From positions 99,734 to 163,733 of the forward strand of contig NZ_JADDIX010000007.1 in the NCBI RefSeq assembly GCF_015070855.1: 64,000 nt of DNA. Direction: 5' to 3'. The notes under the pieces are model-generated. The model did no database searches. It worked only from the letters and a program-made list of their open reading frames with translations, and was not told the DNA's origin. This document shows, one piece after another, positions 1 to 64,000 of the stretch. Positions within the stretch are counted from its first letter, which is position 1; each line of letters begins with the position of its first letter. This DNA comes from Pseudomonas lopnurensis. Its GTDB lineage: Bacteria; Pseudomonadota; Gammaproteobacteria; Pseudomonadales; Pseudomonadaceae. Made by a program: the position numbers and the translations under genes.

Positions 1-53
1 CAAGCCTCAAGCCTCAAGCCTCAAGCCTCAAGCCTCAAGCCTCAAGCCTCAAG
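1..53. repeat. Tandem heptamer array (CAAGCCT)n
   Basis: Seven perfect head-to-tail copies of CAAGCCT followed by CAAG, starting at the very edge of the window, so the array may be longer. The complementary unit (CTTGAGGCTTG) recurs once in the sodC-flhB intergenic region near 52855. It lies just downstream of the ZIP gene stop. There is no spacer/repeat structure, so it is not a CRISPR. Confidence 0.9.
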
Positions 54-72
54 AGCATGCAGTCCCGCAGGG

Positions 73-1005
73 TCAGCCCAGCGCCGTATCCAGAAACATC
101 ATCACCGCAAAGCCCCCCATCAAGCCGAGGGTGGCCGGGGTCTGATGGCCGTTGCGATGGGTTTCGGGGATGACTTCATGTGAGACCACGAAGATCATCG
201 CGCCCGCCGCCAGACCGAGACTGACCGGATAGGCGACGGCGAACCCGCTGGACATTCCGATGCCCACCAGCGCACCGATCGGCTCCATGAGCCCGGACGC
301 CGCGGCTATCAGTGCCGAGGCCAGCGCCGACAGGCCGGTGGTCCGCAGCGCCAGCGCCACCGCCAGCCCTTCCGGAATATCCTGGATGGAAATGGCGGTG
401 GTCAGCGGCAAGCCGACGCTCATGTCGCCATTGGCGAAACTCACGCCGATTGCCATGCCCTCCGGGATGTTGTGCAAGGCGATTGCCAGCACGAACAGCC
501 ACACCCGGTTGAGCCGTTCGCACTCCGGACCACAGGGCCCGGTGCTCGCATGTTCGTGTGGGGTGAAGTAATCCAGGCCGAGCATCAGCAGCACGCCGAT
601 CCCGAGCCCGACCACCACGGTCAATGCCGCCGCCGGACCGTTGCCGAAGATCTCGCGACCGGCTTCCAGCCCGGGCAGGATCAGCGAGAACGCACTGGCA
701 GCCAGCATCATGCCGGCGGCGAAGCCGAGCATGCTGTCCTGGGTACGCGTGGATATATTGCGCAGGCCGATGGCCAGGAAGGCGCCCACGGCCGTGGCAG
801 CGAAACCGGCAGTGCCGCCCAGCATGGCATACCGGACATTGCCTGCCTGGCTGCCCTGAAAGGCATTGACGCTGCCGACTATGAGCAGAAAGAAAACGGC
901 CAGCGCCGTTCCGGCCAGACCCAGGGTGATTCCGGGATGGGCTTGAGCCTGGGCGACCCAGGCGGAACGCAAGGTGGCGGCGGGGCTATGAACGGTAGTG
1001 GTCAT
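73..1005 (-). CDS. ZIP-family divalent metal transporter (GufA-like)
   Basis: A 310-residue multi-pass inner-membrane protein of the ZIP family, which imports Zn2+ or related divalent metals into the cytoplasm. The two signature transmembrane metal-site motifs are visible: HNIPEG at residues 178-183 and QDIPEG at 208-213; the second has Gln-Asp where many ZIPs have His-Asn, as in the GufA branch. A hydrophilic loop rich in His and Cys (HEHASTGPCGPEC, about 150-162) precedes the first motif. The N-terminus carries an extra soluble/hydrophobic extension before the ZIP core. The ATG has no clear Shine-Dalgarno. Its upstream neighbour is the divergent persulfide operon. Substrate is inferred from the family only. 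Confidence 0.85.
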   Translation of the reverse strand: MTTTVHSPAATLRSAWVAQAQAHPGITLGLAGTALAVFFLLIVGSVNAFQGSQAGNVRYAMLGGTAGFAATAVGAFLAIGLRNISTRTQDSMLGFAAGMMLAASAFSLILPGLEAGREIFGNGPAAALTVVVGLGIGVLLMLGLDYFTPHEHASTGPCGPECERLNRVWLFVLAIALHNIPEGMAIGVSFANGDMSVGLPLTTAISIQDIPEGLAVALALRTTGLSALASALIAAASGLMEPIGALVGIGMSSGFAVAYPVSLGLAAGAMIFVVSHEVIPETHRNGHQTPATLGLMGGFAVMMFLDTALG

Positions 1006-1217
1006 GGTCGCGGATCCGGAAAGCGGTACGCCATTGTACTCCGCCGCCGACCGTACCCAAGCCTATGGCTGCGATAGGCATGGCCCATGGTCGTTGCGTT
1101 CACTGATTGCCCGGTCCCGGCAACCTGTCGCGCTTCAAGCTTTCCAAACCGGCCCTCGGCACAAATAACAATAAATTCTAAGCATATAACCATCATCAGG
1201 ATTAATATCGTCCTACG

Positions 1218-1235
1218 TATACCCCCAGAGGTATA
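1218..1235. promoter_or_regulatory. CsoR/CstR-type operator candidate upstream of the persulfide dioxygenase
   Basis: Perfect 6-bp inverted repeat TATACC-N6-GGTATA with a C-rich centre (TATACCCCCAGAGGTATA), about 30 bp before the start codon at 1266. The ATACC(C)...GGTAT shape with a G/C tract is the kind of site bound by CsoR/CstR-family repressors, and such a gene lies at 6546. Assignment to that regulator is inference. Confidence 0.5.
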
Positions 1236-1265
1236 AAACATTAACCGTTATCGAAGGAATAACCC

Positions 1266-2129
1266 ATGAATACCCAGGTTGAAGCCTTCTTCGATCCCGC
1301 GACCTTCACCTACAGCTATGTCGTGAGCGATCCCGAAACGCGCCAGTGCGCGCTGATCGACTCGGTGCTGGACTACGATCCCGCGTCCGGGCGCACATCC
1401 CAGGCGACCGCGAAACGCCTGATCGACCATGTGCGCCAGCATGGGCTCCAGGTGCAGTGGCTGCTGGAAACCCACGTACATGCCGATCATCTGAGCGCCG
1501 CGCCGTACCTGAAGCAACACGTGGGCGGCCAGTTGGCCATCGGTGACCAGGTCACCGTGGTACAGGACACTTTCGGCAAACTGTTCAATGCCGGCGCCGG
1601 CTTCGCCACCGATGGGCGCCAGTTCGATCGCCTGTTCCGCGACGGCGATACCTTTCAGATCGGCAATGTCCAGGCTCGCGCCATCCATACCCCGGGCCAT
1701 ACGCCGGCCTGCATGACCTATGTGATCGGCGATGCCGCCTTCGTCGGCGACACCCTGTTCATGCCCGATTACGGCACCGCCCGTTGCGACTTCCCCGGCG
1801 GCGACGCGCGCACGCTGTACCGGTCGATCCAGAAACTGTTCGCGCTGCCGGGCCAGACGCGCGTGTTCATGTGCCACGACTACCAGGCGCCGGGGCGCGA
1901 GCAATTCCTCTACGAAACCACCATCGCCGCCGAACGCGAACACAACGTGCACGTGCACGACGGCATCGACGAAGGGCAATTCGTCGCCATGCGCACCGCC
2001 CGCGACGCCACCCTGGCGATGCCCACGCTGATCCTGCCCTCGGTACAGGTCAACATGCGCGGCGGCGAACTGCCCGAGCCCGAGAGCAACGGCACGCGCT
2101 ATCTGAAGATTCCTCTGGACGTGCTGTAA
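1266..2129 (+). CDS. ETHE1/Blh-type persulfide dioxygenase (metallo-beta-lactamase fold)
   Basis: A 287-residue metallo-beta-lactamase-fold protein of the ETHE1/Blh group, which uses non-haem iron to oxidise glutathione persulfide to sulfite. Visible metal ligands are the THVHADH motif (H70, H72, D74, H75), H145 in HTPGHTP, D162 in GDTLF and H204. Length fits the Blh branch, which is slightly longer than human ETHE1. The ATG is preceded by a purine-rich GAAGGAATAACCC stretch. It leads an operon with a SulP transporter and a rhodanese and faces a BigR-type regulator operon, which is the usual setting of Blh genes. Function is inferred from family and context; no sulfide:quinone reductase is present in the window. 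Confidence 0.88.
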   Translation: MNTQVEAFFDPATFTYSYVVSDPETRQCALIDSVLDYDPASGRTSQATAKRLIDHVRQHGLQVQWLLETHVHADHLSAAPYLKQHVGGQLAIGDQVTVVQDTFGKLFNAGAGFATDGRQFDRLFRDGDTFQIGNVQARAIHTPGHTPACMTYVIGDAAFVGDTLFMPDYGTARCDFPGGDARTLYRSIQKLFALPGQTRVFMCHDYQAPGREQFLYETTIAAEREHNVHVHDGIDEGQFVAMRTARDATLAMPTLILPSVQVNMRGGELPEPESNGTRYLKIPLDVL

Positions 2130-2225
2130 CGCCTGCATGGAGGGCACCCCATTGCGAGCGATGAAACCACGGGTCGCGGATCCGACCGAGGCGCCGAACG
2201 CCTGCGACTTCGGCCGGAAAAAGCA

Positions 2226-3983
2226 GTGATGAAACAGAGATTTGCGCGTTACCTGCCCTGCCTGACATGGGCCAGCCGGTACGATCGCGGCGCCGCAGTC
2301 AAGGACAGCTTGGCGGCGCTGATCGTGACGCTGATGCTGATCCCGCAGAGCCTGGCCTATGCCATGCTCGCGGGCTTGCCGCCGGTGACCGGCCTGTATG
2401 CCAGTATCCTGCCGCTGGTCGCCTATACCCTCTTCGGTACCAGCCGCACGCTGGCGGTCGGCCCGGTGGCGGTGGTTTCGCTGATGACTGCCGCCGCGCT
2501 AGGCCCGCTGTTCGCCACTGGCAGCGCCGAATATGCCGGGGCAGCGTTGCTTCTGGCCCTGCTCTCGGGCGTCGTGCTGCTGTCGATGGCGCTGCTGCGC
2601 CTGGGCGTTCTCGCCAATTTTCTCAGCCATCCCGTGATTTCCGGTTTCGTCAGCGCCTCAGGCATGCTCATCGCCCTCGGCCAACTCGAGCACATCCTCG
2701 GTATCGCGGTGGAAGGCGAGAACGCGCTGGAACTGCTGCCGGGTCTGATCGTCGGCCTGCCACATACGCACCCACCGACCTTGGCGATCGGAGCATCCAG
2801 CCTGCTGTTGCTGTTCCTGGTACGCAGCCGACTCGGCAACTGGCTGGAGCGGCGCGGCGTCAGTACCCGAGCCGCCAGCAATCTGACCAGGATCGGCCCG
2901 GTCATCGCCCTGTTGCTGGCGACCGCCGTGGTCGGCGGCCTGCAACTGGCCGATAATGGCGTGCGGGTAGTTGGCGAAGTGCCCAGGGGGCTCCCTTCAT
3001 TCCAGTTGCCGGTGCTGGACCCGGCACTGCTGCTGCAACTGCTGCCGGCTGCCGTGCTGATCAGCCTGGTCGGCTTCGTCGAGTCGGTCTCGGTGGCGCA
3101 GACGCTGGCGGCCAAGCGGCGCCAGCGCATCGAACCGAACCGGGAACTGGTGGCCCTGGGCAGCGCGAACGTCGCCGCAGCCCTGACTGGCGGCCTGCCG
3201 GTGACCGGCGGCTTCTCCCGCTCGATCGTCAACTTCGATGCCGGCGCGCAGACGCCGCTGGCCGGAGCGCTGACGGCGATGGGGATCGCCATCACCGTGC
3301 TGTTCTTCACCCCGCTGTTCCGCAACCTGCCGCATGCGGTGCTGGCGGCGACGATCATCGTCGCCGTACTCAGCCTGGTAGACCTGGCCGCGCTCAGGCG
3401 GACCTGGCGCTACTCCCGCCAGGATGCCGCGGCAATGGCCGCGACCATGCTGGGCGTGCTACTGGTTGGCGTGGAAAGCGGGATTCTCCTCGGCGTCGGC
3501 CTGTCGCTGCTGCTGTTTCTCTGGCGCACCAGCCTGCCGCATATCGCGGTGGTCGGCCAACTGCCCGGCAGCGAGCACTTTCGCAATATCGAACGCTTCA
3601 GCGTCGTGCAGAGCCCCAAGGTGCTGTCGATACGCGTCGATGAAAGCCTGTATTTCCCCAATGCGCGCTATCTCGAGGATCGCGTCGCCGAGTTGGTTGG
3701 CCAACGCCCGCAAGCCGAACATCTGGTACTGATGTGCCCGGGCGTCAACCTGATCGATGCCAGCGCGCTGGAAAGTCTCGAGGCCATCGCCACACGCCTG
3801 CACGCCGCCGGCGTCCAGTTGCACCTGTCCGAGGTGAAAGGCCCGGTGATGGATCGGCTGCGTCGCGCCGAGTTTCTCAATCATTTTGGCGGGCAGGTGT
3901 TCCTCAGCCAGTACCAAGCGCTGCTCGCCTTGGATCCGCAAACCACCCGCCACGCCCTGGAGCGCCAGCGCGCCCCGGGCTGA
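2226..3983 (+). CDS. SulP-family anion transporter with STAS domain
   Basis: A 585-residue inner-membrane permease of the SulP (SLC26) family. About 10-12 hydrophobic helices span residues 25-430, beginning with the family signature region (PQSLAYAMLAGLPPVTGLYA). A cytoplasmic STAS domain follows from about 450 to 565. In this operon, between persulfide dioxygenase and rhodanese, it probably moves sulfite, sulfate or thiosulfate; exporting the sulfite made by the dioxygenase is one plausible role. A GTG at 2226 is directly followed by an ATG at 2229; either could be the start, and the SD (GGAAAAAG) is weak. The gap from the previous gene is 96 bp. Confidence 0.85.
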   Translation: MMKQRFARYLPCLTWASRYDRGAAVKDSLAALIVTLMLIPQSLAYAMLAGLPPVTGLYASILPLVAYTLFGTSRTLAVGPVAVVSLMTAAALGPLFATGSAEYAGAALLLALLSGVVLLSMALLRLGVLANFLSHPVISGFVSASGMLIALGQLEHILGIAVEGENALELLPGLIVGLPHTHPPTLAIGASSLLLLFLVRSRLGNWLERRGVSTRAASNLTRIGPVIALLLATAVVGGLQLADNGVRVVGEVPRGLPSFQLPVLDPALLLQLLPAAVLISLVGFVESVSVAQTLAAKRRQRIEPNRELVALGSANVAAALTGGLPVTGGFSRSIVNFDAGAQTPLAGALTAMGIAITVLFFTPLFRNLPHAVLAATIIVAVLSLVDLAALRRTWRYSRQDAAAMAATMLGVLLVGVESGILLGVGLSLLLFLWRTSLPHIAVVGQLPGSEHFRNIERFSVVQSPKVLSIRVDESLYFPNARYLEDRVAELVGQRPQAEHLVLMCPGVNLIDASALESLEAIATRLHAAGVQLHLSEVKGPVMDRLRRAEFLNHFGGQVFLSQYQALLALDPQTTRHALERQRAPG

Positions 3984-4020
3984 GCGATTTCTGACCACAC
4001 TCCACAGGAGAACCACAAGG

Positions 4021-4401
4021 ATGAAAACCGCCCACGACCTCGTCGAACAGGCCAGATCGCATATCCAGGAGGTATCGCTCGCCGATGCCGAGGCAGCGAT
4101 CCAGGCGGCGGACCTGCTGATCGATGTACGCGAAGCCGATGAATATCATCAGGGACATATCGCCAGCGCGCTGAACATTCCGCGAGGCCTGCTCGAATTC
4201 AAGCTCAGCAGCACACCCGAACTTGGCGCACGTGACCTGAATATCCTGCTCTATTGCAAGACCAGCGGCCGTGCGGCCCTGGCCGCCGCGTCGCTGCAGG
4301 AGATGGGTTATCTGCGGGTGAAATCCATCGCCGGAGGATTCGACGCCTGGCACGAAGCCGGACTGCCGATAGTCAAACCGAGCCTGCCGAGCTTCGAGTA
4401 G
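4021..4401 (+). CDS. Cytoplasmic single-domain rhodanese
   Basis: A 126-residue single-domain rhodanese (sulfurtransferase). The active-site loop is YCKTSGR with catalytic Cys79, and the CH2A-like LIDVREADEYHQGHI region is at 33-47. No signal peptide is present, so it should act in the cytoplasm, moving sulfane sulfur between persulfide carriers and acceptors such as glutathione or the DsrE-like protein. The start at 4021 is chosen because of the SD in CAGGAGAACCACAAGG just upstream; an in-frame ATG further upstream would overlap the SulP gene. It is the last gene of the plus-strand persulfide operon. Confidence 0.88.
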   Translation: MKTAHDLVEQARSHIQEVSLADAEAAIQAADLLIDVREADEYHQGHIASALNIPRGLLEFKLSSTPELGARDLNILLYCKTSGRAALAAASLQEMGYLRVKSIAGGFDAWHEAGLPIVKPSLPSFE

Positions 4402-4425
4402 GCCGGCCCACTGCGCCGGAGACGA

Positions 4426-4458
4426 GGCAGGCTGTCCCTGGCAACGGGACAGCCTGCC
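4426..4458. terminator. 13-bp-stem hairpin between convergent operons
   Basis: GGCAGGCTGTCCC (4426-4438), a 7-nt loop, then the exact complement GGGACAGCCTGCC (4446-4458). It lies between the rhodanese and DsrE-like genes, which converge. No U-tract follows on either strand, so it may be a Rho-assisted or 3'-end-protecting stem and not a classical intrinsic terminator. Confidence 0.6.
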
Positions 4459-4523
4459 ATGACGAGCATCGGGCGTGGCTGGCATCGCTGTCCGCCATCT
4501 CCCATGCGATACATCGATTTAGC

Positions 4524-4940
4524 TCAGAACGCGATGACCTTGCGCTCCTCTTCCAGCAGAGCGCGCCCCATCTCGTCGGGCTTGGCGGGAAGAATCTCCT
4601 CCTTCAGATCCGCCGGGACCTTTCCGGTGTTGGGCAGATAGAGCGCGCAGACCGAGGCGCTGGCACCCTTTGCGATCGCCGCATCCAGCAATTGCGCCGG
4701 TGTGACCCCCTGGGGCTTCAACGCTTCGCCAGTGGCATTCTTCAAGGCCAGGTCGCCGGCCTTGTCGCATAGCAAAATATCCACCTGACCGCCTTGGGCC
4801 TGCATCTGGTTGGCCAGCACCATCGCCATGCCCTGGGTCATGGGACTATCCGAACTGAGCACCACGGTGACCGGAATCCTGTCGGCCAGTGCAAGCGCAG
4901 GCCCCACGGCCAGTACGACGGCAGCGAGCATCTTCTTCAT
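4524..4940 (-). CDS. Exported DsrE/DsrF-like sulfur-carrier protein
   Basis: A 138-residue DsrE/F-like protein with an N-terminal signal peptide (MKKMLAAVVLAVGPALALA), so it is probably periplasmic. Two cysteines, C58 (ILLCDKAG) and C98 (ASVCALY), lie in positions typical of sulfur-accepting DsrE folds. The start at 4940 is chosen over an in-frame ATG eight codons upstream because GGAGG sits 6 nt before it and the signal peptide begins there. It is the last gene of the BigR-like regulator operon (arsR-yeeE-yeeE-DUF2892-dsrE). Role inferred: binding or relay of sulfane sulfur in the periplasm, perhaps for the YeeE/YedE proteins. Confidence 0.75.
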   Translation of the reverse strand: MKKMLAAVVLAVGPALALADRIPVTVVLSSDSPMTQGMAMVLANQMQAQGGQVDILLCDKAGDLALKNATGEALKPQGVTPAQLLDAAIAKGASASVCALYLPNTGKVPADLKEEILPAKPDEMGRALLEEERKVIAF

Positions 4941-4968
4941 GACGAACCTCCATTTCGTGGGCAACGGA

Positions 4969-5160
4969 TCAGCCCTTGGCCTTGCAGGTCCTGATCCCGA
5001 GCAGGGTGTAGGCCGGGCAGAAGCGGAAAATACCCGTGGCCAGTGGCAGCAGACCGATCCAGCCCCAGACGCCGATCACCCCACCCAGGCTCAGGCCGAT
5101 CAGCGCCAGGCCGACGATGATCCGCAGCGTACGATCGATGGTTCCAACATTGGCTTTCAT
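4969..5160 (-). CDS. DUF2892 (YgaP-type) small membrane protein
   Basis: A 63-residue membrane protein with two hydrophobic helices (about 12-31 and 33-52) and the DUF2892 pattern (MKANVGTIDRTLRIIVG, then GIFRFCPAYTLLGI). DUF2892 is the module fused to rhodanese in YgaP, a membrane sulfurtransferase; here it is freestanding, with the rhodanese as a separate gene on the opposite strand. A single Cys (C48) in RFCPAY and a near-terminal Cys (C59) are present. The start is set by GGAGGTCATT just before the ATG. It sits 14 nt after the second YeeE gene. Confidence 0.82.
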   Translation of the reverse strand: MKANVGTIDRTLRIIVGLALIGLSLGGVIGVWGWIGLLPLATGIFRFCPAYTLLGIRTCKAKG

Positions 5161-5174
5161 AATGACCTCCCCGG

Positions 5175-5594
5175 TCAGCAAGCGCGCCGGCGTTCCAGCG
5201 CGGAGAACAGCAACATCCCGCCGAGCATGGCGAGCATGAAGAGCACGATCTGCCAGTGGCCACCGAGCAGCATCGCGATCGCGGGGCCCGGGCAGATGCC
5301 GGCGACGCCCCAACCGATACCGAACAGCAGGCTGCCAGCGATCAGCCGCCCGTCGAGTTCACGCTTCTGCGGCAGTTGCATCGGTGCATCCAGCAGGGCA
5401 CGACCGCGGCGCTTGGCCCAGGCGAACGGCAGCAACGCGATGCCGATCGCGCCGGCCATCACCAGTGCCAGCGACGGGTCCCAGGCGCCCGCGAGGTCGA
5501 GAAAGCCGATCACCTTGGCCGGGTTGGCCATGCCCGAGAGCAACAATCCCAGCCCGAACAGCAGTCCGGCGACAAACGAAGCCAGCTTGCGCAT
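5175..5594 (-). CDS. YeeE/YedE-family membrane protein, second half (DUF6691-like)
   Basis: A 139-residue membrane protein with about four helices and the conserved GWGVAGICPGPA motif (95-106, Cys101). Together with the preceding gene it resembles the split YeeE/YedE (DUF395) pairs that accompany BigR and Blh; single-chain members such as TsuA import thiosulfate. The two halves probably assemble one sulfur-compound channel. The ATG at 5594 lies only 2 nt after the stop of the upstream half, so translation is likely coupled. A longer in-frame reading upstream would overlap that gene fully and is rejected. Confidence 0.82.
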   Translation of the reverse strand: MRKLASFVAGLLFGLGLLLSGMANPAKVIGFLDLAGAWDPSLALVMAGAIGIALLPFAWAKRRGRALLDAPMQLPQKRELDGRLIAGSLLFGIGWGVAGICPGPAIAMLLGGHWQIVLFMLAMLGGMLLFSALERRRAC

Positions 5595-5596
5595 GG

Positions 5597-6031
5597 TCAG
5601 CCTCCCAGGAGATGGCGCAGGACGAATACCGTGGCGAAGCCGGCCGTCATGAATGTCAGCGTCGCGACGATGGAGCGCGGCGACAACCGCGAAATGCCGC
5701 ATACCCCATGGCCACTGGTGCAACCGCCGCCGTAGCGAGTGCCGATGCCGACCAGCAACCCGGCGATCAGCAACCCGGGCCAGCCGACCTGAAATTCCGG
5801 GTTCGGCAAATTGCCGAACAGCATCCACGGCAGGGGCGCCAGGAGTACGCCGAGAATGAACAGGAACTTCTCGCCTCGCCCTTCCGCGCCCCGCTCCAGC
5901 AGACTCGCGAGCAGGCCGCTGATCCCGGCGATACGGCCATTGAGGACGACGAACAAGCTCGCGGCCGCACCGATCAGCACACCGCCGGCCAGGGCCGTCC
6001 AGGGCGTGAAATTGCCCCAGTCGATAGTCAT
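5597..6031 (-). CDS. YeeE/YedE-family membrane protein, first half
   Basis: A 144-residue membrane protein with the YeeE/YedE signature GTRYGGGCTSGHGVCG (97-112; Cys104 and Cys111), the conserved cysteine motif through which TsuA-type proteins pass thiosulfate. Hydrophobic helices flank it on both sides. The ATG at 6031 overlaps the regulator stop codon (ATGA), so it is translationally coupled to the ArsR gene. Partner of the next gene. Function inferred: movement of thiosulfate or a related sulfur species across the inner membrane. Confidence 0.83.
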   Translation of the reverse strand: MTIDWGNFTPWTALAGGVLIGAAASLFVVLNGRIAGISGLLASLLERGAEGRGEKFLFILGVLLAPLPWMLFGNLPNPEFQVGWPGLLIAGLLVGIGTRYGGGCTSGHGVCGISRLSPRSIVATLTFMTAGFATVFVLRHLLGG

Positions 6032-6354
6032 TGCCGTTCCCTCTCGCAAAACAGCTGGTACAGCGTGGTGATCACGGCCAGAGCCTCCGGGCTGCTGATC
6101 CGGTAGTAGACCTGCTTGCCGTCGCGGCGGGTTTCCACAAGCCCCTCACGCCGCAGCACCGCGAGTTGCTGCGACAGCGTGGGCTGCTGGATGCCCAGCA
6201 ATGTCTCGAGCTCGCTGACGTTGCGTTCGCCCTGGGACAGCTGGCAGAGCAGCAACAGACGATCGGGATTGGCCAGCGCCTTGAGCAGCGCCCCGGCCGA
6301 AGCGGCATTGGCGCGCAGTTGCTGGATATCCAGTTCGGGGGAATTCGGATTCAT
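6028..6354 (-). CDS. BigR/SqrR-like ArsR-family persulfide-sensing repressor
   Basis: A 108-residue winged-helix ArsR-family regulator. It has exactly two cysteines, C37 (LLLLCQL) and C103 (QLFCERE), 66 residues apart, the same spacing as the redox pair in BigR (C42/C108) and SqrR (C41/C107), which form a disulfide or polysulfide bridge on sulfide exposure and release DNA. It lacks the ELCVCDL metal site of ArsR/SmtB metal sensors. It heads the yeeE-yeeE-DUF2892-dsrE operon, and a perfect 9-bp inverted repeat lies 25 bp upstream, so it probably represses its own operon and perhaps the divergent one. Assignment is strong by cysteine geometry and context. Confidence 0.87.
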   Translation of the reverse strand: MNPNSPELDIQQLRANAASAGALLKALANPDRLLLLCQLSQGERNVSELETLLGIQQPTLSQQLAVLRREGLVETRRDGKQVYYRISSPEALAVITTLYQLFCERERQ

Positions 6355-6378
6355 GGCGGCACGAATAGTTAAGACAAA

Positions 6379-6404
6379 AACAATATATTTATTTGTATAT
6401 TGTT
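6379..6404. promoter_or_regulatory. AT-rich inverted repeat, probable operator of the BigR-like repressor
   Basis: AACAATATA-N8-TATATTGTT, a perfect 9-bp inverted repeat in an AT-rich island that stands out from the surrounding G+C-rich DNA. It lies 25 bp before the ATG of the ArsR-family gene at 6354 and overlaps the likely promoter. BigR-family proteins bind AT-rich palindromes. A left half-site (AACAATA) also occurs at about 1167-1173 before the dioxygenase, but without a matching right half. Confidence 0.65.
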
Positions 6405-6545
6405 ATGCAAGCCGCCCACCGAAAGAAAGTGGTCATCGGCCTCCCGCGCCGTTAGCATGCCCCTGCCCGTATATCGAGCAGACGCGCCTCCCGCCACACC
6501 GGCCGGGATTATCGCCGCCCATTTCTATGAGACCGAGGTACCTGC

Positions 6546-6836
6546 ATGGACAACCAGGCCACTCCTGTCGCAACCGCAGAGTTGCAACATCAGCAGCAGG
6601 CCATGCTGAAACGGCTGGCCAGGGTCGAGGGCCAAGTGCGCGGCATCCAGGCCATGATCAAGCGCGGCGACGATTGCGAAGCCATCGCCCAGCAGTTCTC
6701 CGCAGCCCGGAGCGCGCTGGACAAGGCCTATCGACTGATGCTGACCTGCCTGCTGGAAGAAGCCCTGAACGATCACGAACAGGATACCGGCGAGGCGCTG
6801 GAGCGGGTCCGTGCCATCTTCACGAAGTACACCTGA
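6546..6836 (+). CDS. CsoR/CstR/FrmR-family (DUF156) repressor
   Basis: A 96-residue all-helical CsoR-family protein with the typical RVEGQVRGIQAMI DNA-binding helix (26-38). Two cysteines are present, C44 (GDDCEAI) and C68 (MLTCLLEE). C44 aligns with the N-terminal ligand Cys of CsoR, CstR and FrmR, but C68 sits one residue before the usual His position, and the WxHC copper site of CsoR is missing. This argues against Cu(I) sensing and fits thiol or persulfide sensing, though the geometry is not that of CstR. SD GAGG precedes the ATG. It is separated from the BigR-like operon by about 190 bp. Confidence 0.8.
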   Translation: MDNQATPVATAELQHQQQAMLKRLARVEGQVRGIQAMIKRGDDCEAIAQQFSAARSALDKAYRLMLTCLLEEALNDHEQDTGEALERVRAIFTKYT

Positions 6837-6887
6837 AGCGTTTCGGCGCACCGCCCCCCCGCTCTGGCGCGATCTGACCGCCAGCCG

Positions 6888-8327
6888 TCAGCGAATGAAC
6901 AGTTGCTGGATCAGTCGCTGGATCGCCGTGCCATAGGGTGGGTAGATCAGCCGCGCGGCGTTGAAGCGCGACTTGATCAGCACGCCCTTGGCCTTGCTGA
7001 AGGTGAGGAAGCCCTCATGGCCATGGTAGTGGCCCATCCCCGAGGCGCCGATACCGCCGAACGGCATGTCGTCCTGGGCCACGTGCAGTAGCGTGTCGTT
7101 CAGGCACACGCCGCCCGAATGGGTCTCGTGCAGCACGCGCCGCTGCTCGCCCTTGTCGTAGCCGAAATAATACAGCGCCAGCGGGCGCGGACGGTCGTTG
7201 ACGTAGGCCAGGGCATCGTCCAGGCGCCGGTAGGGCACCACCGGCAGCAACGGGCCGAAGATCTCCTCCTGCATCAGCTTCATCTCGTCGGCGACGTTCA
7301 GCACCAGGCTGTGGGCCAGGCGTCGCCCCTGGTCGGCGGGAAACAGCGGGATCAACTGCGCCCCCTTGCCCTCGGCGTCGGCGATGTAGCCCCTGAGGCG
7401 GCTCAACTGGCGCTCGTTGATGATGGCGGTGTAATCCGGGTTGCCTTCCAGCCTGGGGTAGAAGCGCTGTACGGCGGCACGGTAGGCGGCGACGAAGCCC
7501 TCGACCCGGTCCTGCGGCACCAGCACGTAGTCCGGCGCCACGCAGGTCTGCCCGGCATTCAGGGTCTTGCCGAAGGCGATGCGCTCGGCGGCGTCCGCCA
7601 GCGGCACATCCGCCGAGACGATGGCCGGCGACTTGCCCCCCAGTTCCAGGGTCACCGGCACCAGGTTGTCGGCGGCGGCGTGCATCACCTCCTTGCCGAT
7701 GCGGGTGGCGCCGGTGAACAGCAGATGGTCGAAGGGCAGGCGCGAGAAGGCCTGGCCGACCTCGGCCTCGCCCAGCACCACGGCTACCAGGTCGTCGGGA
7801 AAGATCCTGGCCAACAGGTCCTTGACCAGCTGCGAGGTGGCCGGGGTCGACTCGCTCATCTTGATCATCACCCGGTTGCCGGCGGCCAGTGCGCCGATCA
7901 GCGGGCCGAAGGCCAGGTACAGCGGGTAATTCCACGGCACGATGATGCCGACCACGCCGAGCGGCTGGTACAGCACGCGCGCCGAAGCCGGCTGGAAGGC
8001 CAGGCCGACACGGCGGCGCGACGGCTTCATCCACTTGCCCAGACGCTTGCCGGCATAGTCGATGCCGTGCAGGCTGGGCATGATCTCGGCCAGCAGGGTC
8101 TCGCTCCGGGCGCGGTTGCCGAAGTCGCTGGAAACCGCCTCGGCCAGCGTCTGCTTCTCGTCGAGAATCACCTGGCGCAACGCCTTGAGCCAGGCGCGGC
8201 GCTGGTCGGCGGATGGCATGGGACTGGCGCGATAGGCGGCACGCTGGGCAGCCAGCAGCGGTTGCAATGCGTCGATCTGTTGCTGGCTTTGCTGGAGACA
8301 GGCGGCGTCGGCGACCATGGCGGGCAT
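6888..8327 (-). CDS. calB: Coniferyl-type aldehyde dehydrogenase (NAD(P)+)
   Basis: A 479-residue class-3-like aldehyde dehydrogenase oxidising an aromatic or aliphatic aldehyde to the acid. Visible motifs: PWNYPLYLAFGP (131-142), the NAD(P)-site region FTGATRIGKEV, catalytic general-base Glu228 in LELGGKSP and nucleophile Cys262 in NAGQTCVAPD. The C-terminus is hydrophobic and basic (AIQRLIQQLFIR), as in membrane-associated relatives. Sequence style matches the coniferyl aldehyde dehydrogenase group of pseudomonads; the true substrate cannot be read from sequence. It is divergent from a TetR regulator with a palindrome between, so it is probably repressed by it. Confidence 0.82.
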   Translation of the reverse strand: MPAMVADAACLQQSQQQIDALQPLLAAQRAAYRASPMPSADQRRAWLKALRQVILDEKQTLAEAVSSDFGNRARSETLLAEIMPSLHGIDYAGKRLGKWMKPSRRRVGLAFQPASARVLYQPLGVVGIIVPWNYPLYLAFGPLIGALAAGNRVMIKMSESTPATSQLVKDLLARIFPDDLVAVVLGEAEVGQAFSRLPFDHLLFTGATRIGKEVMHAAADNLVPVTLELGGKSPAIVSADVPLADAAERIAFGKTLNAGQTCVAPDYVLVPQDRVEGFVAAYRAAVQRFYPRLEGNPDYTAIINERQLSRLRGYIADAEGKGAQLIPLFPADQGRRLAHSLVLNVADEMKLMQEEIFGPLLPVVPYRRLDDALAYVNDRPRPLALYYFGYDKGEQRRVLHETHSGGVCLNDTLLHVAQDDMPFGGIGASGMGHYHGHEGFLTFSKAKGVLIKSRFNAARLIYPPYGTAIQRLIQQLFIR

Positions 8328-8361
8328 TCTCTCGGCAGCGGCGGATAGGCAGGAAGAGTTC

Positions 8362-8377
8362 TAGAGTAATTACTCTA
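8362..8377. promoter_or_regulatory. Perfect 16-bp palindrome, probable TetR operator
   Basis: TAGAGTAATTACTCTA lies between the divergent aldehyde dehydrogenase (start 8327) and TetR gene (start 8461). It is a perfect palindrome in a G+C-rich background, about 34 bp before the dehydrogenase ATG, well placed to block that promoter. Assignment to the adjacent TetR protein is inference from position. Confidence 0.6.
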
Positions 8378-8460
8378 AAATGTCAAACGAGGTGCGCATC
8401 GGTCGTCAGGTCGGGCGCTTCCCTGTACTTTCGTTCCTTTCCCGTGTGGTGAGCCGAACC

Positions 8461-9117
8461 ATGGCCCCGAAGAACAAGACCCGCGAACGCATCGTCGAAG
8501 CCAGCCTGGACCTGTTCAATATCCAGGGCGAGCGCAACGTGACCACCAATCACATCGCCGCCCACCTGGGCATTTCGCCGGGCAACCTGTACTACCACTT
8601 CCGCAACAAGCAGGCGATCATCGCCGAGCTGTTCACCCAGTACGAAGATCGTGTCGCTGCCTTCCTGCGCCTGCCGGAGGGACGCGCCTTGACGCTGGCG
8701 GACAAGACCTTCTATCTGGAGGCGTTGCTGGCGGCCATGTGGCACTACCGCTTCCTGCACCGCGACCTGGAACATCTGCTGGAACGCGACAGCGAGCTGG
8801 CCGAGCGCTACCGGACCTTCGCCCAGCGCTGTCTGCGGGCCGCAGAGGATATCTACCGCGGCTTCGTCGCCGCCGGCATCCTGGCCATGGACGATCGCCA
8901 GATCGAGGCGCTGGTGCTCAACAGCTGGATCATCCTCACCTCCTGGGTGCGTTTTCTCTGCTCCGTTCGCAGCACCCCAGGCGACATCAGCGAGGAGCTG
9001 ATGCGTCGCGGCGTGTACCAGATCCTGGCGCTGGAGAGCGGCTACGTCACCGACGAGGCGCGCAACGCCGTGCAGGACCTGCTGCAGCGCCTGTATGTGC
9101 CAATGGCTGCCGTATAG
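8461..9117 (+). CDS. TetR/AcrR-family regulator of the divergent aldehyde dehydrogenase
   Basis: A 218-residue TetR-family repressor. The N-terminal HTH (RERIVEASLDLFNIQGERN, then ITTNHIAAHL-type turn and GNLYYHFRNK) is typical; the C-terminal ligand domain is rich in aromatic and Leu residues. The ATG at 8461 begins MAPKNKTRERI and is preferred; an upstream in-frame ATG at 8380 would touch the operator palindrome. The ligand is unknown, possibly the aldehyde or an acyl compound. Gene pairing with a coniferyl-type dehydrogenase is common in pseudomonads. Confidence 0.83.
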   Translation: MAPKNKTRERIVEASLDLFNIQGERNVTTNHIAAHLGISPGNLYYHFRNKQAIIAELFTQYEDRVAAFLRLPEGRALTLADKTFYLEALLAAMWHYRFLHRDLEHLLERDSELAERYRTFAQRCLRAAEDIYRGFVAAGILAMDDRQIEALVLNSWIILTSWVRFLCSVRSTPGDISEELMRRGVYQILALESGYVTDEARNAVQDLLQRLYVPMAAV

Positions 9118-9291
9118 CGGGCCGGTGGAACATCTTCCGATCCCCGGCACGAGGCACTCGCACCTTCCGTGGGAGGCCCGCCCTCGGGACGATTCAGGCC
9201 GCAGGCCTGCCAGCAAAACCCAAAGGCGGTACGGGTGTGGACCACGCTCGGAGGGTTGTAACCCGCCCCGGCTTTCCTGGCCGAGCGAAAA

Positions 9292-9318
9292 GCATCGCGG
9301 GCAAGCCCGCTCCTACAA
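9292..9318 (+). repeat. Pseudomonad REP element (single)
   Basis: Contains the stem GCGGGC-AA-GCCCGC (9297-9310) followed by TCCTACAA, the core of the widespread Pseudomonas REP (RAYT-associated) sequence. It lies in the 3' intergenic region. Confidence 0.8.
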
Positions 9319-9422
9319 AAGCCTATTGGCTCCCCCATAAGCCTTGGGTCTGTTGAGATTGCACCCTGTGAAACCAGGCCGAGACTCGTTCCCACACAAA
9401 AGCACACGCCAGCGCCCCCCCG

Positions 9423-9494
9423 TGCAGGAGCCAGCTTGCCGGCGATGGTGACCCACCGGGCGTCCCGGTCGCGAGCAAGCTCGCTCCTGCGGGG
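9423..9494. repeat. Inverted REP pair (REPIN/BIME)
   Basis: Two REP units in opposite orientation: GCAGGAGCCAGCTTGCC (starting about 9424) on one strand and GCGAGC-AA-GCTCGC-TCCTGC (9471-9490) on the other, about 25 bp apart. This is the paired arrangement mobilised by RAYT transposases; no RAYT gene is in this window. Confidence 0.75.
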
Positions 9495-9509
9495 ATGTGC
9501 CGGCTGCCG

Positions 9510-10520
9510 CTAATTTCCGCCCCGCTCCCGCCGCCATTGGGCCGGGGTGCATCCCGTCCAGCGTTTGAAGGCACGCCAGAAGGTGCTCGGTTCCGCGAAA
9601 CCCAGGGATTGGCCGATGTCGGCCAGCGAACGTTCGCCGTGGGCCAACGCATGCAGGGCGGCTTCCTTTCGGACCTCGTCCACGAGCCTCGAGAAATCCG
9701 ACTGCTGGGCCTGCAGCCGCCGCGCCAGGGTCCGCGAAGTCAGGCCGAAGGCCTGCGCGGCCTGGACCCGACTGGGCACCTGGCCATGCATCCGCGAAGC
9801 TATCCAGCGGCGTAGATCCTGCACCAGGGTGTCGGCAGGAGAAAGCGCCGCCAGACGCGCAGCCGCATGCTGCTGATGCACCCTGGCCAGTTGCGCGTCG
9901 GCCTGTGGCAGGGGCGTATCCAGGATCGTATTGTCCAGCAGCAGGCCACTGAAGGCCTGCTCGAACTCGACCGGACAGGCGAAGGCCGCCTGGTAGCCCT
10001 CGAAAGGCCCCTGCGCCGGCTGGTTGAACTGCACCTTCAGCGGCTGCACGACCGTTCCCGTGAGCCAGTGCGCGATCGCCACCACCGCCGCCAGCACCGC
10101 TTCGATCTGGTGCGGGCTGAAGGGCAGCTCCCCTTGCCGGGGATGGTAGACCAGCCAACTCGCGTCGCTTCCGGTGATCATCTGCAGGCGCCCGCCGTCG
10201 CTGACCAGGCGCTGATATTTCACAACCACCGCGATGGACTCGCGCAGCGTCGGAGCCGACTGCAGCATGAAGCCCACCAGGTTCAATCCGGCCGGCACCG
10301 CCAGTCTGCCGACCTTCAGGCCGAAACCCGGGTCCGCGGTGAGCCGCGTGGCGGCCCACCACAGCCGGGTGACATGATCGATCGGCCAGCGGTCCCGCTG
10401 CAAATCGGCCTCGGCCATGCCCGCGGCCGTCAACAGGGTGGTGGTATCGACACCCGAGCGCTGGGCCGCCAGCACGACGGTATTCACCCAGCTCATGGAA
10501 ACGCTGGCCTGCAACGTCAA
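9510..10520 (-). CDS. AraC-family transcriptional regulator (arabinose-binding-like N-terminal domain)
   Basis: A 336-residue AraC-type regulator of the OruR/ArgR-like group: an N-terminal sensor domain (about 20-205) and a C-terminal double HTH (about 235-333; DIGQSLGFAEPSTFWRAFKRW then GCTPAQWRRE). An internal ATG eight codons downstream (10496) is an alternative start. It is divergent from the flavoprotein/TPP-enzyme pair and separated from it by 100 bp, so it probably activates that operon in response to its substrate. The inducer cannot be read from the sequence. Confidence 0.85.
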   Translation of the reverse strand: MTLQASVSMSWVNTVVLAAQRSGVDTTTLLTAAGMAEADLQRDRWPIDHVTRLWWAATRLTADPGFGLKVGRLAVPAGLNLVGFMLQSAPTLRESIAVVVKYQRLVSDGGRLQMITGSDASWLVYHPRQGELPFSPHQIEAVLAAVVAIAHWLTGTVVQPLKVQFNQPAQGPFEGYQAAFACPVEFEQAFSGLLLDNTILDTPLPQADAQLARVHQQHAAARLAALSPADTLVQDLRRWIASRMHGQVPSRVQAAQAFGLTSRTLARRLQAQQSDFSRLVDEVRKEAALHALAHGERSLADIGQSLGFAEPSTFWRAFKRWTGCTPAQWRRERGGN

Positions 10521-10620
10521 TTTCTGTGGCCTCTCGGGTCAATCATGGCGCGATGGTATGCGGCTATGGTTCAGCTCTACAACAAGAAAACGGGCACTCA
10601 TGGTGAAAGGAGAATCCCGA

Positions 10621-12231
10621 TTGACAGCCATGCAGCAATCCGACGTACTGGTGGTGGGGGGCGGCCTGGCCGGTCTCGTCACCGCCCTCGAAGCCCTGCG
10701 CGCGGGCAAGCGCGTGACCCTGGTCGACCGCGACACGCCCGAACGCCTGGGAGGCCTGGTCTTGTGGGCGTTCGGCGGCATGACCCTGGTCGGCACGCCG
10801 CTGCAGGCGCGGCTGAAGATTCCCGACACGCCGGAAATGGCGCTGCGCGATTGGCTGCGCTTCGGCGAGCTGGCGCCGGATGACGAGCATGCACGGCAAT
10901 GGGCTCGCTACTATGCCGAGCGCAGCCGCGCCGAGGTCCATGACTGGCTGCTGGAGCTGGGCGTGAAGTTCATGCCGGCGGTGAACTGGGTGGAGCGCGG
11001 TCGTTACGGCGAGGGCAACAGCTTGCCGCGCTATCACATCGTCTGGGGCACCGGTCGGGAACTCGTACGACGCCTGATCGCCGCCCTGCATGCCGCCGAC
11101 AGCGGCGGGCGCCTGCAACTGCTGCACCGGCACCGCATCACCGAACTCGATCACCAGGCCGGACGGGTCAGCGGCGCCACGGCGGTCTGCGAGCGGAGCG
11201 GTGCGCAGGTGCGCCTACGGGCGCCGGTGGTGGTGCTGGCCATGGGCGGCATCAACGGCGCGCACGAGCAGGTACGCGCCAACTGGCCCAGGGACCGGCC
11301 GATGCCGTCCGGCATGCTCAATGGCGCGCACCCCTTCGCCGATGGCCGGCTTCATCGATGGGTGGCCAGCGAGCTGGGCGGGCAGATCAGCCATGCCGGC
11401 GAGATGTGGAACTACGCCGCCGGCTTCCCCCACCCCTATCCGCACTTCGCCGGACACGGGCTTTCCACCATTCCCTGCAAATCCGCGCTCTGGCTCGATC
11501 ACAGCGGCCGGCGCATCGGCCCCGAGCCGCTGGTCACCGGCTTCGATACCCACTGGCTGTGCCAGCGGGTGGCGGAGCAGGAAAAACCCTGGACCTGGCA
11601 CCTGCTCAACTGGCGGATCGCGGCCAAGGAATTCGCCCTTTCCGGAGCCGAACACAACCTGCGCATTCGCGACATGCAGTTTGCCGGCTTCCTCAAGGAA
11701 ACCCTGCTCGGCAATCACCGCCTGGTGCGCCAGATGCAGCGGGAAAGCCCGCATTTCCTGGTGGACGAGACCCTCGCCGGGCTGGCGGCGAAGATGAACG
11801 CCCTGACCTGCTCGCTGGACATCGATCCCGCCGTGCTGCAGGCCACCGCGGACGCCTTCGACGCCAATTTCGTCCGCGGCGCGCGGCTGCACAACGACGA
11901 GCAGCTTCGCCGCATCCTGCACGCACGGCAATGGGGGCCGGACCGCCTGCGCACGTGCAAGCCGGCGCCCCTGCAGATGCGCGGCGCCGGGCCGTTCATC
12001 GCCATCCAGGTCCAGCTGATCACCCGCAAGAGCCTGGGCGGGCTGCGAACCGACCTGCACAGCCGGGTCCTGGATGCCGCCGGCCAACCCGTGGACGGGC
12101 TCTACTGCGTGGGCGAGGCCGCCGGCTTCGGCGGCGGCGGCGCCAGCGGCAGGCGCTCGCTGGAAGGCACCTTCCTGCCCGGCTGCATACTGACCGCGCG
12201 CGCAGCCGCCCGCTCCATCGACATCGGCTGA
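10621..12231 (+). CDS. FAD-dependent oxidoreductase (fumarate reductase/KstD-like)
   Basis: A 536-residue flavoprotein. The N-terminal Rossmann motif VVGGGLAGLVTALEA with acidic VDRD end binds FAD; a second FAD contact GLYCVGEAAGFGGGGASG lies near the C-terminus, as in FAD-binding dehydrogenases of the fumarate reductase/3-ketosteroid dehydrogenase superfamily. No signal peptide, so cytoplasmic. The TTG at 10621 is chosen because AAAGGAGA (10606-10613) is 7 nt upstream; the ATG at 10630 is too far from it. The TPP-dependent enzyme follows after 32 nt with a near-identical SD (AAAGGAGAATC), so the pair is probably co-translated at matched rates. The substrate is unknown. Confidence 0.78.
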   Translation: MTAMQQSDVLVVGGGLAGLVTALEALRAGKRVTLVDRDTPERLGGLVLWAFGGMTLVGTPLQARLKIPDTPEMALRDWLRFGELAPDDEHARQWARYYAERSRAEVHDWLLELGVKFMPAVNWVERGRYGEGNSLPRYHIVWGTGRELVRRLIAALHAADSGGRLQLLHRHRITELDHQAGRVSGATAVCERSGAQVRLRAPVVVLAMGGINGAHEQVRANWPRDRPMPSGMLNGAHPFADGRLHRWVASELGGQISHAGEMWNYAAGFPHPYPHFAGHGLSTIPCKSALWLDHSGRRIGPEPLVTGFDTHWLCQRVAEQEKPWTWHLLNWRIAAKEFALSGAEHNLRIRDMQFAGFLKETLLGNHRLVRQMQRESPHFLVDETLAGLAAKMNALTCSLDIDPAVLQATADAFDANFVRGARLHNDEQLRRILHARQWGPDRLRTCKPAPLQMRGAGPFIAIQVQLITRKSLGGLRTDLHSRVLDAAGQPVDGLYCVGEAAGFGGGGASGRRSLEGTFLPGCILTARAAARSIDIG

Positions 12232-12263
12232 CCAAACAAGACCAACAAAAAAGGAGAATCGCC

Positions 12264-13922
12264 ATGCCCAACGGCGCCCAAGCCCTGATGAAAACCCTGG
12301 CCGATGCCGGCATCGAAGTCTGCTTCAGCAACCCGGGCACGAGCGAAATGCACTTCGTTGCCGCACTCGACAGCGAGCCGCGCATGCGCGCCGTGCTGAC
12401 GCTGTTCGAGGGTGTGGCCACCGGCGCTGCCGATGGCTATGCGCGCATGGCCGACAAACCGGCCGCCACCCTGCTGCATCTGGGCTGCGGCCTGGGCAAT
12501 GGCCTGGCCAACCTGCACAACGCACGCAAGGGCAAGGTCCCCGTCGTCAACATCGTCGGCGATCATGCGACCTACCACACCCGCTACGATGCCCAGCTGC
12601 AATCGGATATCGAGACCGTGGCGCGCAACGTCTCTGCGGATTTCGTGCGCACCTCCGCCAGCACCGCGCAGCTGTGCCAGGACGCGGTGGACGCCATCGC
12701 CGCCGCGCACGGCTATCCGGGGCGGGTCGCCACGCTGATCCTGCCGGCGGACGTCTCCTGGGGAGACGGCGGCGCCCCCTGCCCGCCGCCACCGGCGCCA
12801 TCGGCCGAATGCGCCGACGATGCCAGCGTGGCGGCCATCGCCGAGGCGATCCGCTCGGGCCGCAAGGCCGCGCTCCTGCTGGGCGGGCGCGCGCTGCGCG
12901 AGGCGGACCTGCGGGCTGCCGCGCGTATTGCTGCGCATTGCGGCGTCAGGCTGCTGGCCGAGGTCTTCCCCACCCGCCTGCAGCGCGGGGCCGGCCTGCC
13001 GGCGGTCGAACGCATCGCCTACATGGCGGAAATGGCCGGGGTGCAACTGGGGCAGATCGAGGAACTGATCCTGGTGGACGCCAAGGCGCCGGTGTCCTTC
13101 TTCGCCTATCCGGGCAAGCAGAGCGACCTGCTGCCCGCCGGCTGCAAGCTGCATGTCCTGGCCAGCCCGGCCGAGGACACCACCGCCAGCCTGGAAAAGC
13201 TCTGCGCCGCACTCGGCGCGGAGCAGACTCAACCCGCGCTGCAACCGGCCCAGCGGCCCAACCGCCCGCGCGGCAAGCTCACGGCCGCCAAGGTGTGCAA
13301 GGCCGTGGGCCATCTGCTGCCGGAGAACGCGATCCTGGTCGACGAAGCCATCACCTCGGGGCTGATGCTGTCGGCCCTGACCGCCGGCGCACCCAGGCAC
13401 GATCTGCTCACCCTCACTGGCGGCGCCATCGGCCAGGGGCTGCCCAACGCCGTCGGCGCGGCCATCGCCTGCCCCGAGCGCCCGGTGCTGGCGCTGATCG
13501 GCGACGGCTCCGCGATGTACACCCTCCAGGCGCTCTGGACCATGGCCCGGGAACAGCTCGATGTCACCTCGATCATCTTCAACAACGCGTCCTACTCGGT
13601 GCTCAATGTCGAACTGGAACGGGTCGGGGCCGAAGAGGTCGGGCCGAAGGCCAGGTCGCAACTGGACCTCACCGGCCCGGTGCTGAACTTTTCCCGCCTG
13701 GCCCAGGGCATGGGCGTTCACGCCGTTCGCGTGGAGACTGCCGAGGAACTGCTACGGGCCATGGAATACGCACTGGCCAACCCGGGCCCGCATTTGATCG
13801 AGGCGATGGTTCCACAAGCCCTGAATGGCGCCAAACGCAGGCTGCTGCCCTGGCTGCTGCGCGCCCTGCCCAACCTCCCCCCGTCTCTGGCCAGCGCCGT
13901 GAAGCGGAAAATCGCCCCCTGA
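12264..13922 (+). CDS. TPP-dependent acetolactate-synthase-like enzyme
   Basis: A 552-residue thiamine diphosphate enzyme of the IlvB/MdlC superfamily. The catalytic Glu49 lies in TLFEGVATG, and the TPP/Mg2+ motif GDGSAMY...NNASYSV lies about 412-445. Three domains in usual order: PYR (1-170), middle (185-320) and PP (355-535). It lacks an adjacent small regulatory subunit and is not with ilv genes, so it is probably a catabolic paralogue (a 2-oxoacid decarboxylase or carboligase) and not the biosynthetic AHAS. ATG at 12264 has SD AAAAGGAGAATCGCC. Co-operonic with a flavoprotein under a divergent AraC regulator. Specific reaction unknown. Confidence 0.82.
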   Translation: MPNGAQALMKTLADAGIEVCFSNPGTSEMHFVAALDSEPRMRAVLTLFEGVATGAADGYARMADKPAATLLHLGCGLGNGLANLHNARKGKVPVVNIVGDHATYHTRYDAQLQSDIETVARNVSADFVRTSASTAQLCQDAVDAIAAAHGYPGRVATLILPADVSWGDGGAPCPPPPAPSAECADDASVAAIAEAIRSGRKAALLLGGRALREADLRAAARIAAHCGVRLLAEVFPTRLQRGAGLPAVERIAYMAEMAGVQLGQIEELILVDAKAPVSFFAYPGKQSDLLPAGCKLHVLASPAEDTTASLEKLCAALGAEQTQPALQPAQRPNRPRGKLTAAKVCKAVGHLLPENAILVDEAITSGLMLSALTAGAPRHDLLTLTGGAIGQGLPNAVGAAIACPERPVLALIGDGSAMYTLQALWTMAREQLDVTSIIFNNASYSVLNVELERVGAEEVGPKARSQLDLTGPVLNFSRLAQGMGVHAVRVETAEELLRAMEYALANPGPHLIEAMVPQALNGAKRRLLPWLLRALPNLPPSLASAVKRKIAP

Positions 13923-13930
13923 GCGACAAC

Positions 13931-13961
13931 GAGACCGCAGCAACGAACGTCCTGCGGTCTC
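13931..13961 (+). terminator. Hairpin after the TPP enzyme
   Basis: GAGACCGCAG (13931-13940), 11-nt loop, CTGCGGTCTC (13952-13961): a perfect 10-bp stem starting 9 nt after the stop codon. No U-run follows, so termination strength is uncertain. Confidence 0.55.
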
Positions 13962-14131
13962 GCGGAACGCCGTCGGGGCGGCAGCAGAGAGCTGCTCCAG
14001 TATTGGAAGGCCTGGACAACCGGATCGGGTCATCAGGTGGATGGAAGGATACCGGGACAACGGCCGTCCCCGCCTCGAGATCGAGGCGATGGTCCGGCAG
14101 GAATCCGATGAACTTTTCTGTCACGCGCACG

Positions 14132-14162
14132 AAAAAACAGGGGCATATAGCCCCTGCTTTTT
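14132..14162 (-). terminator. Bidirectional intrinsic terminator, tRNA operon end
   Basis: CAGGGGC-ATATA-GCCCCTG (14138-14156) flanked by AAAAAA on the left and CTTTTT on the right, so it has a U-tract on both strands. On the minus strand it lies about 40 bp after the tRNA-Gly gene and should end that operon; on the plus strand it could end the TPP-enzyme transcript. Confidence 0.85.
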
Positions 14163-14199
14163 CATTCCGGATATTCTCGAAGAACATCCGTACGCGATT

Positions 14200-14275
<76 letters not shown>

Positions 14276-14281
14276 AAATAG

Positions 14282-14357
14282 TGGCGTCCCCTAGGGGACT
14301 CGAACCCCTGTTACCGCCGTGAAAGGGCGGTGTCCTAGGCCACTAGACGAAGGGGAC
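14282..14357 (-). tRNA. tRNA-Glu (anticodon TTC), CCA encoded
   Basis: 76-nt cloverleaf on the minus strand: starts GTCCCCTTCGTCTAG, anticodon loop CTTTCAC with anticodon TTC, T-arm GGTTCGAGTCC, ends GGGGACGCCA. Nearly identical to enterobacterial tRNA-Glu. It is first in the two-tRNA operon. Confidence 0.97.
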
Positions 14358-14429
14358 GCTGCCCGGAAACTACAGCTTTCTTCCGGCTTCCAGCGTTTCG
14401 TTTGGTGCTTCACGCTGCAAGTGGCGCGC

Positions 14430-14458
14430 ATTCTATGGAGGCCTCCGGTAGTCGTCAA
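14430..14458 (-). promoter_or_regulatory. Sigma-70 promoter of the tRNA-Glu/Gly operon
   Basis: On the minus strand TTGACG-N17-TAGAAT, followed by a G+C-rich discriminator (GCGCGCC) typical of stringently controlled stable-RNA promoters. The -10 box lies about 73 bp upstream of the mature tRNA-Glu 5' end. Confidence 0.8.
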
Positions 14459-14573
14459 GCGTTGATTCGAAAAAAATTTCTCGCACGATAAGCAGCGGCA
14501 GGCAAAGCTATCGGCCGAGCGGTCGAGCCACTACACTCGGGCCAAAAGCCAGCGGCTCGATGAGGTACAACGC

Positions 14574-15341
14574 GTGTCTCCACTCATGATCACAGGATTG
14601 ATCCTGGCCGGCATGTTCCTTCTGGTCATCATCGTCTACACCATCCAGGTCGTCGAAAAGAACAATCTCGAAAAGGCCCGCAAACGCGCCGACCTCAGTG
14701 ATCGCTGTCGACGCTGCGGCGATCTGTCCGACAGCCTTCCCGGACAGATGATGACACCTGCCCTCAAGCTGCTGCTCACGCGGCTCGAACTGAGCCTGAG
14801 CGAGCGCCTGCTATCGCTCGAGAAGGGTAACGACAAACTGGCCGCGCGCATCCAGGCCTTACGGAGCGAGGTGGCCAAGGGCGAGGCGATCGAAGTGCCC
14901 AATCCGCCGCGCCAGATTCTTACCGAAGCGCAGGCCAAGGAAGCCCGTTTCATGCTGGAGGATCTGCATGCGCAGATCGTCCGCGCCACCAAGGACGGCC
15001 AGCTGCAGCAGGCTGAAGCCAAGCACTGGGTACAGGATATCCAGCGCATGCTGGCGATACTGCATATCGAATTCTTCACCAGCCTCGGCAGGCAGGCACT
15101 GCAGCAGAACCTCCCACAACGTGCGCGCCTGGCCTTCGAGCGCGGCATCCAGCACATCCGCAAGCAGCCGACCCCCGCGAACTATCAGGCGCAGTTGAAG
15201 CAACTGCAGGCCTTGCTGGAACATGCCAATACGCTGGTGCTGAAGAATGAGCAACCGCAGGTCGAAGCGCCCAGCGAGCTGGCCGAAGGCATGAAGACCT
15301 TCGATGACGACGATCTGTGGAAAAAGAAAAACGTCTATTGA
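14574..15341 (+). CDS. Conserved membrane-anchored coiled-coil protein of unknown function
   Basis: A 255-residue protein with one N-terminal transmembrane helix (about 5-27) and a long charged, helical cytoplasmic part with likely coiled coils (70-105 and 195-225). A single CRRC pair (C45, C48) follows the membrane anchor. The C-terminus is very acidic then basic (FDDDDLWKKKNVY). GTG at 14574 is chosen because GAGG lies 9 nt upstream; ATG at 14586 is the alternative. I do not recognise a functional family. It sits between tRNA-Glu and a GST gene, an arrangement I recall from other pseudomonads near gpx-msrB-htpX. Confidence 0.7.
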   Translation: MSPLMITGLILAGMFLLVIIVYTIQVVEKNNLEKARKRADLSDRCRRCGDLSDSLPGQMMTPALKLLLTRLELSLSERLLSLEKGNDKLAARIQALRSEVAKGEAIEVPNPPRQILTEAQAKEARFMLEDLHAQIVRATKDGQLQQAEAKHWVQDIQRMLAILHIEFFTSLGRQALQQNLPQRARLAFERGIQHIRKQPTPANYQAQLKQLQALLEHANTLVLKNEQPQVEAPSELAEGMKTFDDDDLWKKKNVY

Positions 15342-15398
15342 ACGCACCGAGGCCGCTTGCCCTTCGATGCACCCCACCTGTCCCGGCGGAGAACAACA

Positions 15399-16076
15399 AT
15401 GAGCCTGACCGTTTATGGCGTGCCCCTTTCCCCCTTCGTGCGCAAGGTACGCCTGTGCCTGCTCGAGAAGGGCCTCGAATACCAGCTCGAAACCGTCATG
15501 CCGTTCACGCCACCCGAGTGGTATCTGCAACTGAACCCACTCGGCCGCATACCAGCCCTGCGGGACGGCGACTTCACCCTGGCCGACTCCAGCGTGATCT
15601 GCCAGTACCTGGAAGAAAGCTATGGCGATACGCCGATGCTGTACGGGAAAGACGCCCAGGAACGCGGACGGATCCGCTGGCTGGAGAAATACGCGGACTA
15701 CGAGCTGGCGCCGCTGACCACCTTCACCGTCTTCCGCAACCGCATACTCAAGCCCACCTCGGGCCAGCCATGCAACGAGGAAGCCGTGCGCATGGCGCTG
15801 CAGGAAAAGCTGCCGGCGCACTTCGATTACCTGGAGCGCCAGCTGGGCCAGCATGAATTCTTCGTCGGGCACGCGCTGTCCCTGGCGGACGTCGCCATCG
15901 CCAGCCAGTTGGTCAACATGGCGCATGGCGGCGAACAGCTCGACGCCCAGCGCTGGCCCGCGCTGGCAGCCCATTACCAGCGCATGACGGCACGCCCCTC
16001 GGTCGCCAGCCTGCTGCCGGGGGAACAGCGGATGACTGCCAAGCTGAAGGAAATGGGCAAGGCCGCCACTGCCTGA
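15399..16076 (+). CDS. Glutathione S-transferase family protein
   Basis: A 225-residue cytosolic GST: N-terminal thioredoxin-like domain (LTVYGVPLSPFVRKVRL; substrate loop NPLGRIPAL; glutathione-contact DSSVICQYLEE) and an all-helical C-terminal domain with the ALSLADVAIASQ motif. The ATG at 15399 is set by CGGAGAACAACA; an upstream in-frame ATG is rejected. It conjugates or exchanges glutathione on an unknown electrophile. Transcribed the same way as the preceding coiled-coil gene, 57 bp apart. Confidence 0.87.
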   Translation: MSLTVYGVPLSPFVRKVRLCLLEKGLEYQLETVMPFTPPEWYLQLNPLGRIPALRDGDFTLADSSVICQYLEESYGDTPMLYGKDAQERGRIRWLEKYADYELAPLTTFTVFRNRILKPTSGQPCNEEAVRMALQEKLPAHFDYLERQLGQHEFFVGHALSLADVAIASQLVNMAHGGEQLDAQRWPALAAHYQRMTARPSVASLLPGEQRMTAKLKEMGKAATA

Positions 16077-16221
16077 ACAATGGCGTGTCCGGCAGGCCTG
16101 GGCCTGCATCGCCGCGAGGGCGCGCCTGCAAGCGCGGTGTGCACCGGTTGGCTTTTGTGGGCTCGCCCTGGGGCCATGCTTTTTTGGCGGCCGAAGGCAT
16201 CACCCTCGACGGCCATGGCGT

Positions 16222-17112
16222 TCAGCGGCGCGCCTCGAGCAGGCGCTTGCCGACCCACTGGCGGGCATACTGGTAGGCACAGCGGCCGTTGCGATTGCCG
16301 CGGCCGGTGGCCCAGCGAATGGCGTCCTTTTCCAGTTCCTCGTCCCAGTTCCACTCCAGCCCGGCGCGCTGCGCCAGCGACGCGATCCAGTGGCGCACCA
16401 CGCTGAGGTAGTGCTGCTGGCTGAAGGGATAGAACGACAACCACAGCCCGAAACGGTCCGACAGGGCAATCTTGTCCTCCACGGCCTCGTTCGGATGCAG
16501 CTCGCCGTCGACCATCTGCCAATTCTCGTTGTCGCTCTGGCGCTCCGGCACCAAGTGCCGGCGGTTCGAGGTGGCGTACAGCAGCACGTTTTCCGGCGCA
16601 CGTTCCAGGGAGCCATCGAGCACGCTCTTGAGCACCCGGTAGTCACCCTCCCCCGCCTCGAACGACAGGTCGTCGCAGAACAGCACGAAGGCCTGCGGCA
16701 GGCCGATCAGCTGTTCGACCACCCGCGGCAGGTCGGCCAGGTGGTCGCGCTCGATCTCGATCAGCCGCAGCCCGGACGGGGCATATTCGGCCAGCAGCGC
16801 GCGAATCAGCGATGACTTGCCGGTGCCACGAGCCCCCCACAGCAAGGTGTGGTTGGCTGGCAGGCCGTCGACGAACTGGCGGGTATTGGCGGCCAGCAGG
16901 TCGCGCTGACGGTCGACGCCGATCAGGTCGTCCAGGCTCAGGTCGAGACTGACCTCCAGCGGCGACAGGTATCCCGAGCGCGCATCGCGCTGCCAGCGCG
17001 CAGCCAGGGTCCTCTCCCAAGCGATGGCCGGATGCTGCTCCGGCAGCAACGGCTCGATACGCGCCAGCAGACCCTCGGCACGCTGCAGAAAGGCTTTCAG
17101 CTCGACATCCAT
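16222..17112 (-). CDS. DUF815 AAA-type ATPase
   Basis: A 296-residue ATPase of the DUF815 family (AAA+ fold). Walker A is GARGTGKS (93-100), Walker B is VLFCDDLSFE (about 137-146), sensor region YATSNRRHL is at about 165-173. An N-terminal helical region precedes it. Biological role of the family is unsettled. The ATG at 17112 has GGAG 7 nt upstream; a longer reading upstream would run through the gpx terminator and is rejected. It converges with the GST gene. Confidence 0.85.
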   Translation of the reverse strand: MDVELKAFLQRAEGLLARIEPLLPEQHPAIAWERTLAARWQRDARSGYLSPLEVSLDLSLDDLIGVDRQRDLLAANTRQFVDGLPANHTLLWGARGTGKSSLIRALLAEYAPSGLRLIEIERDHLADLPRVVEQLIGLPQAFVLFCDDLSFEAGEGDYRVLKSVLDGSLERAPENVLLYATSNRRHLVPERQSDNENWQMVDGELHPNEAVEDKIALSDRFGLWLSFYPFSQQHYLSVVRHWIASLAQRAGLEWNWDEELEKDAIRWATGRGNRNGRCAYQYARQWVGKRLLEARR

Positions 17113-17132
17113 GAACAACTCCAGATACGAAG

Positions 17133-17154
17133 AAAAGCCCGGCAAGCGCCGGGC
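17133..17154 (-). terminator. Intrinsic terminator of the msrB-gpx operon
   Basis: On the minus strand GCCCGGC-GCTT-GCCGGGC followed by TTTTCTTC. It lies between the gpx stop codon (17221) and the start of the DUF815 gene (17112), separating two minus-strand transcription units. Confidence 0.85.
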
Positions 17155-17220
17155 GTGAATCGAGGCAAATGTAATGGGACTACCGTCCCGGGGCAACGCA
17201 ACAGGCGGGCCAGGCCGAAC

Positions 17221-17703
17221 TCATAACAGGGCTTCGATCTCGGCCGCAAGCGCCTGCGGCGCCGTGCGGGAGGAATAGCGCTTCACCGTGCGGCCCTGAT
17301 CGGCGATGAGGAACTTGGTGAAGTTCCACTTGATCGCCTTGCTGCCGAGCAATCCGGGCGCACGCTTCTTCAGCTCGACGAACAGCGGGTGCGCATCCCC
17401 GCCGTTGACCTCGACCTTGGCGAACAATGGAAAGCTGACGCCGAAGCGGCGTTCACAGAACGCGGCGATCTGCGCTTCAGTGTCCGGCTCCTGCTTGCCG
17501 AACTGGTTGCAGGGAAAACCGAGCACTGCCAGCCCACGCTCGCCATAACGTTGCCACAGTTCCTCCAGCCCCTTGTACTGAGGCGTGAAGCCACACTGGC
17601 TGGCGGTATTGACCACCAGCAGCACCGTGGCTCGGTAGTCGGCGAGGGTCTTGCGCTCGCCATCGATGGTGACGCAGGGGATATCGAAAAGCGGATCGTG
17701 CAT
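17221..17703 (-). CDS. gpx: Glutathione peroxidase-like thiol peroxidase
   Basis: A 160-residue Gpx-family peroxidase reducing hydroperoxides. The peroxidatic residue is Cys37 (NTASQCGFT), with the partner Gln and Trp of the active site in GFPCNQFGKQEP (63-73) and KWNFTKF. Cys83 (AAFCERRFG) is at the position used as resolving Cys in thioredoxin-dependent Gpx enzymes, so thioredoxin may be the real donor. No signal peptide. SD GGAG precedes the ATG. It lies 22 nt after msrB, forming an oxidative-damage operon. Confidence 0.93.
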   Translation of the reverse strand: MHDPLFDIPCVTIDGERKTLADYRATVLLVVNTASQCGFTPQYKGLEELWQRYGERGLAVLGFPCNQFGKQEPDTEAQIAAFCERRFGVSFPLFAKVEVNGGDAHPLFVELKKRAPGLLGSKAIKWNFTKFLIADQGRTVKRYSSRTAPQALAAEIEALL

Positions 17704-17725
17704 GCACGGCTCCTTGCCGCGAAGG

Positions 17726-18124
17726 TCAGGCCTCGCGCGGCACCAGATTGAGAGAGGCCGAATTGATGCAGTAGCGCAATCCGGTCGGCCGGGGACCATC
17801 GGGGAATACATGTCCCAGATGCGCATCGCAGCGCGCACACCTGATCTCGATACGGTGCATGCCATGGCTGAAATCGTCCAGGCTGGCGATCGCCGTGTCG
17901 CTGACCGGCTGGAAATAGCTGGGCCAGCCGCAGCCGGAATCGAACTTGGCGTCCGAGTCGAACAGCGGCGCATTGCAGCAGGCGCAATGGTAGATGCCCG
18001 GAGTCTTGGTGTCGTTGTACTTGCCGCTGAAGGGGCGCTCGGTGGCACCGAGCCTGCAGATCTGAAATTGCTCGTCGGACAGCTCCTCGCGCCAGACGTC
18101 GAGCGGTTTTTCCAGCTTGTCCAT
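17726..18124 (-). CDS. msrB: Peptide-methionine (R)-S-oxide reductase MsrB
   Basis: A 132-residue MsrB reducing Met-R-sulfoxide in proteins. Structural zinc is held by C47/C50 (CACC) and C96/C99 (CARC); the catalytic Cys119 is in RYCINSASL; substrate pocket HVFPDGP and CGWPSY are present. The start at 18124 has AGGAGGTGT just upstream, so an in-frame ATG 16 codons further up is rejected. First gene of the msrB-gpx operon. Confidence 0.95.
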
Positions 18125-18220
18125 CGATACACCTCCTATCAAAAAGGCTATGTCTGCGTTAGCAGTTGCCAAGCGGTTCCGCGAAGGCTGGGCCGGGTCC
18201 AGCCCAGGTCGAACGCCGTT

Positions 18221-18238
18221 GGTGGGCTGAAGCCCACC
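18221..18238. repeat. REP-like hairpin GGTGGGCT-GA-AGCCCACC
   Basis: A perfect 8-bp stem in the 325-bp gap between the divergent msrB and alaA genes, followed by CTACGGGCC. A second imperfect stem (GGCTGGGCC...CCAGCC) lies just to its left at 18186-18205. The rest of this gap (18125-18449) shows no gene; it must hold the msrB and alaA promoters, which I cannot place with confidence. Confidence 0.6.
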
Positions 18239-18449
18239 CTACGGGCCACCCCAACACTTGACACAGACAGGGCCATCAAAAAAGGCCGATCTGTACCTTT
18301 TCCGGTGGTCGGGCCGCACGTATCATGCGTCCCTCTTCGACGCCTAGTCTGGCAGCGGGGTTTCCGACTGCCAAGGCGCCCGGGTTCATGCCAGGCGCGG
18401 CCAGCCACTTCCGGAACTGGCGCGCTTTCACTTCGGGACACTCAGGATC

Positions 18450-19661
18450 ATGCAGGTCAGTAAATCGAACAAGCTCGCCAATGTCTGCTACGACATCCGC
18501 GGGCCGGTGCTGCGGCACGCCAAACGCCTGGAAGAGGAAGGCCATCGCATCCTCAAGCTGAACATCGGCAACCCGGCACCGTTCGGTTTCGAAGCCCCGG
18601 AGGAAATCCTCCAGGACGTGATCCGCAACCTCCCGACCGCCCAGGGCTACAGCGACTCGAAAGGCCTGTTCAGCGCCCGCAAGGCGATCATGCAGTACTA
18701 CCAGCAGAAGCAGGTGGAAGGTGTCGGCATCGAGGACATCTACCTCGGCAACGGCGTGTCCGAGCTGATCGTCATGTCCATGCAGGCGTTGCTCAACAAC
18801 GGCGACGAGGTGCTGATCCCGGCGCCGGACTATCCGCTGTGGACCGCCGCGGTGAGCCTGGCCGGCGGAAAACCGGTGCACTACCTGTGCGACGAGCAGG
18901 CCAACTGGTGGCCGGACCTGGCCGACATCAAGGCCAAGATCACGCCGAACACCAAGGCGCTGGTGCTGATCAACCCGAACAACCCCACCGGCGCGGTCTA
19001 TCCGAAGGAAGTGCTGGAGGGCATGGTCGAGCTGGCGCGCCAGCACAGGCTGGTGCTGTTCTCCGACGAGATCTACGACAAGATCCTCTACGACGACGCC
19101 GTGCACGTTTCCACCGCCTCGCTGGCGCCGGACGTGCTTTGCCTGACCTTCAACGGCCTGTCCAAATCCTATCGCGTCGCCGGCTTCCGTTCCGGCTGGG
19201 TGGCGATTTCCGGTCCCAAGCAGAAGGCGCAGAGCTACATCGAAGGCCTGGACATCCTCGCCAACATGCGCCTGTGCGCCAACGTACCGGCGCAGCACGC
19301 GATCCAGACCGCGCTGGGCGGCTACCAGAGCATCAACGACCTGGTGCTGCCGCCGGGTCGCCTGCTCGAGCAGCGCAACCGCACCTGGGAGCTGCTCAAC
19401 GACATTCCCGGCATCAGCTGCGTCAAACCGATGGGCGCGCTGTATGCGTTCCCGCGGATCGATCCGAAGATCTGCCCGATCCACAACGACGAGAAATTCG
19501 TGCTCGACCTGCTGCTGGCCGAGAAACTGCTGATCGTTCAGGGCACGGCCTTCAACTGGCCCTGGCCGGATCACTTCCGCGTGGTCACCCTGCCGCGCGT
19601 CGACGACCTGGAGCAGGCCATCGGCCGCATCGGCAACTTCGTCAAGACGTACCATCAATAA
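18450..19661 (+). CDS. alaA: Alanine-forming PLP aminotransferase AlaA
   Basis: A 403-residue class I/II aminotransferase. The PLP lysine is K239 in SLSKSYRVAGFRSGW-type motif (NGLSKSYR), with NPNNPTGAVY, SDEIYDKILYD and MGALYAFP characteristic of AlaA, which makes alanine from pyruvate and glutamate. ATG at 18450 starts MQVSKSNKLANVCYDIRGP, the typical AlaA N-terminus. The next gene starts 3 nt after its stop, so they form an operon. Confidence 0.92.
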   Translation: MQVSKSNKLANVCYDIRGPVLRHAKRLEEEGHRILKLNIGNPAPFGFEAPEEILQDVIRNLPTAQGYSDSKGLFSARKAIMQYYQQKQVEGVGIEDIYLGNGVSELIVMSMQALLNNGDEVLIPAPDYPLWTAAVSLAGGKPVHYLCDEQANWWPDLADIKAKITPNTKALVLINPNNPTGAVYPKEVLEGMVELARQHRLVLFSDEIYDKILYDDAVHVSTASLAPDVLCLTFNGLSKSYRVAGFRSGWVAISGPKQKAQSYIEGLDILANMRLCANVPAQHAIQTALGGYQSINDLVLPPGRLLEQRNRTWELLNDIPGISCVKPMGALYAFPRIDPKICPIHNDEKFVLDLLLAEKLLIVQGTAFNWPWPDHFRVVTLPRVDDLEQAIGRIGNFVKTYHQ

Positions 19662-19664
19662 CCG

Positions 19665-20135
19665 ATGGATCTGCAGATCGATGATTTCTACAAGGATGCG
19701 GCGGGCGGCCTGCTGATGCTCTATCAGGCCTTCCCGCGCAAAATCGCGCTGTACGTCGAGGATCTCATCGGCCATGAGCAGCCGGACGAATTCGGCCTGC
19801 CCAGCAAGCGCCACCAGAGCTGTCTGGGCGCCCTGCTATGGCTGGCCGAGGAAGGCTATCTGCGCTTCGAAAGCACCATCCAGTTCCAGGCACTGGACCA
19901 AGCGGTACTCAGCGAAAAAGGCTTCCTGCGCCTGACCCGCGGCGTGCCCGGACATGCCACCGGCGACCAGAATCTGCCGCCCAGCGTCCGGCGCATCCAT
20001 GCCAGCCTCGCCCACCAGCTTCGCGAGGCGCTGAAGGGCGGTCACGGCGAGCACATCGCCCGACTGACCCGGCTGCTGTTCGAGAACGAGTCGGGCGCCG
20101 CCTTGCACGGCAGCCTGGCCGGACAGGCGACATAG
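19665..20135 (+). CDS. Conserved protein of unknown function, coupled to alaA
   Basis: A 156-residue soluble acidic protein with no signal peptide or transmembrane helix. The N-terminal half contains a helical winged-helix-like stretch (SCLGALLWLAEEGYLRFESTIQFQALDQAVLSEKGFLRLTRGV pattern region, about 45-90) resembling a DNA-binding or adaptor wHTH, but this is only a resemblance. It follows alaA after 3 nt and precedes htpX. I do not recognise a characterised family. Confidence 0.75.
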   Translation: MDLQIDDFYKDAAGGLLMLYQAFPRKIALYVEDLIGHEQPDEFGLPSKRHQSCLGALLWLAEEGYLRFESTIQFQALDQAVLSEKGFLRLTRGVPGHATGDQNLPPSVRRIHASLAHQLREALKGGHGEHIARLTRLLFENESGAALHGSLAGQAT

Positions 20136-20153
20136 CTTGAAATAGTCGCTCGG

Positions 20154-20182
20154 TTGAATAGCTCAAGGGCGAGCCTTATATA
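20154..20182 (+). promoter_or_regulatory. Sigma-70-type promoter of htpX
   Basis: TTGAAT (20154-20159), 17-bp spacer, TATATA (20177-20182), about 40 bp before the htpX ATG. A CTTGAAA box at 20136 resembles a sigma-32 -35 element, but no CCCCAT -10 follows at the right distance, so heat-shock control is not supported by sequence. Confidence 0.65.
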
Positions 20183-20223
20183 GCCTATCGTTCTTCAATT
20201 CCTACCCTGGAGTCTGCCGCAAC

Positions 20224-21096
20224 ATGATGCGCATTTTCTTGTTCCTGGCCACCAACCTTGCGGTACTGGTCATCGCCAGCATCACCCTCAAGCTGCTCGG
20301 GGTCGACCGCTACACCGGCCAGAATTACGGCAGCCTGCTGGTCTTCTGTGCGGTTTTCGGCTTCGCCGGCTCGCTGATTTCGCTGTTCATCTCCAAATGG
20401 ATGGCGAAGATGAGCACCCGTACCGAGATCATCAGCCAGCCACGTACCCGTCACGAACAGTGGCTGTTGCAGACCGTCGAGCAGCTATCGCGCGATGCCG
20501 GCATCAAGATGCCCGAAGTCGGCATCTTCCCCGCCTACGAAGCCAACGCCTTCGCCACCGGCTGGAACCGCAACGATGCCCTGGTCGCCGTCAGCCAGGG
20601 GCTGCTGGAACGTTTCTCGCCGGATGAAGTGAAGGCGGTCCTGGCCCACGAGATCGGCCACGTGGCCAATGGCGACATGGTCACCCTGGCGCTGATCCAG
20701 GGCGTGGTGAACACCTTCGTGATGTTCTTCGCACGAATCTTCGGCAACTTCGTCGACAAGGCGATCCTCAAGAACGAAGAAGGCCACGGCATCGGCTACT
20801 TCGTCGCGACCATCTTCGCCGAGCTGGTACTGGGCATCCTCGCCAGCATCGTCGTCATGTGGTTCTCGCGCAAACGCGAATACCGCGCCGACGAAGCCGG
20901 CGCCCAGCTGGCCGGCACCAGCGCCATGATCGGCGCCCTGCAGCGCCTGCGCGCCGAGCAGGGCCTGCCGGTGCACATGCCCGACAGCCTCAAGGCGTTC
21001 GGCATCAACGGCTCGCTGAAGCACGGCCTGGCCGGGCTGTTCATGACCCACCCGCCGCTGGAAGACCGCATCGAGGCGCTGCGCCAGCGCGGCTAA
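20224..21096 (+). CDS. htpX: Membrane-bound zinc metalloprotease HtpX
   Basis: A 290-residue M48-family inner-membrane protease that, with FtsH, degrades misfolded membrane proteins. Two N-terminal helices (about 4-22 and 37-57), zinc motif HEIGH (H142, E143, H146), two more helices around 155-215 and the third ligand region [13 protein letters not shown] at 20224 is preceded by CTGGAG. It has its own promoter and ends with an intrinsic terminator. Confidence 0.96.
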
Positions 21097-21116
21097 ACGC
21101 GATACCGACGTACCAG

Positions 21117-21138
21117 GGGCGACGCGAGTCGCCCTTTT
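21117..21138 (+). terminator. Intrinsic terminator of htpX
   Basis: GGGCGAC-GCGA-GTCGCCC followed by TTTTCG, 21 nt after the htpX stop codon: a 7-bp G+C stem with tetraloop and short U-tract. Confidence 0.85.
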
Positions 21139-21180
21139 CGTTCGTCTATGCTGTCAACTTTCCGCATACAAGGAATCGCC

Positions 21181-21825
21181 ATGCGCCGACTCATGTTCGC
21201 CTGCTGCGCCCTGCTCGCCCTCGGCGGCTGCCAGAGCGCCTATTACTCGGCGATGGAAAAAGCCGGCATCCACAAGCGCGACATTCTCGTCGACCGCGTC
21301 GAGGACGCCCGCGACGCCCAGCAGGAGGCCAAGGAGCAGTTCAAGGACGCCCTGGAGCGTTATCGCAGCGTCGTCGAGGTACGGGGCGGCGACCTGGAGA
21401 AGCGCTACGACGCGCTCAATCGCGAATACGAAGCCAGCGTGGCAAGCGCCCGCAACGTGCGGACCCGCATCGAAGCGGTGGAAGACGTCGCCGACGCCCT
21501 GCTCAAGGAATGGGAAGGCGAACTCAAGCAGTACAGCAACGCCGGCCTGAAGGCCGCCAGCGCCAAGGAACTCAGCCGCACCCGCGCCGAGTACCGTACC
21601 CTACTGCAACGCATGAAGGCCGCTGAACAGCGTATCGAGCCAGTACTCAGCGTATTGCGCGATCAGGTCCTGTTTCTCAAGCACAACCTCAACGCCCGCG
21701 CCATCGGCGCACTGCACGGTGAATACCGCTCGCTGCAGAGCAACGTCGACCAACTGGTGGCCGACATGCAGCGCGCCATCGACGAGGCGGACGCCTTCAT
21801 CCGACGCCTGCAGGCGGAAGGTTGA
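21181..21825 (+). CDS. DUF2959 lipoprotein
   Basis: A 214-residue lipoprotein: signal peptide MRRLMFACCALLALGG with lipobox LGGC (lipid Cys at about 17), then a long alpha-helical, highly charged coiled-coil body of the DUF2959 family, whose function is unknown. Residues after the lipid Cys (QSAYYS) do not contain Asp at +2, so outer-membrane sorting is expected. The ATG at 21181 fits the signal peptide and SD (AAGGAATCGCC); an upstream in-frame ATG at 21148 would lie between terminator and signal peptide. Confidence 0.85.
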   Translation: MRRLMFACCALLALGGCQSAYYSAMEKAGIHKRDILVDRVEDARDAQQEAKEQFKDALERYRSVVEVRGGDLEKRYDALNREYEASVASARNVRTRIEAVEDVADALLKEWEGELKQYSNAGLKAASAKELSRTRAEYRTLLQRMKAAEQRIEPVLSVLRDQVLFLKHNLNARAIGALHGEYRSLQSNVDQLVADMQRAIDEADAFIRRLQAEG

Positions 21826-21848
21826 TCGGTTTACCCACGTAGCACGTA

Positions 21849-21964
21849 GGGTAGGTTGGGTTGAGCGAAGCGAAGCCCAACGAGCGATACGTGAGGTCAT
21901 CGCGCGGCCTGGGCTTCGATGAGACGTTGGGCTTCGCCGCTGAGCGGCTCAACCCAACCTACCC
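21849..21964. repeat. Palindromic intergenic repeat, copy 1
   Basis: Outer arms GGGTAGGTTGGGTTGAGC (21849-21866) and its exact complement (21947-21964), with inner GCGAAGCCCAAC / GTTGGGCTTCGC arms. The whole unit can fold into a long hairpin. Copy 2 is at 37813-37914. The right arm runs into the 3' end of tpm and supplies its stop codon. Confidence 0.85.
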
Positions 21965-22614
21965 CGCCGCAGCCGGTAGAACCGCTCCTCCAGCCGCTGC
22001 AATCCCCGCTCGCGCATCTTCGGGTTGCGCTCCAGGACTTCCTTGGCCTCGAGCTGCTCCACCCGCCAGTCGAGTGCATACAGCGCCTTCACTTCGGCCT
22101 CGCCAACGGCAAAGGGCGGCCCGTCCATCTGCTGCTGATCGTAATCCAGGGTCACCAGCAGTTGCTGGCAGCCAACCGGCAGGATCGCTGACAGGTGCGC
22201 CGCATAGCGCTGGCGCATCGGCGGCGGTAGCGCGATCAAGGCGGCGCGGTCGTAGACGCCCAGGCAGGCGGCAACGTCGGCGGCGCCGAGCGCGAAGAAA
22301 TCGCCGCAACGGATTTCCAATTTGCCCGAGCGATAGACCCGGAAAGCTCCGGCCTGGGAAATCTCCGCCTCGAGCTGCTGCTCGGCGAAGAACGCTTCGA
22401 CCGCCTTCTCGCTCAACTCCACGCCCAGCACGTTGAAGCCTTGGCCTGCGAGCCAGGCGAGATCCAGGCTCTTGCCGCACAGCGGCACCAGCACCCCAGC
22501 TCCCTCCGGGAGTCCCAGCCGCGGCCAGTGACGGCGCAGCCCGGGATGGACCTGTTCGAGATGAAAACCGATTTCGTTGCGGGCCCAACGCCCCTGCCAG
22601 AAGCCTGCATCCAC
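21949..22614 (-). CDS. tpm: Thiopurine S-methyltransferase
   Basis: A 221-residue SAM-dependent methyltransferase of the TPMT family, which in pseudomonads also methylates tellurite and selenite. Typical features: [21 protein letters not shown] at the N-terminus, [20 protein letters not shown] motif and [11 protein letters not shown]. Length is normal for the bacterial group. The last three residues and the stop codon lie inside the palindromic repeat at 21849-21964, so the C-terminus has been shaped by that element. It is the last minus-strand gene before the plus-strand htpX block. Confidence 0.92.
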
Positions 22615-22676
22615 TTTGGATTCTCCATCGCCGTGATGGCGGCAGCTTAGCAGAGCATCGCCTCATCCAGACACGC

Positions 22677-24074
<1,398 letters not shown>

Positions 24075-24079
24075 ACGGG

Positions 24080-25267
24080 TCACTCCGGCTTCCGCTCGAC
24101 GGCGATCAGTGGCAGCGTCAGCAAGGCACAGGTTCCGCGCCCCGGACGCGAGCGCAACTGCAATTCGCCCCGATGGGCCCTTGCGACCGCCTTGACCACC
24201 GCCAGCCCGAGCCCGGTGCCGGTGGTCTTGGTGGTGAAGAACGGCTCGCCGAGACGCGCCAGCGTGGCGCCATCGATGCCGTGGCCGTTGTCGCTGACGC
24301 ACAGCCGCAGCATGGAACCGCGGCGATAGGCATGGACCTTCATGCGCAGCTCGCTGCCAGCGGCCTGCAGCGCGTTTTCGACCAGATTCAGCAGAGCACC
24401 GACCAGCGTGTCACGATTGCAGAGCAGCTCGGTGCCATGTACGTCGCACTGCCAGCGCAACCCCACGCCTCGCAACCGTGGCTCTGCCGCGGCCCGCAGC
24501 GCCGTCAGCAGCGCCGATGGGCTCACGCGATCGTCCAGCGGCAGGTCGCCGCGGGCGAAGATCAGCATGTCGCGCACCTGGTGCTCCAGCTCGTGCAGGC
24601 GATCCTTCAGCCGGCCGGCGAAGCGTTGCTGCTGCTCGCCGCTGAGACCGCCCTCCTCCAGGTGACTGGCATAGAGCAGCGCGGTCGATAGTGGCGTGCG
24701 GATCTGGTGGGCAAGGGAAGCCACCATGCGCCCGAGCGAGGACAAGCGCTCGTGGCGCGCCAACTGGTCCTGCAAACGCCGTGTTTCGGTGAGGTCGGTC
24801 AGCAGTACCAGTTGGCCGGGCTCGCCGCTGAGCGAGCGCGTGGCGATCGACAGGCGGCGGCCGTTGCGCAACGAGATTTCGTGACCGTCGTCCTTGCGCG
24901 GCGCGAAGCTGCGGGCGATGACGTCACGCCACAGCGCACCCTCCAGAGGCTCGCCGAGCAGCTCCAGCGCCACCGGATTGGCCTCGCGCACCACCCCATG
25001 CCCGTCGATCACGATGACCCCTCCCGGTAGCAGGTCCAGCACGTTCTGCAAGCGTAGAGCCAGCCTCTCCTTTTCCTCGAGTTCCCGCCGGCGCTGCGCG
25101 CTGGCCTCGGCGAGCTGCCCCTTGAGTTCGACGACACGCGCCTGCAGAAGCCCCTGGGACTCGCCCAGTTGCCCGGACATCTGGCGAAACAGCTCGAGGG
25201 ACTGGGTCAGCTCGTGCGCGCGGGCTAGCTCGAGCGGGTCTGCGGATCGGCTGGTGACGGAATTCAC
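24080..25267 (-). CDS. fleS: FleS, cytoplasmic flagellar sensor kinase
   Basis: A histidine kinase of about 395 residues with no transmembrane segment: a coiled-coil N-terminus, a PAS domain (about 70-165), the HisKA helix with phospho-His in SLAHQIRTPL (H187) and an HATPase domain with NALQAAG, DNGHGI and GTGLGLAVV. The start is uncertain: a GTG at 25267 and a TTG at 25288 are in frame. I prefer GTG because the sigma-54 promoter predicts a transcript start near 25301, leaving too little leader for the TTG. It is co-transcribed with fleR. Confidence 0.92.
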   Translation of the reverse strand: MNSVTSRSADPLELARAHELTQSLELFRQMSGQLGESQGLLQARVVELKGQLAEASAQRRRELEEKERLALRLQNVLDLLPGGVIVIDGHGVVREANPVALELLGEPLEGALWRDVIARSFAPRKDDGHEISLRNGRRLSIATRSLSGEPGQLVLLTDLTETRRLQDQLARHERLSSLGRMVASLAHQIRTPLSTALLYASHLEEGGLSGEQQQRFAGRLKDRLHELEHQVRDMLIFARGDLPLDDRVSPSALLTALRAAAEPRLRGVGLRWQCDVHGTELLCNRDTLVGALLNLVENALQAAGSELRMKVHAYRRGSMLRLCVSDNGHGIDGATLARLGEPFFTTKTTGTGLGLAVVKAVARAHRGELQLRSRPGRGTCALLTLPLIAVERKPE

Positions 25268-25312
25268 TGTCTCACTCGCGCCTGTCAAAAGATGGTCGGT
25301 CGAGTGAGCGGA

Positions 25313-25327
25313 GCAATCTTCGTGCCG
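25313..25327 (-). promoter_or_regulatory. Sigma-54 promoter of fleSR
   Basis: On the minus strand GGCACG-AAGA-TTGCT: consensus -24 GG and -12 GC with the exact 10-bp spacing and 10 of 11 conserved positions. It lies about 40 bp before fleS. FleQ, encoded just upstream, is the known activator of fleSR. Confidence 0.88.
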
Positions 25328-25447
25328 CCGACAAGGGAGATGAAACCGGGCGGAAGCCGGCGCGACCCACCGCGGTAATCGGAACGGAAAGCTGATATCA
25401 AAGCGAGGCCACCATCGCGGCGGCCCGCTGCGAATTCACTGCGAGCG

Positions 25448-26917
<1,470 letters not shown>

Positions 26918-27299
26918 CTTGTTTATAGGGCTCTAAAAGGCTGAAAAGAAAGCCTGCGCTCGCATCCATGGAAGAAAGGCGATCACACCAACGGCAGATG
27001 GCGACTAGGTTAATGAAAAAACGAACTGAGTCAAATTTATGGCGTGAATCAATAACCAACGAACAAGCAAAAAAACAGCGTTTTGCAGCAAGGGCCGCCT
27101 AATCGCTGCTACGCATGTAAAGTCGACGCTGCAGCGCTATGGAGACTAACGCGCCCAGCTTGGTGGCTCAATAATGCCATAGATTTTGAAATGATTTAAC
27201 GCCGAATCACCGCCGACCCGATCCAGGAGCGGTAACGATGGACACCGAGAGGGAGAGGAAGCAGTGGCCGACGGCCTGGGCGCCGCGCAGCGGCAGGGC
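26918..27299. other. fleQ upstream region
   Basis: 382 bp without a credible gene. It contains an AT-rich stretch (about 27000-27080), unusual for this genome, which should hold the fleQ promoter on the minus strand; TTGACT and TTGATT hexamers occur there but no convincing -10 partner. No sigma-54 or FliA site is visible, consistent with fleQ being class I. Confidence 0.5.
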
Positions 27300-27596
27300 T
27301 CAACCGAACAGCCGGTAAACCTTGGCGCCTTGCTGGGACTGATTCAACTGCAGCAGTTCGCCAGCGATACGGCGCTGCTCGGTCTGGCAGGTAGTCACCA
27401 GCTCGCGATAAAGCCCCAGCAGCTCCTGAAGACGCTGGCGAATCACGGCTTCGTCACGCGAAGGCTGCTGCATGGCCTCCTCCACGGCCTGACGGCATTC
27501 GCGGTCGAGCATGCTTATGGCGGCCCAATCCTGCTGCGCCAGCGCATCGCGCAATGCACTGCCGGTTTCTTCGAGGCGCTTGACGGAAGCATTCAT
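27300..27596 (-). CDS. fliT: FliT-like flagellar export chaperone
   Basis: A 98-residue all-helical acidic protein with the length and pattern of FliT-type chaperones, which bind the filament cap protein FliD. Position next to fleQ is where pseudomonads usually place it, but here fliC, fliD and fliS are not upstream. The ATG at 27596 is chosen over a longer reading because a FliA-type promoter sits at 27679-27705. Assignment rests on size, helix pattern and position, since FliT sequences are weakly conserved. Confidence 0.65.
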   Translation of the reverse strand: MNASVKRLEETGSALRDALAQQDWAAISMLDRECRQAVEEAMQQPSRDEAVIRQRLQELLGLYRELVTTCQTEQRRIAGELLQLNQSQQGAKVYRLFG

Positions 27597-27678
27597 GATC
27601 GACTCCGGGGCACAGGCCCGTTGCGGCGGCTGATGCCGACCCAGCTGAAATGTTGCAACACCGATACTGCTGTTTCCT

Positions 27679-27705
27679 GTATCGGCAACGGCCACCGGGC
27701 CTTTA
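27679..27705 (-). promoter_or_regulatory. FliA (sigma-28) promoter of the fliT-like gene
   Basis: On the minus strand TAAAGGCC-N11-GCCGATAC, close to the TAAAGTTT-N11-GCCGATAA consensus. The -10 box is also the first arm of an inverted repeat (CCGATAC...GTATCGG, 27661-27685), so the transcript may start inside a stem. It lies about 70 bp before the fliT-like ATG. Confidence 0.75.
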
Positions 27706-27784
27706 GCCGGGAGCCGGAAAAAGTTCGCAGCGTTACCGATGCGTGCCGTGGGCCTGGACGGCGTAATGGGCAAGCCGGACCCGG

Positions 27785-28219
27785 TCAGTAGCGCTCGCGC
27801 AACCCCGGAGGAACGCTGGGCGGAGCGACCGGTTCCCACGGCCCGTCAGGACGGCCCGAACAGTACCAATCGCCATCCCAACGGTAGTACAGGCGCTCGC
27901 GGTAGAACAGGTCGCGTCCCTCGACGACATAGACACCCAGGCGGTTATCCCAGTGCGCAGCCACATGAGGTGGCGGAGCGTAGCGCGGATGGCTCTTCTG
28001 GGTGGCCGGCGGGCGTGGCGCCGGCGGCGCCTGGATCGGTGGCGGGGCAATGACCGGCCCACTGGGCGCCGGCTCCTCCTGTGGTTCCGGCTTGGCAGGC
28101 GGCGTTTGCGGCGAGGTATCGTAGGGCGTCCCCGCACAGGCCCCGAGCAGGAGCGCCAGCCCCAGCATCGCAGCCCGCTGGCCGAACGCCTCGAGCGAAT
28201 GCGAAATTGCTGGGGCCAT
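27785..28219 (-). CDS. Proline-rich lipoprotein of unknown function
   Basis: A 144-residue lipoprotein: hydrophobic signal with lipobox LLGAC, a Pro/Ala-rich spacer (about 35-75), then an aromatic C-terminal part (HWDNRLGVYVVEGRDLFYRE and YYRWDGDWYCSGRPDGPW) with Tyr-Trp repeats of the kind seen in small YXWGXW-type cell-envelope lipoproteins. The ATG at 28219 has GGAG 9 nt upstream, so it is preferred over 28228. It sits between ccmI and the fliT-like gene, 35 nt after ccmI on the same strand. Function unknown. Confidence 0.72.
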   Translation of the reverse strand: MAPAISHSLEAFGQRAAMLGLALLLGACAGTPYDTSPQTPPAKPEPQEEPAPSGPVIAPPPIQAPPAPRPPATQKSHPRYAPPPHVAAHWDNRLGVYVVEGRDLFYRERLYYRWDGDWYCSGRPDGPWEPVAPPSVPPGLRERY

Positions 28220-28253
28220 CACGTTCATCTCCAGCCTCGTCCGAGTTCGAATG

Positions 28254-29468
28254 TCAGGGCGTTTCGGCCCGATCGATGACCAGGCTCACCCTGGTTTGGT
28301 CGCCGGTAGTTTCCAGCGCCTGGCTTTGACCCACCCACTCGCCTTTGGTTGCGTTGCCCTCGCGGGACACCCGCGCCACGAGGGTGACCTGGCCGAAGCT
28401 GGACAGCTTGAGCGAGGGCATCATCGCGTCGGCATCACCCAGGCTGATGCTGGCCGGCAGATCGGCAACCGTCAGGCGTTTGGCAGCCAGCGGAATCGCC
28501 GGCCCCGACACCGCACGCGCGAAGACGAAGACGCTGTCCTCGGGCGAAACGTCCTTTGCCACCTGCGGGTCCAGCGCAACATCGACCTGCAGCGTTACCG
28601 CAGCGGGTTCGGCTGCGGGCTGCTGCTCCTGTGGAGCGCCCGCCGGTTCGCCCAACTGCTCGCGCGCCCGCGCGATGCCCCCACGGATGGCTTCACGGGA
28701 TGGATCTTCCTCGGGCAGGGCCGCGACCAGTTGCTCCCAGAAGCGCACCGCATCCTGATAACGCTTCTCCTCGAAGGCCGCGATGCCCAGCAGTCCGAGG
28801 CTGGTCACCTCCTCTGGATCCCCTTTGAGCGCGTCGTCGGTGAGTGTCTGCAGTTCAGCGGACCACTGACGATCGCGCGCGAAGTACAGCGCCTGAGCCC
28901 ACTGCCCGAGCAGTTCCGGCTGGCGCCCGGCAAGCGCGACGACACGTTCGAAGGCCTTGGCCGCATCGGCGGGGCGCTCCTGGTTCATGTAGGTGCGCCC
29001 GAGGAAGTACCAGGCCTCGGCCGAATCCGGCTGTGCCTGCACGGCCTGCTCGAGGCGGGCGGTCATTTCCTCGATGGTGCGCGGCTGCTCGCTGAACTGG
29101 CGGGCCAGCTCCAGCTTGTCGCTGGAACCCCAGTGCAGGTAGAGCCCATAGCCGATCAGGGGCACCAGCACGGCCGCCACCAGCGGCGCGCTGCGTCCGA
29201 GCCTGGCGACCCGTGGCGTGTCGCTACCCTCGGTATCTTCCAGCAGCTCACGCGCAGCGTCGGCACGCCCCGCGTCCATTTGCTCGGCGCTCAGCGTGCC
29301 GGCGGCATGCTGGGCAGCCAGTTCGGCCAGACGCTCCTCGTACAGGGCCACGTTGAGTGCGGTACGGTCTTCCTCGGCCTGGGCACGACGGCCACGCAGG
29401 ATGGGCAGCAGCAGAAAAGCCAAGGCCACCAGCAGCAATGCGCCGGCAGCGATCCAGAAATCGGTCAT
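28254..29468 (-). CDS. ccmI: CcmI, c-type cytochrome biogenesis TPR protein
   Basis: A 404-residue inner-membrane protein with two N-terminal transmembrane helices (about 4-24 and 95-115) and a periplasmic TPR region (about 120-280) followed by a C-terminal extension. It chaperones apocytochrome c to the CcmFH haem ligation complex. It overlaps ccmH by 4 nt (ATGA) and is the last gene of the ccm operon. Confidence 0.93.
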
Positions 29469-29938
29469 GAGTCTTTTTTATCCAGCAGCTTGGCGAGGCG
29501 TTCGCGCTCGGCCTCGGAAAGGGTGTTCGATGTCGGAGCATTCTCGACCCGACGGCGCCGCACGAGGATCACGGCGAGCACGCCGAAGCCCAGCGCCAGC
29601 AGGCCCGCAGGGCCGTACCAGAGCAGGAAGGTCTTGGCATTCACCGGTGGCTTGTAGCGCACGAAGTCGCCATAGCGCGCCACCAGATAATCGACGATCT
29701 GCTCGTTGCTCCGCCCTTCGTCGAGCATGCGGAAGATTTCCTGGCGCAGGTCCATGGCGATCGGCGCGTTGGAATCGGCGATGTTCTGGTTCTGGCACTT
29801 CGGGCAGCGCAGCTCCTCGGTCAGCGTGCGATAGCGCTCGCGTTCGGCTTCGTCCTTGAACTCGTAGGTATCGATGGCGGCATGGACGGTCGTGGCGAGG
29901 AACAGGCCGAACAAAGCGCCGCGGATCAGTCGTTTCAT
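29465..29938 (-). CDS. ccmH: CcmH, apocytochrome c thiol reductase
   Basis: A 157-residue protein: signal peptide (1-20), periplasmic three-helix domain with the redox motif LRCPKCQNQ (C45, C48) and a C-terminal transmembrane helix (about 108-128). It reduces the CXXCH cysteines of apocytochrome c together with CcmG before haem attachment. Overlaps ccmG and ccmI by 4 nt each. Confidence 0.95.
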
Positions 29939-30465
29939 TCGTCCACCAGCTCCTGATAGAGCGCCGCCAGTTGCTCGCGCCAGACACGCTCATCGATCAC
30001 ACCGACGAACTTGTGGCGGATGATGCCCTGCTTGTCGATGAGGAAGGTTTCCGGCGCGCCGTAGACGCCCAGGTCCAATCCGAGCGTGCCCCGCTCGTCG
30101 CGGATATTCAACTGGTAGGGATCATGGAACTCACGCAGCCATTTCCGTGCGGAGGCATTGTCGTCCTTGTAATTGACCCCATAGATCACCACGCCCTGCT
30201 CCGCCAGGCGGTTCAACACCGGATGCTCCACCTTGCAGGCGACGCACCAGGTTGCCCACACGTTGACCAGCGCCGGCTTGCCCTTCAGATCCGCATCCGT
30301 GACCAGGCGCTGTTCGTCCTCCACCGATGGCAACGAGAACGCCGGCAGCGGCTTGCCGATCAAGGCCGAAGGCAACTCGGACGGGTCGAGAAACAGGCCC
30401 CGGTAGAGAAACACCGCGACGACCAGGAAGATCGCCAGCGGCAGCAACATCAACAGTCTTTTCAC
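29935..30465 (-). CDS. ccmG: CcmG/DsbE, periplasmic thioredoxin for cytochrome c maturation
   Basis: A 176-residue membrane-anchored thioredoxin: an N-terminal transmembrane anchor (4-22) and a thioredoxin fold with the active site WATWCVACKVEHP (C74, C77) and the cis-Pro region GAPETFLID, both diagnostic for CcmG. It keeps CcmH and apocytochromes reduced. One nucleotide separates it from ccmF. Confidence 0.95.
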   Translation of the reverse strand: MKRLLMLLPLAIFLVVAVFLYRGLFLDPSELPSALIGKPLPAFSLPSVEDEQRLVTDADLKGKPALVNVWATWCVACKVEHPVLNRLAEQGVVIYGVNYKDDNASARKWLREFHDPYQLNIRDERGTLGLDLGVYGAPETFLIDKQGIIRHKFVGVIDERVWREQLAALYQELVDE

Positions 30466-30466
30466 G

Positions 30467-32440
30467 TCAGGCTCCTTGCGCCGCCAGGCCCAGCGCTTCG
30501 CGCACCCGGGTTTTCACCTTGATCCGGTAGCGCCGGTCACTGGCCGCCAGCACGCCGCCAAGGGCCATCATCAGGCCGCCCAGCCAGATCCAGCGGACGA
30601 AGGGCTTGATATGCACCCGCACGGCCCAGGCGCCATCGCCCAGCGGCTCGCCGAGCGCGACGTAGAGATCACGGGTGAAGCCGGCATCGATACCGGCCTC
30701 GGTCATGGGCATCTGCTGCACGGTGTACAGGCGCTTTTCCGGATGCAGCACGGCGACCTGCCTGTCGCCATCGAGCACGCGGATGGTCGCCTTGTCGGAG
30801 GTGAAGTTCGGCCCTTCGTGGTGGACCGCGCCCTCGAAGACGAAGTGGTAGCCGCCCAGTTCCAGCGACTCGCCCGGGGCCAGGCGCAGGTCGCGCTCGG
30901 CGCTCTGGTGGCTGGTGAGCACCACCCCCATGGCGCAGGCGGCCAGGCCGAGATGCGCCAGGTGCATGCCCCAGTAGCTCGGCGCCAGGCTCCGTACGCC
31001 TTTCAGCAGCCCCTTGTGACGAGTCTTGTCGAGCAGGTCACGGATGCTGGCGACCACCACCCAGGCAGCCAGCAGACACACGGCCAGCACGGCCCAATTG
31101 AAGTCACCGAAGACCAGTGAACCGACACCGCCGATGATCACACTGCCGATCAGTACCGGCGTGAGCATGCCGGCCAACCATTTCAGCGGCGTGTCCTTCC
31201 AGCGCACCATGATGCCCACGCCCAGCGTCAGCATCAGCGCCCCGATCAGCGGCACGAACATGGCATTGAAGTACGGTGGTCCGACCGACAGCTTGGCCCC
31301 CGACAAGGCATCGAGCAGCAGCGGGTAGAGCGTACCGAGCAGGATCATCGCGGTGGCCACCACCAGCAGCAGATTGTTCACCAACAGCAACGTTTCACGC
31401 GACCACAAGCCGAATCCGATCTGGCTCTTGACCACCGGCGCGCGTAGCGCGAACAGCGTCAGCGAACCGCCCACCACCAGCAGCAGGAAGGCCAGGATGA
31501 ACACGCCGCGCTCGGGGTCGGTGGCGAAGGCATGCACCGAGGTCAGCACGCCGGAGCGCACCAGGAAGGTCCCGAGCAGGCTCAACGAAAAGGCGGCAAT
31601 GGCCAGCAGCACGGTCCAGCTCTTGAATACCCCACGCTTCTCGGTGACGGCCAGCGAGTGGATCAGCGCAGTGCCGACCAGCCATGGCATGAAGGAAGCG
31701 TTCTCCACCGGGTCCCAGAACCACCAACCGCCCCAGCCCAGCTCGTAATAGGCCCACCAGGAGCCCAGCGCGATACCCAGACCGAGGAAAGCCCAGGCCA
31801 CCAGCGTCCACGGCCGCGACCAGCGCGCCCAGGCGGCGTCCAGACGGCCGCCGAGCAAGGCGGCGATGGCGAAGGCGAAGGCCACGGAGAAACCGACGTA
31901 ACCCATGTAGAGCATGGGCGGATGCACGATCAGACCGAAGTCCTGCAGCAGCGGATTGAGATCGCGGCCGTCCATCGGCGACTGCGGCAACAACCGCTCG
32001 AAGGGATTGGACGTGACGATCAGGAACAGCAGGAAACCGATGCTGATGAGCCCCATCACGCCCAGCACGCGGGCCAGCATGTCTTCCGGCAACTGACGGG
32101 AGAAGATCGCCACGGCGAACGTCCAGCCACCGAGGATAAAGGCCCAGAGCAGCAGGGACCCCTCGTGGGCGCCCCAGACCGCGCTGAATTTGTAATACCA
32201 GGGCAAGGCGCTGTTGGAGTTCTGCGCGACATAGGCCACGGAGAAATCGTCGACCATGAAGGCGTAGGTCAAGCAGGCGAAGGAGAAGCCGAGAAAGGCG
32301 AACTGGCCCCAGGCGGCCGGCTGCGCCAGCCCCATCCACAGCCTGTCGCCGCGCCAGGCGCCAATCAGCGGAAACGTGGCCTGGACCACCGCCAGGCACA
32401 GCGCGAGGATCATCGCCAGATGGCCGAGCTCTGGAATCAT
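30467..32440 (-). CDS. ccmF: CcmF, haem lyase core subunit
   Basis: A 657-residue polytopic protein with about 14-15 helices and the periplasmic tryptophan-rich haem-handling loop [18 protein letters not shown] (about 234-251). It takes haem from holo-CcmE and ligates it to apocytochrome c. Overlaps ccmE by 4 nt. Confidence 0.96.
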
Positions 32441-32904
32441 TTCGCGTACTCCTGCTTGCCGCCCTCGTAGTGCTTCATCATGCCGCTCTTCTCGAGCGCC
32501 TGGGTGACTTCCGGTGGCATGTAGTTCTCATCGTGCTTGGCCAGCACCTCGTCGGCGACCAGCACGCCGTCGGCATTGACCCGGCCGAGCGCGACGATGC
32601 CCTGCCCTTCGCGGAACAGGTCCGGGAGGATGCCCTGGTAGGTGATGGTCACCGTTTCGGCACCGTCGGTGACGCGGAAGGCCACGCTCAGCGAATCGTT
32701 GGTGCGCTGCACCGAGCCCTCCTCGACCAGGCCGCCGGCTCGGATGCGGGTGCCTTCCGGTGCTTCACCGGCGGCGATCTGGCTTGGCGTGTAGAACAGG
32801 TTGATGTTCTGCTGCAAAGCAGACAACGCCAGCGCCACGGCGATACCCACGCCGGCGAGAATCGCCAGCACGATGAACAGACGCTTCTTGCGCAGCGGAT
32901 TCAC
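32437..32904 (-). CDS. ccmE: CcmE, periplasmic haem chaperone
   Basis: A 155-residue protein with one N-terminal anchor helix (8-28), an OB-fold and the haem-binding segment [12 protein letters not shown] (covalent-haem His124, axial Tyr128). It carries haem from CcmABCD to CcmF. Overlaps ccmD and ccmF by 4 nt. Confidence 0.96.
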
Positions 32905-33077
32905 TTCAACTCCTCCCGGCGCAAACGGCGCGCCTCATCTTGCAGGTAACGCCGGCGTGCCAGGATTGGCAGCGCAACGTTGAGAATCAGTACCGCCAGG
33001 CTGATGCCATAGGAGGTCCAGACGTACACGCCATGATTGCCCATGGCGACGAAATCGGCGAAGGATGAAAAATTCAC
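32901..33077 (-). CDS. ccmD: CcmD, small haem exporter subunit
   Basis: A 58-residue membrane protein with one helix (about 20-40) and a basic cytoplasmic tail ([18 protein letters not shown]), as expected for CcmD, which releases holo-CcmE from CcmABC. It starts with GTG at 33077, overlapping the ccmC stop (GTGA). Confidence 0.92.
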
Positions 33078-33841
33078 GCGCTTTTCCCCACCAGAGATTT
33101 GATCTCGCTCTTCACCCAGCTGGCCCGCGACTCGCGGCGCAGCACGTCCAGGCGCATGCGCATCAGCAGCACGGCGGCGAAGAAGCAGTAGAAGCCGAGG
33201 ACCATCACCAGCAGCGGCAGCCACATCTCCATCGGCATCGCCGGCTTCTCGGTGACCTTGAAGGTGGCGGGCTGGTGCAACGTGTTCCACCACTCCACCG
33301 AATACTTGATGATCGGGATATTCACCACGCCGACGATGGCCAGTACCGCGCAGGCCTTGGCCGCGCTGTCACGATTGCTGATCGCCTGGCCCAGGGCGAT
33401 GACGCCGAAGTACAGGAACAGCAGGATCAGCATCGAGGTCAGGCGCGCATCCCAGACCCACCAGGCGCCCCAGGTCGGCTTGCCCCACACCGCGCCGGTG
33501 AGCAGCGCGATGAAGGTCATCCAGGCGCCGATCGGCGCGGCCTGCTGCAACGCGACATCGGCGAGCTTCATCTTCCACACCAGCCCGACCACGCCGGCCA
33601 CCGCCAGCATCACGTAGACCGACTGAGCGAGGAACGCCGCCGGCACGTGGATGTAGATGATCCGGAAACTGTTGCCCTGCTGGTAGTCCTCGGGCGCGAA
33701 GGCCAGGCCCCAGACCACGCCGACGCTCACCAGTATCGCCGCCGCCCAGGCCAGCCAGGGCAGCCAGCGGCCGCTGATCTCGTAGAACCACTTGGGGGAA
33801 CCCAGCTTGTGAAACCATGTCCAGTTCATCGGATGACTCAT
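33074..33841 (-). CDS. ccmC: CcmC, haem delivery to CcmE
   Basis: A 255-residue protein with six helices and the haem-handling motif [15 protein letters not shown] (about 117-131) flanked by conserved His residues. It attaches haem to CcmE. An ATG four codons downstream (33829) is an alternative start. It lies 80 bp after ccmB, the only real gap inside the operon. Confidence 0.95.
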
Positions 33842-33921
33842 CGTTCAGCGAAACCTGACGCGCCAGGCCTCGGCAATCACTTCATCGGCCGGATGTGTGC
33901 CCCGGCCATCGTTATGTACCG

Positions 33922-34593
33922 CTATTCGCCGACGCTGATCTTCAGCCCGGCGGCTATCGCAAAGGGCGTAAGCGTAACCGCCAGAGCGGTCAGGCTAGCC
34001 AGCCATAATAGATGACCGATCGCCGGCAATCCCTGCAATGCCGCCTGCAGCGCTCCGCTGCCGAGAATGAGGACCGGGATGTACAGCGGCAGGATCAGCA
34101 GCGCCAGCAGCAAACCGCCGCGCTTGAGCCCCACCGTCAGGGCCGCGCCGACCGCGCCCAGCAGACTCAGAATCGGCGTGCCCAGCAGCAGCGAGAGCAG
34201 CAGCACCGGCATGGCGCCGAGCGGCAGGCCGAGCATCAACCCCAGCAGCGGTGCCAGCAGCACCAGCGCCAGACCGGAGAAAGCCCAGTGTGCCAGTACC
34301 TTGGCGAGCACCAGAAGCGCGAGGGGGTGCGGCGAAACGACCCACTGCTCGAGCGAACCGTCCTCGAAATCACTGCGGAAAAGCCCGTCCAGCGAGAGCA
34401 GCACGGCCAACAGCGCCGCCACCCAGACCAACCCAGGGGAAATCGTTTGCAACAGTTGGCTTTCCGGCCCCACCGCCAAAGGGAACAGCGCGATGACGAT
34501 GGCGAAGAACACCAGCGGGTTGGCCAGCTCGGCCGGGCGGCGGAACAGCAGGCGCGTCTCGCGCTTCAGCAGGAGGGTGAACACGCTGCTCAT
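33922..34593 (-). CDS. ccmB: CcmB, ABC permease of haem delivery complex
   Basis: A 223-residue polytopic membrane protein with six helices; [20 protein letters not shown] and [16 protein letters not shown] are typical CcmB segments. With CcmA it forms the ABC unit that powers release of haem-loaded CcmE. It overlaps ccmA by 4 nt (ATGA). Confidence 0.95.
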
Positions 34594-35225
34594 GCGGCCC
34601 GCTGCCCGAGGTCCAGTTCACGATAACCGGCGGGCTTCTCCAGCAGGCTGTGGTGCGTGGTCAGCACCACCAGGCCGCCTTGTTCGCAATGGTTTGCCAG
34701 GTGACGTTCCAGTTGGGCGACGCCGTGCTTGTCGAGCGCAGTGAACGGCTCGTCGAGAATCCACAGCGGCGGCGCCGAGAGGTACAGGCGCGCCAGACCG
34801 ACGCGGCGCTGCTGCCCGGCGGAAAGCGTATGGCACGGCACGTCCTCGAAACCACGCAGTCCTACGGCAGCGAGCGCCTGCCAGATCGCCTCGCGGCTGG
34901 CCGGCTGATGCAGCGCGCAGAGCCAGGTGAGGTTTTCCTCCGCGGTCAGCAGGCCCTTGATGCCAGCCGCATGGCCGATCCACACCAGGTTGCGTGCCAG
35001 CTCGCTGCGCTGGGCTTCGAGTGGCTGGCCCTTGAGCAGCACCTGCCCGGCGGTCGGCTGCATCAGGCCGGAAAGCAGACGCAGCAGGCTGGTCTTGCCG
35101 CTGCCGTTGGGCCCGGATATCTGCAGCATTTCCCCGCTCTCGAGGCGCAGATCGAGCTTGTCGAAGAGCAGACGCCAATCCCGCTCGCAGGCGAGCGCCA
35201 CAGCTTCGAGAAAGGGAGTTGACAC
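34590..35225 (-). CDS. ccmA: CcmA, ABC ATPase of haem delivery complex
   Basis: A 211-residue ABC ATPase: Walker A GPNGSGKT (38-45), signature [14 protein letters not shown] (about 134-147), Walker [14 protein letters not shown] and switch His in TTHH. First gene of the ccm operon, divergent from the FliK-like gene; the 134-bp gap between must contain the ccm promoter. Confidence 0.96.
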
Positions 35226-35237
35226 GCTGGCGACACC

Positions 35238-35264
35238 TCAAGATGAAAAAGGCCCGGCCGCTAT
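35238..35264 (+). promoter_or_regulatory. FliA-like promoter before the FliK-like/FlhB-tail pair
   Basis: TCAAGATG-N11-GCCGCTAT, matching the sigma-28 consensus layout (TAAAGTTT-N11-GCCGATAA) at T.AAG and GCCG.TA with exact spacing. It lies about 95 bp before the ATG at 35360. A TATACT overlaps the -10 but has no sigma-70 -35 partner. Confidence 0.55.
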
Positions 35265-35359
35265 ACTCAGCGACAGCCCCGGGCGGCCGGAATTATACAT
35301 GGCAACCCTTGCCGCCGAAGGCCGCAAACGCGAAAGGTTGTAAGAGCATTTGAGGAAAG

Positions 35360-36889
35360 ATGACCGAGATCAAGAGTGCGCAACCTCTGCCTCCAGCCAG
35401 CACGCCGCGCCAGGCCGCCGCGGCCAGCGAACTGGCGTTGAAACTGCTGCAGCCCATGCAGGGCCTGCTCAGTGCCGGTGAAAGCGCCGAGGCGGAAGTG
35501 GTCAGCATCAGGGAAGCCGCCCAGGCGTTCCAGCTGGTGCTGCGGCTCACCCTGGGCAGCGGGCGCCAGGCAACGCTCCAGGCCAGCAGCAACAAGGCGC
35601 TGGCGCCCGGCACGGCATACGCCGTCACCGCGCTTTCCGACACCCGCCTGCAGGCCTCGCCGCAGCCGGCCGGGCGCCAGCCGGTTTCAACACTCGACCT
35701 GCAGCAACTACCGGTTGGCAGCGTGGTACAGGGCCGGGTGGTCGCGACCAGCCAGCAGCCCGGCGACGATGGAAAAACGGTATTCAAGGTCGTGCTCAGC
35801 CTGCTCAATTCGCCACTGGCCGGGCAGAAGCTGAACATCGACTCAAGCAATCCCCTGCCCCTCGGCAGCCTGCTCACCGCCCAGGTCAAGGGCAGCCAAT
35901 CCCTGGCGTTCCTGCCGCTGAGCGGACGCCTCGATCAGTTGCATCTCAGCGAACAACTCGGCGCCCAGCAGAATCGCCAGGCGTCGCTGGAAGGCCTGTT
36001 CAAGGCGCTGCAAGGCATGGGCGGCACACTGCCCGAGGGGCTGCGCGGTGCCGCCGAGAAGCTGCTCGGGCTGATTCCGGAGATGCAACAGCTGGGCGAT
36101 GCCAAGGCCCTGGCCGCGGCGCTGGCGCGCAGCGGCGTGTTCTTCGAGGCGCGTCTGCTCGCCGGGCAGACCGACGGCCTGCAGGGCGACCTGAAGGCGG
36201 CGCTGCTGCGCCTGCTGGCGCAGATGCCCAACCTCCCCGGCAGCACGCCATTGTCCGGCGCGCAGGCCGGCGGCGCTCTCGGCCAGGCGTTGCCGGCCTT
36301 CGCCCGCAATGCGCTGGGTGCCCTGGGCCAGGGCAATCCGCGCCAGTTGGCGGTCGGTTTTCCGTTGCCCAGCAAGCTGCCACCCGGCCTGGAGGACGAA
36401 GCCGACCTGGAGCTCCTGCTCAAGCTCGCCGCCGCGGCCGTTTCACGCCTGCAGACCCACCAGCTGTCCAGCCTGGCCCAGACCCAGGTCGGCCCGGACG
36501 GCGCCCTGCTCACCACCTGGCAACTGGAACTGCCGATGCGCGACCAGCGCGAGATCGTGCCGCTGCAGATCAAGCTGCAGCGCGAGGACCCGCCCGCCAA
36601 GCAGGACCAGGAACCGGTCGAAACCCTCTGGAAGATCGAACTCGCCTTCGATGTCGCCCCACTCGGCCCGCTCCAGGTGCAGGCGCAGTTGCTGCGCGGC
36701 ACGCTGTCCAGCCAGTTGTGGGCGGAACGCGGCGCCACGGCGGAGCTGATCTCGGCCGAACTCCCGCACCTGCGCGATCGCCTTCAGGCCGCGGGGCTCG
36801 ATGTCGGCGAACTGGCGTGCCGCCAGGGCGTCCCGCCACAAGGGACGCGTACCACGCTGGAGCAACGCTTCGTGGATGAAACCGCATGA
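35360..36889 (+). CDS. FliK-like hook-length-control domain protein (second paralogue)
   Basis: A 509-residue protein, mostly Ala/Gln/Leu-rich and low complexity, with a C-terminal Flg_hook (FliK-C-like) domain at about 385-490 (LTTWQLELPMRDQREIVPLQIKLQ, then a conserved LGPLQVQAQL strand). The bona fide fliK is at 58571. It overlaps the next gene (a freestanding FlhB C-terminal domain) by 4 nt. The pair resembles B. subtilis ylqG-ylqH. Role inferred: modulating export specificity, unproven. Confidence 0.75.
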   Translation: MTEIKSAQPLPPASTPRQAAAASELALKLLQPMQGLLSAGESAEAEVVSIREAAQAFQLVLRLTLGSGRQATLQASSNKALAPGTAYAVTALSDTRLQASPQPAGRQPVSTLDLQQLPVGSVVQGRVVATSQQPGDDGKTVFKVVLSLLNSPLAGQKLNIDSSNPLPLGSLLTAQVKGSQSLAFLPLSGRLDQLHLSEQLGAQQNRQASLEGLFKALQGMGGTLPEGLRGAAEKLLGLIPEMQQLGDAKALAAALARSGVFFEARLLAGQTDGLQGDLKAALLRLLAQMPNLPGSTPLSGAQAGGALGQALPAFARNALGALGQGNPRQLAVGFPLPSKLPPGLEDEADLELLLKLAAAAVSRLQTHQLSSLAQTQVGPDGALLTTWQLELPMRDQREIVPLQIKLQREDPPAKQDQEPVETLWKIELAFDVAPLGPLQVQAQLLRGTLSSQLWAERGATAELISAELPHLRDRLQAAGLDVGELACRQGVPPQGTRTTLEQRFVDETA

Positions 36890-37218
36890 ACGACAAGAGC
36901 CCGCGCCAGGCAATCGCCCTCAGCTATGACGGCGTGAACGCACCGAGCCTGACCGCCAAGGGTGACGACGAACTGGCCGAGGCCATCCTCGCCATCGCCC
37001 GCGAACACGAGGTGCCGATCTACGAGAACGCCGAATTGGTGAAGCTGCTCGCACGCCTGGAACTGGGCGACGAGATTCCCGAGGCGCTGTATCGGACCAT
37101 CGCCGAAATCATCGCCTTCGCCTGGTATCTCAAGGGCAAATGTCCGCCCGGGTTCGACGCTGGCGGCGATGCCCCGGCACCGCCGCCGCTGCCCCTGCTC
37201 AGTGGGCCCGGGCGTTGA
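36886..37218 (+). CDS. Freestanding FlhB C-terminal-domain (FhlB/YlqH/FlhX-like) protein
   Basis: A 110-residue cytoplasmic protein corresponding to the part of FlhB that follows the NPTH cleavage site: IALSYDGVNAPSLTAKGDDE aligns with FAVALKYDAAKGGAPKLLAKG of FlhB in this window, and EVPIYENAELVKLLARLELG-type continuation follows. It lacks the membrane domain and the NPTH motif. Homologues such as H. pylori FlhX can replace the FlhB CC fragment. It ends in a Pro-rich tail whose last 20 nt overlap the convergent rhodanese gene. Confidence 0.85.
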   Translation: MNDKSPRQAIALSYDGVNAPSLTAKGDDELAEAILAIAREHEVPIYENAELVKLLARLELGDEIPEALYRTIAEIIAFAWYLKGKCPPGFDAGGDAPAPPPLPLLSGPGR

Positions 37219-37639
37219 GCGTGGTGAACGCGCCGTCCGCCGCCGTCACCTGGGGGAAATCGTGCAGTTGCCAGGCGAAGTAGCCTTCGCGGAAGTAGAA
37301 CACCCGCTGATACCCCCAGGCAACGGCCATGCGCGCCGCTTGCGCGCTGCGCGGGCAGACTTCGCTGTCACAGTAGATCACCAGCGGCAGTTCGCGCGGC
37401 CATTCCGAACCGGCCAGGCTGATGAAATCGCTGGCAAGGTCGAAGTGCACCGCACCTTCGACGTGTCCCCACAGCCACTCGCGACCGGGCCGCACGTCGA
37501 TGAACACGGCGCCGAGCTCGTGCAGTCGCTTGGCCTGGAAGACGTTGACCGTCAGTGCGCCATCGACGTCCCGCGGCGCCTCTGCGGCCTGCAAGCCCAG
37601 CGGAACGATGAAAAGCATCAGGATCAGAACACGCCGCAT
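37199..37639 (-). CDS. Periplasmic rhodanese-domain protein
   Basis: A 146-residue exported rhodanese: signal peptide MRRVLILMLFIVPLGLQAAEA, then one rhodanese domain with FIDVRPGREWLWGHVEGAVH and active-site loop YCDSEVCPRS. The start at 37639 has GGAGGGCGAT upstream, and the signal begins there. Its 3' end overlaps the convergent FlhB-tail gene by 20 nt. Substrate unknown. Confidence 0.83.
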   Translation of the reverse strand: MRRVLILMLFIVPLGLQAAEAPRDVDGALTVNVFQAKRLHELGAVFIDVRPGREWLWGHVEGAVHFDLASDFISLAGSEWPRELPLVIYCDSEVCPRSAQAARMAVAWGYQRVFYFREGYFAWQLHDFPQVTAADGAFTTLNARAH

Positions 37640-37958
37640 ATCGCCCTCCTCGCCCCGCAACGGGACCCGGTCGGGCCCGGTAAAACCGGCCCATGTAGGA
37701 AATTGGAAAGTCGAGGGCGATGGAGGTTCCTGCTGGTATCGGTACTATCCGGCAGGGGGCGGTGTGGGCTGGCTGTTTTTGTGGGAGCTCCGGCCCGATC
37801 TTTTGGCAAATTCGTAGGTTGGGTTGAGGCGCGCAGCGCCGAAGCCCAACATCACACCGAAACGTCGCCCGACACTCCGCTCGTTGGGCTTCGCGGAGCT
37901 CAACCCAACCTACGGCCTATCGCCGCGTGGCACGCTCCCTACGGGCCGGGCCAGGGAA
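37640..37958. other. Intergenic region with repeats
   Basis: 319 bp between the DUF2802 gene and the rhodanese, both minus strand. It holds the second copy of the palindromic repeat (37813-37914) and a REP-like fragment (TTTTTGTGGGAGCTCCGG near 37777). No gene is credible here. Confidence 0.7.
37813..37914. repeat. Palindromic intergenic repeat, copy 2
   Basis: Arms CGTAGGTTGGGTTGAG (37813-37828) and exact complement (37899-37914), with inner GAAGCCCAAC / GTTGGGCTTC arms. Same family as 21849-21964; the spacers between inner arms differ, so the arms are the conserved part. Confidence 0.85.
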
Positions 37959-38372
37959 TCAGGAATTCTTGCGCGCCTGGTGCAGCTTGCTCATCAGTTC
38001 GGCCTCCGATTGCGAGAGACCGCAGGATTGCGTCAGGTCGTCGACGCTGGCGCCCAACCCCACCAGCTTGGCGGCCTGGGAAAAGGAGAAATTGTTGGGG
38101 TCGCGCTGTTCCAGCTGGGTGAGCTTGTCCGGTAGCGGCGCGACCAGGCGGCTCAGCTCGCGCAGCTCGTCACCCATGCGCACGCTGCCGTCGAGATAGG
38201 TGTCCAGGCGGTTGCTCAGCTCCTTGATGCGCTTGTCGCGGACGGCATCGCGCTGGCCCTGCTGCTCCGCCAGCAGCCGCTGGCGCCTGAGCAGCCACAG
38301 GCAGAAGCCCAGCAGCCCAAGGCAGCAGAAGGCCAGCGCAATCAGCGATGCGACCAGCGACGCGATCAGCAT
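37959..38372 (-). CDS. DUF2802 membrane-anchored protein at the end of the chemotaxis operon
   Basis: A 137-residue protein with an N-terminal transmembrane helix (about 5-28), a coiled-coil segment (32-95) and a C-terminal helix-turn-helix-like region (SFSQAAKLVGLGASVDDLTQ). DUF2802 is found beside cheW in many polar flagellates; its function is unsettled. It starts 3 nt after cheW, so they are co-translated. Confidence 0.83.
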   Translation of the reverse strand: MLIASLVASLIALAFCCLGLLGFCLWLLRRQRLLAEQQGQRDAVRDKRIKELSNRLDTYLDGSVRMGDELRELSRLVAPLPDKLTQLEQRDPNNFSFSQAAKLVGLGASVDDLTQSCGLSQSEAELMSKLHQARKNS

Positions 38373-38375
38373 GTA

Positions 38376-38855
38376 TCAGATGCTCTCAAGTTCCGCCCAT
38401 TCTTCTTCGCTCATCATCTTGTCGAGTTCGACCAGTATCAGCAGCTCGCCGTTCTTGTTGCATACGCCCTGGATGAACTTGGCCGATTCGTCGTTGCCGA
38501 CGTTCGGTGCGGTTTCGATCTCCGACTGCCGAAGATAGACGACCTCGGCCACGCTATCGACCATGATGCCGACCACCTGACGATCCGCCTCGATGATCAC
38601 GATGCGCGTGTTGTCCGACACCGGCGCCGGAGCCAGGCCGAAACGCTGGCGGGTATCGATCACCGTCACCACGTTGCCGCGCAGATTGATGATACCCAGG
38701 ACATAGCTCGGCGCACCCGGAACCGGCGCGATCTCGGTATAGCGCAACACTTCCTGGACTTGCATCACATTGATGCCGTAGGTCTCGTTGTCCAGACGAA
38801 AGGTCACCCATTGCAGGACAGGATCATCGGAACCCTGCGCAGACGTCATCTTCAT
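38376..38855 (-). CDS. cheW: CheW, chemoreceptor-CheA adaptor
   Basis: A 159-residue CheW: two beta-barrel subdomains with WVTFRLDNETYGINV, the receptor-contact YVLGIINLRGNVVTVIDTRQRFG and VDSVAEVV. It couples receptors to CheA in the polar array. It follows parP and precedes the DUF2802 gene; a FliA-type promoter lies upstream of parP. Confidence 0.96.
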   Translation of the reverse strand: MKMTSAQGSDDPVLQWVTFRLDNETYGINVMQVQEVLRYTEIAPVPGAPSYVLGIINLRGNVVTVIDTRQRFGLAPAPVSDNTRIVIIEADRQVVGIMVDSVAEVVYLRQSEIETAPNVGNDESAKFIQGVCNKNGELLILVELDKMMSEEEWAELESI

Positions 38856-38940
38856 AGCCCCACCTTCTTCAAATACCGCAATGGCGGTCGATTCTATCGT
38901 TCTTGGCCCGCACCATCGGCGCGACCCTCGTTTGCCTGGT

Positions 38941-39738
38941 TCAACGTGCCTGACCCGGCACCGCCTTCAGTTGCCTGACGGCGCCGCTGGCGATCAGTTC
39001 GGCCAGCGCCGTCACATCCATCAGCGCGCACATGTGCTCGATCACCGTACCGGCGAGCCACGGCCGCTGGCTGCGCTGCGTGCGCCACTTGACCTCGCGC
39101 GGGTCGAGGCGAATCGAACGGCTGACCTGATGCACCGCCAGCCCCCACTCGTACCCCTGCACCGAAATCACGTACTGCAGGCCTTGGCGGAAGTCCTCGC
39201 GGTAGCGATCGGGCATCACCCAGCGCGCGGTATCCAGCACCTTCAGGTTGCCAGCCTGGCTCGGCAGTATGCCGAGAAACCAGTCGGGCTGGCCGAACAG
39301 CGGCGTCAGCTCATGCCCGGCCAGCGGATAGATGGAACCCAGGCAGACCAGCGGCACCGCCAGCGTCAGGCCGGCCACGTCGAACAGCAGGCACTCGAAG
39401 GGCGCCTCGCCCCACTCCGGCTGCCCGCCGGCCTTGGGCCGTGGCGGCTCGCCCTCGGCCCGCGGCGCGGTATCCAGCTCGGCGACCGGCTCCACCAGCG
39501 TCACGACGGGCGCCGACAGGAGCTCGGGCTCGACGGGCGCAACCACCTCGGGCTGGACCACTTCGAGCGCCGGGGCATCGCGACGGGTATCACGCAGCCG
39601 TTCCTCGAGCACGGCGGCCTGGAACTCGTCCTGGCTGACCGATTCCGCCAGCTCGATGGCCGCGTCCTGCAGCAGCGCGTCGAGATAGGACTGCAGTGCC
39701 TGCTGGGATCGGGTTTCGGTTAGGACGGTGCGACTCAT
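38941..39738 (-). CDS. parP: ParP, CheW-domain array-positioning protein
   Basis: A 265-residue protein with a long, variable Pro/Glu-rich N-terminus (1-110) and a C-terminal CheW-like domain (about 115-260). This architecture and the position right after parC match ParP of Vibrio, which links CheA/receptors to ParC at the pole through its AIF domain. The name is by synteny and architecture. A FliA promoter lies 32-59 bp upstream, so it can be made late, separately from parC. Confidence 0.82.
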   Translation of the reverse strand: MSRTVLTETRSQQALQSYLDALLQDAAIELAESVSQDEFQAAVLEERLRDTRRDAPALEVVQPEVVAPVEPELLSAPVVTLVEPVAELDTAPRAEGEPPRPKAGGQPEWGEAPFECLLFDVAGLTLAVPLVCLGSIYPLAGHELTPLFGQPDWFLGILPSQAGNLKVLDTARWVMPDRYREDFRQGLQYVISVQGYEWGLAVHQVSRSIRLDPREVKWRTQRSQRPWLAGTVIEHMCALMDVTALAELIASGAVRQLKAVPGQAR

Positions 39739-39769
39739 GGAACCAACTCGTGATGAAAATCTGAACAGG

Positions 39770-39797
39770 CTATCGGCCGCGCACGCGACAAACTTGA
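39770..39797 (-). promoter_or_regulatory. FliA (sigma-28) promoter of parP-cheW-DUF2802
   Basis: On the minus strand TCAAGTTT-N12-GCCGATAG, with both boxes almost perfect for FliA; the spacer is one base longer than the E. coli optimum. It lies in the parC-parP gap, inside what is usually treated as one long che operon. Confidence 0.78.
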
Positions 39798-39825
39798 GCC
39801 GCTGACGCTGGCCGCCGGCATCATC

Positions 39826-40614
39826 TCAAGCCACCTGCGGCGAGGGCTGTATCGCCAGCAGATGCTTGAGCAACGCCCGGTAGGCGAGCACCGCGCGGCT
39901 TCCCGAATCGAACTGCGATGGCGTCAGGCCGGCACGGCTGGCGTCGCGCAGACGCGTGTCGATGGGAATGAACGCCGGCCAGAGGTTGTCCGCATAGCTC
40001 GCGCGCAGCACCTTCAGCGTATTCATCGAAGCCTGGGTACGGCGGTCGAACAGCGTCGGCACGATGGCATAAGGGAGCGCCTGCTTGCGCGAGCGATTGA
40101 TCATCGCCAGCGTGCCGACCATCCGTTCGAGGCCCTTCATCGCGAGGAATTCGGTCTGTACCGGAATGATCAGCTGCTGGCTGGCAGCCAGCGCGTTGAC
40201 CATCAGCACGCCCAGCAGCGGCGGGCTGTCGATGATCGCGTAGTCGAAGTCCTGCCACATCTGCGACAGGCTCTTGGCGATGACCAGGCCCAGGCCGTTC
40301 TGCCCGGGCGACTGCCGCTCCAGGGTCGCCAGCACGGTGCTCGATGGCAGCAGCGAGATGCGCTCGTGACTGGTCGACAGCAGCAGTTGCCAGGGCAGCC
40401 CCTCGGGGACGGTGCCCTGATGCTGGAACAGGTCGAAGACGCTGTGATCGAGGTTGTCGGGATCATGGCCGAAATAGCTGGTCATCGACCCATGCGGATC
40501 GAGATCCAGCACCACGACCCGCTTGCCGGCATCGGCAAGCAGCCCGGCCAGCGCGATCGACGTGGTGGTCTTGCCCACCCCGCCCTTTTGATTGGCTACA
40601 GCCCAGACTCTCAT
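39826..40614 (-). CDS. parC: ParC, ParA-like polar array ATPase
   Basis: A 262-residue MinD/ParA ATPase with the deviant Walker A KGGVGKTT (10-17), Walker A' VLDLDPHGSMT and Walker B DYAIIDSPPLLG. Adjacent ParP and che genes mark it as ParC, which places the chemotaxis array at the flagellated pole, and not as a plasmid or chromosome ParA (no parB or parS nearby). ATG start at 40614. Confidence 0.88.
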   Translation of the reverse strand: MRVWAVANQKGGVGKTTTSIALAGLLADAGKRVVVLDLDPHGSMTSYFGHDPDNLDHSVFDLFQHQGTVPEGLPWQLLLSTSHERISLLPSSTVLATLERQSPGQNGLGLVIAKSLSQMWQDFDYAIIDSPPLLGVLMVNALAASQQLIIPVQTEFLAMKGLERMVGTLAMINRSRKQALPYAIVPTLFDRRTQASMNTLKVLRASYADNLWPAFIPIDTRLRDASRAGLTPSQFDSGSRAVLAYRALLKHLLAIQPSPQVA

Positions 40615-40688
40615 TGCTCAGTTCCTGACCGGCTTGCCCTGCCGTACCGGGCACGACGACGGTGTTTTGACGACTGCGCCTGCAGCGC

Positions 40689-41525
40689 CTACCTGGCCGC
40701 AGGCGGTGCAGTTTGTGTGCCAGCCCGACGCAGGGCCGCATCCGGACTGGCATTGCTACTGCCCACACCGCTGACGCTGCGACGCACGTCGAGGTTGCGC
40801 GACACCACCAGGATCACCCGCCGGTTGCGCGCGCGGCCTTCGGCAGTCGCATTGTCCGCCACCGGCTGGTACTCGCCGTAGCCTACCGCCGCCAGTCGCG
40901 AGGGGTTTACCCCTTGCGCCGCGAGCATGCGGACCACGCTGCCGGCGCGCGCGGCTGAGAGCTCCCAGTTGGTCGGAAACTTGTCGGTACTGATCGGCAG
41001 GTTGTCAGTGAACCCCTCGACATGGATCGGATTGTCGAAAGGAGCCAGAATCCCGGCGACCTTCTCGATCAGTTCGAAGGCCTGGTCATTGGGCAAGGCA
41101 TCGCCGCTGGGAAACAGCAGGCTGGAGTTGAGCTCGATCTCCACCCACAGCTCGTTGCCGCGCACGGTCAACTGCTCGCTGCCGATCAGGTCGCCGAACG
41201 CCTCACGCATGCTCTGGGCGATGCTTTCCAGCGGATCGAGCGCCAGGTCCCCGTCCTGCCCAGCGGCGGGATCGTCGACCTCCGACACGTTCGGCTCGGT
41301 GGTGCGCGGTCGCTCCTCGCCCACCGGGATCGGCTTGATGGAACGATCGGTCTGGCTGAACACGCCGATCAGCGATTCGGAGAGGATTTTGTACTTGCCT
41401 TCGTTGATCGAGGAAATCGAGTACATCACCACGAAGAAGGCGAACAGCAGCGTGATGAAGTCCGCGTAGGACACCACCCAGCGCTCGTGATTTTCATGCT
41501 CTTCGGGCTGTCTGCGTCTGGCCAT
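40689..41525 (-). CDS. motD: MotD, flagellar stator B-type subunit
   Basis: A 278-residue MotB-family protein: one transmembrane helix (about 18-40) with the proton-carrying Asp22 (SYADFITLLFAFF), a plug/linker, and a C-terminal OmpA peptidoglycan-binding domain (VEGFTDNLPIS...NWELSAARA). With MotC it forms the second stator pair of pseudomonads, important for swarming. It lies 6 nt after motC. Confidence 0.93.
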   Translation of the reverse strand: MARRRQPEEHENHERWVVSYADFITLLFAFFVVMYSISSINEGKYKILSESLIGVFSQTDRSIKPIPVGEERPRTTEPNVSEVDDPAAGQDGDLALDPLESIAQSMREAFGDLIGSEQLTVRGNELWVEIELNSSLLFPSGDALPNDQAFELIEKVAGILAPFDNPIHVEGFTDNLPISTDKFPTNWELSAARAGSVVRMLAAQGVNPSRLAAVGYGEYQPVADNATAEGRARNRRVILVVSRNLDVRRSVSGVGSSNASPDAALRRAGTQTAPPAAR

Positions 41526-41531
41526 GGCCGT

Positions 41532-42272
41532 TCAGTCCATGAAGCCTTGCAGCTTCATCTCGATGGAGCGCGGATTCTCGCCCTCGGCGATGGACAACAC
41601 CCCCTCCAGCAGCATCTCGCGATAGGCCGTCTGGCGCTGCACCACACTCTTGAGCTTGTTGCCCACCGGCAGCACCAGCAGGTTGGCGAACGCGACGCCG
41701 TAGATGGTGGCGACGAACGCCACGGCGATACCGCGGCCCAACTGACCGGGATCGGCCAGGTTGCCCATGACATGGATCAGCCCCATCACCGCGCCGATGA
41801 TGCCGATGGTCGGCGAGTAGCCGCCCATGCTCTCGTAGACTCTCGCCGCCCGCAGGTCGCGGCTTTCCTGGGTGTAGAGGTCCACCTCGAGAACACTGCG
41901 AATGACCTCCGGCTCAACGCCGTCGACCAGCAGTTGCAAGCCCTTGCGCGCGTATGGATCGGGCTCGGTCTCGGCGACCGGCTCGAGCCCGAGCAGGCCT
42001 TCCTTGCGTGCGGTATTGCTCCAGGCGGTCACCAGAAGGATGCCGCGCGCCAGGTCGATGCGCGGCGGCACGAAGATCCAGCGGCCAATGCTCATGGCCC
42101 GCATGAATACCGCGATGGGCGTCTGCAGCAGGACGGCGCCGAGGGTGCCGCCGAGCACGATGAGCGCCGCCGGTCCGTTGAGCAGGGCCGATATGTGTCC
42201 GCCCTCGAGAAAGTTGCCGCCGACGATGGCGACGAACGCCAGCACCAGCCCGATGAGGCTGAGCACATCCAT
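41532..42272 (-). CDS. motC: MotC, flagellar stator A-type subunit
   Basis: A 246-residue MotA-family protein with four transmembrane helices and the conserved IGIIGAVMGLIHVMGNL and VAFVATIYGVAFANL segments lining the proton path. The ATG at 42272 overlaps the cheB stop by one base (TGATG), setting the start; the longer upstream reading lies inside cheB. Confidence 0.95.
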   Translation of the reverse strand: MDVLSLIGLVLAFVAIVGGNFLEGGHISALLNGPAALIVLGGTLGAVLLQTPIAVFMRAMSIGRWIFVPPRIDLARGILLVTAWSNTARKEGLLGLEPVAETEPDPYARKGLQLLVDGVEPEVIRSVLEVDLYTQESRDLRAARVYESMGGYSPTIGIIGAVMGLIHVMGNLADPGQLGRGIAVAFVATIYGVAFANLLVLPVGNKLKSVVQRQTAYREMLLEGVLSIAEGENPRSIEMKLQGFMD

Positions 42273-43384
42273 CAGATGCACGCCTCGGCAAGATTGCGGC
42301 CGATATCGTCGAGGTCGTAGACGGCGTCGCTGAGATTGGCCTTGATCACGGCCATGGGCATGCCATAGATCACGCAACTGGCCTCGTCCTGTGCCCAGAC
42401 CTGGCTACCGCTCTGCTTGAGCAGGCGTGCGCCCTCGCGACCATCCGCGCCCATGCCGGTCAGGACCACCGCCAGCACCTTGCCATGAAAGGACTTGGCC
42501 GCCGAGCCGAAGGTGACATCGACACAGGGCTTGTAGTTGAGCCGATCGTCGCCCGGCAGGATGCGCACCGTGCCACGTGAGTCGATCATCATCTGCTTGC
42601 CGCCGGGCGCCAACAGCGCGAGACCCGGACGCAGCACATCACCATCCTCGGCTTCCTTGACCCGAATGCGACAGAGCTTGTCCAGTCGATCGGCGAAGGC
42701 CTTGGTGAAGGCCGCGGGCATATGCTGGATCAGCACGATGGGCGCCGGAAAACTGGCCGGCAGTTGGGTCAGCACCCGCTGCAGCGCCACCGGGCCACCG
42801 GTCGAGGTACCGATGGCGACCAACTTGTAAGCCTTGCGCTTGGGCGCGGCGGAACGTGCCGGTGCCGCCGGGGCCGACGCTGCGCCACTCGAGCCGTGTG
42901 CGGCAGGCGTGGCCATCGTCAGCCCGGCGCCACGCGACGACGTCGGCGCAGCGCTGGCGCTCGAGCTGAAGGTGCCGTAGCGACGATTGCTGCGCGAAAC
43001 GGTGTGAACCTTCTCGCACAGCAGTTGCTTGACCTTGTCCGGGTTGCGCGAAATGTCCTCGAAGTTCTTCGGCAGGTAATCCACCGCGCCGGCATCCAGC
43101 GCATCGAGGGTTACCCGCGCGCCCTCGTGCGTCAGCGAGGAGAACATCAGGACCGGTGTCGGACAACGCTGCATGATCTGCCGCACCGCCGTGATGCCGT
43201 CCATCATGGGCATTTCATAGTCCATGGTGATGACGTCCGGCTTGAGCGCCAGCACCTGGTCGATGGCCTCGCGCCCGTTGGTGGCGGTGCCGACGACCTG
43301 GATATTGGGATCCGAGGAAAGGATTTCCGTGACGCGCCGGCGGAAGAAGCCGGAATCGTCCACCACCAGGACCTTGACTGCCAT
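42272..43384 (-). CDS. cheB: CheB, receptor methylesterase/deamidase response regulator
   Basis: A 370-residue protein: receiver domain (1-120, phospho-Asp55 in ITMDYEMP), an Ala/Ser-rich linker (about 135-180) and the methylesterase domain with the catalytic Ser in IGTSTGGP, His in IQHMPAAF and Asp in GMGADGREG. Target: receptor methyl groups. CheR is not in the window. Confidence 0.96.
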   Translation of the reverse strand: MAVKVLVVDDSGFFRRRVTEILSSDPNIQVVGTATNGREAIDQVLALKPDVITMDYEMPMMDGITAVRQIMQRCPTPVLMFSSLTHEGARVTLDALDAGAVDYLPKNFEDISRNPDKVKQLLCEKVHTVSRSNRRYGTFSSSASAAPTSSRGAGLTMATPAAHGSSGAASAPAAPARSAAPKRKAYKLVAIGTSTGGPVALQRVLTQLPASFPAPIVLIQHMPAAFTKAFADRLDKLCRIRVKEAEDGDVLRPGLALLAPGGKQMMIDSRGTVRILPGDDRLNYKPCVDVTFGSAAKSFHGKVLAVVLTGMGADGREGARLLKQSGSQVWAQDEASCVIYGMPMAVIKANLSDAVYDLDDIGRNLAEACI

Positions 43385-43431
43385 AAATCACTCCTAGCGG
43401 CAGCGCCCGCCCCGCGGGCGCCGCCTGACTA

Positions 43432-45645
43432 TCAAATCCTGCGTGCGTAACGTTTGAGCATGCTGGGAACATCGAGGATCAGGGCGATGCGGCCATCGCC
43501 GGTGATGGTCGCGCCGGACATGCCGGGCGTGCCTTGCAGCATCTTGCCCAGAGGCTTGATCACCACCTCTTCCTGACCCACCAACTGGTCGACGACGAAG
43601 CCGATGCTCTGATTGCCGACGCTGAGGATGACCACATGCCCCTCGCGCTGCACTTCCCGGGCCGCACCCTGGACCAGCCAGCGCTTGAGGTAGAACAGCG
43701 GCAGCGCCTTGTCGCGCACGATGACCACCTCCTGGCCGTCCACCACGTTGGTGCGCGACAGGTCGAGGTGGAAGATCTCGTTGACGTTGACCAAGGGGAA
43801 AGCGAATGCCTGTTCGCCGAGCATGACCATCAAGGTCGGCATGATCGCCAGGGTCAGCGGCACCTTGATCACAACCTTCGAGCCCTGGCCCTTGGAGGAG
43901 AACACATTGACCGTACCGTTGAGCTGGGAAATCTTGGTCTTGACCACGTCCATGCCGACCCCACGGCCGGACACGTCGGAGATCTCGGTCTTGGTCGAGA
44001 AACCCGGCGCGAAGATCAGGTTGTAGCACTCCAGGTCGCTCAGGCGATCGGCGGCGTCCTTCTCCAGCATGCCTTTCTCGACGGCCTTGGCGCGCAGGAC
44101 GTTGGCGTCCATGCCCTTGCCGTCGTCACTGATCACCAGCAGGATATGGTCGCCTTCCTGCTCGGCGGAAAGCACCACCCGGCCGGTGCGCGGCTTGCCG
44201 GCGGCTTCGCGTTCCTCGGGTATCTCGATGCCATGGTCGACGGCGTTGCGCACCAGGTGCACCAGCGGATCGGCGAGCGCTTCGACGAGGTTCTTGTCGA
44301 GGTCGGTTTCCTCGCCGACCAGCTCCAGGTTGATTTCCTTCTTCAGGCTGCGTGCCAGATCGCGGACCAGGCGCGGGAAGCGCCCGAAGACCTTCTTGAT
44401 CGGCTGCATGCGCGTCTTCATCACCGCACTCTGCAGGTCGGCCGTCACCACGTCGAGGTTGGAAACCGCCTTGGCCATGGCCTCGTCGCCGCTGTTCGAG
44501 CCGAGGCGCACCAGGCGGTTACGCACCAGCACCAGTTCGCCGACCATGTTCATGATCTCGTCGAGACGCGCGGTATCCACCCGCACCGTGGTTTCGGCTT
44601 CGGCCGAGGTCTTCTCGGCAACAGCGGGCGCCGCCGGCTTGCTCAGCGCAGCGGCCTTGCCTGGTGCCGCCGGAGCCGCCTTGGCCGGCGCGGGTTTGAC
44701 CGCAGCGGTCGGCGCGGCAGCGGCGGCGGGCTTGGCCGGCGCTACCGGAGCGGGCTCGGCGACAGGCGCGGAGCCGGACGAAACACTGGCGGGCTCGAAC
44801 TTGCCCGGGCCATGCAGTTGATCGAGCAAGGCTTCGAATTCGTCGTCGGTAATATGGTCGCTCGTGGAGCTGCCGCCGGATTCGAGCGTCGGCTCCGCCG
44901 CCGCGACAGCTGCGCTGGCAGGCTCGAACTTGCCCTTTCCGTGCAACTGGTCGAGCAACGCTTCGAACTCGTCGTCGGTGATCTCGTCGCTGGCCGGCAC
45001 GGCGACCGGCTGCGCCTCGACCACCGCAGCAGCGCTCGGGCTGGCGGAGAACTGCCCCTTGCCATGCAACTGATCGAGCAGCGACTCGAATTCGTCGTCG
45101 GTGATCTCGTCGGAGGCGGAGCCCGGCTCGGCCGCTTCGCTAGCGGGAGCCTCGATCGCATCGAGCAGTTGCTCGAATTCGTCATCGGCCGCATCGACGG
45201 TCGGCTCGGCAGCAGGCTCCGGTGTCGCCACCGCGGCCACTTCGGCCGAAGCCGGCTCGGCCAGGCGCGCCAGGGCGGCGAGCAGCTCCGGGGAAGCCGG
45301 CGTCGGTTCGACGCGCTCGCGCACCTGGGCGAACATCGCATTCACCGCGTCCAGCGCTTGCAGCACGACGTCCATCAGCTCGGAATCGACGCGACGCTCG
45401 CCCTTGCGCAGTATGTCGAAGACGTTTTCGGCGATGTGGCAGCACTCCACCAGCTCGTGTAGCTGGAGGAAACCTGCGCCGCCCTTGACCGTATGGAAAC
45501 CGCGAAAAATCGCATTGAGCAACGCCATGTCATCGGGGCTGTGCTCCAGCTCCACGAGTTGCTCTGACAATAGTTCGAGAATCTCGCCGGCCTCTACCAG
45601 GAAATCCTGGAGGATTTCTTCATCGGCGTCGAAGCTCATATTCAC
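43432..45645 (-). CDS. cheA: CheA, chemotaxis histidine kinase without P2 and with linker repeats
   Basis: A 737-residue kinase. P1 (1-110) has phospho-His51 in FHTVKGGAGF; P3 starts about 355 (RLDEIMNMVGELVLVRNRL), P4 has NAVDHGIE, DDGKGMD and GRGVGMDVV, P5 (CheW-like) ends at 737. Between P1 and P3 there is no P2 CheY-binding domain. The linker instead holds four DDEFExLLD repeats (about 154-162, 183-195, 224-236, 267-279; the last three extended to ITDDEFEALLDQLHG) and an Ala/Pro-rich stretch (290-345). The repeats resemble the CheY-binding peptides of CheZ and FliM. Lies 5 nt after cheZ. Confidence 0.96.
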   Translation of the reverse strand: MNMSFDADEEILQDFLVEAGEILELLSEQLVELEHSPDDMALLNAIFRGFHTVKGGAGFLQLHELVECCHIAENVFDILRKGERRVDSELMDVVLQALDAVNAMFAQVRERVEPTPASPELLAALARLAEPASAEVAAVATPEPAAEPTVDAADDEFEQLLDAIEAPASEAAEPGSASDEITDDEFESLLDQLHGKGQFSASPSAAAVVEAQPVAVPASDEITDDEFEALLDQLHGKGKFEPASAAVAAAEPTLESGGSSTSDHITDDEFEALLDQLHGPGKFEPASVSSGSAPVAEPAPVAPAKPAAAAAPTAAVKPAPAKAAPAAPGKAAALSKPAAPAVAEKTSAEAETTVRVDTARLDEIMNMVGELVLVRNRLVRLGSNSGDEAMAKAVSNLDVVTADLQSAVMKTRMQPIKKVFGRFPRLVRDLARSLKKEINLELVGEETDLDKNLVEALADPLVHLVRNAVDHGIEIPEEREAAGKPRTGRVVLSAEQEGDHILLVISDDGKGMDANVLRAKAVEKGMLEKDAADRLSDLECYNLIFAPGFSTKTEISDVSGRGVGMDVVKTKISQLNGTVNVFSSKGQGSKVVIKVPLTLAIMPTLMVMLGEQAFAFPLVNVNEIFHLDLSRTNVVDGQEVVIVRDKALPLFYLKRWLVQGAAREVQREGHVVILSVGNQSIGFVVDQLVGQEEVVIKPLGKMLQGTPGMSGATITGDGRIALILDVPSMLKRYARRI

Positions 45646-45650
45646 ATCCC

Positions 45651-46442
45651 CTAAAAGCCCAGGCTTGAAAGCAGATCGTCGACGTCGTCCTGGCCGGAAA
45701 CGACATCCTCACGCATATCGGCATGCATCTGCGGACCTTCACCCTTGGAAGGTTCTTTTTCTTCTTTCTGCTTCAACTGATCGGCACGCAACTGGGCGTG
45801 GTCATGCTGGATGCCGGCGAAGCGATCCACCTGCCCGGCCATCAGCACCAGGTTCAGCAGGTTGCTTTCCAGCTCGGTAATGAGCCGGGTGACCCGCTTG
45901 ATCACCTGACCGGTGAGATCCTGGAAATCCTGGGCCAGCATGATTTCGCGCAGGTTCTGCGACAGCTGGCTGCCATCGTTCATGCTGCGCTTGAGAAACT
46001 GATCGATACGCGGGACCAGCTCGCGGAACTCCTCGGCCTTCATGTCCCGCCGCATGAACCGCTGCCAGTCGGCCGTCAGGCTCTGGGCCTCGTAACTGAC
46101 ATAGTTGACCAGCGGCACGCATTCCTCGACCAGATCCATGGTGCGGTTGGCCGCTTTCTCGGTCATGTCCACCACGTAGGACAGGCGATCGGTGGCGTCG
46201 GTGATCTGCGACGTCTCGCGCGCCTCGCACGTGTCTATTTCCAGCTTGACGATGGCGCTGTGCAGCTCGCGTGTCAGCTTGCCGACTTCCTGGTACAGGC
46301 CGCGGTCACGCGCCTGGTTGAGCTGGTGAATCATCAGTACCGCTTCGTCGAAGCGACCCCGCTCGAGGCAGTCGACCAACTGATGGGCGTGGGACTTAAG
46401 GGTCGTTTCGAACTCGGTCATGCTGTCGTCTTGGTGCGCCAT
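45651..46442 (-). CDS. cheZ: CheZ, CheY-P phosphatase
   Basis: A 263-residue CheZ with the long helical hairpin, the catalytic region QDFQDLTGQVIKRV and the C-terminal CheY-tethering peptide GQDDVDDLLSSLGF (250-263). It is longer than E. coli CheZ, the extra length being a charged linker (about 215-245). GAGG 5 nt before the ATG at 46442 supports this start over one seven codons later. Confidence 0.95.
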   Translation of the reverse strand: MAHQDDSMTEFETTLKSHAHQLVDCLERGRFDEAVLMIHQLNQARDRGLYQEVGKLTRELHSAIVKLEIDTCEARETSQITDATDRLSYVVDMTEKAANRTMDLVEECVPLVNYVSYEAQSLTADWQRFMRRDMKAEEFRELVPRIDQFLKRSMNDGSQLSQNLREIMLAQDFQDLTGQVIKRVTRLITELESNLLNLVLMAGQVDRFAGIQHDHAQLRADQLKQKEEKEPSKGEGPQMHADMREDVVSGQDDVDDLLSSLGF

Positions 46443-46462
46443 AGTGCCCTCGCGGCGTTACA

Positions 46463-46849
46463 TCAGCCGTTGACGCGCTCGAAGATCTTTTCGATCTTCT
46501 CTTTGAGCACCTGGGCCGTGAAAGGCTTGACCACATAACCATTGACCCCAGCCTGGGCCGCCTCGATGATCTGGTCACGCTTGGCTTCGGCGGTCACCAT
46601 CAGCACCGGCAGGTGCTTGAGACGCTCATCGGCGCGCACGATGCGCAGCAGATCGATGCCGCTCATGCCAGGCATGTTCCAGTCGGTGACGAGGAAGTCG
46701 AAGCTGCCACTCTTGAGCATCGGCAGCGCGGTGGTGCCGTCGTCCGCCTCGGCGGTATTGGTGAACCCCAAATCACGCAAGAGGTTCTTGATGATCCGTC
46801 TCATCGTCGAGAAGTCATCGACAATGAGGATTTTCATGTTCTTGTCCAA
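46463..46849 (-). CDS. cheY: CheY, chemotaxis response regulator
   Basis: A single-domain response regulator, phospho-Asp in LVTDWNMPG, Thr/Lys in MVTAEAK and VKPF. Binds FliM when phosphorylated to reverse the motor. The start is unusual: GGAGG is 5 nt before a TTG at 46849 (128 residues), but 17 nt before the ATG (46837) that gives the 124-residue length standard for P. aeruginosa CheY. I annotate the TTG because of the SD spacing; the core is certain. Confidence 0.95.
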
Positions 46850-46911
46850 GTCGACCTCCGTAAGTCCCCAAAATGCCTCAGCAAACCGAGCACGTCATAC
46901 CGCAATAATGG

Positions 46912-47658
46912 TCAATTGGCGCGCCACTCGCCGAGGCGTGCCCGCAGCCGCGCCGCGCATTGGCTATGCAGCTGGCTCACACGCGACTCGCTGACACCCA
47001 GCACCTGACCGATTTCCTTCAAGTTCAGCTCTTCGTCGTAATACAGCGACAGCACCAGCTTCTCGCGCTCGGGCAGGTTGGCGATGGCATCGGCCAGGGC
47101 CCGCTGGAAGCGTTCATCTTCGAGATCGCGAAAGGGTTCCGAGTGGGTGCTGCCAACGTCTTCCTGGAGTTCGCCGTGCTCGCCCTCCTGCAGCAGATCG
47201 TCGAAGCTGAACAGGCGGCTCCCCAGCGTGTCGCCAAGAATGCCGTAATATTCATCGAGACTCAGCTTAAGTTCGGCCGCAACCTCGTGATCTTTAGCGT
47301 CACGACCGGTTTTCGCCTCGATGGCGCGAATCGCCTCGCTGACCATGCGCGAATTACGGTGAACCGAACGCGGTGCCCAATCCCCCTTGCGCACCTCGTC
47401 GAGCATGGTGCCGCGGATGCGGATACCGGCGTAGGTCTCGAAACTGGCGCCCTTGCCGGCATCGTATTTCTTCGCTGCCTCCAGAAGTCCGATCATCCCG
47501 GCCTGGATCAGATCATCCACCTGCACACTGGCGGGCAGACGCGCCAGCAGGTGGTAAGCGATTCGCTTGACCAGCGGGACATACTGATCGATCAGGCGGT
47601 ACTGCGCATCCTTTGCCTGAGCCTTGCTGTAGTACATAGCGGGTCCGGCACCTGTCAT
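46912..47658 (-). CDS. fliA: FliA, flagellar sigma factor 28
   Basis: A 248-residue sigma-70-family factor: region 2 (VPLVKRIAYHLLARLPASVQVDDLIQAGMIGLLEAAKKYD), region 3 and region 4 with HTH (LNLKEIGQVLGVSESRVSQLHSQ). It drives late flagellar genes; three FliA-type promoters are in this window. ATG at 47658 overlaps the fleN stop by 4 nt (ATGA). A longer reading upstream lies in fleN and is rejected. Confidence 0.96.
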   Translation of the reverse strand: MTGAGPAMYYSKAQAKDAQYRLIDQYVPLVKRIAYHLLARLPASVQVDDLIQAGMIGLLEAAKKYDAGKGASFETYAGIRIRGTMLDEVRKGDWAPRSVHRNSRMVSEAIRAIEAKTGRDAKDHEVAAELKLSLDEYYGILGDTLGSRLFSFDDLLQEGEHGELQEDVGSTHSEPFRDLEDERFQRALADAIANLPEREKLVLSLYYDEELNLKEIGQVLGVSESRVSQLHSQCAARLRARLGEWRAN

Positions 47659-48482
47659 TCGTGGGTTTCTGAGGCCGGCCTGATCAGGCGTTCGATAAAG
47701 AACTCGAGGTGGCCCCGCGGCGTCGCCGGCAACGGCCAGGTATCGATCTTCTGCGCGATAGCCTTGAAGGCCAGTGCGCATTTGGAGCGCGGATAGGCCT
47801 CATAGACTGCACGCTGCTTCTGCACGGCCTTGCGCATGGCTTCGTCATAGGGAACGGCACCGACGTACTGCAGTGCCACATCGAGGAATCGCTCGGTGAC
47901 CTTGGTCAGCTTGGCGAACAGGTTGCGGCCTTCCTGCGGCGCATGGGCCATATTGGCCAGCACGCGGAAACGATTGATGCCGTAGTCGCGGTTGAGCAGC
48001 TTGATCAGCGCGTAGGCGTCGGTGATCGAGGTCGGTTCGTCGGTGACCACCAACAGCACTTCCTGGGCGGCACGAACGAAGCTGACCACCGCGTCGCCGA
48101 TACCCGCGGCCGTATCGATGATCAGCACGTCGAGGTCATCGCCGATCTCGCTGAACGCCTGGATCAGGCCGGCGTGTTGCAGGGACGACAGCTGCACCAT
48201 GCTCTGCGTGCCGGACGCGGCCGGCACGATGCGGATACCGCCGGGGCCCTGGATCAGCACGTCGCGCAGGTCGCACTCGCCCGCGACCACGTCGGCCAGG
48301 GTGCGCTTGCTGGTCAGGCCCAGCAGCACATCGACGTTGGCCAGCCCCAGGTCGGCGTCGAGCAAAACCACACGCCGACCGAGATCGGCCAGCGCCAGTG
48401 CCAGATTGACCGACACGTTGGTCTTGCCGACGCCACCCTTGCCGCCGGTCACCGCAATCACCTGTACGGGATTCATACCCAT
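47655..48482 (-). CDS. fleN: FleN (FlhG), flagellar number ATPase
   Basis: A 275-residue MinD-like ATPase with deviant Walker A GKGGVGKTN, LDADLGLANVDVLLG and LIIDTAAGI. It limits polar flagella to one by antagonising FleQ, with FlhF setting position. I chose ATG at 48482 (MGMNPVQVIAVTGG); no SD is visible and neighbouring in-frame codons are possible. Highly similar in pattern to P. aeruginosa FleN. Confidence 0.95.
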   Translation of the reverse strand: MGMNPVQVIAVTGGKGGVGKTNVSVNLALALADLGRRVVLLDADLGLANVDVLLGLTSKRTLADVVAGECDLRDVLIQGPGGIRIVPAASGTQSMVQLSSLQHAGLIQAFSEIGDDLDVLIIDTAAGIGDAVVSFVRAAQEVLLVVTDEPTSITDAYALIKLLNRDYGINRFRVLANMAHAPQEGRNLFAKLTKVTERFLDVALQYVGAVPYDEAMRKAVQKQRAVYEAYPRSKCALAFKAIAQKIDTWPLPATPRGHLEFFIERLIRPASETHE

Positions 48483-48573
48483 GTTCACACGCCTATATCT
48501 TGCTGGGGCCACACGGCCGGCGATGCGCCCGAGTCGAACGCATCTGATTTATTCGAGTACTGCTGTCGCACGC

Positions 48574-49863
48574 TTATCCGGCCCGCCGTGAGGAATCGTT
48601 GTACAGGCCGGCGAACATGTCGGCCATGGCTTCCTCGCTCGGCTCCTCGCCCGACTGCAGACTCACCGCCCGACTGACCAGTTGATGACTGCGTGGCAGA
48701 TGCAGGTCATCCGGAATGCGCGGTCCATCGGCGAGATAGGCTATCGGCAGATGCTGGCTGATCGTTAGCCCGAGCACATCGCCCAGGCTGCCGGCTTCGT
48801 CCAGCTTGGTCAGGATACAACCTGCCAGGCTGCAGCGACGGTAGTTGTGCCAGGCGGCCTTGAGCACCTGGCTCTGGCTGGTCGCGGCCAGCACCAGGTA
48901 ATTCTTCGACCTCACGCCACGGTCCGACAGCGCCTCGAGCTGCATGCGCAGCGTCGGATCGCTGGCCGGCAGCCCCGCGGTGTCGATCAAAATCACCCGC
49001 TTGCGTGCCAATGGCGCCAGGGTCTTGCTCAGCGACTGGTTCGGGTCCAGCTGCACCACCGGCACATCGAGAATCCGGCCGAGGGTCTTGAGCTGCTCCT
49101 GTGCACCGATACGATAGTTGTCCATGCTCGCCAGGGCGATGTTCTGCGCGCCGTACTTCAGCACGTAGCGCGCCGCCAGCTTGGCCAGCGTGGTGGTCTT
49201 GCCGACGCCTGCCGGACCGACCAGGGCGATCACACCACCTTCTTCCAGCGGCTCGTGCTTGCTGATCTTGATCGCCTGGGCCAGGTGCGCCAGCACCATG
49301 CGCCAGGCCTGGCGCGGCTCGCTGATGGCAGCGACCTTCTCCAGCAGGCTGCGCGACAGTTCGGCCGGCAGGCCGAGACGCTGCAGGCGACGCCAGAGGC
49401 TGGCCTGCTGCGGACGACGGCTCTGCTCCTGGCCCCAGGCGATCGAGCCCAGTTGCACTTCGATCAGCTCGCGCAAGCCGTGCAGTTCGGAATACATCGC
49501 TTCGACCGCGCGCGGGTCGAACGCCGCAGAAGCGGCGGCAACCGGCTCGGGCTGCGGCATGGCCGCCGCGGCGGGCTTCTCGTCAAGCAGTTGACGGTCC
49601 TGGCTCTTCGCGCGTGGCGCCGCGCCGAGTTCGGCATGCGCGGTGGCGAGACGCGACTGGGTCTTGCGCAGCTCGGCTTCGAGGGCCGGGTTCGGCTGCT
49701 TGGCCGCCGGCGCCGATTGCATTGGATAATCGAGCACTGCGGTCAGCTCGACGCCGCCAGCCACCCGGCGATTGCCGATGATCACGGCATCGGCGCCCAG
49801 CTCGTCGCGCACCATCTTCATGGCGATACGCATATCGGCAGCGAAGAAACGTTTGACCTGCAT
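48574..49863 (-). CDS. flhF: FlhF, polar-flagellum SRP-type GTPase
   Basis: A 429-residue SRP-family GTPase: N-terminal B region (MQVKRFFAADMRIAMKMVRD, low-complexity to about 140), N domain, then G domain with GPAGVGKTTT, LIDTAGL and TKLDEAGSLG. It sets flagellar position at the pole. It lies 15 nt after flhA and is co-transcribed. Confidence 0.96.
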   Translation of the reverse strand: MQVKRFFAADMRIAMKMVRDELGADAVIIGNRRVAGGVELTAVLDYPMQSAPAAKQPNPALEAELRKTQSRLATAHAELGAAPRAKSQDRQLLDEKPAAAAMPQPEPVAAASAAFDPRAVEAMYSELHGLRELIEVQLGSIAWGQEQSRRPQQASLWRRLQRLGLPAELSRSLLEKVAAISEPRQAWRMVLAHLAQAIKISKHEPLEEGGVIALVGPAGVGKTTTLAKLAARYVLKYGAQNIALASMDNYRIGAQEQLKTLGRILDVPVVQLDPNQSLSKTLAPLARKRVILIDTAGLPASDPTLRMQLEALSDRGVRSKNYLVLAATSQSQVLKAAWHNYRRCSLAGCILTKLDEAGSLGDVLGLTISQHLPIAYLADGPRIPDDLHLPRSHQLVSRAVSLQSGEEPSEEAMADMFAGLYNDSSRRAG

Positions 49864-49878
49864 GGCCTGAACCCTCGA

Positions 49879-51999
49879 TTAATTCTGACCCACCGTCGAA
49901 ACGATGGTGACCTGCTTGTTGTCCGGTATTTCCTGGTAGGCCAGAACGTGAATGTTCGGGACTGCCATGCGGGCGAAGCGCGACAGCATCGCCCGGATCG
50001 GCCCGGCCACCAGCAGGACCGCCGGCTTGCCGAGCATTTCCTGGCGCTGCGCCGCTTCTACCAGGGACCGTTGCAGCTTCTCGGCCATGCCCGGCTCCAG
50101 CAGGACGCCATCGTCCGAGCCCTGACCGGCCTTCTGCAGGCTATTTAGCAAGATCTGTTCCAACCTGGGCTCCAGGGTGATCACAGGCAGCTCCGACTCT
50201 AGTCCCACAACGTTTTGCACGATTGCACGGGACAAGGCGACCCGTACCGCCGCGACCATCGCGGCGGGATCTTGACTCTTGCCGGCGACGTTGGCGATGG
50301 CCTCGGCGATGGTGCGGATGTCGCGCACCGGCACCTGCTCCTGCAACAGCGCCTGCAGAATCTTGAGCAAGGTGGACAGTGAGACCATGCCCGGGACCAG
50401 CTCCTCGGCCAGCTTGGGCGAACTCTTGGCCAGCAGCTGCAGCAACTGCTGGACCTCTTCGTGCCCCAGCAGCTCGTGGGCGTGCTTGTGCAACACCTGA
50501 TTGAGATGCGTGGCGACCACGGTGCTGGCGTCCACCACGGTGTAGCCCAGCGACTGCGCCTGATCGCGCTGGCTGCCCTCGATCCATACCGCTTCCAGGC
50601 CGAACGCCGGGTCCCTGGCGGCGATGCCGTTGAGCGGGCCGAACACCTGGCCGGGGTTGATCGCCAGCTCCCGGTCCGGATAGACCTCGGCCTCGGCGAG
50701 ACTCACGCCCATCAGGGTCAGGCGATAGGCGTTGGGCAGCAGGTCGAGGTTGTCGCGGATGTGCACCGATGGCATGAGGAAACCCAGGTCCTGGGAGAGC
50801 TTCTTGCGCACCCCCTTGATCCGCGCCAGCAGTTGTCCACCCTGGTTGCGGTCGACCAGCGGAATCAGCCGATAGCCGACTTCCAGGCCGACCATGTCCA
50901 CCGGGGTGACGTCGTCCCAGCCAAGTTCCTTGGTTTCCGCCGCACGCTGCGCCGGCAGCATGTCCTGCTGCTTCTGGACTTCCTGCTCGGCCTGCTGCTT
51001 GACCTGCTTCTGCCGATGCCAGATCCAGTAGGCGCCGGCCGCAGCGAGGAAACCCAGGCCGAGGAACGAAACGTGCGGCATGCCCGGCACCAGGCCCATG
51101 GCGATCATGATCGCGGCGGACACGGCCAGCGCCTTGGGCGAGGCGAACATCTGCCGGTTGACCTGCTGGCCCATGTCCTCGGAACTGGTGACGCGGGTCA
51201 CCATGATCGCCGCCGCGGTGGACAGCAGCAGCGACGGAATCTGCGCCACCAGGCCGTCACCGATGGTCAGCAGCGCATAGACCTTGCCGGCATCGGCGAA
51301 GCTGAGACCGTGCTGCGCCATGCCGATGCCGACCCCGCCGATCAGGTTGATGAACAGGATCAGCAGACCGGCGATCGCATCGCCGCGGACGAACTTGGAC
51401 GCACCGTCCATCGAGCCGTAGAAGTCCGCCTCGGAGGCGACCTCGGTGCGCCGCTGCTTCGCCTCTTCCTGATCGATCAGGCCGGAGTTGAGGTCGGCGT
51501 CGATCGCCATCTGCTTGCCGGGCATGGCATCGAGGGTGAAGCGGGCGCTCACCTCCGAGATCCGCCCCGCGCCCTTGGTCACCACCACGAAGTTGATGAT
51601 CATGAGGATCGCGAACACCACGATACCGACCACGTAGTTGCCGCCGATGACGACTTCACCGAACGCCTTGATCACTTGGCCGGCCGCGTCGCCGCCGTCG
51701 TGACCATGAATCAGCACCACCCGGGTCGAGGCCACGTTCAGCGCCAGGCGCATCAGCGTGGCCACCAGCAGGATGGTGGGGAATACCGCGAAATCCAGTG
51801 GCCGCAGCGCATAAACACTGACCAGCAGCACGACGATCGACAGCGCGATGTTGAAGGTGAACAGCACGTCCAGCAGGAACGGCGGCACCGGCAGCATCAT
51901 CATGCCCATCATCACGAGCAGCAGCAGCGGCACGCCGAGGTTGCCACGGCCCAGGCCCGTCAGGCTGTTGCGCATATTGATCAGTTGCGTGCGATCCAA
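49879..51999 (-). CDS. flhA: FlhA, flagellar type III export channel
   Basis: A 706-residue protein: eight N-terminal transmembrane helices, the FHIPEP signature region (AGRISEVSARFTLDAMPGKQMAIDADL) and a large cytoplasmic export-switching domain (about 350-706). The TTG at 51999 begins LDRTQLINMRNSL, matching the N-terminus and length (~707) of P. aeruginosa FlhA; an ATG at 51975 is the alternative. A strong sigma-54 promoter lies 60 bp upstream. Confidence 0.96.
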   Translation of the reverse strand: MDRTQLINMRNSLTGLGRGNLGVPLLLLVMMGMMMLPVPPFLLDVLFTFNIALSIVVLLVSVYALRPLDFAVFPTILLVATLMRLALNVASTRVVLIHGHDGGDAAGQVIKAFGEVVIGGNYVVGIVVFAILMIINFVVVTKGAGRISEVSARFTLDAMPGKQMAIDADLNSGLIDQEEAKQRRTEVASEADFYGSMDGASKFVRGDAIAGLLILFINLIGGVGIGMAQHGLSFADAGKVYALLTIGDGLVAQIPSLLLSTAAAIMVTRVTSSEDMGQQVNRQMFASPKALAVSAAIMIAMGLVPGMPHVSFLGLGFLAAAGAYWIWHRQKQVKQQAEQEVQKQQDMLPAQRAAETKELGWDDVTPVDMVGLEVGYRLIPLVDRNQGGQLLARIKGVRKKLSQDLGFLMPSVHIRDNLDLLPNAYRLTLMGVSLAEAEVYPDRELAINPGQVFGPLNGIAARDPAFGLEAVWIEGSQRDQAQSLGYTVVDASTVVATHLNQVLHKHAHELLGHEEVQQLLQLLAKSSPKLAEELVPGMVSLSTLLKILQALLQEQVPVRDIRTIAEAIANVAGKSQDPAAMVAAVRVALSRAIVQNVVGLESELPVITLEPRLEQILLNSLQKAGQGSDDGVLLEPGMAEKLQRSLVEAAQRQEMLGKPAVLLVAGPIRAMLSRFARMAVPNIHVLAYQEIPDNKQVTIVSTVGQN

Positions 52000-52058
52000 C
52001 GTGGCCCCCGGCGATACGGAACGGTTTCTTGACGCGAAGCGCGTCCTCCCGGGGTATA

Positions 52059-52073
52059 GCAAGAAGGGGTCCA
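52059..52073 (-). promoter_or_regulatory. Sigma-54 promoter of flhA-flhF-fleN
   Basis: On the minus strand TGGACCC-CTTC-TTGCT, with GG and GC separated by exactly 10 bp. Predicted transcript start about 48 nt before the TTG start of flhA. Fits FleQ/sigma-54 control of flhA in pseudomonads. Confidence 0.8.
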
Positions 52074-52182
52074 ACTTTTTCGTCGCCAGACTGCGCCACC
52101 GCCCTGGCATGCGGGTTCGCGTCGGCAACGCCTGAAGCAGCGCCGCCGAACGCGCTCGAAACCCAGCAGTCAGATTAAAGAT

Positions 52183-52201
52183 CGGCGGCGCCCCGCCGCC
52201 G
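52183..52201 (+). other. Leader hairpin upstream of sodC
   Basis: CGGCGGCG-CCC-CGCCGCCG followed by TTTCTG, 21 nt before the sodC ATG. It could be an attenuator-like stem or shield the 5' end; its role cannot be told from sequence. Confidence 0.5.
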
Positions 52202-52222
52202 TTTCTGCACAGGAGCTTCGAT

Positions 52223-52744
52223 ATGAAACAGTGGATCATCGCCGCGCTGGTCGGCTGCAGCGCCCTCGCCGTCCAGGCCGAGACGCTGAGCGTGAAGGTC
52301 AACGCCGTCACCGCGCAGGGCATCGGCGAGTCGGTGGGCAGCGTGAAGATCGAGAGCAGCGAATACGGCCTGGTATTGCGTCCCGAACTGTCGGGCCTGC
52401 AACCCGGCGCCCATGGCTTCCACATCCATGCCAAGGGCAGCTGCGAGCCGGCCGAAGTCGACGGCAAGCCCACCGCCGCCGGCGCTGCGGCCGGCCACTG
52501 GGACCCGAAGAACAGCGGCAAGCACGGCGAACCCTGGGGCAGCGGACACATGGGCGATCTGCCGGCGCTGCTCGTCGACAGCGAGGGCAAGGCCAGCCAG
52601 CCGGTACTGGCGCCGCGGCTGAAGAGCCTCGGCGACATCAAGGGCCTGGCGCTGATGGTTCACCAGGGCGGCGACAACCACGCCGACCATCCGCAACCGC
52701 TGGGCGGTGGCGGCGCACGGGTCGCCTGCGGGGTGGTCGAATAG
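52223..52744 (+). CDS. sodC: Periplasmic Cu,Zn superoxide dismutase
   Basis: A 173-residue SodC: signal peptide [19 protein letters not shown], copper/zinc motif [39 protein letters not shown] and [18 protein letters not shown] with the second disulfide Cys. It dismutates superoxide in the periplasm. It is the only plus-strand gene in the flagellar block between fliI and parC, and it sits between flhB and flhA, splitting that pair. SD CAGGAGCTTCGAT. Confidence 0.95.
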
Positions 52745-52746
52745 GA

Positions 52747-52872
52747 GCAGTTGCAAGCGGCAAGCCACAAGCCGCAAGAAAGCAAGTGCCTGCCCGGCCG
52801 CAAGATGAGCGAAGACCTCACCTGATCGGTGCGGCTTTCGCGTTCAACTTGCAGCTTGAGGCTTGCAGCTGC
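52747..52872. repeat. Imperfect inverted repeat between sodC and flhB
   Basis: GCAGTTGCAAGCGGCAAG (52747-52764) pairs with CTTGAGGCTTGCAGCTGC (52855-52872); internal GCAAGCC/GGCTTGC-type words recur. The right arm contains the complement of the CAAGCCT heptamer found at the window start. It fills the convergent gap and may act as a shared 3' end. Confidence 0.65.
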
Positions 52873-54009
52873 TTATTCGTCCCTGCGCAAATCCGGCGGG
52901 ATCGGCAGGTCGTTCAGCGGATCGGGCCGGCGGCCCTTGCCGGTGCGGTACTGGCGCAACTGATAGACGTAAGCCAGTACCTGCGCCACGGCGAGGTAGA
53001 GGCCGGCGGGGATTTCCTGCTCCAGTTCGGTGGAATAGTAGACCGCCCGCGCCAGCGCCGGCGATTCGAGCACCGTCACCTGGTGCTCCTGGGCGATCTC
53101 GCGGATCTTCAGCGCGACGAAATCGCCGCCCTTGGCCAGCAGCTTGGGCGCCCCGCCCTTCGCGGCGTCGTATTTCAGGGCGACGGCGAAGTGGGTCGGG
53201 TTGGTGATCACCACATCCGCCTCGGGCACCGCCTGCATCATGCGCCGCTGGGCCGCCTCGCGCTGCAACTGGCGGATGCGCGACTTGACCTCGGGCTTGC
53301 CTTCGGAATCCTTGTATTCATCCTTGACCTCCTGCTTGGTCATCATCAGCTTCTGCTTGTTGTCCCAGAGCTGGAACGGCACATCCACCGCGGCGATCAG
53401 GATCAGCCCGCAGGCCATCCACAAGGCGCACCAGCCGACGATCTCGACGCTGTGCATGATGGCCAGGTCCAGCGGTTGCTTGGCGATCGACAGCAGGTCG
53501 TCCTGGTAGGACGAAAGCACCAGCAGCGCCACGCTCAGCACCACCAGGAACTTGCCGAGGGCCTTGAGCAGTTCGACCAGCGCCTTGGTGGAGAACATCC
53601 GCTTGAGCCCGGCCGCCGGGTTCATCCGGCTGACCTTGGGCGCCATGGCCTTGGCCGAGAACAGCCAGCCCCCCAGGGCGATGGGGCCGAGAATCGAGGC
53701 GATCAGCAGGGCGATCAGCAGCGGCAGGATCGCCTGCAGCGCAATCAGGCCGCTGCTCAGCAGCAGCATCGACATGGAACCCTCGTCGAACAGGGTTTCG
53801 CGGCTCAGCTCGAAGGTCCCCTGCATCATCGCCATCAGGCTTTGCGCCAGGCTCGCGCCCGAGGCCAGCAGACCGCCGATGCCGCCCAGCGTCACCGCCA
53901 CCGTATTGAGTTCACGCGAGCGCGCCAGTTGGCCTTTCTCGCGGGATTCGCGCAGGCGTTTCTCTGTGGGTTCCTCGCTCTTGTCGGCGCCGCTTTCGCT
54001 CTCAGCCAT
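52873..54009 (-). CDS. flhB: FlhB, flagellar export switch protein
   Basis: A 378-residue export-gate protein: four helices (about 40-210) and a cytoplasmic C-terminal domain with the self-cleavage motif NPTH (270-273). FliK acts on it to switch export from hook to filament subunits. It lies 24 nt after fliR. sodC, not flhA, follows it. Confidence 0.97.
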   Translation of the reverse strand: MAESESGADKSEEPTEKRLRESREKGQLARSRELNTVAVTLGGIGGLLASGASLAQSLMAMMQGTFELSRETLFDEGSMSMLLLSSGLIALQAILPLLIALLIASILGPIALGGWLFSAKAMAPKVSRMNPAAGLKRMFSTKALVELLKALGKFLVVLSVALLVLSSYQDDLLSIAKQPLDLAIMHSVEIVGWCALWMACGLILIAAVDVPFQLWDNKQKLMMTKQEVKDEYKDSEGKPEVKSRIRQLQREAAQRRMMQAVPEADVVITNPTHFAVALKYDAAKGGAPKLLAKGGDFVALKIREIAQEHQVTVLESPALARAVYYSTELEQEIPAGLYLAVAQVLAYVYQLRQYRTGKGRRPDPLNDLPIPPDLRRDE

Positions 54010-54033
54010 GGGCGAGCTCCGCTAACGAACGCA

Positions 54034-54810
54034 TCAACGCGCTCCCGCCAGCTCGCGCAGCATGATCAGCGCCTCGCTGACGAAGACCTGGTACTGCGCG
54101 AGGATATCGGCCATGCCGACCCAGACGATGATGAGGCCGAGCACCAGCGTCAGCGGGAAACCGATGGAAAAGATGTTCAGCTGCGGCGCCGCGCGGGTCA
54201 TCAGGCCGAACGCCAGGTTGACCACCAGCAGCGCGGTGATCGCCGGCAGCACCAACAGCAGACCGGCACCCAGCACCCAGCCGAGCTTGCCGGCCACTTC
54301 CCAGAAGTGATTGGTCGACAGGCCGCCGCCCACCGGCAGGGTGACGAAACTCTCGGCGAGAATCTCCAGCACCACCAGGTGGCCGTTCATCGCCAGGAAC
54401 AACAGGACCACCAGCATATTGAAGAACTGCCCGAGCACCGGCACCGAAACGCCATTGGACGGATCGACCATCGAGGCGAAACCCAGGCCCATCTGCATCG
54501 CCAGCATCTGCCCGGACACGACGAACACCTGAAAGAACAGTTGCAGGATGAAGCCCATCATCACGCCGATCAGCAATTGCTCGGCGATCAGCAACAGCGA
54601 ACGCAGGCTCAGCGACTCCACCAGCGGCATCGGCGGCAGCGCCGGCACCAGCACCAGGGCGATGGCCAACGCCAGGTACAGCCGCACCCGCATCGGTACC
54701 AGCTGGGTGCCGATGATCGGCATGCTCATCAGCAGCGCCGCGATGCGGAACAGCGGCAACAGGAACTGTCCTATCCAGCCGCCGATCTGCGCATTGCTCA
54801 GCTCCAGCAC
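54034..54810 (-). CDS. fliR: FliR, export gate subunit
   Basis: A 258-residue polytopic membrane protein (LSNAQIGGWIGQFLLPLFRIAAL... to FVSEALIMLRELAGAR). The GTG at 54810 is chosen; it is 5 nt after the fliQ stop and gives the normal family length. Longer in-frame readings run through fliQ and are rejected. Confidence 0.94.
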   Translation of the reverse strand: MLELSNAQIGGWIGQFLLPLFRIAALLMSMPIIGTQLVPMRVRLYLALAIALVLVPALPPMPLVESLSLRSLLLIAEQLLIGVMMGFILQLFFQVFVVSGQMLAMQMGLGFASMVDPSNGVSVPVLGQFFNMLVVLLFLAMNGHLVVLEILAESFVTLPVGGGLSTNHFWEVAGKLGWVLGAGLLLVLPAITALLVVNLAFGLMTRAAPQLNIFSIGFPLTLVLGLIIVWVGMADILAQYQVFVSEALIMLRELAGAR

Positions 54811-54815
54811 GCCCG

Positions 54816-55085
54816 CTACCCGATCAGCAGCGGGATGTTGTGCACCAGATTCTGGGTGAACTCCATCAACTGGCGCACCAGCCAGGGTCCGGCCCAGATC
54901 AGCGTCAACAGCATCACCAGCAGGCGCGGCAGGAAGCTCAGGGTCTGTTCGTTGATCTGCGTGGCGGCCTGGAACATCGCCACCACCAGGCCGACCAGCA
55001 GGCTCGGCACCACCAGCACGCCGACGATCATCGCGGTCATCCACAACGCTTCACGAAACAGGTCGACCGCGACTTCAGGGGTCAT
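54816..55085 (-). CDS. fliQ: FliQ, export gate subunit
   Basis: An 89-residue two-helix membrane protein, MTPEVAVDLFREALWMTAMI then VGLVVAMFQAATQINEQTL, which is the FliQ signature. Part of the FliP5Q4R1 export channel. Confidence 0.96.
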   Translation of the reverse strand: MTPEVAVDLFREALWMTAMIVGVLVVPSLLVGLVVAMFQAATQINEQTLSFLPRLLVMLLTLIWAGPWLVRQLMEFTQNLVHNIPLLIG

Positions 55086-55097
55086 TTTCGCGTTCTC

Positions 55098-55874
55098 CTA
55101 GAGCGTGCCGAAGCTGCCGGCGAGGGTCCCGATGATCAGCCCCCAGCCGTCCACAAGCACGAACAGCATGATCTTGAACGGCAGCGAGATGATCAGCGGC
55201 GAGAGCATCATCATGCCCATCGCCATCAGCACGCTGGCCACCACCATGTCGATGATCAGGAACGGAATGAAGATCATGAAGCCGATCTGGAACGCCGTCT
55301 TCAGCTCCGAGGTGACGAAGGCCGGCACCAGGATGGTCATCGGCGCGGCCTCCGGCGAAGCGATGTCGGTGCGCCGCGACAGGCGCACGAACAGCTCGAG
55401 ATCGCTTTCGCGAGTCTGTGCCAGCATGAAGTTCTTCAACGGCACCTCCGCACGGGCGATGGCTTCCTGCGCCGGGATCTGCTCGCTCAGGTAGGGCTGC
55501 AGGGCCTCCTGGTTTATCCGGTCGAACACCGGCGCCATGATGAACAGCGTGAGGAACAGCGTCAGGCCGATGAGGATCTGATTCGACGGCGTCTGCTGCA
55601 GGCCGAGCGCCTGGCGCAGGATGGAAAAGACGATGATGATCCGCGTGAAACTGGTCATCAGCATGACGAACGCCGGGATGAAGCTCAGCGCCGTCATGAT
55701 CAGCAGGATCTGCAGGCTGACCGAGTATTCCTGCTGCCCCTCGGCATCGGTGCTCAGGGTGATCGCCGGAATCGACAGTGGATTGTCGCCCCGGGTCAGC
55801 AGGCCGCCGCTCTCCTGCCCCAGGGCAAGAGGTGCGGCCAGCACCAGGAAAAGCGCCAGCACGATACGCAACAT
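55098..55874 (-). CDS. fliP: FliP, export gate subunit
   Basis: A 258-residue protein with a cleavable signal peptide ([19 protein letters not shown]), four helices and the FliP signatures [17 protein letters not shown] and [19 protein letters not shown]. Its ATG overlaps the fliO stop by one base (TGATG). Confidence 0.96.
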
Positions 55875-56293
55875 CAGGGCTTGTCCTTGTGGTCCTTGCC
55901 GAGCAGCTCCATCAGGCGCTGGGCGAACTCCGGGTTGGCCGGCTCGGCATCCGGCAGGTGCACCGGCTCCTGCATGACGTGCAGCGGCGTGATGCGCCCG
56001 CCGCTGAGGCCGATGAGAATCTGCTCGCCGCCGACCTGCACCAGCACCAGCCGCTCACGCGGGCCCAGCGGCTGGCTGGAAATCAGCTTGATCACCTGGG
56101 TGCCGCGCGGGTTCATCCGCTGGACCCGGCGCAGCAGCCAGGCGAGCAGGAAGATCAGCCCGATGACCAGCAGCAGGCCCAGCACGAGCTTGCTCAGTTG
56201 CGCGCCCATGCCGGCGCTGCTCATGCTCGCCGCCGGCTCCGCGGCCATTGCCGGGAGCGCCAGGAGCGCGACAAGGAAAGCGAGGACACGCAC
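55874..56293 (-). CDS. fliO: FliO, export gate assembly factor
   Basis: A 139-residue single-pass protein: signal-like N-terminus, a transmembrane helix (about 34-55) and a basic cytoplasmic domain ([43 protein letters not shown] pattern). GTG start at 56293, one base after the fliN stop. Confidence 0.92.
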
Positions 56294-56294
56294 G

Positions 56295-56771
56295 TCAGCG
56301 CAGCTTCTTGATGCGTTCGGTGGGGCTGATCACGTCGGTCAGCCGGATGCCGAACTTCTCGTTGACCACCACCACTTCGCCATGGGCGATCAACGTGCCG
56401 TTGACCAGCACGTCCAGCGGCTCGCCGGCCAGGCGGTCGAGTTCGACCACCGAGCCCTGGTTGAGCTGCAGCAGGTTGCGGATGCTGATTTCGGTGCTAC
56501 CGACTTCCATTGAAATCGATACCGGAATGTCGAGGATCACATCCAGGTTCGGCCCTTCCAGGCCCAGCTGCATGCCGCTGGGCTTCGGCCCGCTGGCGAA
56601 ATCCTCCAGCGGTGCGCGCGGAGCCGGAGCTGGAGCCGCTTCGCCCGGCCCCTGGTTCAACAGCGCATCGATATCGTCCTGGCTGGCGTCACCCGCTTCG
56701 GCAAGGGCCGCCGCCCATTCGTCGGCCAGCGCCTGTTCCTCGGGAGAAGTGTTGTCGCGTTCGTCTGCCAT
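56295..56771 (-). CDS. fliN: FliN, C-ring switch protein with an N-terminal EIDALL-like motif
   Basis: A 158-residue FliN: the C-terminal SpoA domain (about 75-158; LDVILDIPVSISMEVGSTEI and VNEKFGIRLTDVISPTERI) builds the C-ring base. The N-terminus has SQDDIDALLNQG (30-41), which resembles the CheY-binding motif of FliM (LSQDEIDALLHG) encoded next to it, followed by a Pro/Ala linker. ATG at 56771; a longer reading lies in fliM and is rejected. Confidence 0.95.
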   Translation of the reverse strand: MADERDNTSPEEQALADEWAAALAEAGDASQDDIDALLNQGPGEAAPAPAPRAPLEDFASGPKPSGMQLGLEGPNLDVILDIPVSISMEVGSTEISIRNLLQLNQGSVVELDRLAGEPLDVLVNGTLIAHGEVVVVNEKFGIRLTDVISPTERIKKLR

Positions 56772-56811
56772 CGCTAGTCCTCGACCGGCTCGAATTGAGT
56801 GAAGGGCTGGA

Positions 56812-57783
56812 TCAACGTGGGCGAACCACGGGCTCCAGCACCTGTAGCGCCAGGTTGCCCTTGTGGGCCCCCAGCTTGACCTTGAAGGCCGGCATGCCAT
56901 TGGCACGCATGATCATGTCTTCCGGCATCTCCACCGGAATCACGTCGCCCGGCTGCATGTTGAGAATGTCGCGCAGCTTCAGCTGCCGACGCACGACGGT
57001 CGCGCCCAGCGGCACGCTGACGTCGAGAATGTCCTCGCGCAGGGCCTTGACCCAGCGCTCGTCCTGGTCGCTGACGTCCGATTGGAAACCGGCGTCGAGC
57101 ATCTCGCGGATCGGTTCGATCATCGAATAAGGCATGGTCACGTGCAGGTCGCCACCGCCGCTGTCCAGCTCGATATGGAAGGTGGAGACCACCACCACCT
57201 CGCTGGGGCTGACGATGTTGGCCAACGCCGGGTTCACTTCCGAGTTGACGTACTCGAAGTTGACGTCCAGCACCGCGTGCCAGGCTTCCTTGAGGTCGGC
57301 GAAGGCCTGCTCGAGCACCATGCGCACGACGCGCAGCTCGGTCGGGGTGAATTCGCGTCCCTCGATCTTGGCGTGCCGCCCGTCGCCACCGAAGAAGTTG
57401 TCCACCAGCTTGAACACCAGCTTGGCGTCGAGGATGAATAGCGCGGTGCCACGCAGCGGCTTCATCTTCACCAGGTTGAGGCTGGTGGGCACGTAGAGCG
57501 AATGGACGTATTCGCCGAACTTCATCACCTGCACACCGCCCACCGACACGTCGGCCGAGCGCCGCAGCAGGTTGAACATGCTGATGCGGGTGTAACGGGC
57601 GAAGCGCTCGTTGATCATTTCCAGCGTGGGCATGCGCCCACGAACGATACGGTCCTGACTGGTCAGGTCGTAACTCTTGATGGCACCCGGATCGGAATCG
57701 CTTTCGGTATCCACCAGACCGTCGTCGACCCCGTGCAGGAGCGCATCGATCTCGTCTTGCGAGAGCAGGTCTTGAACAGCCAT
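56812..57783 (-). CDS. fliM: FliM, flagellar switch protein
   Basis: A 323-residue FliM: N-terminal CheY-P-binding peptide LLSQDEIDALLHG (6-18), middle CheC-like domain (about 45-235; GGRGN-type region seen as YTRISMFNLLRRSADVSV) and C-terminal SpoA domain (about 245-320). Sets rotation direction. Preceded by fliL at 12 nt. Confidence 0.97.
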   Translation of the reverse strand: MAVQDLLSQDEIDALLHGVDDGLVDTESDSDPGAIKSYDLTSQDRIVRGRMPTLEMINERFARYTRISMFNLLRRSADVSVGGVQVMKFGEYVHSLYVPTSLNLVKMKPLRGTALFILDAKLVFKLVDNFFGGDGRHAKIEGREFTPTELRVVRMVLEQAFADLKEAWHAVLDVNFEYVNSEVNPALANIVSPSEVVVVSTFHIELDSGGGDLHVTMPYSMIEPIREMLDAGFQSDVSDQDERWVKALREDILDVSVPLGATVVRRQLKLRDILNMQPGDVIPVEMPEDMIMRANGMPAFKVKLGAHKGNLALQVLEPVVRPR

Positions 57784-57795
57784 CTGTGGAGCCTT

Positions 57796-58332
57796 CTATT
57801 GCAATACGAAGTTGGTGAAAAGCACTTGCTCGACGGCAAGCGTGCCGATTTCCTTTTGCGCCAGTTCCTGCACGCTGGCAGTCGCCTGCTGGCGCAACAT
57901 TTCCTTGCCGACCGGCGTCTTCAGCACCTCGAAATCCTGGCCGGAGAACAGCATCACCAGACGGTTGCGCAGCAACGGCATGTGCACCTTCAGCGCATTC
58001 AGCGCCGCCTGGTCCCGGGACATCAGCGCGATACTGACCTGCATGTAGCGTTGCCGGCCATTGTGGCTGAAGTTGACCACGAAGGCCGGCATCAGCACCT
58101 CGTAGATCGCCGGCTGTTTGCCCGAAGGCGTGGTTGCCGCGGCATCGTCCGCCTTGCCGCCGTCCAGCCCCTCGCCCTTGCTCATGAAGTACAGGGTACC
58201 GCCTATGGACAAGCCGACGGCCAACAACATGGCGACCACGATCGTCAGGATGAGTTTCAGCCGGCTCTTGCCGGTGCTGGCATCTTCCGGGCCCGCCGTG
58301 GTCAGCGGCGGTGGAACCTGATTCTTAGCCAT
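57796..58332 (-). CDS. fliL: FliL, stator-associated basal body protein
   Basis: A 178-residue FliL: cytoplasmic N-terminus (1-25), one helix (about 26-48) and a periplasmic domain (YEVLMPAFVVNFSHNGRQRYMQVSIALMSRD) with the C-terminal VEQVLFTNFVLQ. It heads fliLMNOPQR-flhB and has its own strong sigma-54 promoter. Confidence 0.94.
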   Translation of the reverse strand: MAKNQVPPPLTTAGPEDASTGKSRLKLILTIVVAMLLAVGLSIGGTLYFMSKGEGLDGGKADDAAATTPSGKQPAIYEVLMPAFVVNFSHNGRQRYMQVSIALMSRDQAALNALKVHMPLLRNRLVMLFSGQDFEVLKTPVGKEMLRQQATASVQELAQKEIGTLAVEQVLFTNFVLQ

Positions 58333-58383
58333 GCCAAATATCCGTCGTCATCTGCGTTTTCATCCTGCTTCAAGGCGTTAGGA

Positions 58384-58398
58384 GCAACAGCTGTGCCA
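58384..58398 (-). promoter_or_regulatory. Sigma-54 promoter of fliLMNOPQR-flhB
   Basis: On the minus strand TGGCACA-GCTG-TTGCT, one mismatch from TGGCACG-N4-TTGCW with exact 10-bp GG-GC spacing. Predicted start about 40 nt before the fliL ATG. Confidence 0.88.
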
Positions 58399-58507
58399 AA
58401 GTATCCGGCAGCAGCGGCCCGCAGTAAACGAGCAGAAGCCGCCTGGGCGAGTAGAAAGAAGATTTCTGCTCGGCCGAGGGAACGAAGGGGAAGGACGGCG
58501 GAAACCG

Positions 58508-58530
58508 GCACGGGAGTCGGGCTCCCGTGC
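58508..58530 (-). terminator. Hairpin after fliK
   Basis: GCACGGGAG-TCGGG-CTCCCGTGC, a perfect 9-bp stem in the fliK-fliL gap, 41 nt after the fliK stop. No strong U-tract, but together with the fliL promoter it suggests a transcript boundary. Confidence 0.55.
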
Positions 58531-58570
58531 GTCGGACCGGATAAATGGCGCTCAGCGCTGCCGACCGCGC

Positions 58571-59800
58571 TCAGGCGTAGTAATCCACCAGCCCGCGGTC
58601 GCCGGCCACCCGGTTGCCGGCGATTTCCGCCACGCCGTGCTGCAGCTCCTCGTCGCCTGCCGCGGTTTCGCCCGAGAAACCGCGGCGGGACGATTCGCCA
58701 TCGGAGCCTCCCTGCCAACCGCGCGCCAGCGACTGGTCGGAAACGTTGACGTCCACCAGGTTCATGCCCTGCTGGCTGAACATCTCGCGCAGACGCACCA
58801 TCTGCCCTTCCAGCGCATCACGCACGCCGGCGTGGGGGCTGAGGAAGGTGACCTGGGCCTGGTCCTTGGTCATGTCGATGCGCACCTCCATGCGCCCGAG
58901 CTCCGCGGGGTCGAGCTGGATCTCGGCGGACTTGAGGTTCTGGCTGGACAACCACATCACCCGGTCGACCACCGCCTCGCTCCAGCCGGCCTGCTGCATC
59001 TGCACCGGCTGTCCCGGAACCAGGGCAGGCCGCTGGGGCTGCTGGACCTGCTGGGCGATCGCCTGGCTCAAGGGGTTGAGGCGCGCCGCCAGGGATTCGT
59101 CGGCAGCCACGGAACGGCTCTCCTTGGCGCCATCCACGCCTTCCAGCAGCCCATCGACGTTCAGCTCCGCTTCCAGCCCTTCTTCGGACGATTCGCTACT
59201 GGCCAGCAATGCGCTGGCGAAACCGTCGTCAGGCTCGCCCTCCAGTTGCCCGGCGCTTAGCGAAGCCTTCGTATCCTGGGCGGTTTTCTGCATGGCGAGC
59301 TGAGGGTCGGTCGCCGCCTGCAGCGCGGCAAGCGTCTCGTCCGCCGCCGAATCCTGCACGGCGGCCATGGCGCCCGGCGAACCCGGCAAGCCCGTCAATA
59401 GCATTTCGCCCTGGGGCTGGTCCGCCTGCGGGTCCTCCAGGGGAGCGAACTGGCCGCCGAGGCCGAGCAGCAGCAGCGGATCGAGTTCGCCTTGCGCGGC
59501 CTCGTCCGACAGTTCCTCGGGTGGCAAGGCATTGCCGCTTTCGGCAACCGCCGGCTTTTCGTCATTGGCCGCTTGCGCGGTGTCACGCTTGGTCCGGTCA
59601 TCCACCGGCCTCTCGCGCCCGGCATCGCCACGCGTCGGACGCTCGGCCGGTTTTGCCTGGCGCTCCTTGGCGTAAACGTCGGAAAAGCTGGAGCCAGCGC
59701 CCCCCCTTGCTTCGCGAGCGGCCTCCGGCTCCTTGGCTGCAGCTTTGGGCCGGGCGTCGACAGAGGGTGTTTTCAACAGGAAGTCGGGGGAAACAGCCAT
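58571..59800 (-). CDS. fliK: FliK, hook-length control protein
   Basis: A 409-residue protein: a long variable, Ala/Asp/Gln-rich ruler region (1-280) and the C-terminal Flg_hook domain (about 285-375; VMWLSSQNLKSAEIQLDPAE, LGRMEVRIDMTKDQAQVTFLSPHAGVR-type sequence). It measures the hook and triggers FlhB switching. The second FliK-like protein at 35360 shares only the C-terminal domain type. Confidence 0.93.
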   Translation of the reverse strand: MAVSPDFLLKTPSVDARPKAAAKEPEAAREARGGAGSSFSDVYAKERQAKPAERPTRGDAGRERPVDDRTKRDTAQAANDEKPAVAESGNALPPEELSDEAAQGELDPLLLLGLGGQFAPLEDPQADQPQGEMLLTGLPGSPGAMAAVQDSAADETLAALQAATDPQLAMQKTAQDTKASLSAGQLEGEPDDGFASALLASSESSEEGLEAELNVDGLLEGVDGAKESRSVAADESLAARLNPLSQAIAQQVQQPQRPALVPGQPVQMQQAGWSEAVVDRVMWLSSQNLKSAEIQLDPAELGRMEVRIDMTKDQAQVTFLSPHAGVRDALEGQMVRLREMFSQQGMNLVDVNVSDQSLARGWQGGSDGESSRRGFSGETAAGDEELQHGVAEIAGNRVAGDRGLVDYYA

Positions 59801-59838
59801 GGGTCATTCCACTGCGGATGAATCGTGCCGATGCCCGA

Positions 59839-59853
59839 GCAAGTTCCGGGCCA
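59839..59853 (-). promoter_or_regulatory. Sigma-54 promoter of fliK
   Basis: On the minus strand TGGCCCG-GAAC-TTGCT, one mismatch from consensus with exact spacing, about 40 bp before the fliK ATG. It lies partly inside the 3' end of the gap after hptB. Confidence 0.86.
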
Positions 59854-59899
59854 GCCCCAATCGCCAGAGATTCGTCCGCGCCCCGTGGCGCAAGCGGAA

Positions 59900-60250
59900 T
59901 CAGCCGAGGCGCTGCCGTTCGGCTCTGAAGAGGATGCCGATGATGGCGAATTCGCGCTCGATGGATTCGATCAGTACCGGCGCCTGCGCCAGTTGTTCGC
60001 GCCGGGCGAGGTCTTCCAGTTCGCGGCAGAGTTCGGCCAGCAGCGTGGCGCCCATGTTGCTGCAACTGCCCTTGAAGCTGTGCGCGGCCTGGCGCAGCAT
60101 ATCGGCTTCCGCGGCCTGGCAGGCCTGCTTGAGCAGCCGGACGCGCTCTTCGGAATCCGCCAGGAAGGTATCCAGCAGCACCGGATACTCGCTCTCCATC
60201 ACATCCTGCAGCGTAGCCAGCACGGCACTGTCGAGATGAGCGTTGGACAC
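59900..60250 (-). CDS. hptB: HptB, histidine phosphotransfer protein
   Basis: A 116-residue Hpt domain with the phospho-His in AAHSFKGSCSNMGA at residue 57, the same number as in P. aeruginosa HptB. It passes phosphate to HsbR, linking hybrid kinases to motility and biofilm control through HsbA. GTG at 60250 is preceded by TAGGAG; part of that SD belongs to the end of the inverted-repeat element at 60261. Normally next to hsbR, here 293 bp away. Confidence 0.88.
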   Translation of the reverse strand: MSNAHLDSAVLATLQDVMESEYPVLLDTFLADSEERVRLLKQACQAAEADMLRQAAHSFKGSCSNMGATLLAELCRELEDLARREQLAQAPVLIESIEREFAIIGILFRAERQRLG

Positions 60251-60260
60251 CGGAGCACTC

Positions 60261-60531
60261 CTAGGGCCTGTTCCTGTTTCATTCGCGGCCGCGCCGGAGC
60301 CTGTTTTACCGCGAGGCAAGACACGAGATGCGAAGTTTAGTCGCCTAAATGAGCCATCGAGTAACACCGCATCGCGGCAAAACAGGCCCGGCCCTTCAGG
60401 TTGCGCGGGAAATAGCCCCCGCTGTCGTTGCAGGACTTGGCAAGGGAACGACCATTACCTGCATCCTGCGCCTAACCGGGGGCTATTTCTCGCAGCAACG
60501 CGGCTCGCGATGAAACGGGAACAGACCCTAG
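60261..60531. mobile_element. MITE-like nested inverted-repeat element between hsbR and hptB
   Basis: 271 bp bounded by ~33-bp imperfect terminal inverted repeats starting CTAGGGYCTGTTCCYGTTTC. Inside are two further hairpins: GCCTGTTTTACCGCGA (60299-60314) with TCGCGGCAAAACAGGC (60372-60387), tipped by TTTAG-TCGC-CTAAA, and GCGGGAAATAGCCCCCG (60405-60421) with CGGGGGCTATTTCTCGC (60477-60493). It encodes no protein. CTAG at both ends could be part of the repeat or a target duplication. Confidence 0.7.
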
Positions 60532-60543
60532 TCAAAGTGCGGA

Positions 60544-62235
60544 TTATGCCTCAGCCGCCCAGCCGAACTCCACGCCGAGGCCGCGTCCGTCCGCCTGCCA
60601 GTCGAAACCATCGGTCAACTGCCGCACCAGATGCAACCCACGGCCGCTGAGACATTGATCGCAGCGTTGCAACTGCAGTGCATGCGCCACGTCGAAGCCG
60701 GCGCCGCTGTCGCTGATGGCGATGCGCAGGCACCCTCCCCCGTCGTGGGTCTTGATGCTCAGTTCCAGGCGGATATGGCCCTCGGCCAGCGCCTGCAAGC
60801 GTTCGCGACGCAGCTCGTAGTAGCGCTGGAAGCCCTCGGCATCGCATTTCAATGCCGAGTCGAGGCCGAGCACACCATGCTCCAGGGCATTGGCATACAG
60901 CTCGCCCAGCACGGTGTAGATCGCCCCGGCGCGCGGCCGCAGCGGGTTGACCTGCAGCAGCAGCTGCAACAGAAGTGGCAGCGGATTGCCATTGCGCAAG
61001 CTTTCGGCACGTAACTCGAAGTGCGCCGACCAGTCGATAGGCCGGGATCGATGGGCCACCAGCGGAACCGATAGAGGCGCGCCCGCAAGCGTTTCGTCCA
61101 GGCTCACCTCGATCAGGCTCAGGTCATCCTGCACCTGGCCGTGGAAGGCCAGCAGCGCCTGCTCGATCTCATCGAACAGCCGCGCCGGATCGCTATTGGC
61201 ATCCAGCAACGCCAGCAGCCGCCGCTCGCCGAACAGCTCGTCATGGGTATTGCGGCTCTCGATCACACCATCGGACAGCAGCAGCAGGCGGTCGCCGACG
61301 GCGAGCGGGAAATGCTCGAACTCGTCATCGAAAGCGGCCGCCGACAGGATGCCCAGCGGCAGATGCCTGGAACCCAGTGGCGTGCGCTGGCCATTGGCTC
61401 CGATCAGATAGCCATCGGGCAGCCCGCCATTCCAGACCCGCAGCGTGCCCTGCAGGGGATTGATGTCCAGCAGCGTCGCGCAGCAGAACATCTCCACCGG
61501 CAGGATCTGCTTGAGCTTGGCATTCATCTCGCGAAGGATGTCGGTGCTCGAATGTCCCTTGGCGGCCATGCCGTAGAAGGTTTCCGCCAGCGGCATGGCA
61601 CCGATCGCCGCTGGCAGGCCGTGGCCGGTGAAATCACCGAGCAGCACGAACATCTGCCCCGCCGGCGCCTGCGCGGCCAGCAGCAGGTCGCCATTGAACA
61701 GCGCCCGCGGCGACTGCCGGTAACGGATGTTCGGCGCATTCAGACAGCCGGCATGGGCCACCTTGTCGAAGATCGCCTTCGCCGCGCGATGCTCGTCGAG
61801 CAACTGCTGGTTGCGCCGGGCGATCAGGTCGCGCTGCGCCAGTACCGTGGCCTGCAGGCGGCGCAGGCGGTGCATCGCCTGGATCTTGGCCTCGAGGATG
61901 ATCGGGTTGTAGGGCTTGGCGATGAAATCGTCACCGCCGGCCTCCAGGCAACCGACCAGCGCCTGGTTTTCCGTCAGCGACGTGAGAAAGATGATCGGCA
62001 CCAGTTCGTCGCCGGCCAGTTGCTTGATCCGTCGCGCGGCCTCGAAGCCGTCCATCACCGGCATCAGCGCATCCATCAGCACCAGCTGCGGCCGCTCCTG
62101 CTCGAACAGGGCCACGGCCTGCATGCCGTCGGCAGCGGTGAGAACCCGATGACCCTGGCGGGCAACGATGGTGGAGAGCAGCATCCGATCGACCGGGCTG
62201 TCCTCGGCGATCAGGATCGTCAGCCGCTTCGGCAT
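60544..62235 (-). CDS. hsbR: HsbR, response regulator with PP2C phosphatase and kinase-like domains
   Basis: A 563-residue protein: receiver domain (1-120, phospho-Asp55 in LVLMDALMP), a SpoIIE/PP2C phosphatase domain (about 150-385; LLGDFTGHGLPAAIGAMPLAET and LLLLSDGVIESRN) and a C-terminal HATPase anti-sigma kinase-like domain (about 425-560; NALEHGV-type motif, ISDSGAGFD). It dephosphorylates or phosphorylates HsbA depending on input from HptB. ATG directly follows the hsbA stop (TGAATG). Confidence 0.9.
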   Translation of the reverse strand: MPKRLTILIAEDSPVDRMLLSTIVARQGHRVLTAADGMQAVALFEQERPQLVLMDALMPVMDGFEAARRIKQLAGDELVPIIFLTSLTENQALVGCLEAGGDDFIAKPYNPIILEAKIQAMHRLRRLQATVLAQRDLIARRNQQLLDEHRAAKAIFDKVAHAGCLNAPNIRYRQSPRALFNGDLLLAAQAPAGQMFVLLGDFTGHGLPAAIGAMPLAETFYGMAAKGHSSTDILREMNAKLKQILPVEMFCCATLLDINPLQGTLRVWNGGLPDGYLIGANGQRTPLGSRHLPLGILSAAAFDDEFEHFPLAVGDRLLLLSDGVIESRNTHDELFGERRLLALLDANSDPARLFDEIEQALLAFHGQVQDDLSLIEVSLDETLAGAPLSVPLVAHRSRPIDWSAHFELRAESLRNGNPLPLLLQLLLQVNPLRPRAGAIYTVLGELYANALEHGVLGLDSALKCDAEGFQRYYELRRERLQALAEGHIRLELSIKTHDGGGCLRIAISDSGAGFDVAHALQLQRCDQCLSGRGLHLVRQLTDGFDWQADGRGLGVEFGWAAEA

Positions 62236-62541
62236 TCAGGCGATCACGAACAGCTGTTCGAAGTTGGACACCGAGAGGACCTTGCGTACGTCGACGTTGC
62301 AATTGAGCAGCCGGATATCGGCCTCGTCGCCGCCGGCATGGTCACGCAGCAGGAGCAGCATGCCGAGTGCCGAACTGTCCAGGTAGGTGGCGCCCTGCAG
62401 GTCGACCACGTAGCGCTGCGGGCTCGCGCCCTGCCGCTGATAGGCATCACGGAAGGCCTGGTGTGCATTGAAATCGAAGCGCCCGCTGATGGCGATGGTC
62501 AACTCCCGCCCATCGGCCGATAGCTGCGAGGTAATGGTCAT
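62236..62541 (-). CDS. hsbA: HsbA, STAS anti-anti-sigma factor
   Basis: A 101-residue STAS protein with the phospho-Ser in ATYLDSSALGML (S56, the same position as P. aeruginosa HsbA). Unphosphorylated it titrates FlgM to free FliA; phosphorylated it favours biofilm via HsbD. ATG at 62541 has CAGGAGTGCCAC upstream; a longer reading is rejected. Confidence 0.9.
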   Translation of the reverse strand: MTITSQLSADGRELTIAISGRFDFNAHQAFRDAYQRQGASPQRYVVDLQGATYLDSSALGMLLLLRDHAGGDEADIRLLNCNVDVRKVLSVSNFEQLFVIA

Positions 62542-62743
62542 GTGGCACTCCTGGTCCGGAACGTCTTGAAAGGCCGCCTGAACGGCAGGCAGCGCCGACA
62601 TGCGACGAGACAGCCGTGAAACCGGCTGAAACGACGGTAGTCCAGCAACCGAATTCGGCTGGCGGAGCGGACAGCCATCAACAACCCGATCGACAACCGC
62701 CGCGCTGAAGCGGGTCAAGATTTAGCATTCAACCGGCGGCGCG

Positions 62744-62757
62744 GCAAGCCTCAATCC
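62744..62757 (-). promoter_or_regulatory. Weak sigma-54 promoter candidate upstream of hsbA
   Basis: On the minus strand TGG-ATTG-AGGC-TTGC, with the GG-N10-GC spacing but a poor match in the -24 half beyond TGG. It lies in the 253-bp fliJ-hsbA gap, about 190 nt before hsbA. The rest of that gap shows nothing I recognise. Confidence 0.3.
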
Positions 62758-62794
62758 AGCCCGGTGTCCGTTGGTCACGCGCCGCGACGAAATC

Positions 62795-63247
62795 TCAACG
62801 CTCCCTGGGTCGCCCTGCCAGGCGCTGGGCGAACTCATCGAGCAGCTTCTGCTCGCGCTTGTCCGCGGCGATCCGGGCTTCGCGTAGATAGCCTTCCACC
62901 AGCTTGCTCAGCCCCCCCAGCCGCGCATGGCGCTGACGCCATTGTTCGCGCAGCTTGATCAGGTTGTCGCGGTGCCAGTTGACGCTGCGCTGCTGCTGGC
63001 CGATGGCCGACTCGAGCTGGGAGAGGAAACGCTGGTAATTCATCAACCACTGGCCTGAGACGCCCTGGCTGCCCTGCTGCAGCCACTGCTGCTGGTAATC
63101 GGTGAAATACTGCTCCAGCTCGCCGAGCTTGGCCTCCGCCTGGGCCAGTTGCATCTGTCCCTGGGCGAGCAGGCGCGCCGCCTCGCGTTCGGCGCGCTCG
63201 GCCATCTCGATCACCGGCGTCAGGCGCGCGGCGCGGCTGGCAGGCAC
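62795..63247 (-). CDS. fliJ: FliJ, flagellar export chaperone/ATPase stalk
   Basis: A 150-residue coiled-coil protein (long Glu/Gln/Arg-rich helices throughout) of FliJ length. GTG at 63247, 3 nt after the fliI stop. It inserts into the FliI hexamer and recycles export chaperones. Confidence 0.9.
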   Translation of the reverse strand: MPASRAARLTPVIEMAERAEREAARLLAQGQMQLAQAEAKLGELEQYFTDYQQQWLQQGSQGVSGQWLMNYQRFLSQLESAIGQQQRSVNWHRDNLIKLREQWRQRHARLGGLSKLVEGYLREARIAADKREQKLLDEFAQRLAGRPRER

Positions 63248-63250
63248 CGC

Positions 63251-64000
63251 TTAGCCGCCCTGCCGGGGACTGAACACGGCGGCCAGTTGCGCGGCGCTGC
63301 GAGCGAGATCCTCGCTTTCGTCGAGCCCCTGGCGCAGATAGGCGACCATCTCGGCCTGGCGCGCGATGGCCAGATCGGTCTCGGGATCGCCACCCGGCAC
63401 GTAGGCACCGACGCTGATCAGATCGCGGCTCTGCTGGTAGCGCGACCAGAGCTGCTTGAAACGCTGCGAGGCGCGCACGTGCTCGAGGCTGACCACCTGC
63501 GGCATGACCCGGCTGATGGACGCCTCGATGTCGATCGCCGGGTAATGCCCTTCCTCGGCGAGCCGCCGCGACAGCACGATATGGCCGTCGAGTACACCGC
63601 GGGCGGCATCGGCGATCGGGTCCTGCTGATCGTCACCCTCCGACAGCACGGTATAGAAAGCGGTGATCGAGCCACCGCCCTTCTCGGCGTTACCGGCGCG
63701 CTCCACCAGGCTCGGCAGCTTGGCGAACACCGAAGGCGGATAGCCCTTGGTCGCCGGCGGCTCGCCGATGGCCAGGGCGATCTCGCGCTGAGCCTGGGCG
63801 AAGCGGGTCAGCGAATCCATCAGCAGCAGGACGTTCTTGCCCTTGTCGCGGAAATACTCGGCGATGCGCGTGCAGTACATCGCCGCGCGCAGGCGCATCA
63901 GCGGCGCCTCGTCGGCCGGCGAGGCGACCACCACCGAGCGCTTGATGCTCTCCTCGCCGAGGATGTGTTCGATGAATTCCTTCACCTCGCGCCCCCGTTC
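63251..64000 (-). CDS. fliI: FliI, flagellar export ATPase (C-terminal part; gene continues past the window)
   Basis: The last 249 codons of FliI, an F1-beta-like ATPase: [12 protein letters not shown] at the window edge, Walker [37 protein letters not shown], and [28 protein letters not shown]. The Walker A part and start codon lie outside. Unfolds substrates at the export gate; fliJ follows. Confidence 0.96.

Follow-up and report, generated by a model that had tools for sequence, protein, structure and literature searches.

The window, the whole 64,000-nucleotide stretch of Pseudomonas lopnurensis DNA that was analyzed, carries a cheA operon, and all features described below lie on the minus strand. 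The cheA gene (positions 43432 to 45645) encodes a 737-amino-acid protein for which Pfam and an AlphaFold2 model give the order P1, a linker with four short peptides, P3, P4, and P5, without P2; only Hpt, H-kinase_dim, HATPase_c, and CheW score above the Pfam cutoffs. The cheY gene (46463 to 46849, Response_reg) encodes the proposed partner of the peptides. Both parC and parP are in the same operon. The former (39826 to 40614, AAA_31) encodes a ParA-like ATPase that marks the ParC/ParP system, and the latter (38941 to 39738) encodes a rival partner with a CheW-like C-terminal domain (50.1 bits), named from its operon position beside parC.

The P1-P3 linker of CheA

The P1 (Hpt) helical domain spans residues about 9 to 128 (45262 to 45621), with a Pfam Hpt match at 10 to 102, AlphaFold2 helices at 9 to 128, and block pLDDT values of 93 to 97 from residue 11 onward. 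It is followed by an Ala/Pro-rich linker, residues 131 to 357 (44575 to 45255), that is largely disordered by model and composition. Linker blocks outside the motif helices have pLDDT values mostly of 37 to 56, and residues 135 to 356 are mostly segments below 50. With the peptides removed, the remaining 136 residues are 37% Ala, 17% Pro, and 10% Val, and only 1.5% are F, I, L, M, W, or Y.

The linker peptide, DEITDDEFEALLDQLHGKGKF, occurs in four copies, of which the first is degenerate. Copy 1, VDAADDEFEQLLDAIEAPASEA (45133 to 45198; PSSM score, 19.2 bits), lacks the LHG tail, and the others are copy 2, DEITDDEFESLLDQLHGKGQFS (45046 to 45111; 65.9 bits), copy 3, DEITDDEFEALLDQLHGKGKFE (44923 to 44988; 67.4 bits), and copy 4, DHITDDEFEALLDQLHGPGKFE (44794 to 44859; 62.0 bits). 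A preliminary description of this DNA had proposed four repeats in the P1-P3 linker at 44800 to 45198; all four were found, at 44794 to 45198, within six bases of that range. AlphaFold2 places linker helices only at residues 157 to 161 (short), 183 to 193, 224 to 234, and 267 to 278, one per copy in that order. Their confidence is middling, in blocks of 54 to 76, and the pTM of the CheA model is low, at 0.45. Each copy thus has helical propensity, and the copies present an acidic-hydrophobic-acidic-x-Leu-Leu helix on a flexible tether.

The absence of P2 was likewise borne out. No match to the Pfam P2/CheY-binding families (PF07194 and PF09078) was found in the window CheA at E values up to 1, in any of 86 F6-type CheAs at E values up to 0.01, or in 10 named CheAs at E values up to 10. 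Only one of 15 CheAs of other classes (L110) matched Pfam P2, and Pfam alone is therefore a weak P2 detector. A profile of 37 linkers aligned to E. coli P2 with hhalign at a probability of 0.4% (E value, 0.13); linkers of 13 other-class CheAs, run as the control, reached a probability of only 14.8% (E value, 0.0018), which makes this a test of moderate power. The AlphaFold2 model shows no globular fold in the P1-P3 region, the linker being disordered except for the motif helices.

CheA proteins lacking P2 have been published before. The available text of Berry et al. 2023 (PMC10782961) reports that P2 is missing in more than half of CheA proteins, calls the P1-P3 region of such proteins unstructured and P2 dispensable, and mentions no peptides there, whereas the CheA described here carries four. 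A search of paper texts, which did not extend to figures, found neither a description of such linker peptides nor the literal peptide strings.

Conservation across F6-type CheA proteins

The surveyed CheAs were 100 entries from a longer set whose remainder also includes some F6-type proteins, and the F6 label was assigned by score and operon from general knowledge of the class, without a classifier. A PSSM scan found the motif in 85 of the 86 F6-type CheAs. The 86th, L099, fell below the scan and has two diverged copies recognizable by eye. All 80 named loci had at least two copies. Such recurrence is far from chance. Comparing repeats with P2 across the class, as the preliminary description had suggested, gave the motif in 85/86 and Pfam P2 in 0/86 on the F6 side; the other classes had the motif in 0/15, with L110 alone matching Pfam P2. 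The feature is class-wide across Gammaproteobacteria and not special to Pseudomonas. Five Vibrio CheAs, none of them from V. cholerae or V. parahaemolyticus, have three copies each and no P2 by Pfam. One genome considered as a possible nonflagellated keeper of the motif, G031, was rejected; its genes for flagella and chemotaxis appear degraded, with FliM and FlhA not found and a short CheB.

Conservation in the linker is concentrated in the peptides. The conserved blocks of 37 aligned linkers are motif copies only. Between residue 131 and P3, the strictly invariant residues were L231, E269, and F270 in an alignment of 51 CheAs and E185, E226, F227, D232, F270, and L274 in one of 73, all of them within the motif. 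Among 215 PSSM copies, Glu-6 is kept in 213 and the two Leu positions are hydrophobic in 214 and 215, while the central hydrophobic position is Phe in all 215, the PSSM itself favoring Phe; the diverged copies of L263 and L269 have Leu there instead. In CheAs with at least three copies, the L-x-G tail is missing from 25/45 first copies but from only 4/50 middle and 5/45 last copies.

Likeness to the FliM, FliN, and CheZ peptides

The preliminary description had compared the repeats with the N-terminal peptide of FliM and the C-terminal tail of CheZ. We scanned the window blind with the 11-residue CheA core against 106,679 six-frame 11-mers, and also with a 9-mer, a 15-mer, and a shifted 10-mer. 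The best 11-mer match outside CheA was LSQDEIDALLH (57733 to 57765), the N-terminal CheY-binding type peptide of FliM, identified from the FliM frame; it ranked third outside CheA with the 9-mer, fourth with the 15-mer, and fifth with the shifted 10-mer. The peptide ASQDDIDALLN (56655 to 56687), at the N terminus of a 205-amino-acid open frame named FliN by eye, was ninth overall and fifth outside CheA in the 11-mer scan. The CheZ tail, GQDDVDDLLSSLGF (45654 to 45695), which is of the known CheY-tethering type, ranked 16th with the 10-mer and was not among the 22 matches listed for the other three widths. The resemblance to FliM therefore stands, and that to CheZ is weaker. The FliM peptide was present in 23 of 23 FliM loci and the CheZ tail pattern in 78 of 79 CheZ proteins of the surveyed loci.

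The FliM peptide (LSQDEIDALL) and the CheA motif are both capped helices with the acidic-hydrophobic-acidic-x-Leu-Leu order, in equal register over ten positions. However, the FliM peptide is terminal and single, whereas the CheA motif is internal and repeated, has Phe for Ile, and extends into D-x-L-H-G. The CheZ tail (DDVDDLLSSLGF) shares a hydrophobic-acidic-x-LL-(D/S)-x-L core, but it lies at the C-terminal chain end, with Val in place of Phe and a G-F ending in place of H-G. Copy 1 of the Vibrio CheAs, I-S/T-Q-D-E-F-E-K/R-L-L-D-E-L-H-G, is comparable to FliM LSQDEIDALLHG and E. coli CheZ ASQDQVDDLLDSLGF. The D-x-L-H-G tail is itself conserved in the CheA motif and is unexplained by the FliM likeness.

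Similar helices occur elsewhere. The N-terminal half of the motif is a generic helix cap, and part of the likeness to FliM is that of a generic capped helix. Motif scores were 20 to 21.6 for CheW C termini, 23.2 to 23.3 for two ParP N termini, and 23.8 for FliM; a frame of L150 resembling a ParP N terminus scored 28.5, above FliM. In the window, the ParP N-terminal helix, ALQSYLDALLQD (39664 to 39699), resembles the CheA motif in type by its sequence pattern; 105 of 124 ParP frames have the pattern xALxxYLDALLxE within their first 90 residues. This helix, the FliN peptide, and the class-wide spread of the motif had been missed in the preliminary description. Further carriers of the core among the best 60 matches in 79 named loci were ParP N termini, CheW C termini, and scattered singletons, with no new CheY partner. 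The whole 22-mer profile retrieved only CheA copies from its own genome (next E value, 1.1), and neither FliM nor CheZ; against the PDB, it retrieved no CheY complex and gave five chance matches (ASC proteins; E values of 5.9 or more).

Candidate partners of the repeats

On the best reading, which we consider probable, the repeats form a multivalent, peptide-based stand-in for P2, which would hold CheY by the same face as FliM and CheZ do. The FliM likeness, the missing P2, and the class-wide motif all point that way, and recruitment of CheY to CheA, as the preliminary description had proposed, is retained on that footing. In E. coli, P2, the FliM N terminus, and the CheZ tail all use the alpha4-beta5-alpha5 face of CheY. 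The operon CheY is 61% identical to E. coli CheY and keeps AEAK, AAQAG, and GYVVKPFTA around that face, so that the FliM-binding region is largely retained in this comparison. Each repeat, I-T-D-D-E-F-E-x-L-L-D, would fold as a short amphipathic helix with a cap, carried on the flexible tether from P1 to P3, and would bind the alpha4-beta5-alpha5 face. CheY docked in this way would be held near P1, with faster phosphotransfer, and would be retained at the polar array. Peptides of this kind also occur in FliM, FliN, and CheZ, so a single face of CheY would be contested by the kinase, the phosphatase, and the motor. Folded P2 resembles the peptides in its flexibly tethered position between P1 and P3 and in its proposed role of docking CheY near P1. 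It differs in being a globular domain of about 70 residues, usually single, whereas the peptides are one to five short helices in an unfolded region. In the available text of PMC12410967, CheY-eYFP of Pseudomonas aeruginosa is at the pole and overlaps CheA-CFP, which suggests that a CheA of the genus recruits CheY.

Several points count against CheY docking. A substrate dock should favor unphosphorylated CheY, whereas the peptides of FliM and CheZ bind preferentially to the phosphorylated form. FliM was the top match outside CheA at only one of the four widths, and the Ile or Val of FliM and CheZ is replaced by Phe in the motif. The generic helix cap, the unexplained D-x-L-H-G tail, the failure of the 22-mer profile to reach FliM, CheZ, or a CheY complex, and the SHOCT matches described below weigh against docking as well.

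The preliminary description had named ParP or HptB-like partners as alternatives; nothing pointed to an HptB-like partner. The repeats could, however, be the CheA LID, which attaches to the ParP AIF domain through the face bearing W305 and links the array to polar ParC. The LID was reportedly defined by Ringgaard in 2014. Two papers (PMC5706961 and PMC7534058), in their available portions, locate it between P2 and P3 and report it solely from CheAs that have a ParC/ParP system. Like the motif, the Vibrio LID is a linker element before P3 in the same CheA class; moreover, nothing but the motif copies is conserved as a block across the 37 aligned linkers, and any LID common to all these CheAs would therefore have to include one. 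Yet the motif is kept in 39 of 39 genomes read that have no detected ParC, so that it is not confined, as the LID is reported to be, to ParC/ParP systems. These carriers comprise 20/20 CheAs of family f51, 14/14 in the order of G023, and those of G008, G020, G152, G001, and G161. Family f51 has 39 genomes with an F6-type CheA, all without detected ParC; CheA was read in 20, and G049 gave no match. ParP was checked in one genome, the one-contig G279, where none was found among the seven CheW-domain proteins identified, which are of CheW or CheA size except for two that combine CheW with a response regulator (CheV). In addition, a block EELExAT after the last copy, present in 7/72 named CheAs (all five Vibrio and both Photobacterium proteins, and no others), offers another candidate for the Vibrio LID. 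Since the motif persists where ParC is undetected, and in G279 ParP as well, ParP binding is disfavored as the sole role, and we think it unlikely that the repeats are the LID; they may bind ParP as a second role.

Equally doubtful, in our estimate, is a division of labor in which the EFEALL core serves CheY docking and ParP binding falls to the D-x-L-H-G tail or to the last copy, the copies having specialized. The loss of the L-x-G tail chiefly from first copies fits specialization, as does the extra conserved block after the last copy in Vibrio and Photobacterium. In family f51, which has no detected ParC, the core stays and the tail has changed to x-Q-R (mostly NQRD) or QMRE in 20/20 CheAs. 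Against this, the H-G tail is retained without detected ParC in L071, L096, and most of the order of G023, whereas L035 and L037, which have both ParC and ParP, have no L-H-G copy and some L-Q-G copies.

Least probable, by a little, is docking by the repeats of some other common partner or of an internal site (CheB, CheW, ParC, P1, P4, or P5), or their SHOCT-like self-association, with the FliM likeness being that of a generic capped helix. E. coli P2 binds CheB besides CheY (PMC10542144), and, the ParP end being reported to bind ParC in the available text of PMC5706961, the similar conserved helix of ParP could have a partner in common with the CheA motif. SHOCT matches at E values up to 0.01 were found in 31/51 and 15/35 F6-type CheAs; the window CheA scored 24.5 bits (PF09851; cutoff, 27 bits), over profile positions 11 to 27 of 28 only, and among ten named CheAs, L153 reached 29.1 bits and nine fell below the cutoff. 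The first and fifth ranks of FliM and FliN outside CheA among the 11-mers speak against such partners, ParC is dispensable to a motif present where it is undetected, and the middling helix confidence and low pTM make the model no argument for packing within CheA, a weak point taken from confidence values alone.

Returning to CheY docking, a broader form may apply to the whole class, although we put it forward only tentatively. In the polar-flagellum operons of Pseudomonas, Vibrio, and Shewanella, P2 would be replaced by one to five FliM-like peptides, making CheA a multivalent CheY antenna. CheZ, FliM, FliN, and perhaps ParP would use variants of one peptide for one CheY face, with routing by peptide competition and with copy number per kinase evolving freely.

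The peptides give one large class of CheAs lacking P2 a candidate CheY dock that is concrete, conserved, and easy to mutate, and the docking reading predicts direct competition of the kinase with motor and phosphatase. The finding is also relevant to published work on the Vibrio LID, which is placed there after the P2 domain (PMC7534058, available text), yet the five Vibrio CheAs have no Pfam P2. If the peptides bind CheY, their copy number would offer a natural means of tuning signal gain and the polar retention of CheY.

A repeated peptide in place of P2

The chemotaxis operon of the window runs on the minus strand in the order cheY, cheZ, cheA, cheB, two mot-like genes, parC, parP, and cheW; cheY, cheZ, cheA, parC, and parP were named by Pfam, and cheB and the mot-like genes by eye. 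The cheA gene (positions 43432 to 45645) encodes 737 amino acids, and the closest named proteins are CheAs from Stutzerimonas, at 84 to 88% identity, which points to a Stutzerimonas-like source. Pfam identified P1, P3, P4, and P5 but not P2, the folded CheY-binding domain, and gave no match at its cut-off between residues 103 and 351. The linker between P1 and P3, which the preliminary description had read as lacking P2 and carrying four CheZ/FliM-like peptides that could dock CheY, carries 22-residue units starting at residues 150, 179, 220, and 263. Each is built on a core, I-T-D-D-E-F-E-x-L-L-D, and, except in the degenerate copy 1, a tail, D-x-L-H-G. A family position-specific scoring matrix (PSSM) gave copies 2 to 4 scores of 62 to 67 bits and copy 1 a score of 19 bits. 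Apart from the copies, Ala makes up 37% of the linker, Pro 17%, Val 10%, and F/I/L/M/W/Y together 1.5%.

The motif is widespread in CheAs of the same class, called F6-type here by score and operon from knowledge of the classes rather than with a classifier. A search of 276 genomes of the taxonomic class, with 100 loci fetched, provided 86 F6-type proteins (the window CheA, L017 to L100, and L102), of which 85 contain PSSM copies: one in 5 proteins, two in 35, three in 40, and four in 5. The remaining one, L099, has two diverged copies recognizable by eye, DDDLEAILDQVHG and ELDFEALLDAAHG. None of 15 CheAs from other classes (L101 and L103 to L116) showed the motif; for most of them a P3 boundary was unavailable, and the scan covered residues 115 to 330. 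All 80 named loci have at least two copies; script parsing of 79 gave three copies in 59 loci, four in 19, and five in 1, and the L130 CheA, outside that parsing, has two clear ones. Median copy-to-copy spacing in the named loci is 42 residues, and every strictly invariant linker column falls inside the motif. Among 215 copies, Glu-6 is present in 213, Phe-7 in 215, and Asp-12 in 200, and a hydrophobic residue fills the two Leu positions in 214 and 215, figures somewhat inflated by the PSSM choice of copies. In L153, from Pseudomonas alcaligenes, three units are identical across all 22 residues, pointing to a probable recent duplication or gene conversion inside the linker.

No P2 was matched by Pfam in any of the 86 F6-type CheAs (51 plus 35 sequences, E up to 0.01), and none appeared in ten named CheAs, including five from Vibrio, when E was relaxed to 10. 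Pfam is an insensitive test for P2, because its sole CheY-binding match was L110, a CheA of another class, and the remaining 14 CheAs of other classes also went unmatched. A profile of 37 linkers matched Escherichia coli P2 with a probability of 0.4%; a control profile from the linkers of 13 other-class CheAs gave 14.8% (E of 0.0018), so this comparison is moderately sensitive at most. AlphaFold2, run with 73 sequences, placed residues 135 to 356 mostly in segments with pLDDT below 50, and the only linker helices, at 157 to 161, 183 to 193, 224 to 234, and 267 to 278, each fall inside a different copy. Berry et al. (2023; PMC10782961, preprint PMC10542144) report that more than half of CheAs have an unstructured region in place of P2, and they call the domain dispensable. 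No description of the present peptides was found in open-licence papers, passages of PMC7184735, PMC11978298, and PMC5090175 included, the search taking in neither figures nor most subscription papers; an earlier description may exist.

Likeness to FliM, FliN, and CheZ

In E. coli, FliM, CheZ, and P2 bind a common face of CheY, alpha4-beta5-alpha5, and FliM and CheZ prefer phosphorylated CheY. The window CheY is 61% identical to that of E. coli, with this region largely kept. The window was translated in six frames, stops excluded, and scanned with a BLOSUM-smoothed motif profile at four widths. For the 11-residue core, which was placed at 106,679 positions, the top match behind the four CheA copies was the FliM N terminus, LSQDEIDALLH, at 23.8; FliN (ASQDDIDALLN) came ninth overall and a ParP stretch (VSQDEFQAAVL) twelfth. 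Outside CheA, FliM and FliN ranked third and fourth with a 9-mer, and fourth and sixth with a 15-mer. With a 10-mer shifted tailward, FliM ranked fifth, and CheZ and FliN were sixteenth and eighteenth overall. FliM therefore ranks high at all four widths, and first at one only. Such a score is rare: the 79 named loci hold 3,499 open frames (best window each, 621,065 residues, L130 CheA excluded), and four of these reached 23.8. The FliM peptide was found in 23 of 23 loci with FliM (of 24 genomes searched, one had no FliM) and the CheZ tail in 78 of 79 loci. FliN also carries a FliM-type peptide near its N terminus, SQDDIDALLN (56655 to 56687, minus strand), which may give the switch a second site for CheY. 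In G031 (L027 and L262), a single-contig genome with cheA, cheY, cheZ, parC, parP, flgD, flgE, and a short CheB, neither FliM nor FlhA was found, and its flagellar system is apparently decaying.

The likeness has limits. The full 22-mer profile found neither FliM nor CheZ in the genome that the window comes from, and the Phe of the motif corresponds to Ile and Val in FliM and CheZ. The first half of the motif forms a common type of capped helix. Scores with the core in the 79 named loci were 20 to 21.6 for CheW C termini (LLTDDEWDEL), 23.2 to 23.3 for two ParP N termini, and, in L150, 28.5 for a frame resembling a ParP N terminus. Ten CheWs (L119, L124, L129, L135, L137, L140, L160, L170, L188, and L193) end in K-(L/F)-L-(T/S)-(D/E)-(D/E)-E-W-D-E-(L/I/M) followed by a few more residues, and this end has the general form of such a capped helix. 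SHOCT was matched at E up to 0.01 by 31 of one set of 51 F6-type CheAs and by 15 of the other 35. Of the scores read against the Pfam cut-off, that of L153 exceeded it, and those of the window CheA, L067, and nine named CheAs fell short of it.

ParC, ParP, and the LID

Vibrio CheA is described (PMC5706961 and PMC7534058) as having a LID, an element between P2 and P3 that binds ParP and is confined to CheAs with ParC and ParP. The motif may possibly have a second role of this sort, binding ParP via its tail or via one copy. That it is a LID with ParP as its only partner is argued against by its presence in every genome read in which ParC was undetected (39 of 39, in diverged form in G023 and G316), and by G279, which has no ParP.

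ParC detection used the window ParC as query, with accepted matches at 173 to 518 bits; a second, chromosomal ParA-like band at 110 to 137 bits also occurs in genomes with ParC. ParC was undetected in seven surveyed genomes (G172, G261, G008, G020, G023, G001, which is 91% complete, and G161, which has a ParP-like frame), in 37 more genomes from the order that includes G172, in G152, and in 14 of the 16 genomes with an F6-type CheA in the G023 order, the two exceptions being G314 and G330. CheA was read in the seven, in 18 more of the genome family f51, in G152, and in 13 more of the G023 order. In all 20 f51 CheAs (L229 to L248), the core is kept and the D-x-L-H-G tail is replaced by x-Q-R, mostly NQRD, or by QMRE; two or three copies are retained in these CheAs. 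ParP was sought in one of these genomes, the one-contig G279. Of the seven CheW-domain proteins found there, five have the size of CheW or CheA and two are CheV, a CheW domain joined to a response regulator, hence the conclusion that G279 lacks ParP.

In five Vibrio and two Photobacterium CheAs (L142, L151, L161, L170, L174, L183, and L189), the last copy is followed by a block, EELExAT, which the other 65 named CheAs tested all lack; it may be the Vibrio LID or part of it. At its N terminus, ParP also carries a conserved helix, xALxxYLDALLxE (39664 to 39699, minus strand, in the window; 105 of 124 ParP frames from L017 to L196), which resembles both the FliM IDALL and the CheA motif. According to PMC5706961, the N-terminal part of ParP binds ParC, and ParC, or CheY, could be a partner shared with the CheA motif. 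P. aeruginosa is stated in PMC12410967 to have no genes related to the ParC-ParP network, whereas the window contains parC and parP (38941 to 40614) and five Pseudomonas loci (L153, L159, L176, L177, and L184) have clear ParP genes at 313 to 363 bits.

A predicted docking array for CheY

The simplest account of the copies is a predicted docking array for CheY, in that they occupy the place of P2 where P2 is missing, are shaped like peptides known to bind CheY, and are independent of ParC. CheY-eYFP labels the position of the CheA cluster in P. aeruginosa (PMC12410967), so a CheA of this genus apparently recruits CheY, in a strain whose CheA sequence lies outside this analysis. With several copies on each kinase, CheY would be locally more concentrated. 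Phe in place of Ile or Val might, as a guess, shift preference toward unphosphorylated CheY. On the kinase, the copies would compete with CheZ and the motor for CheY.
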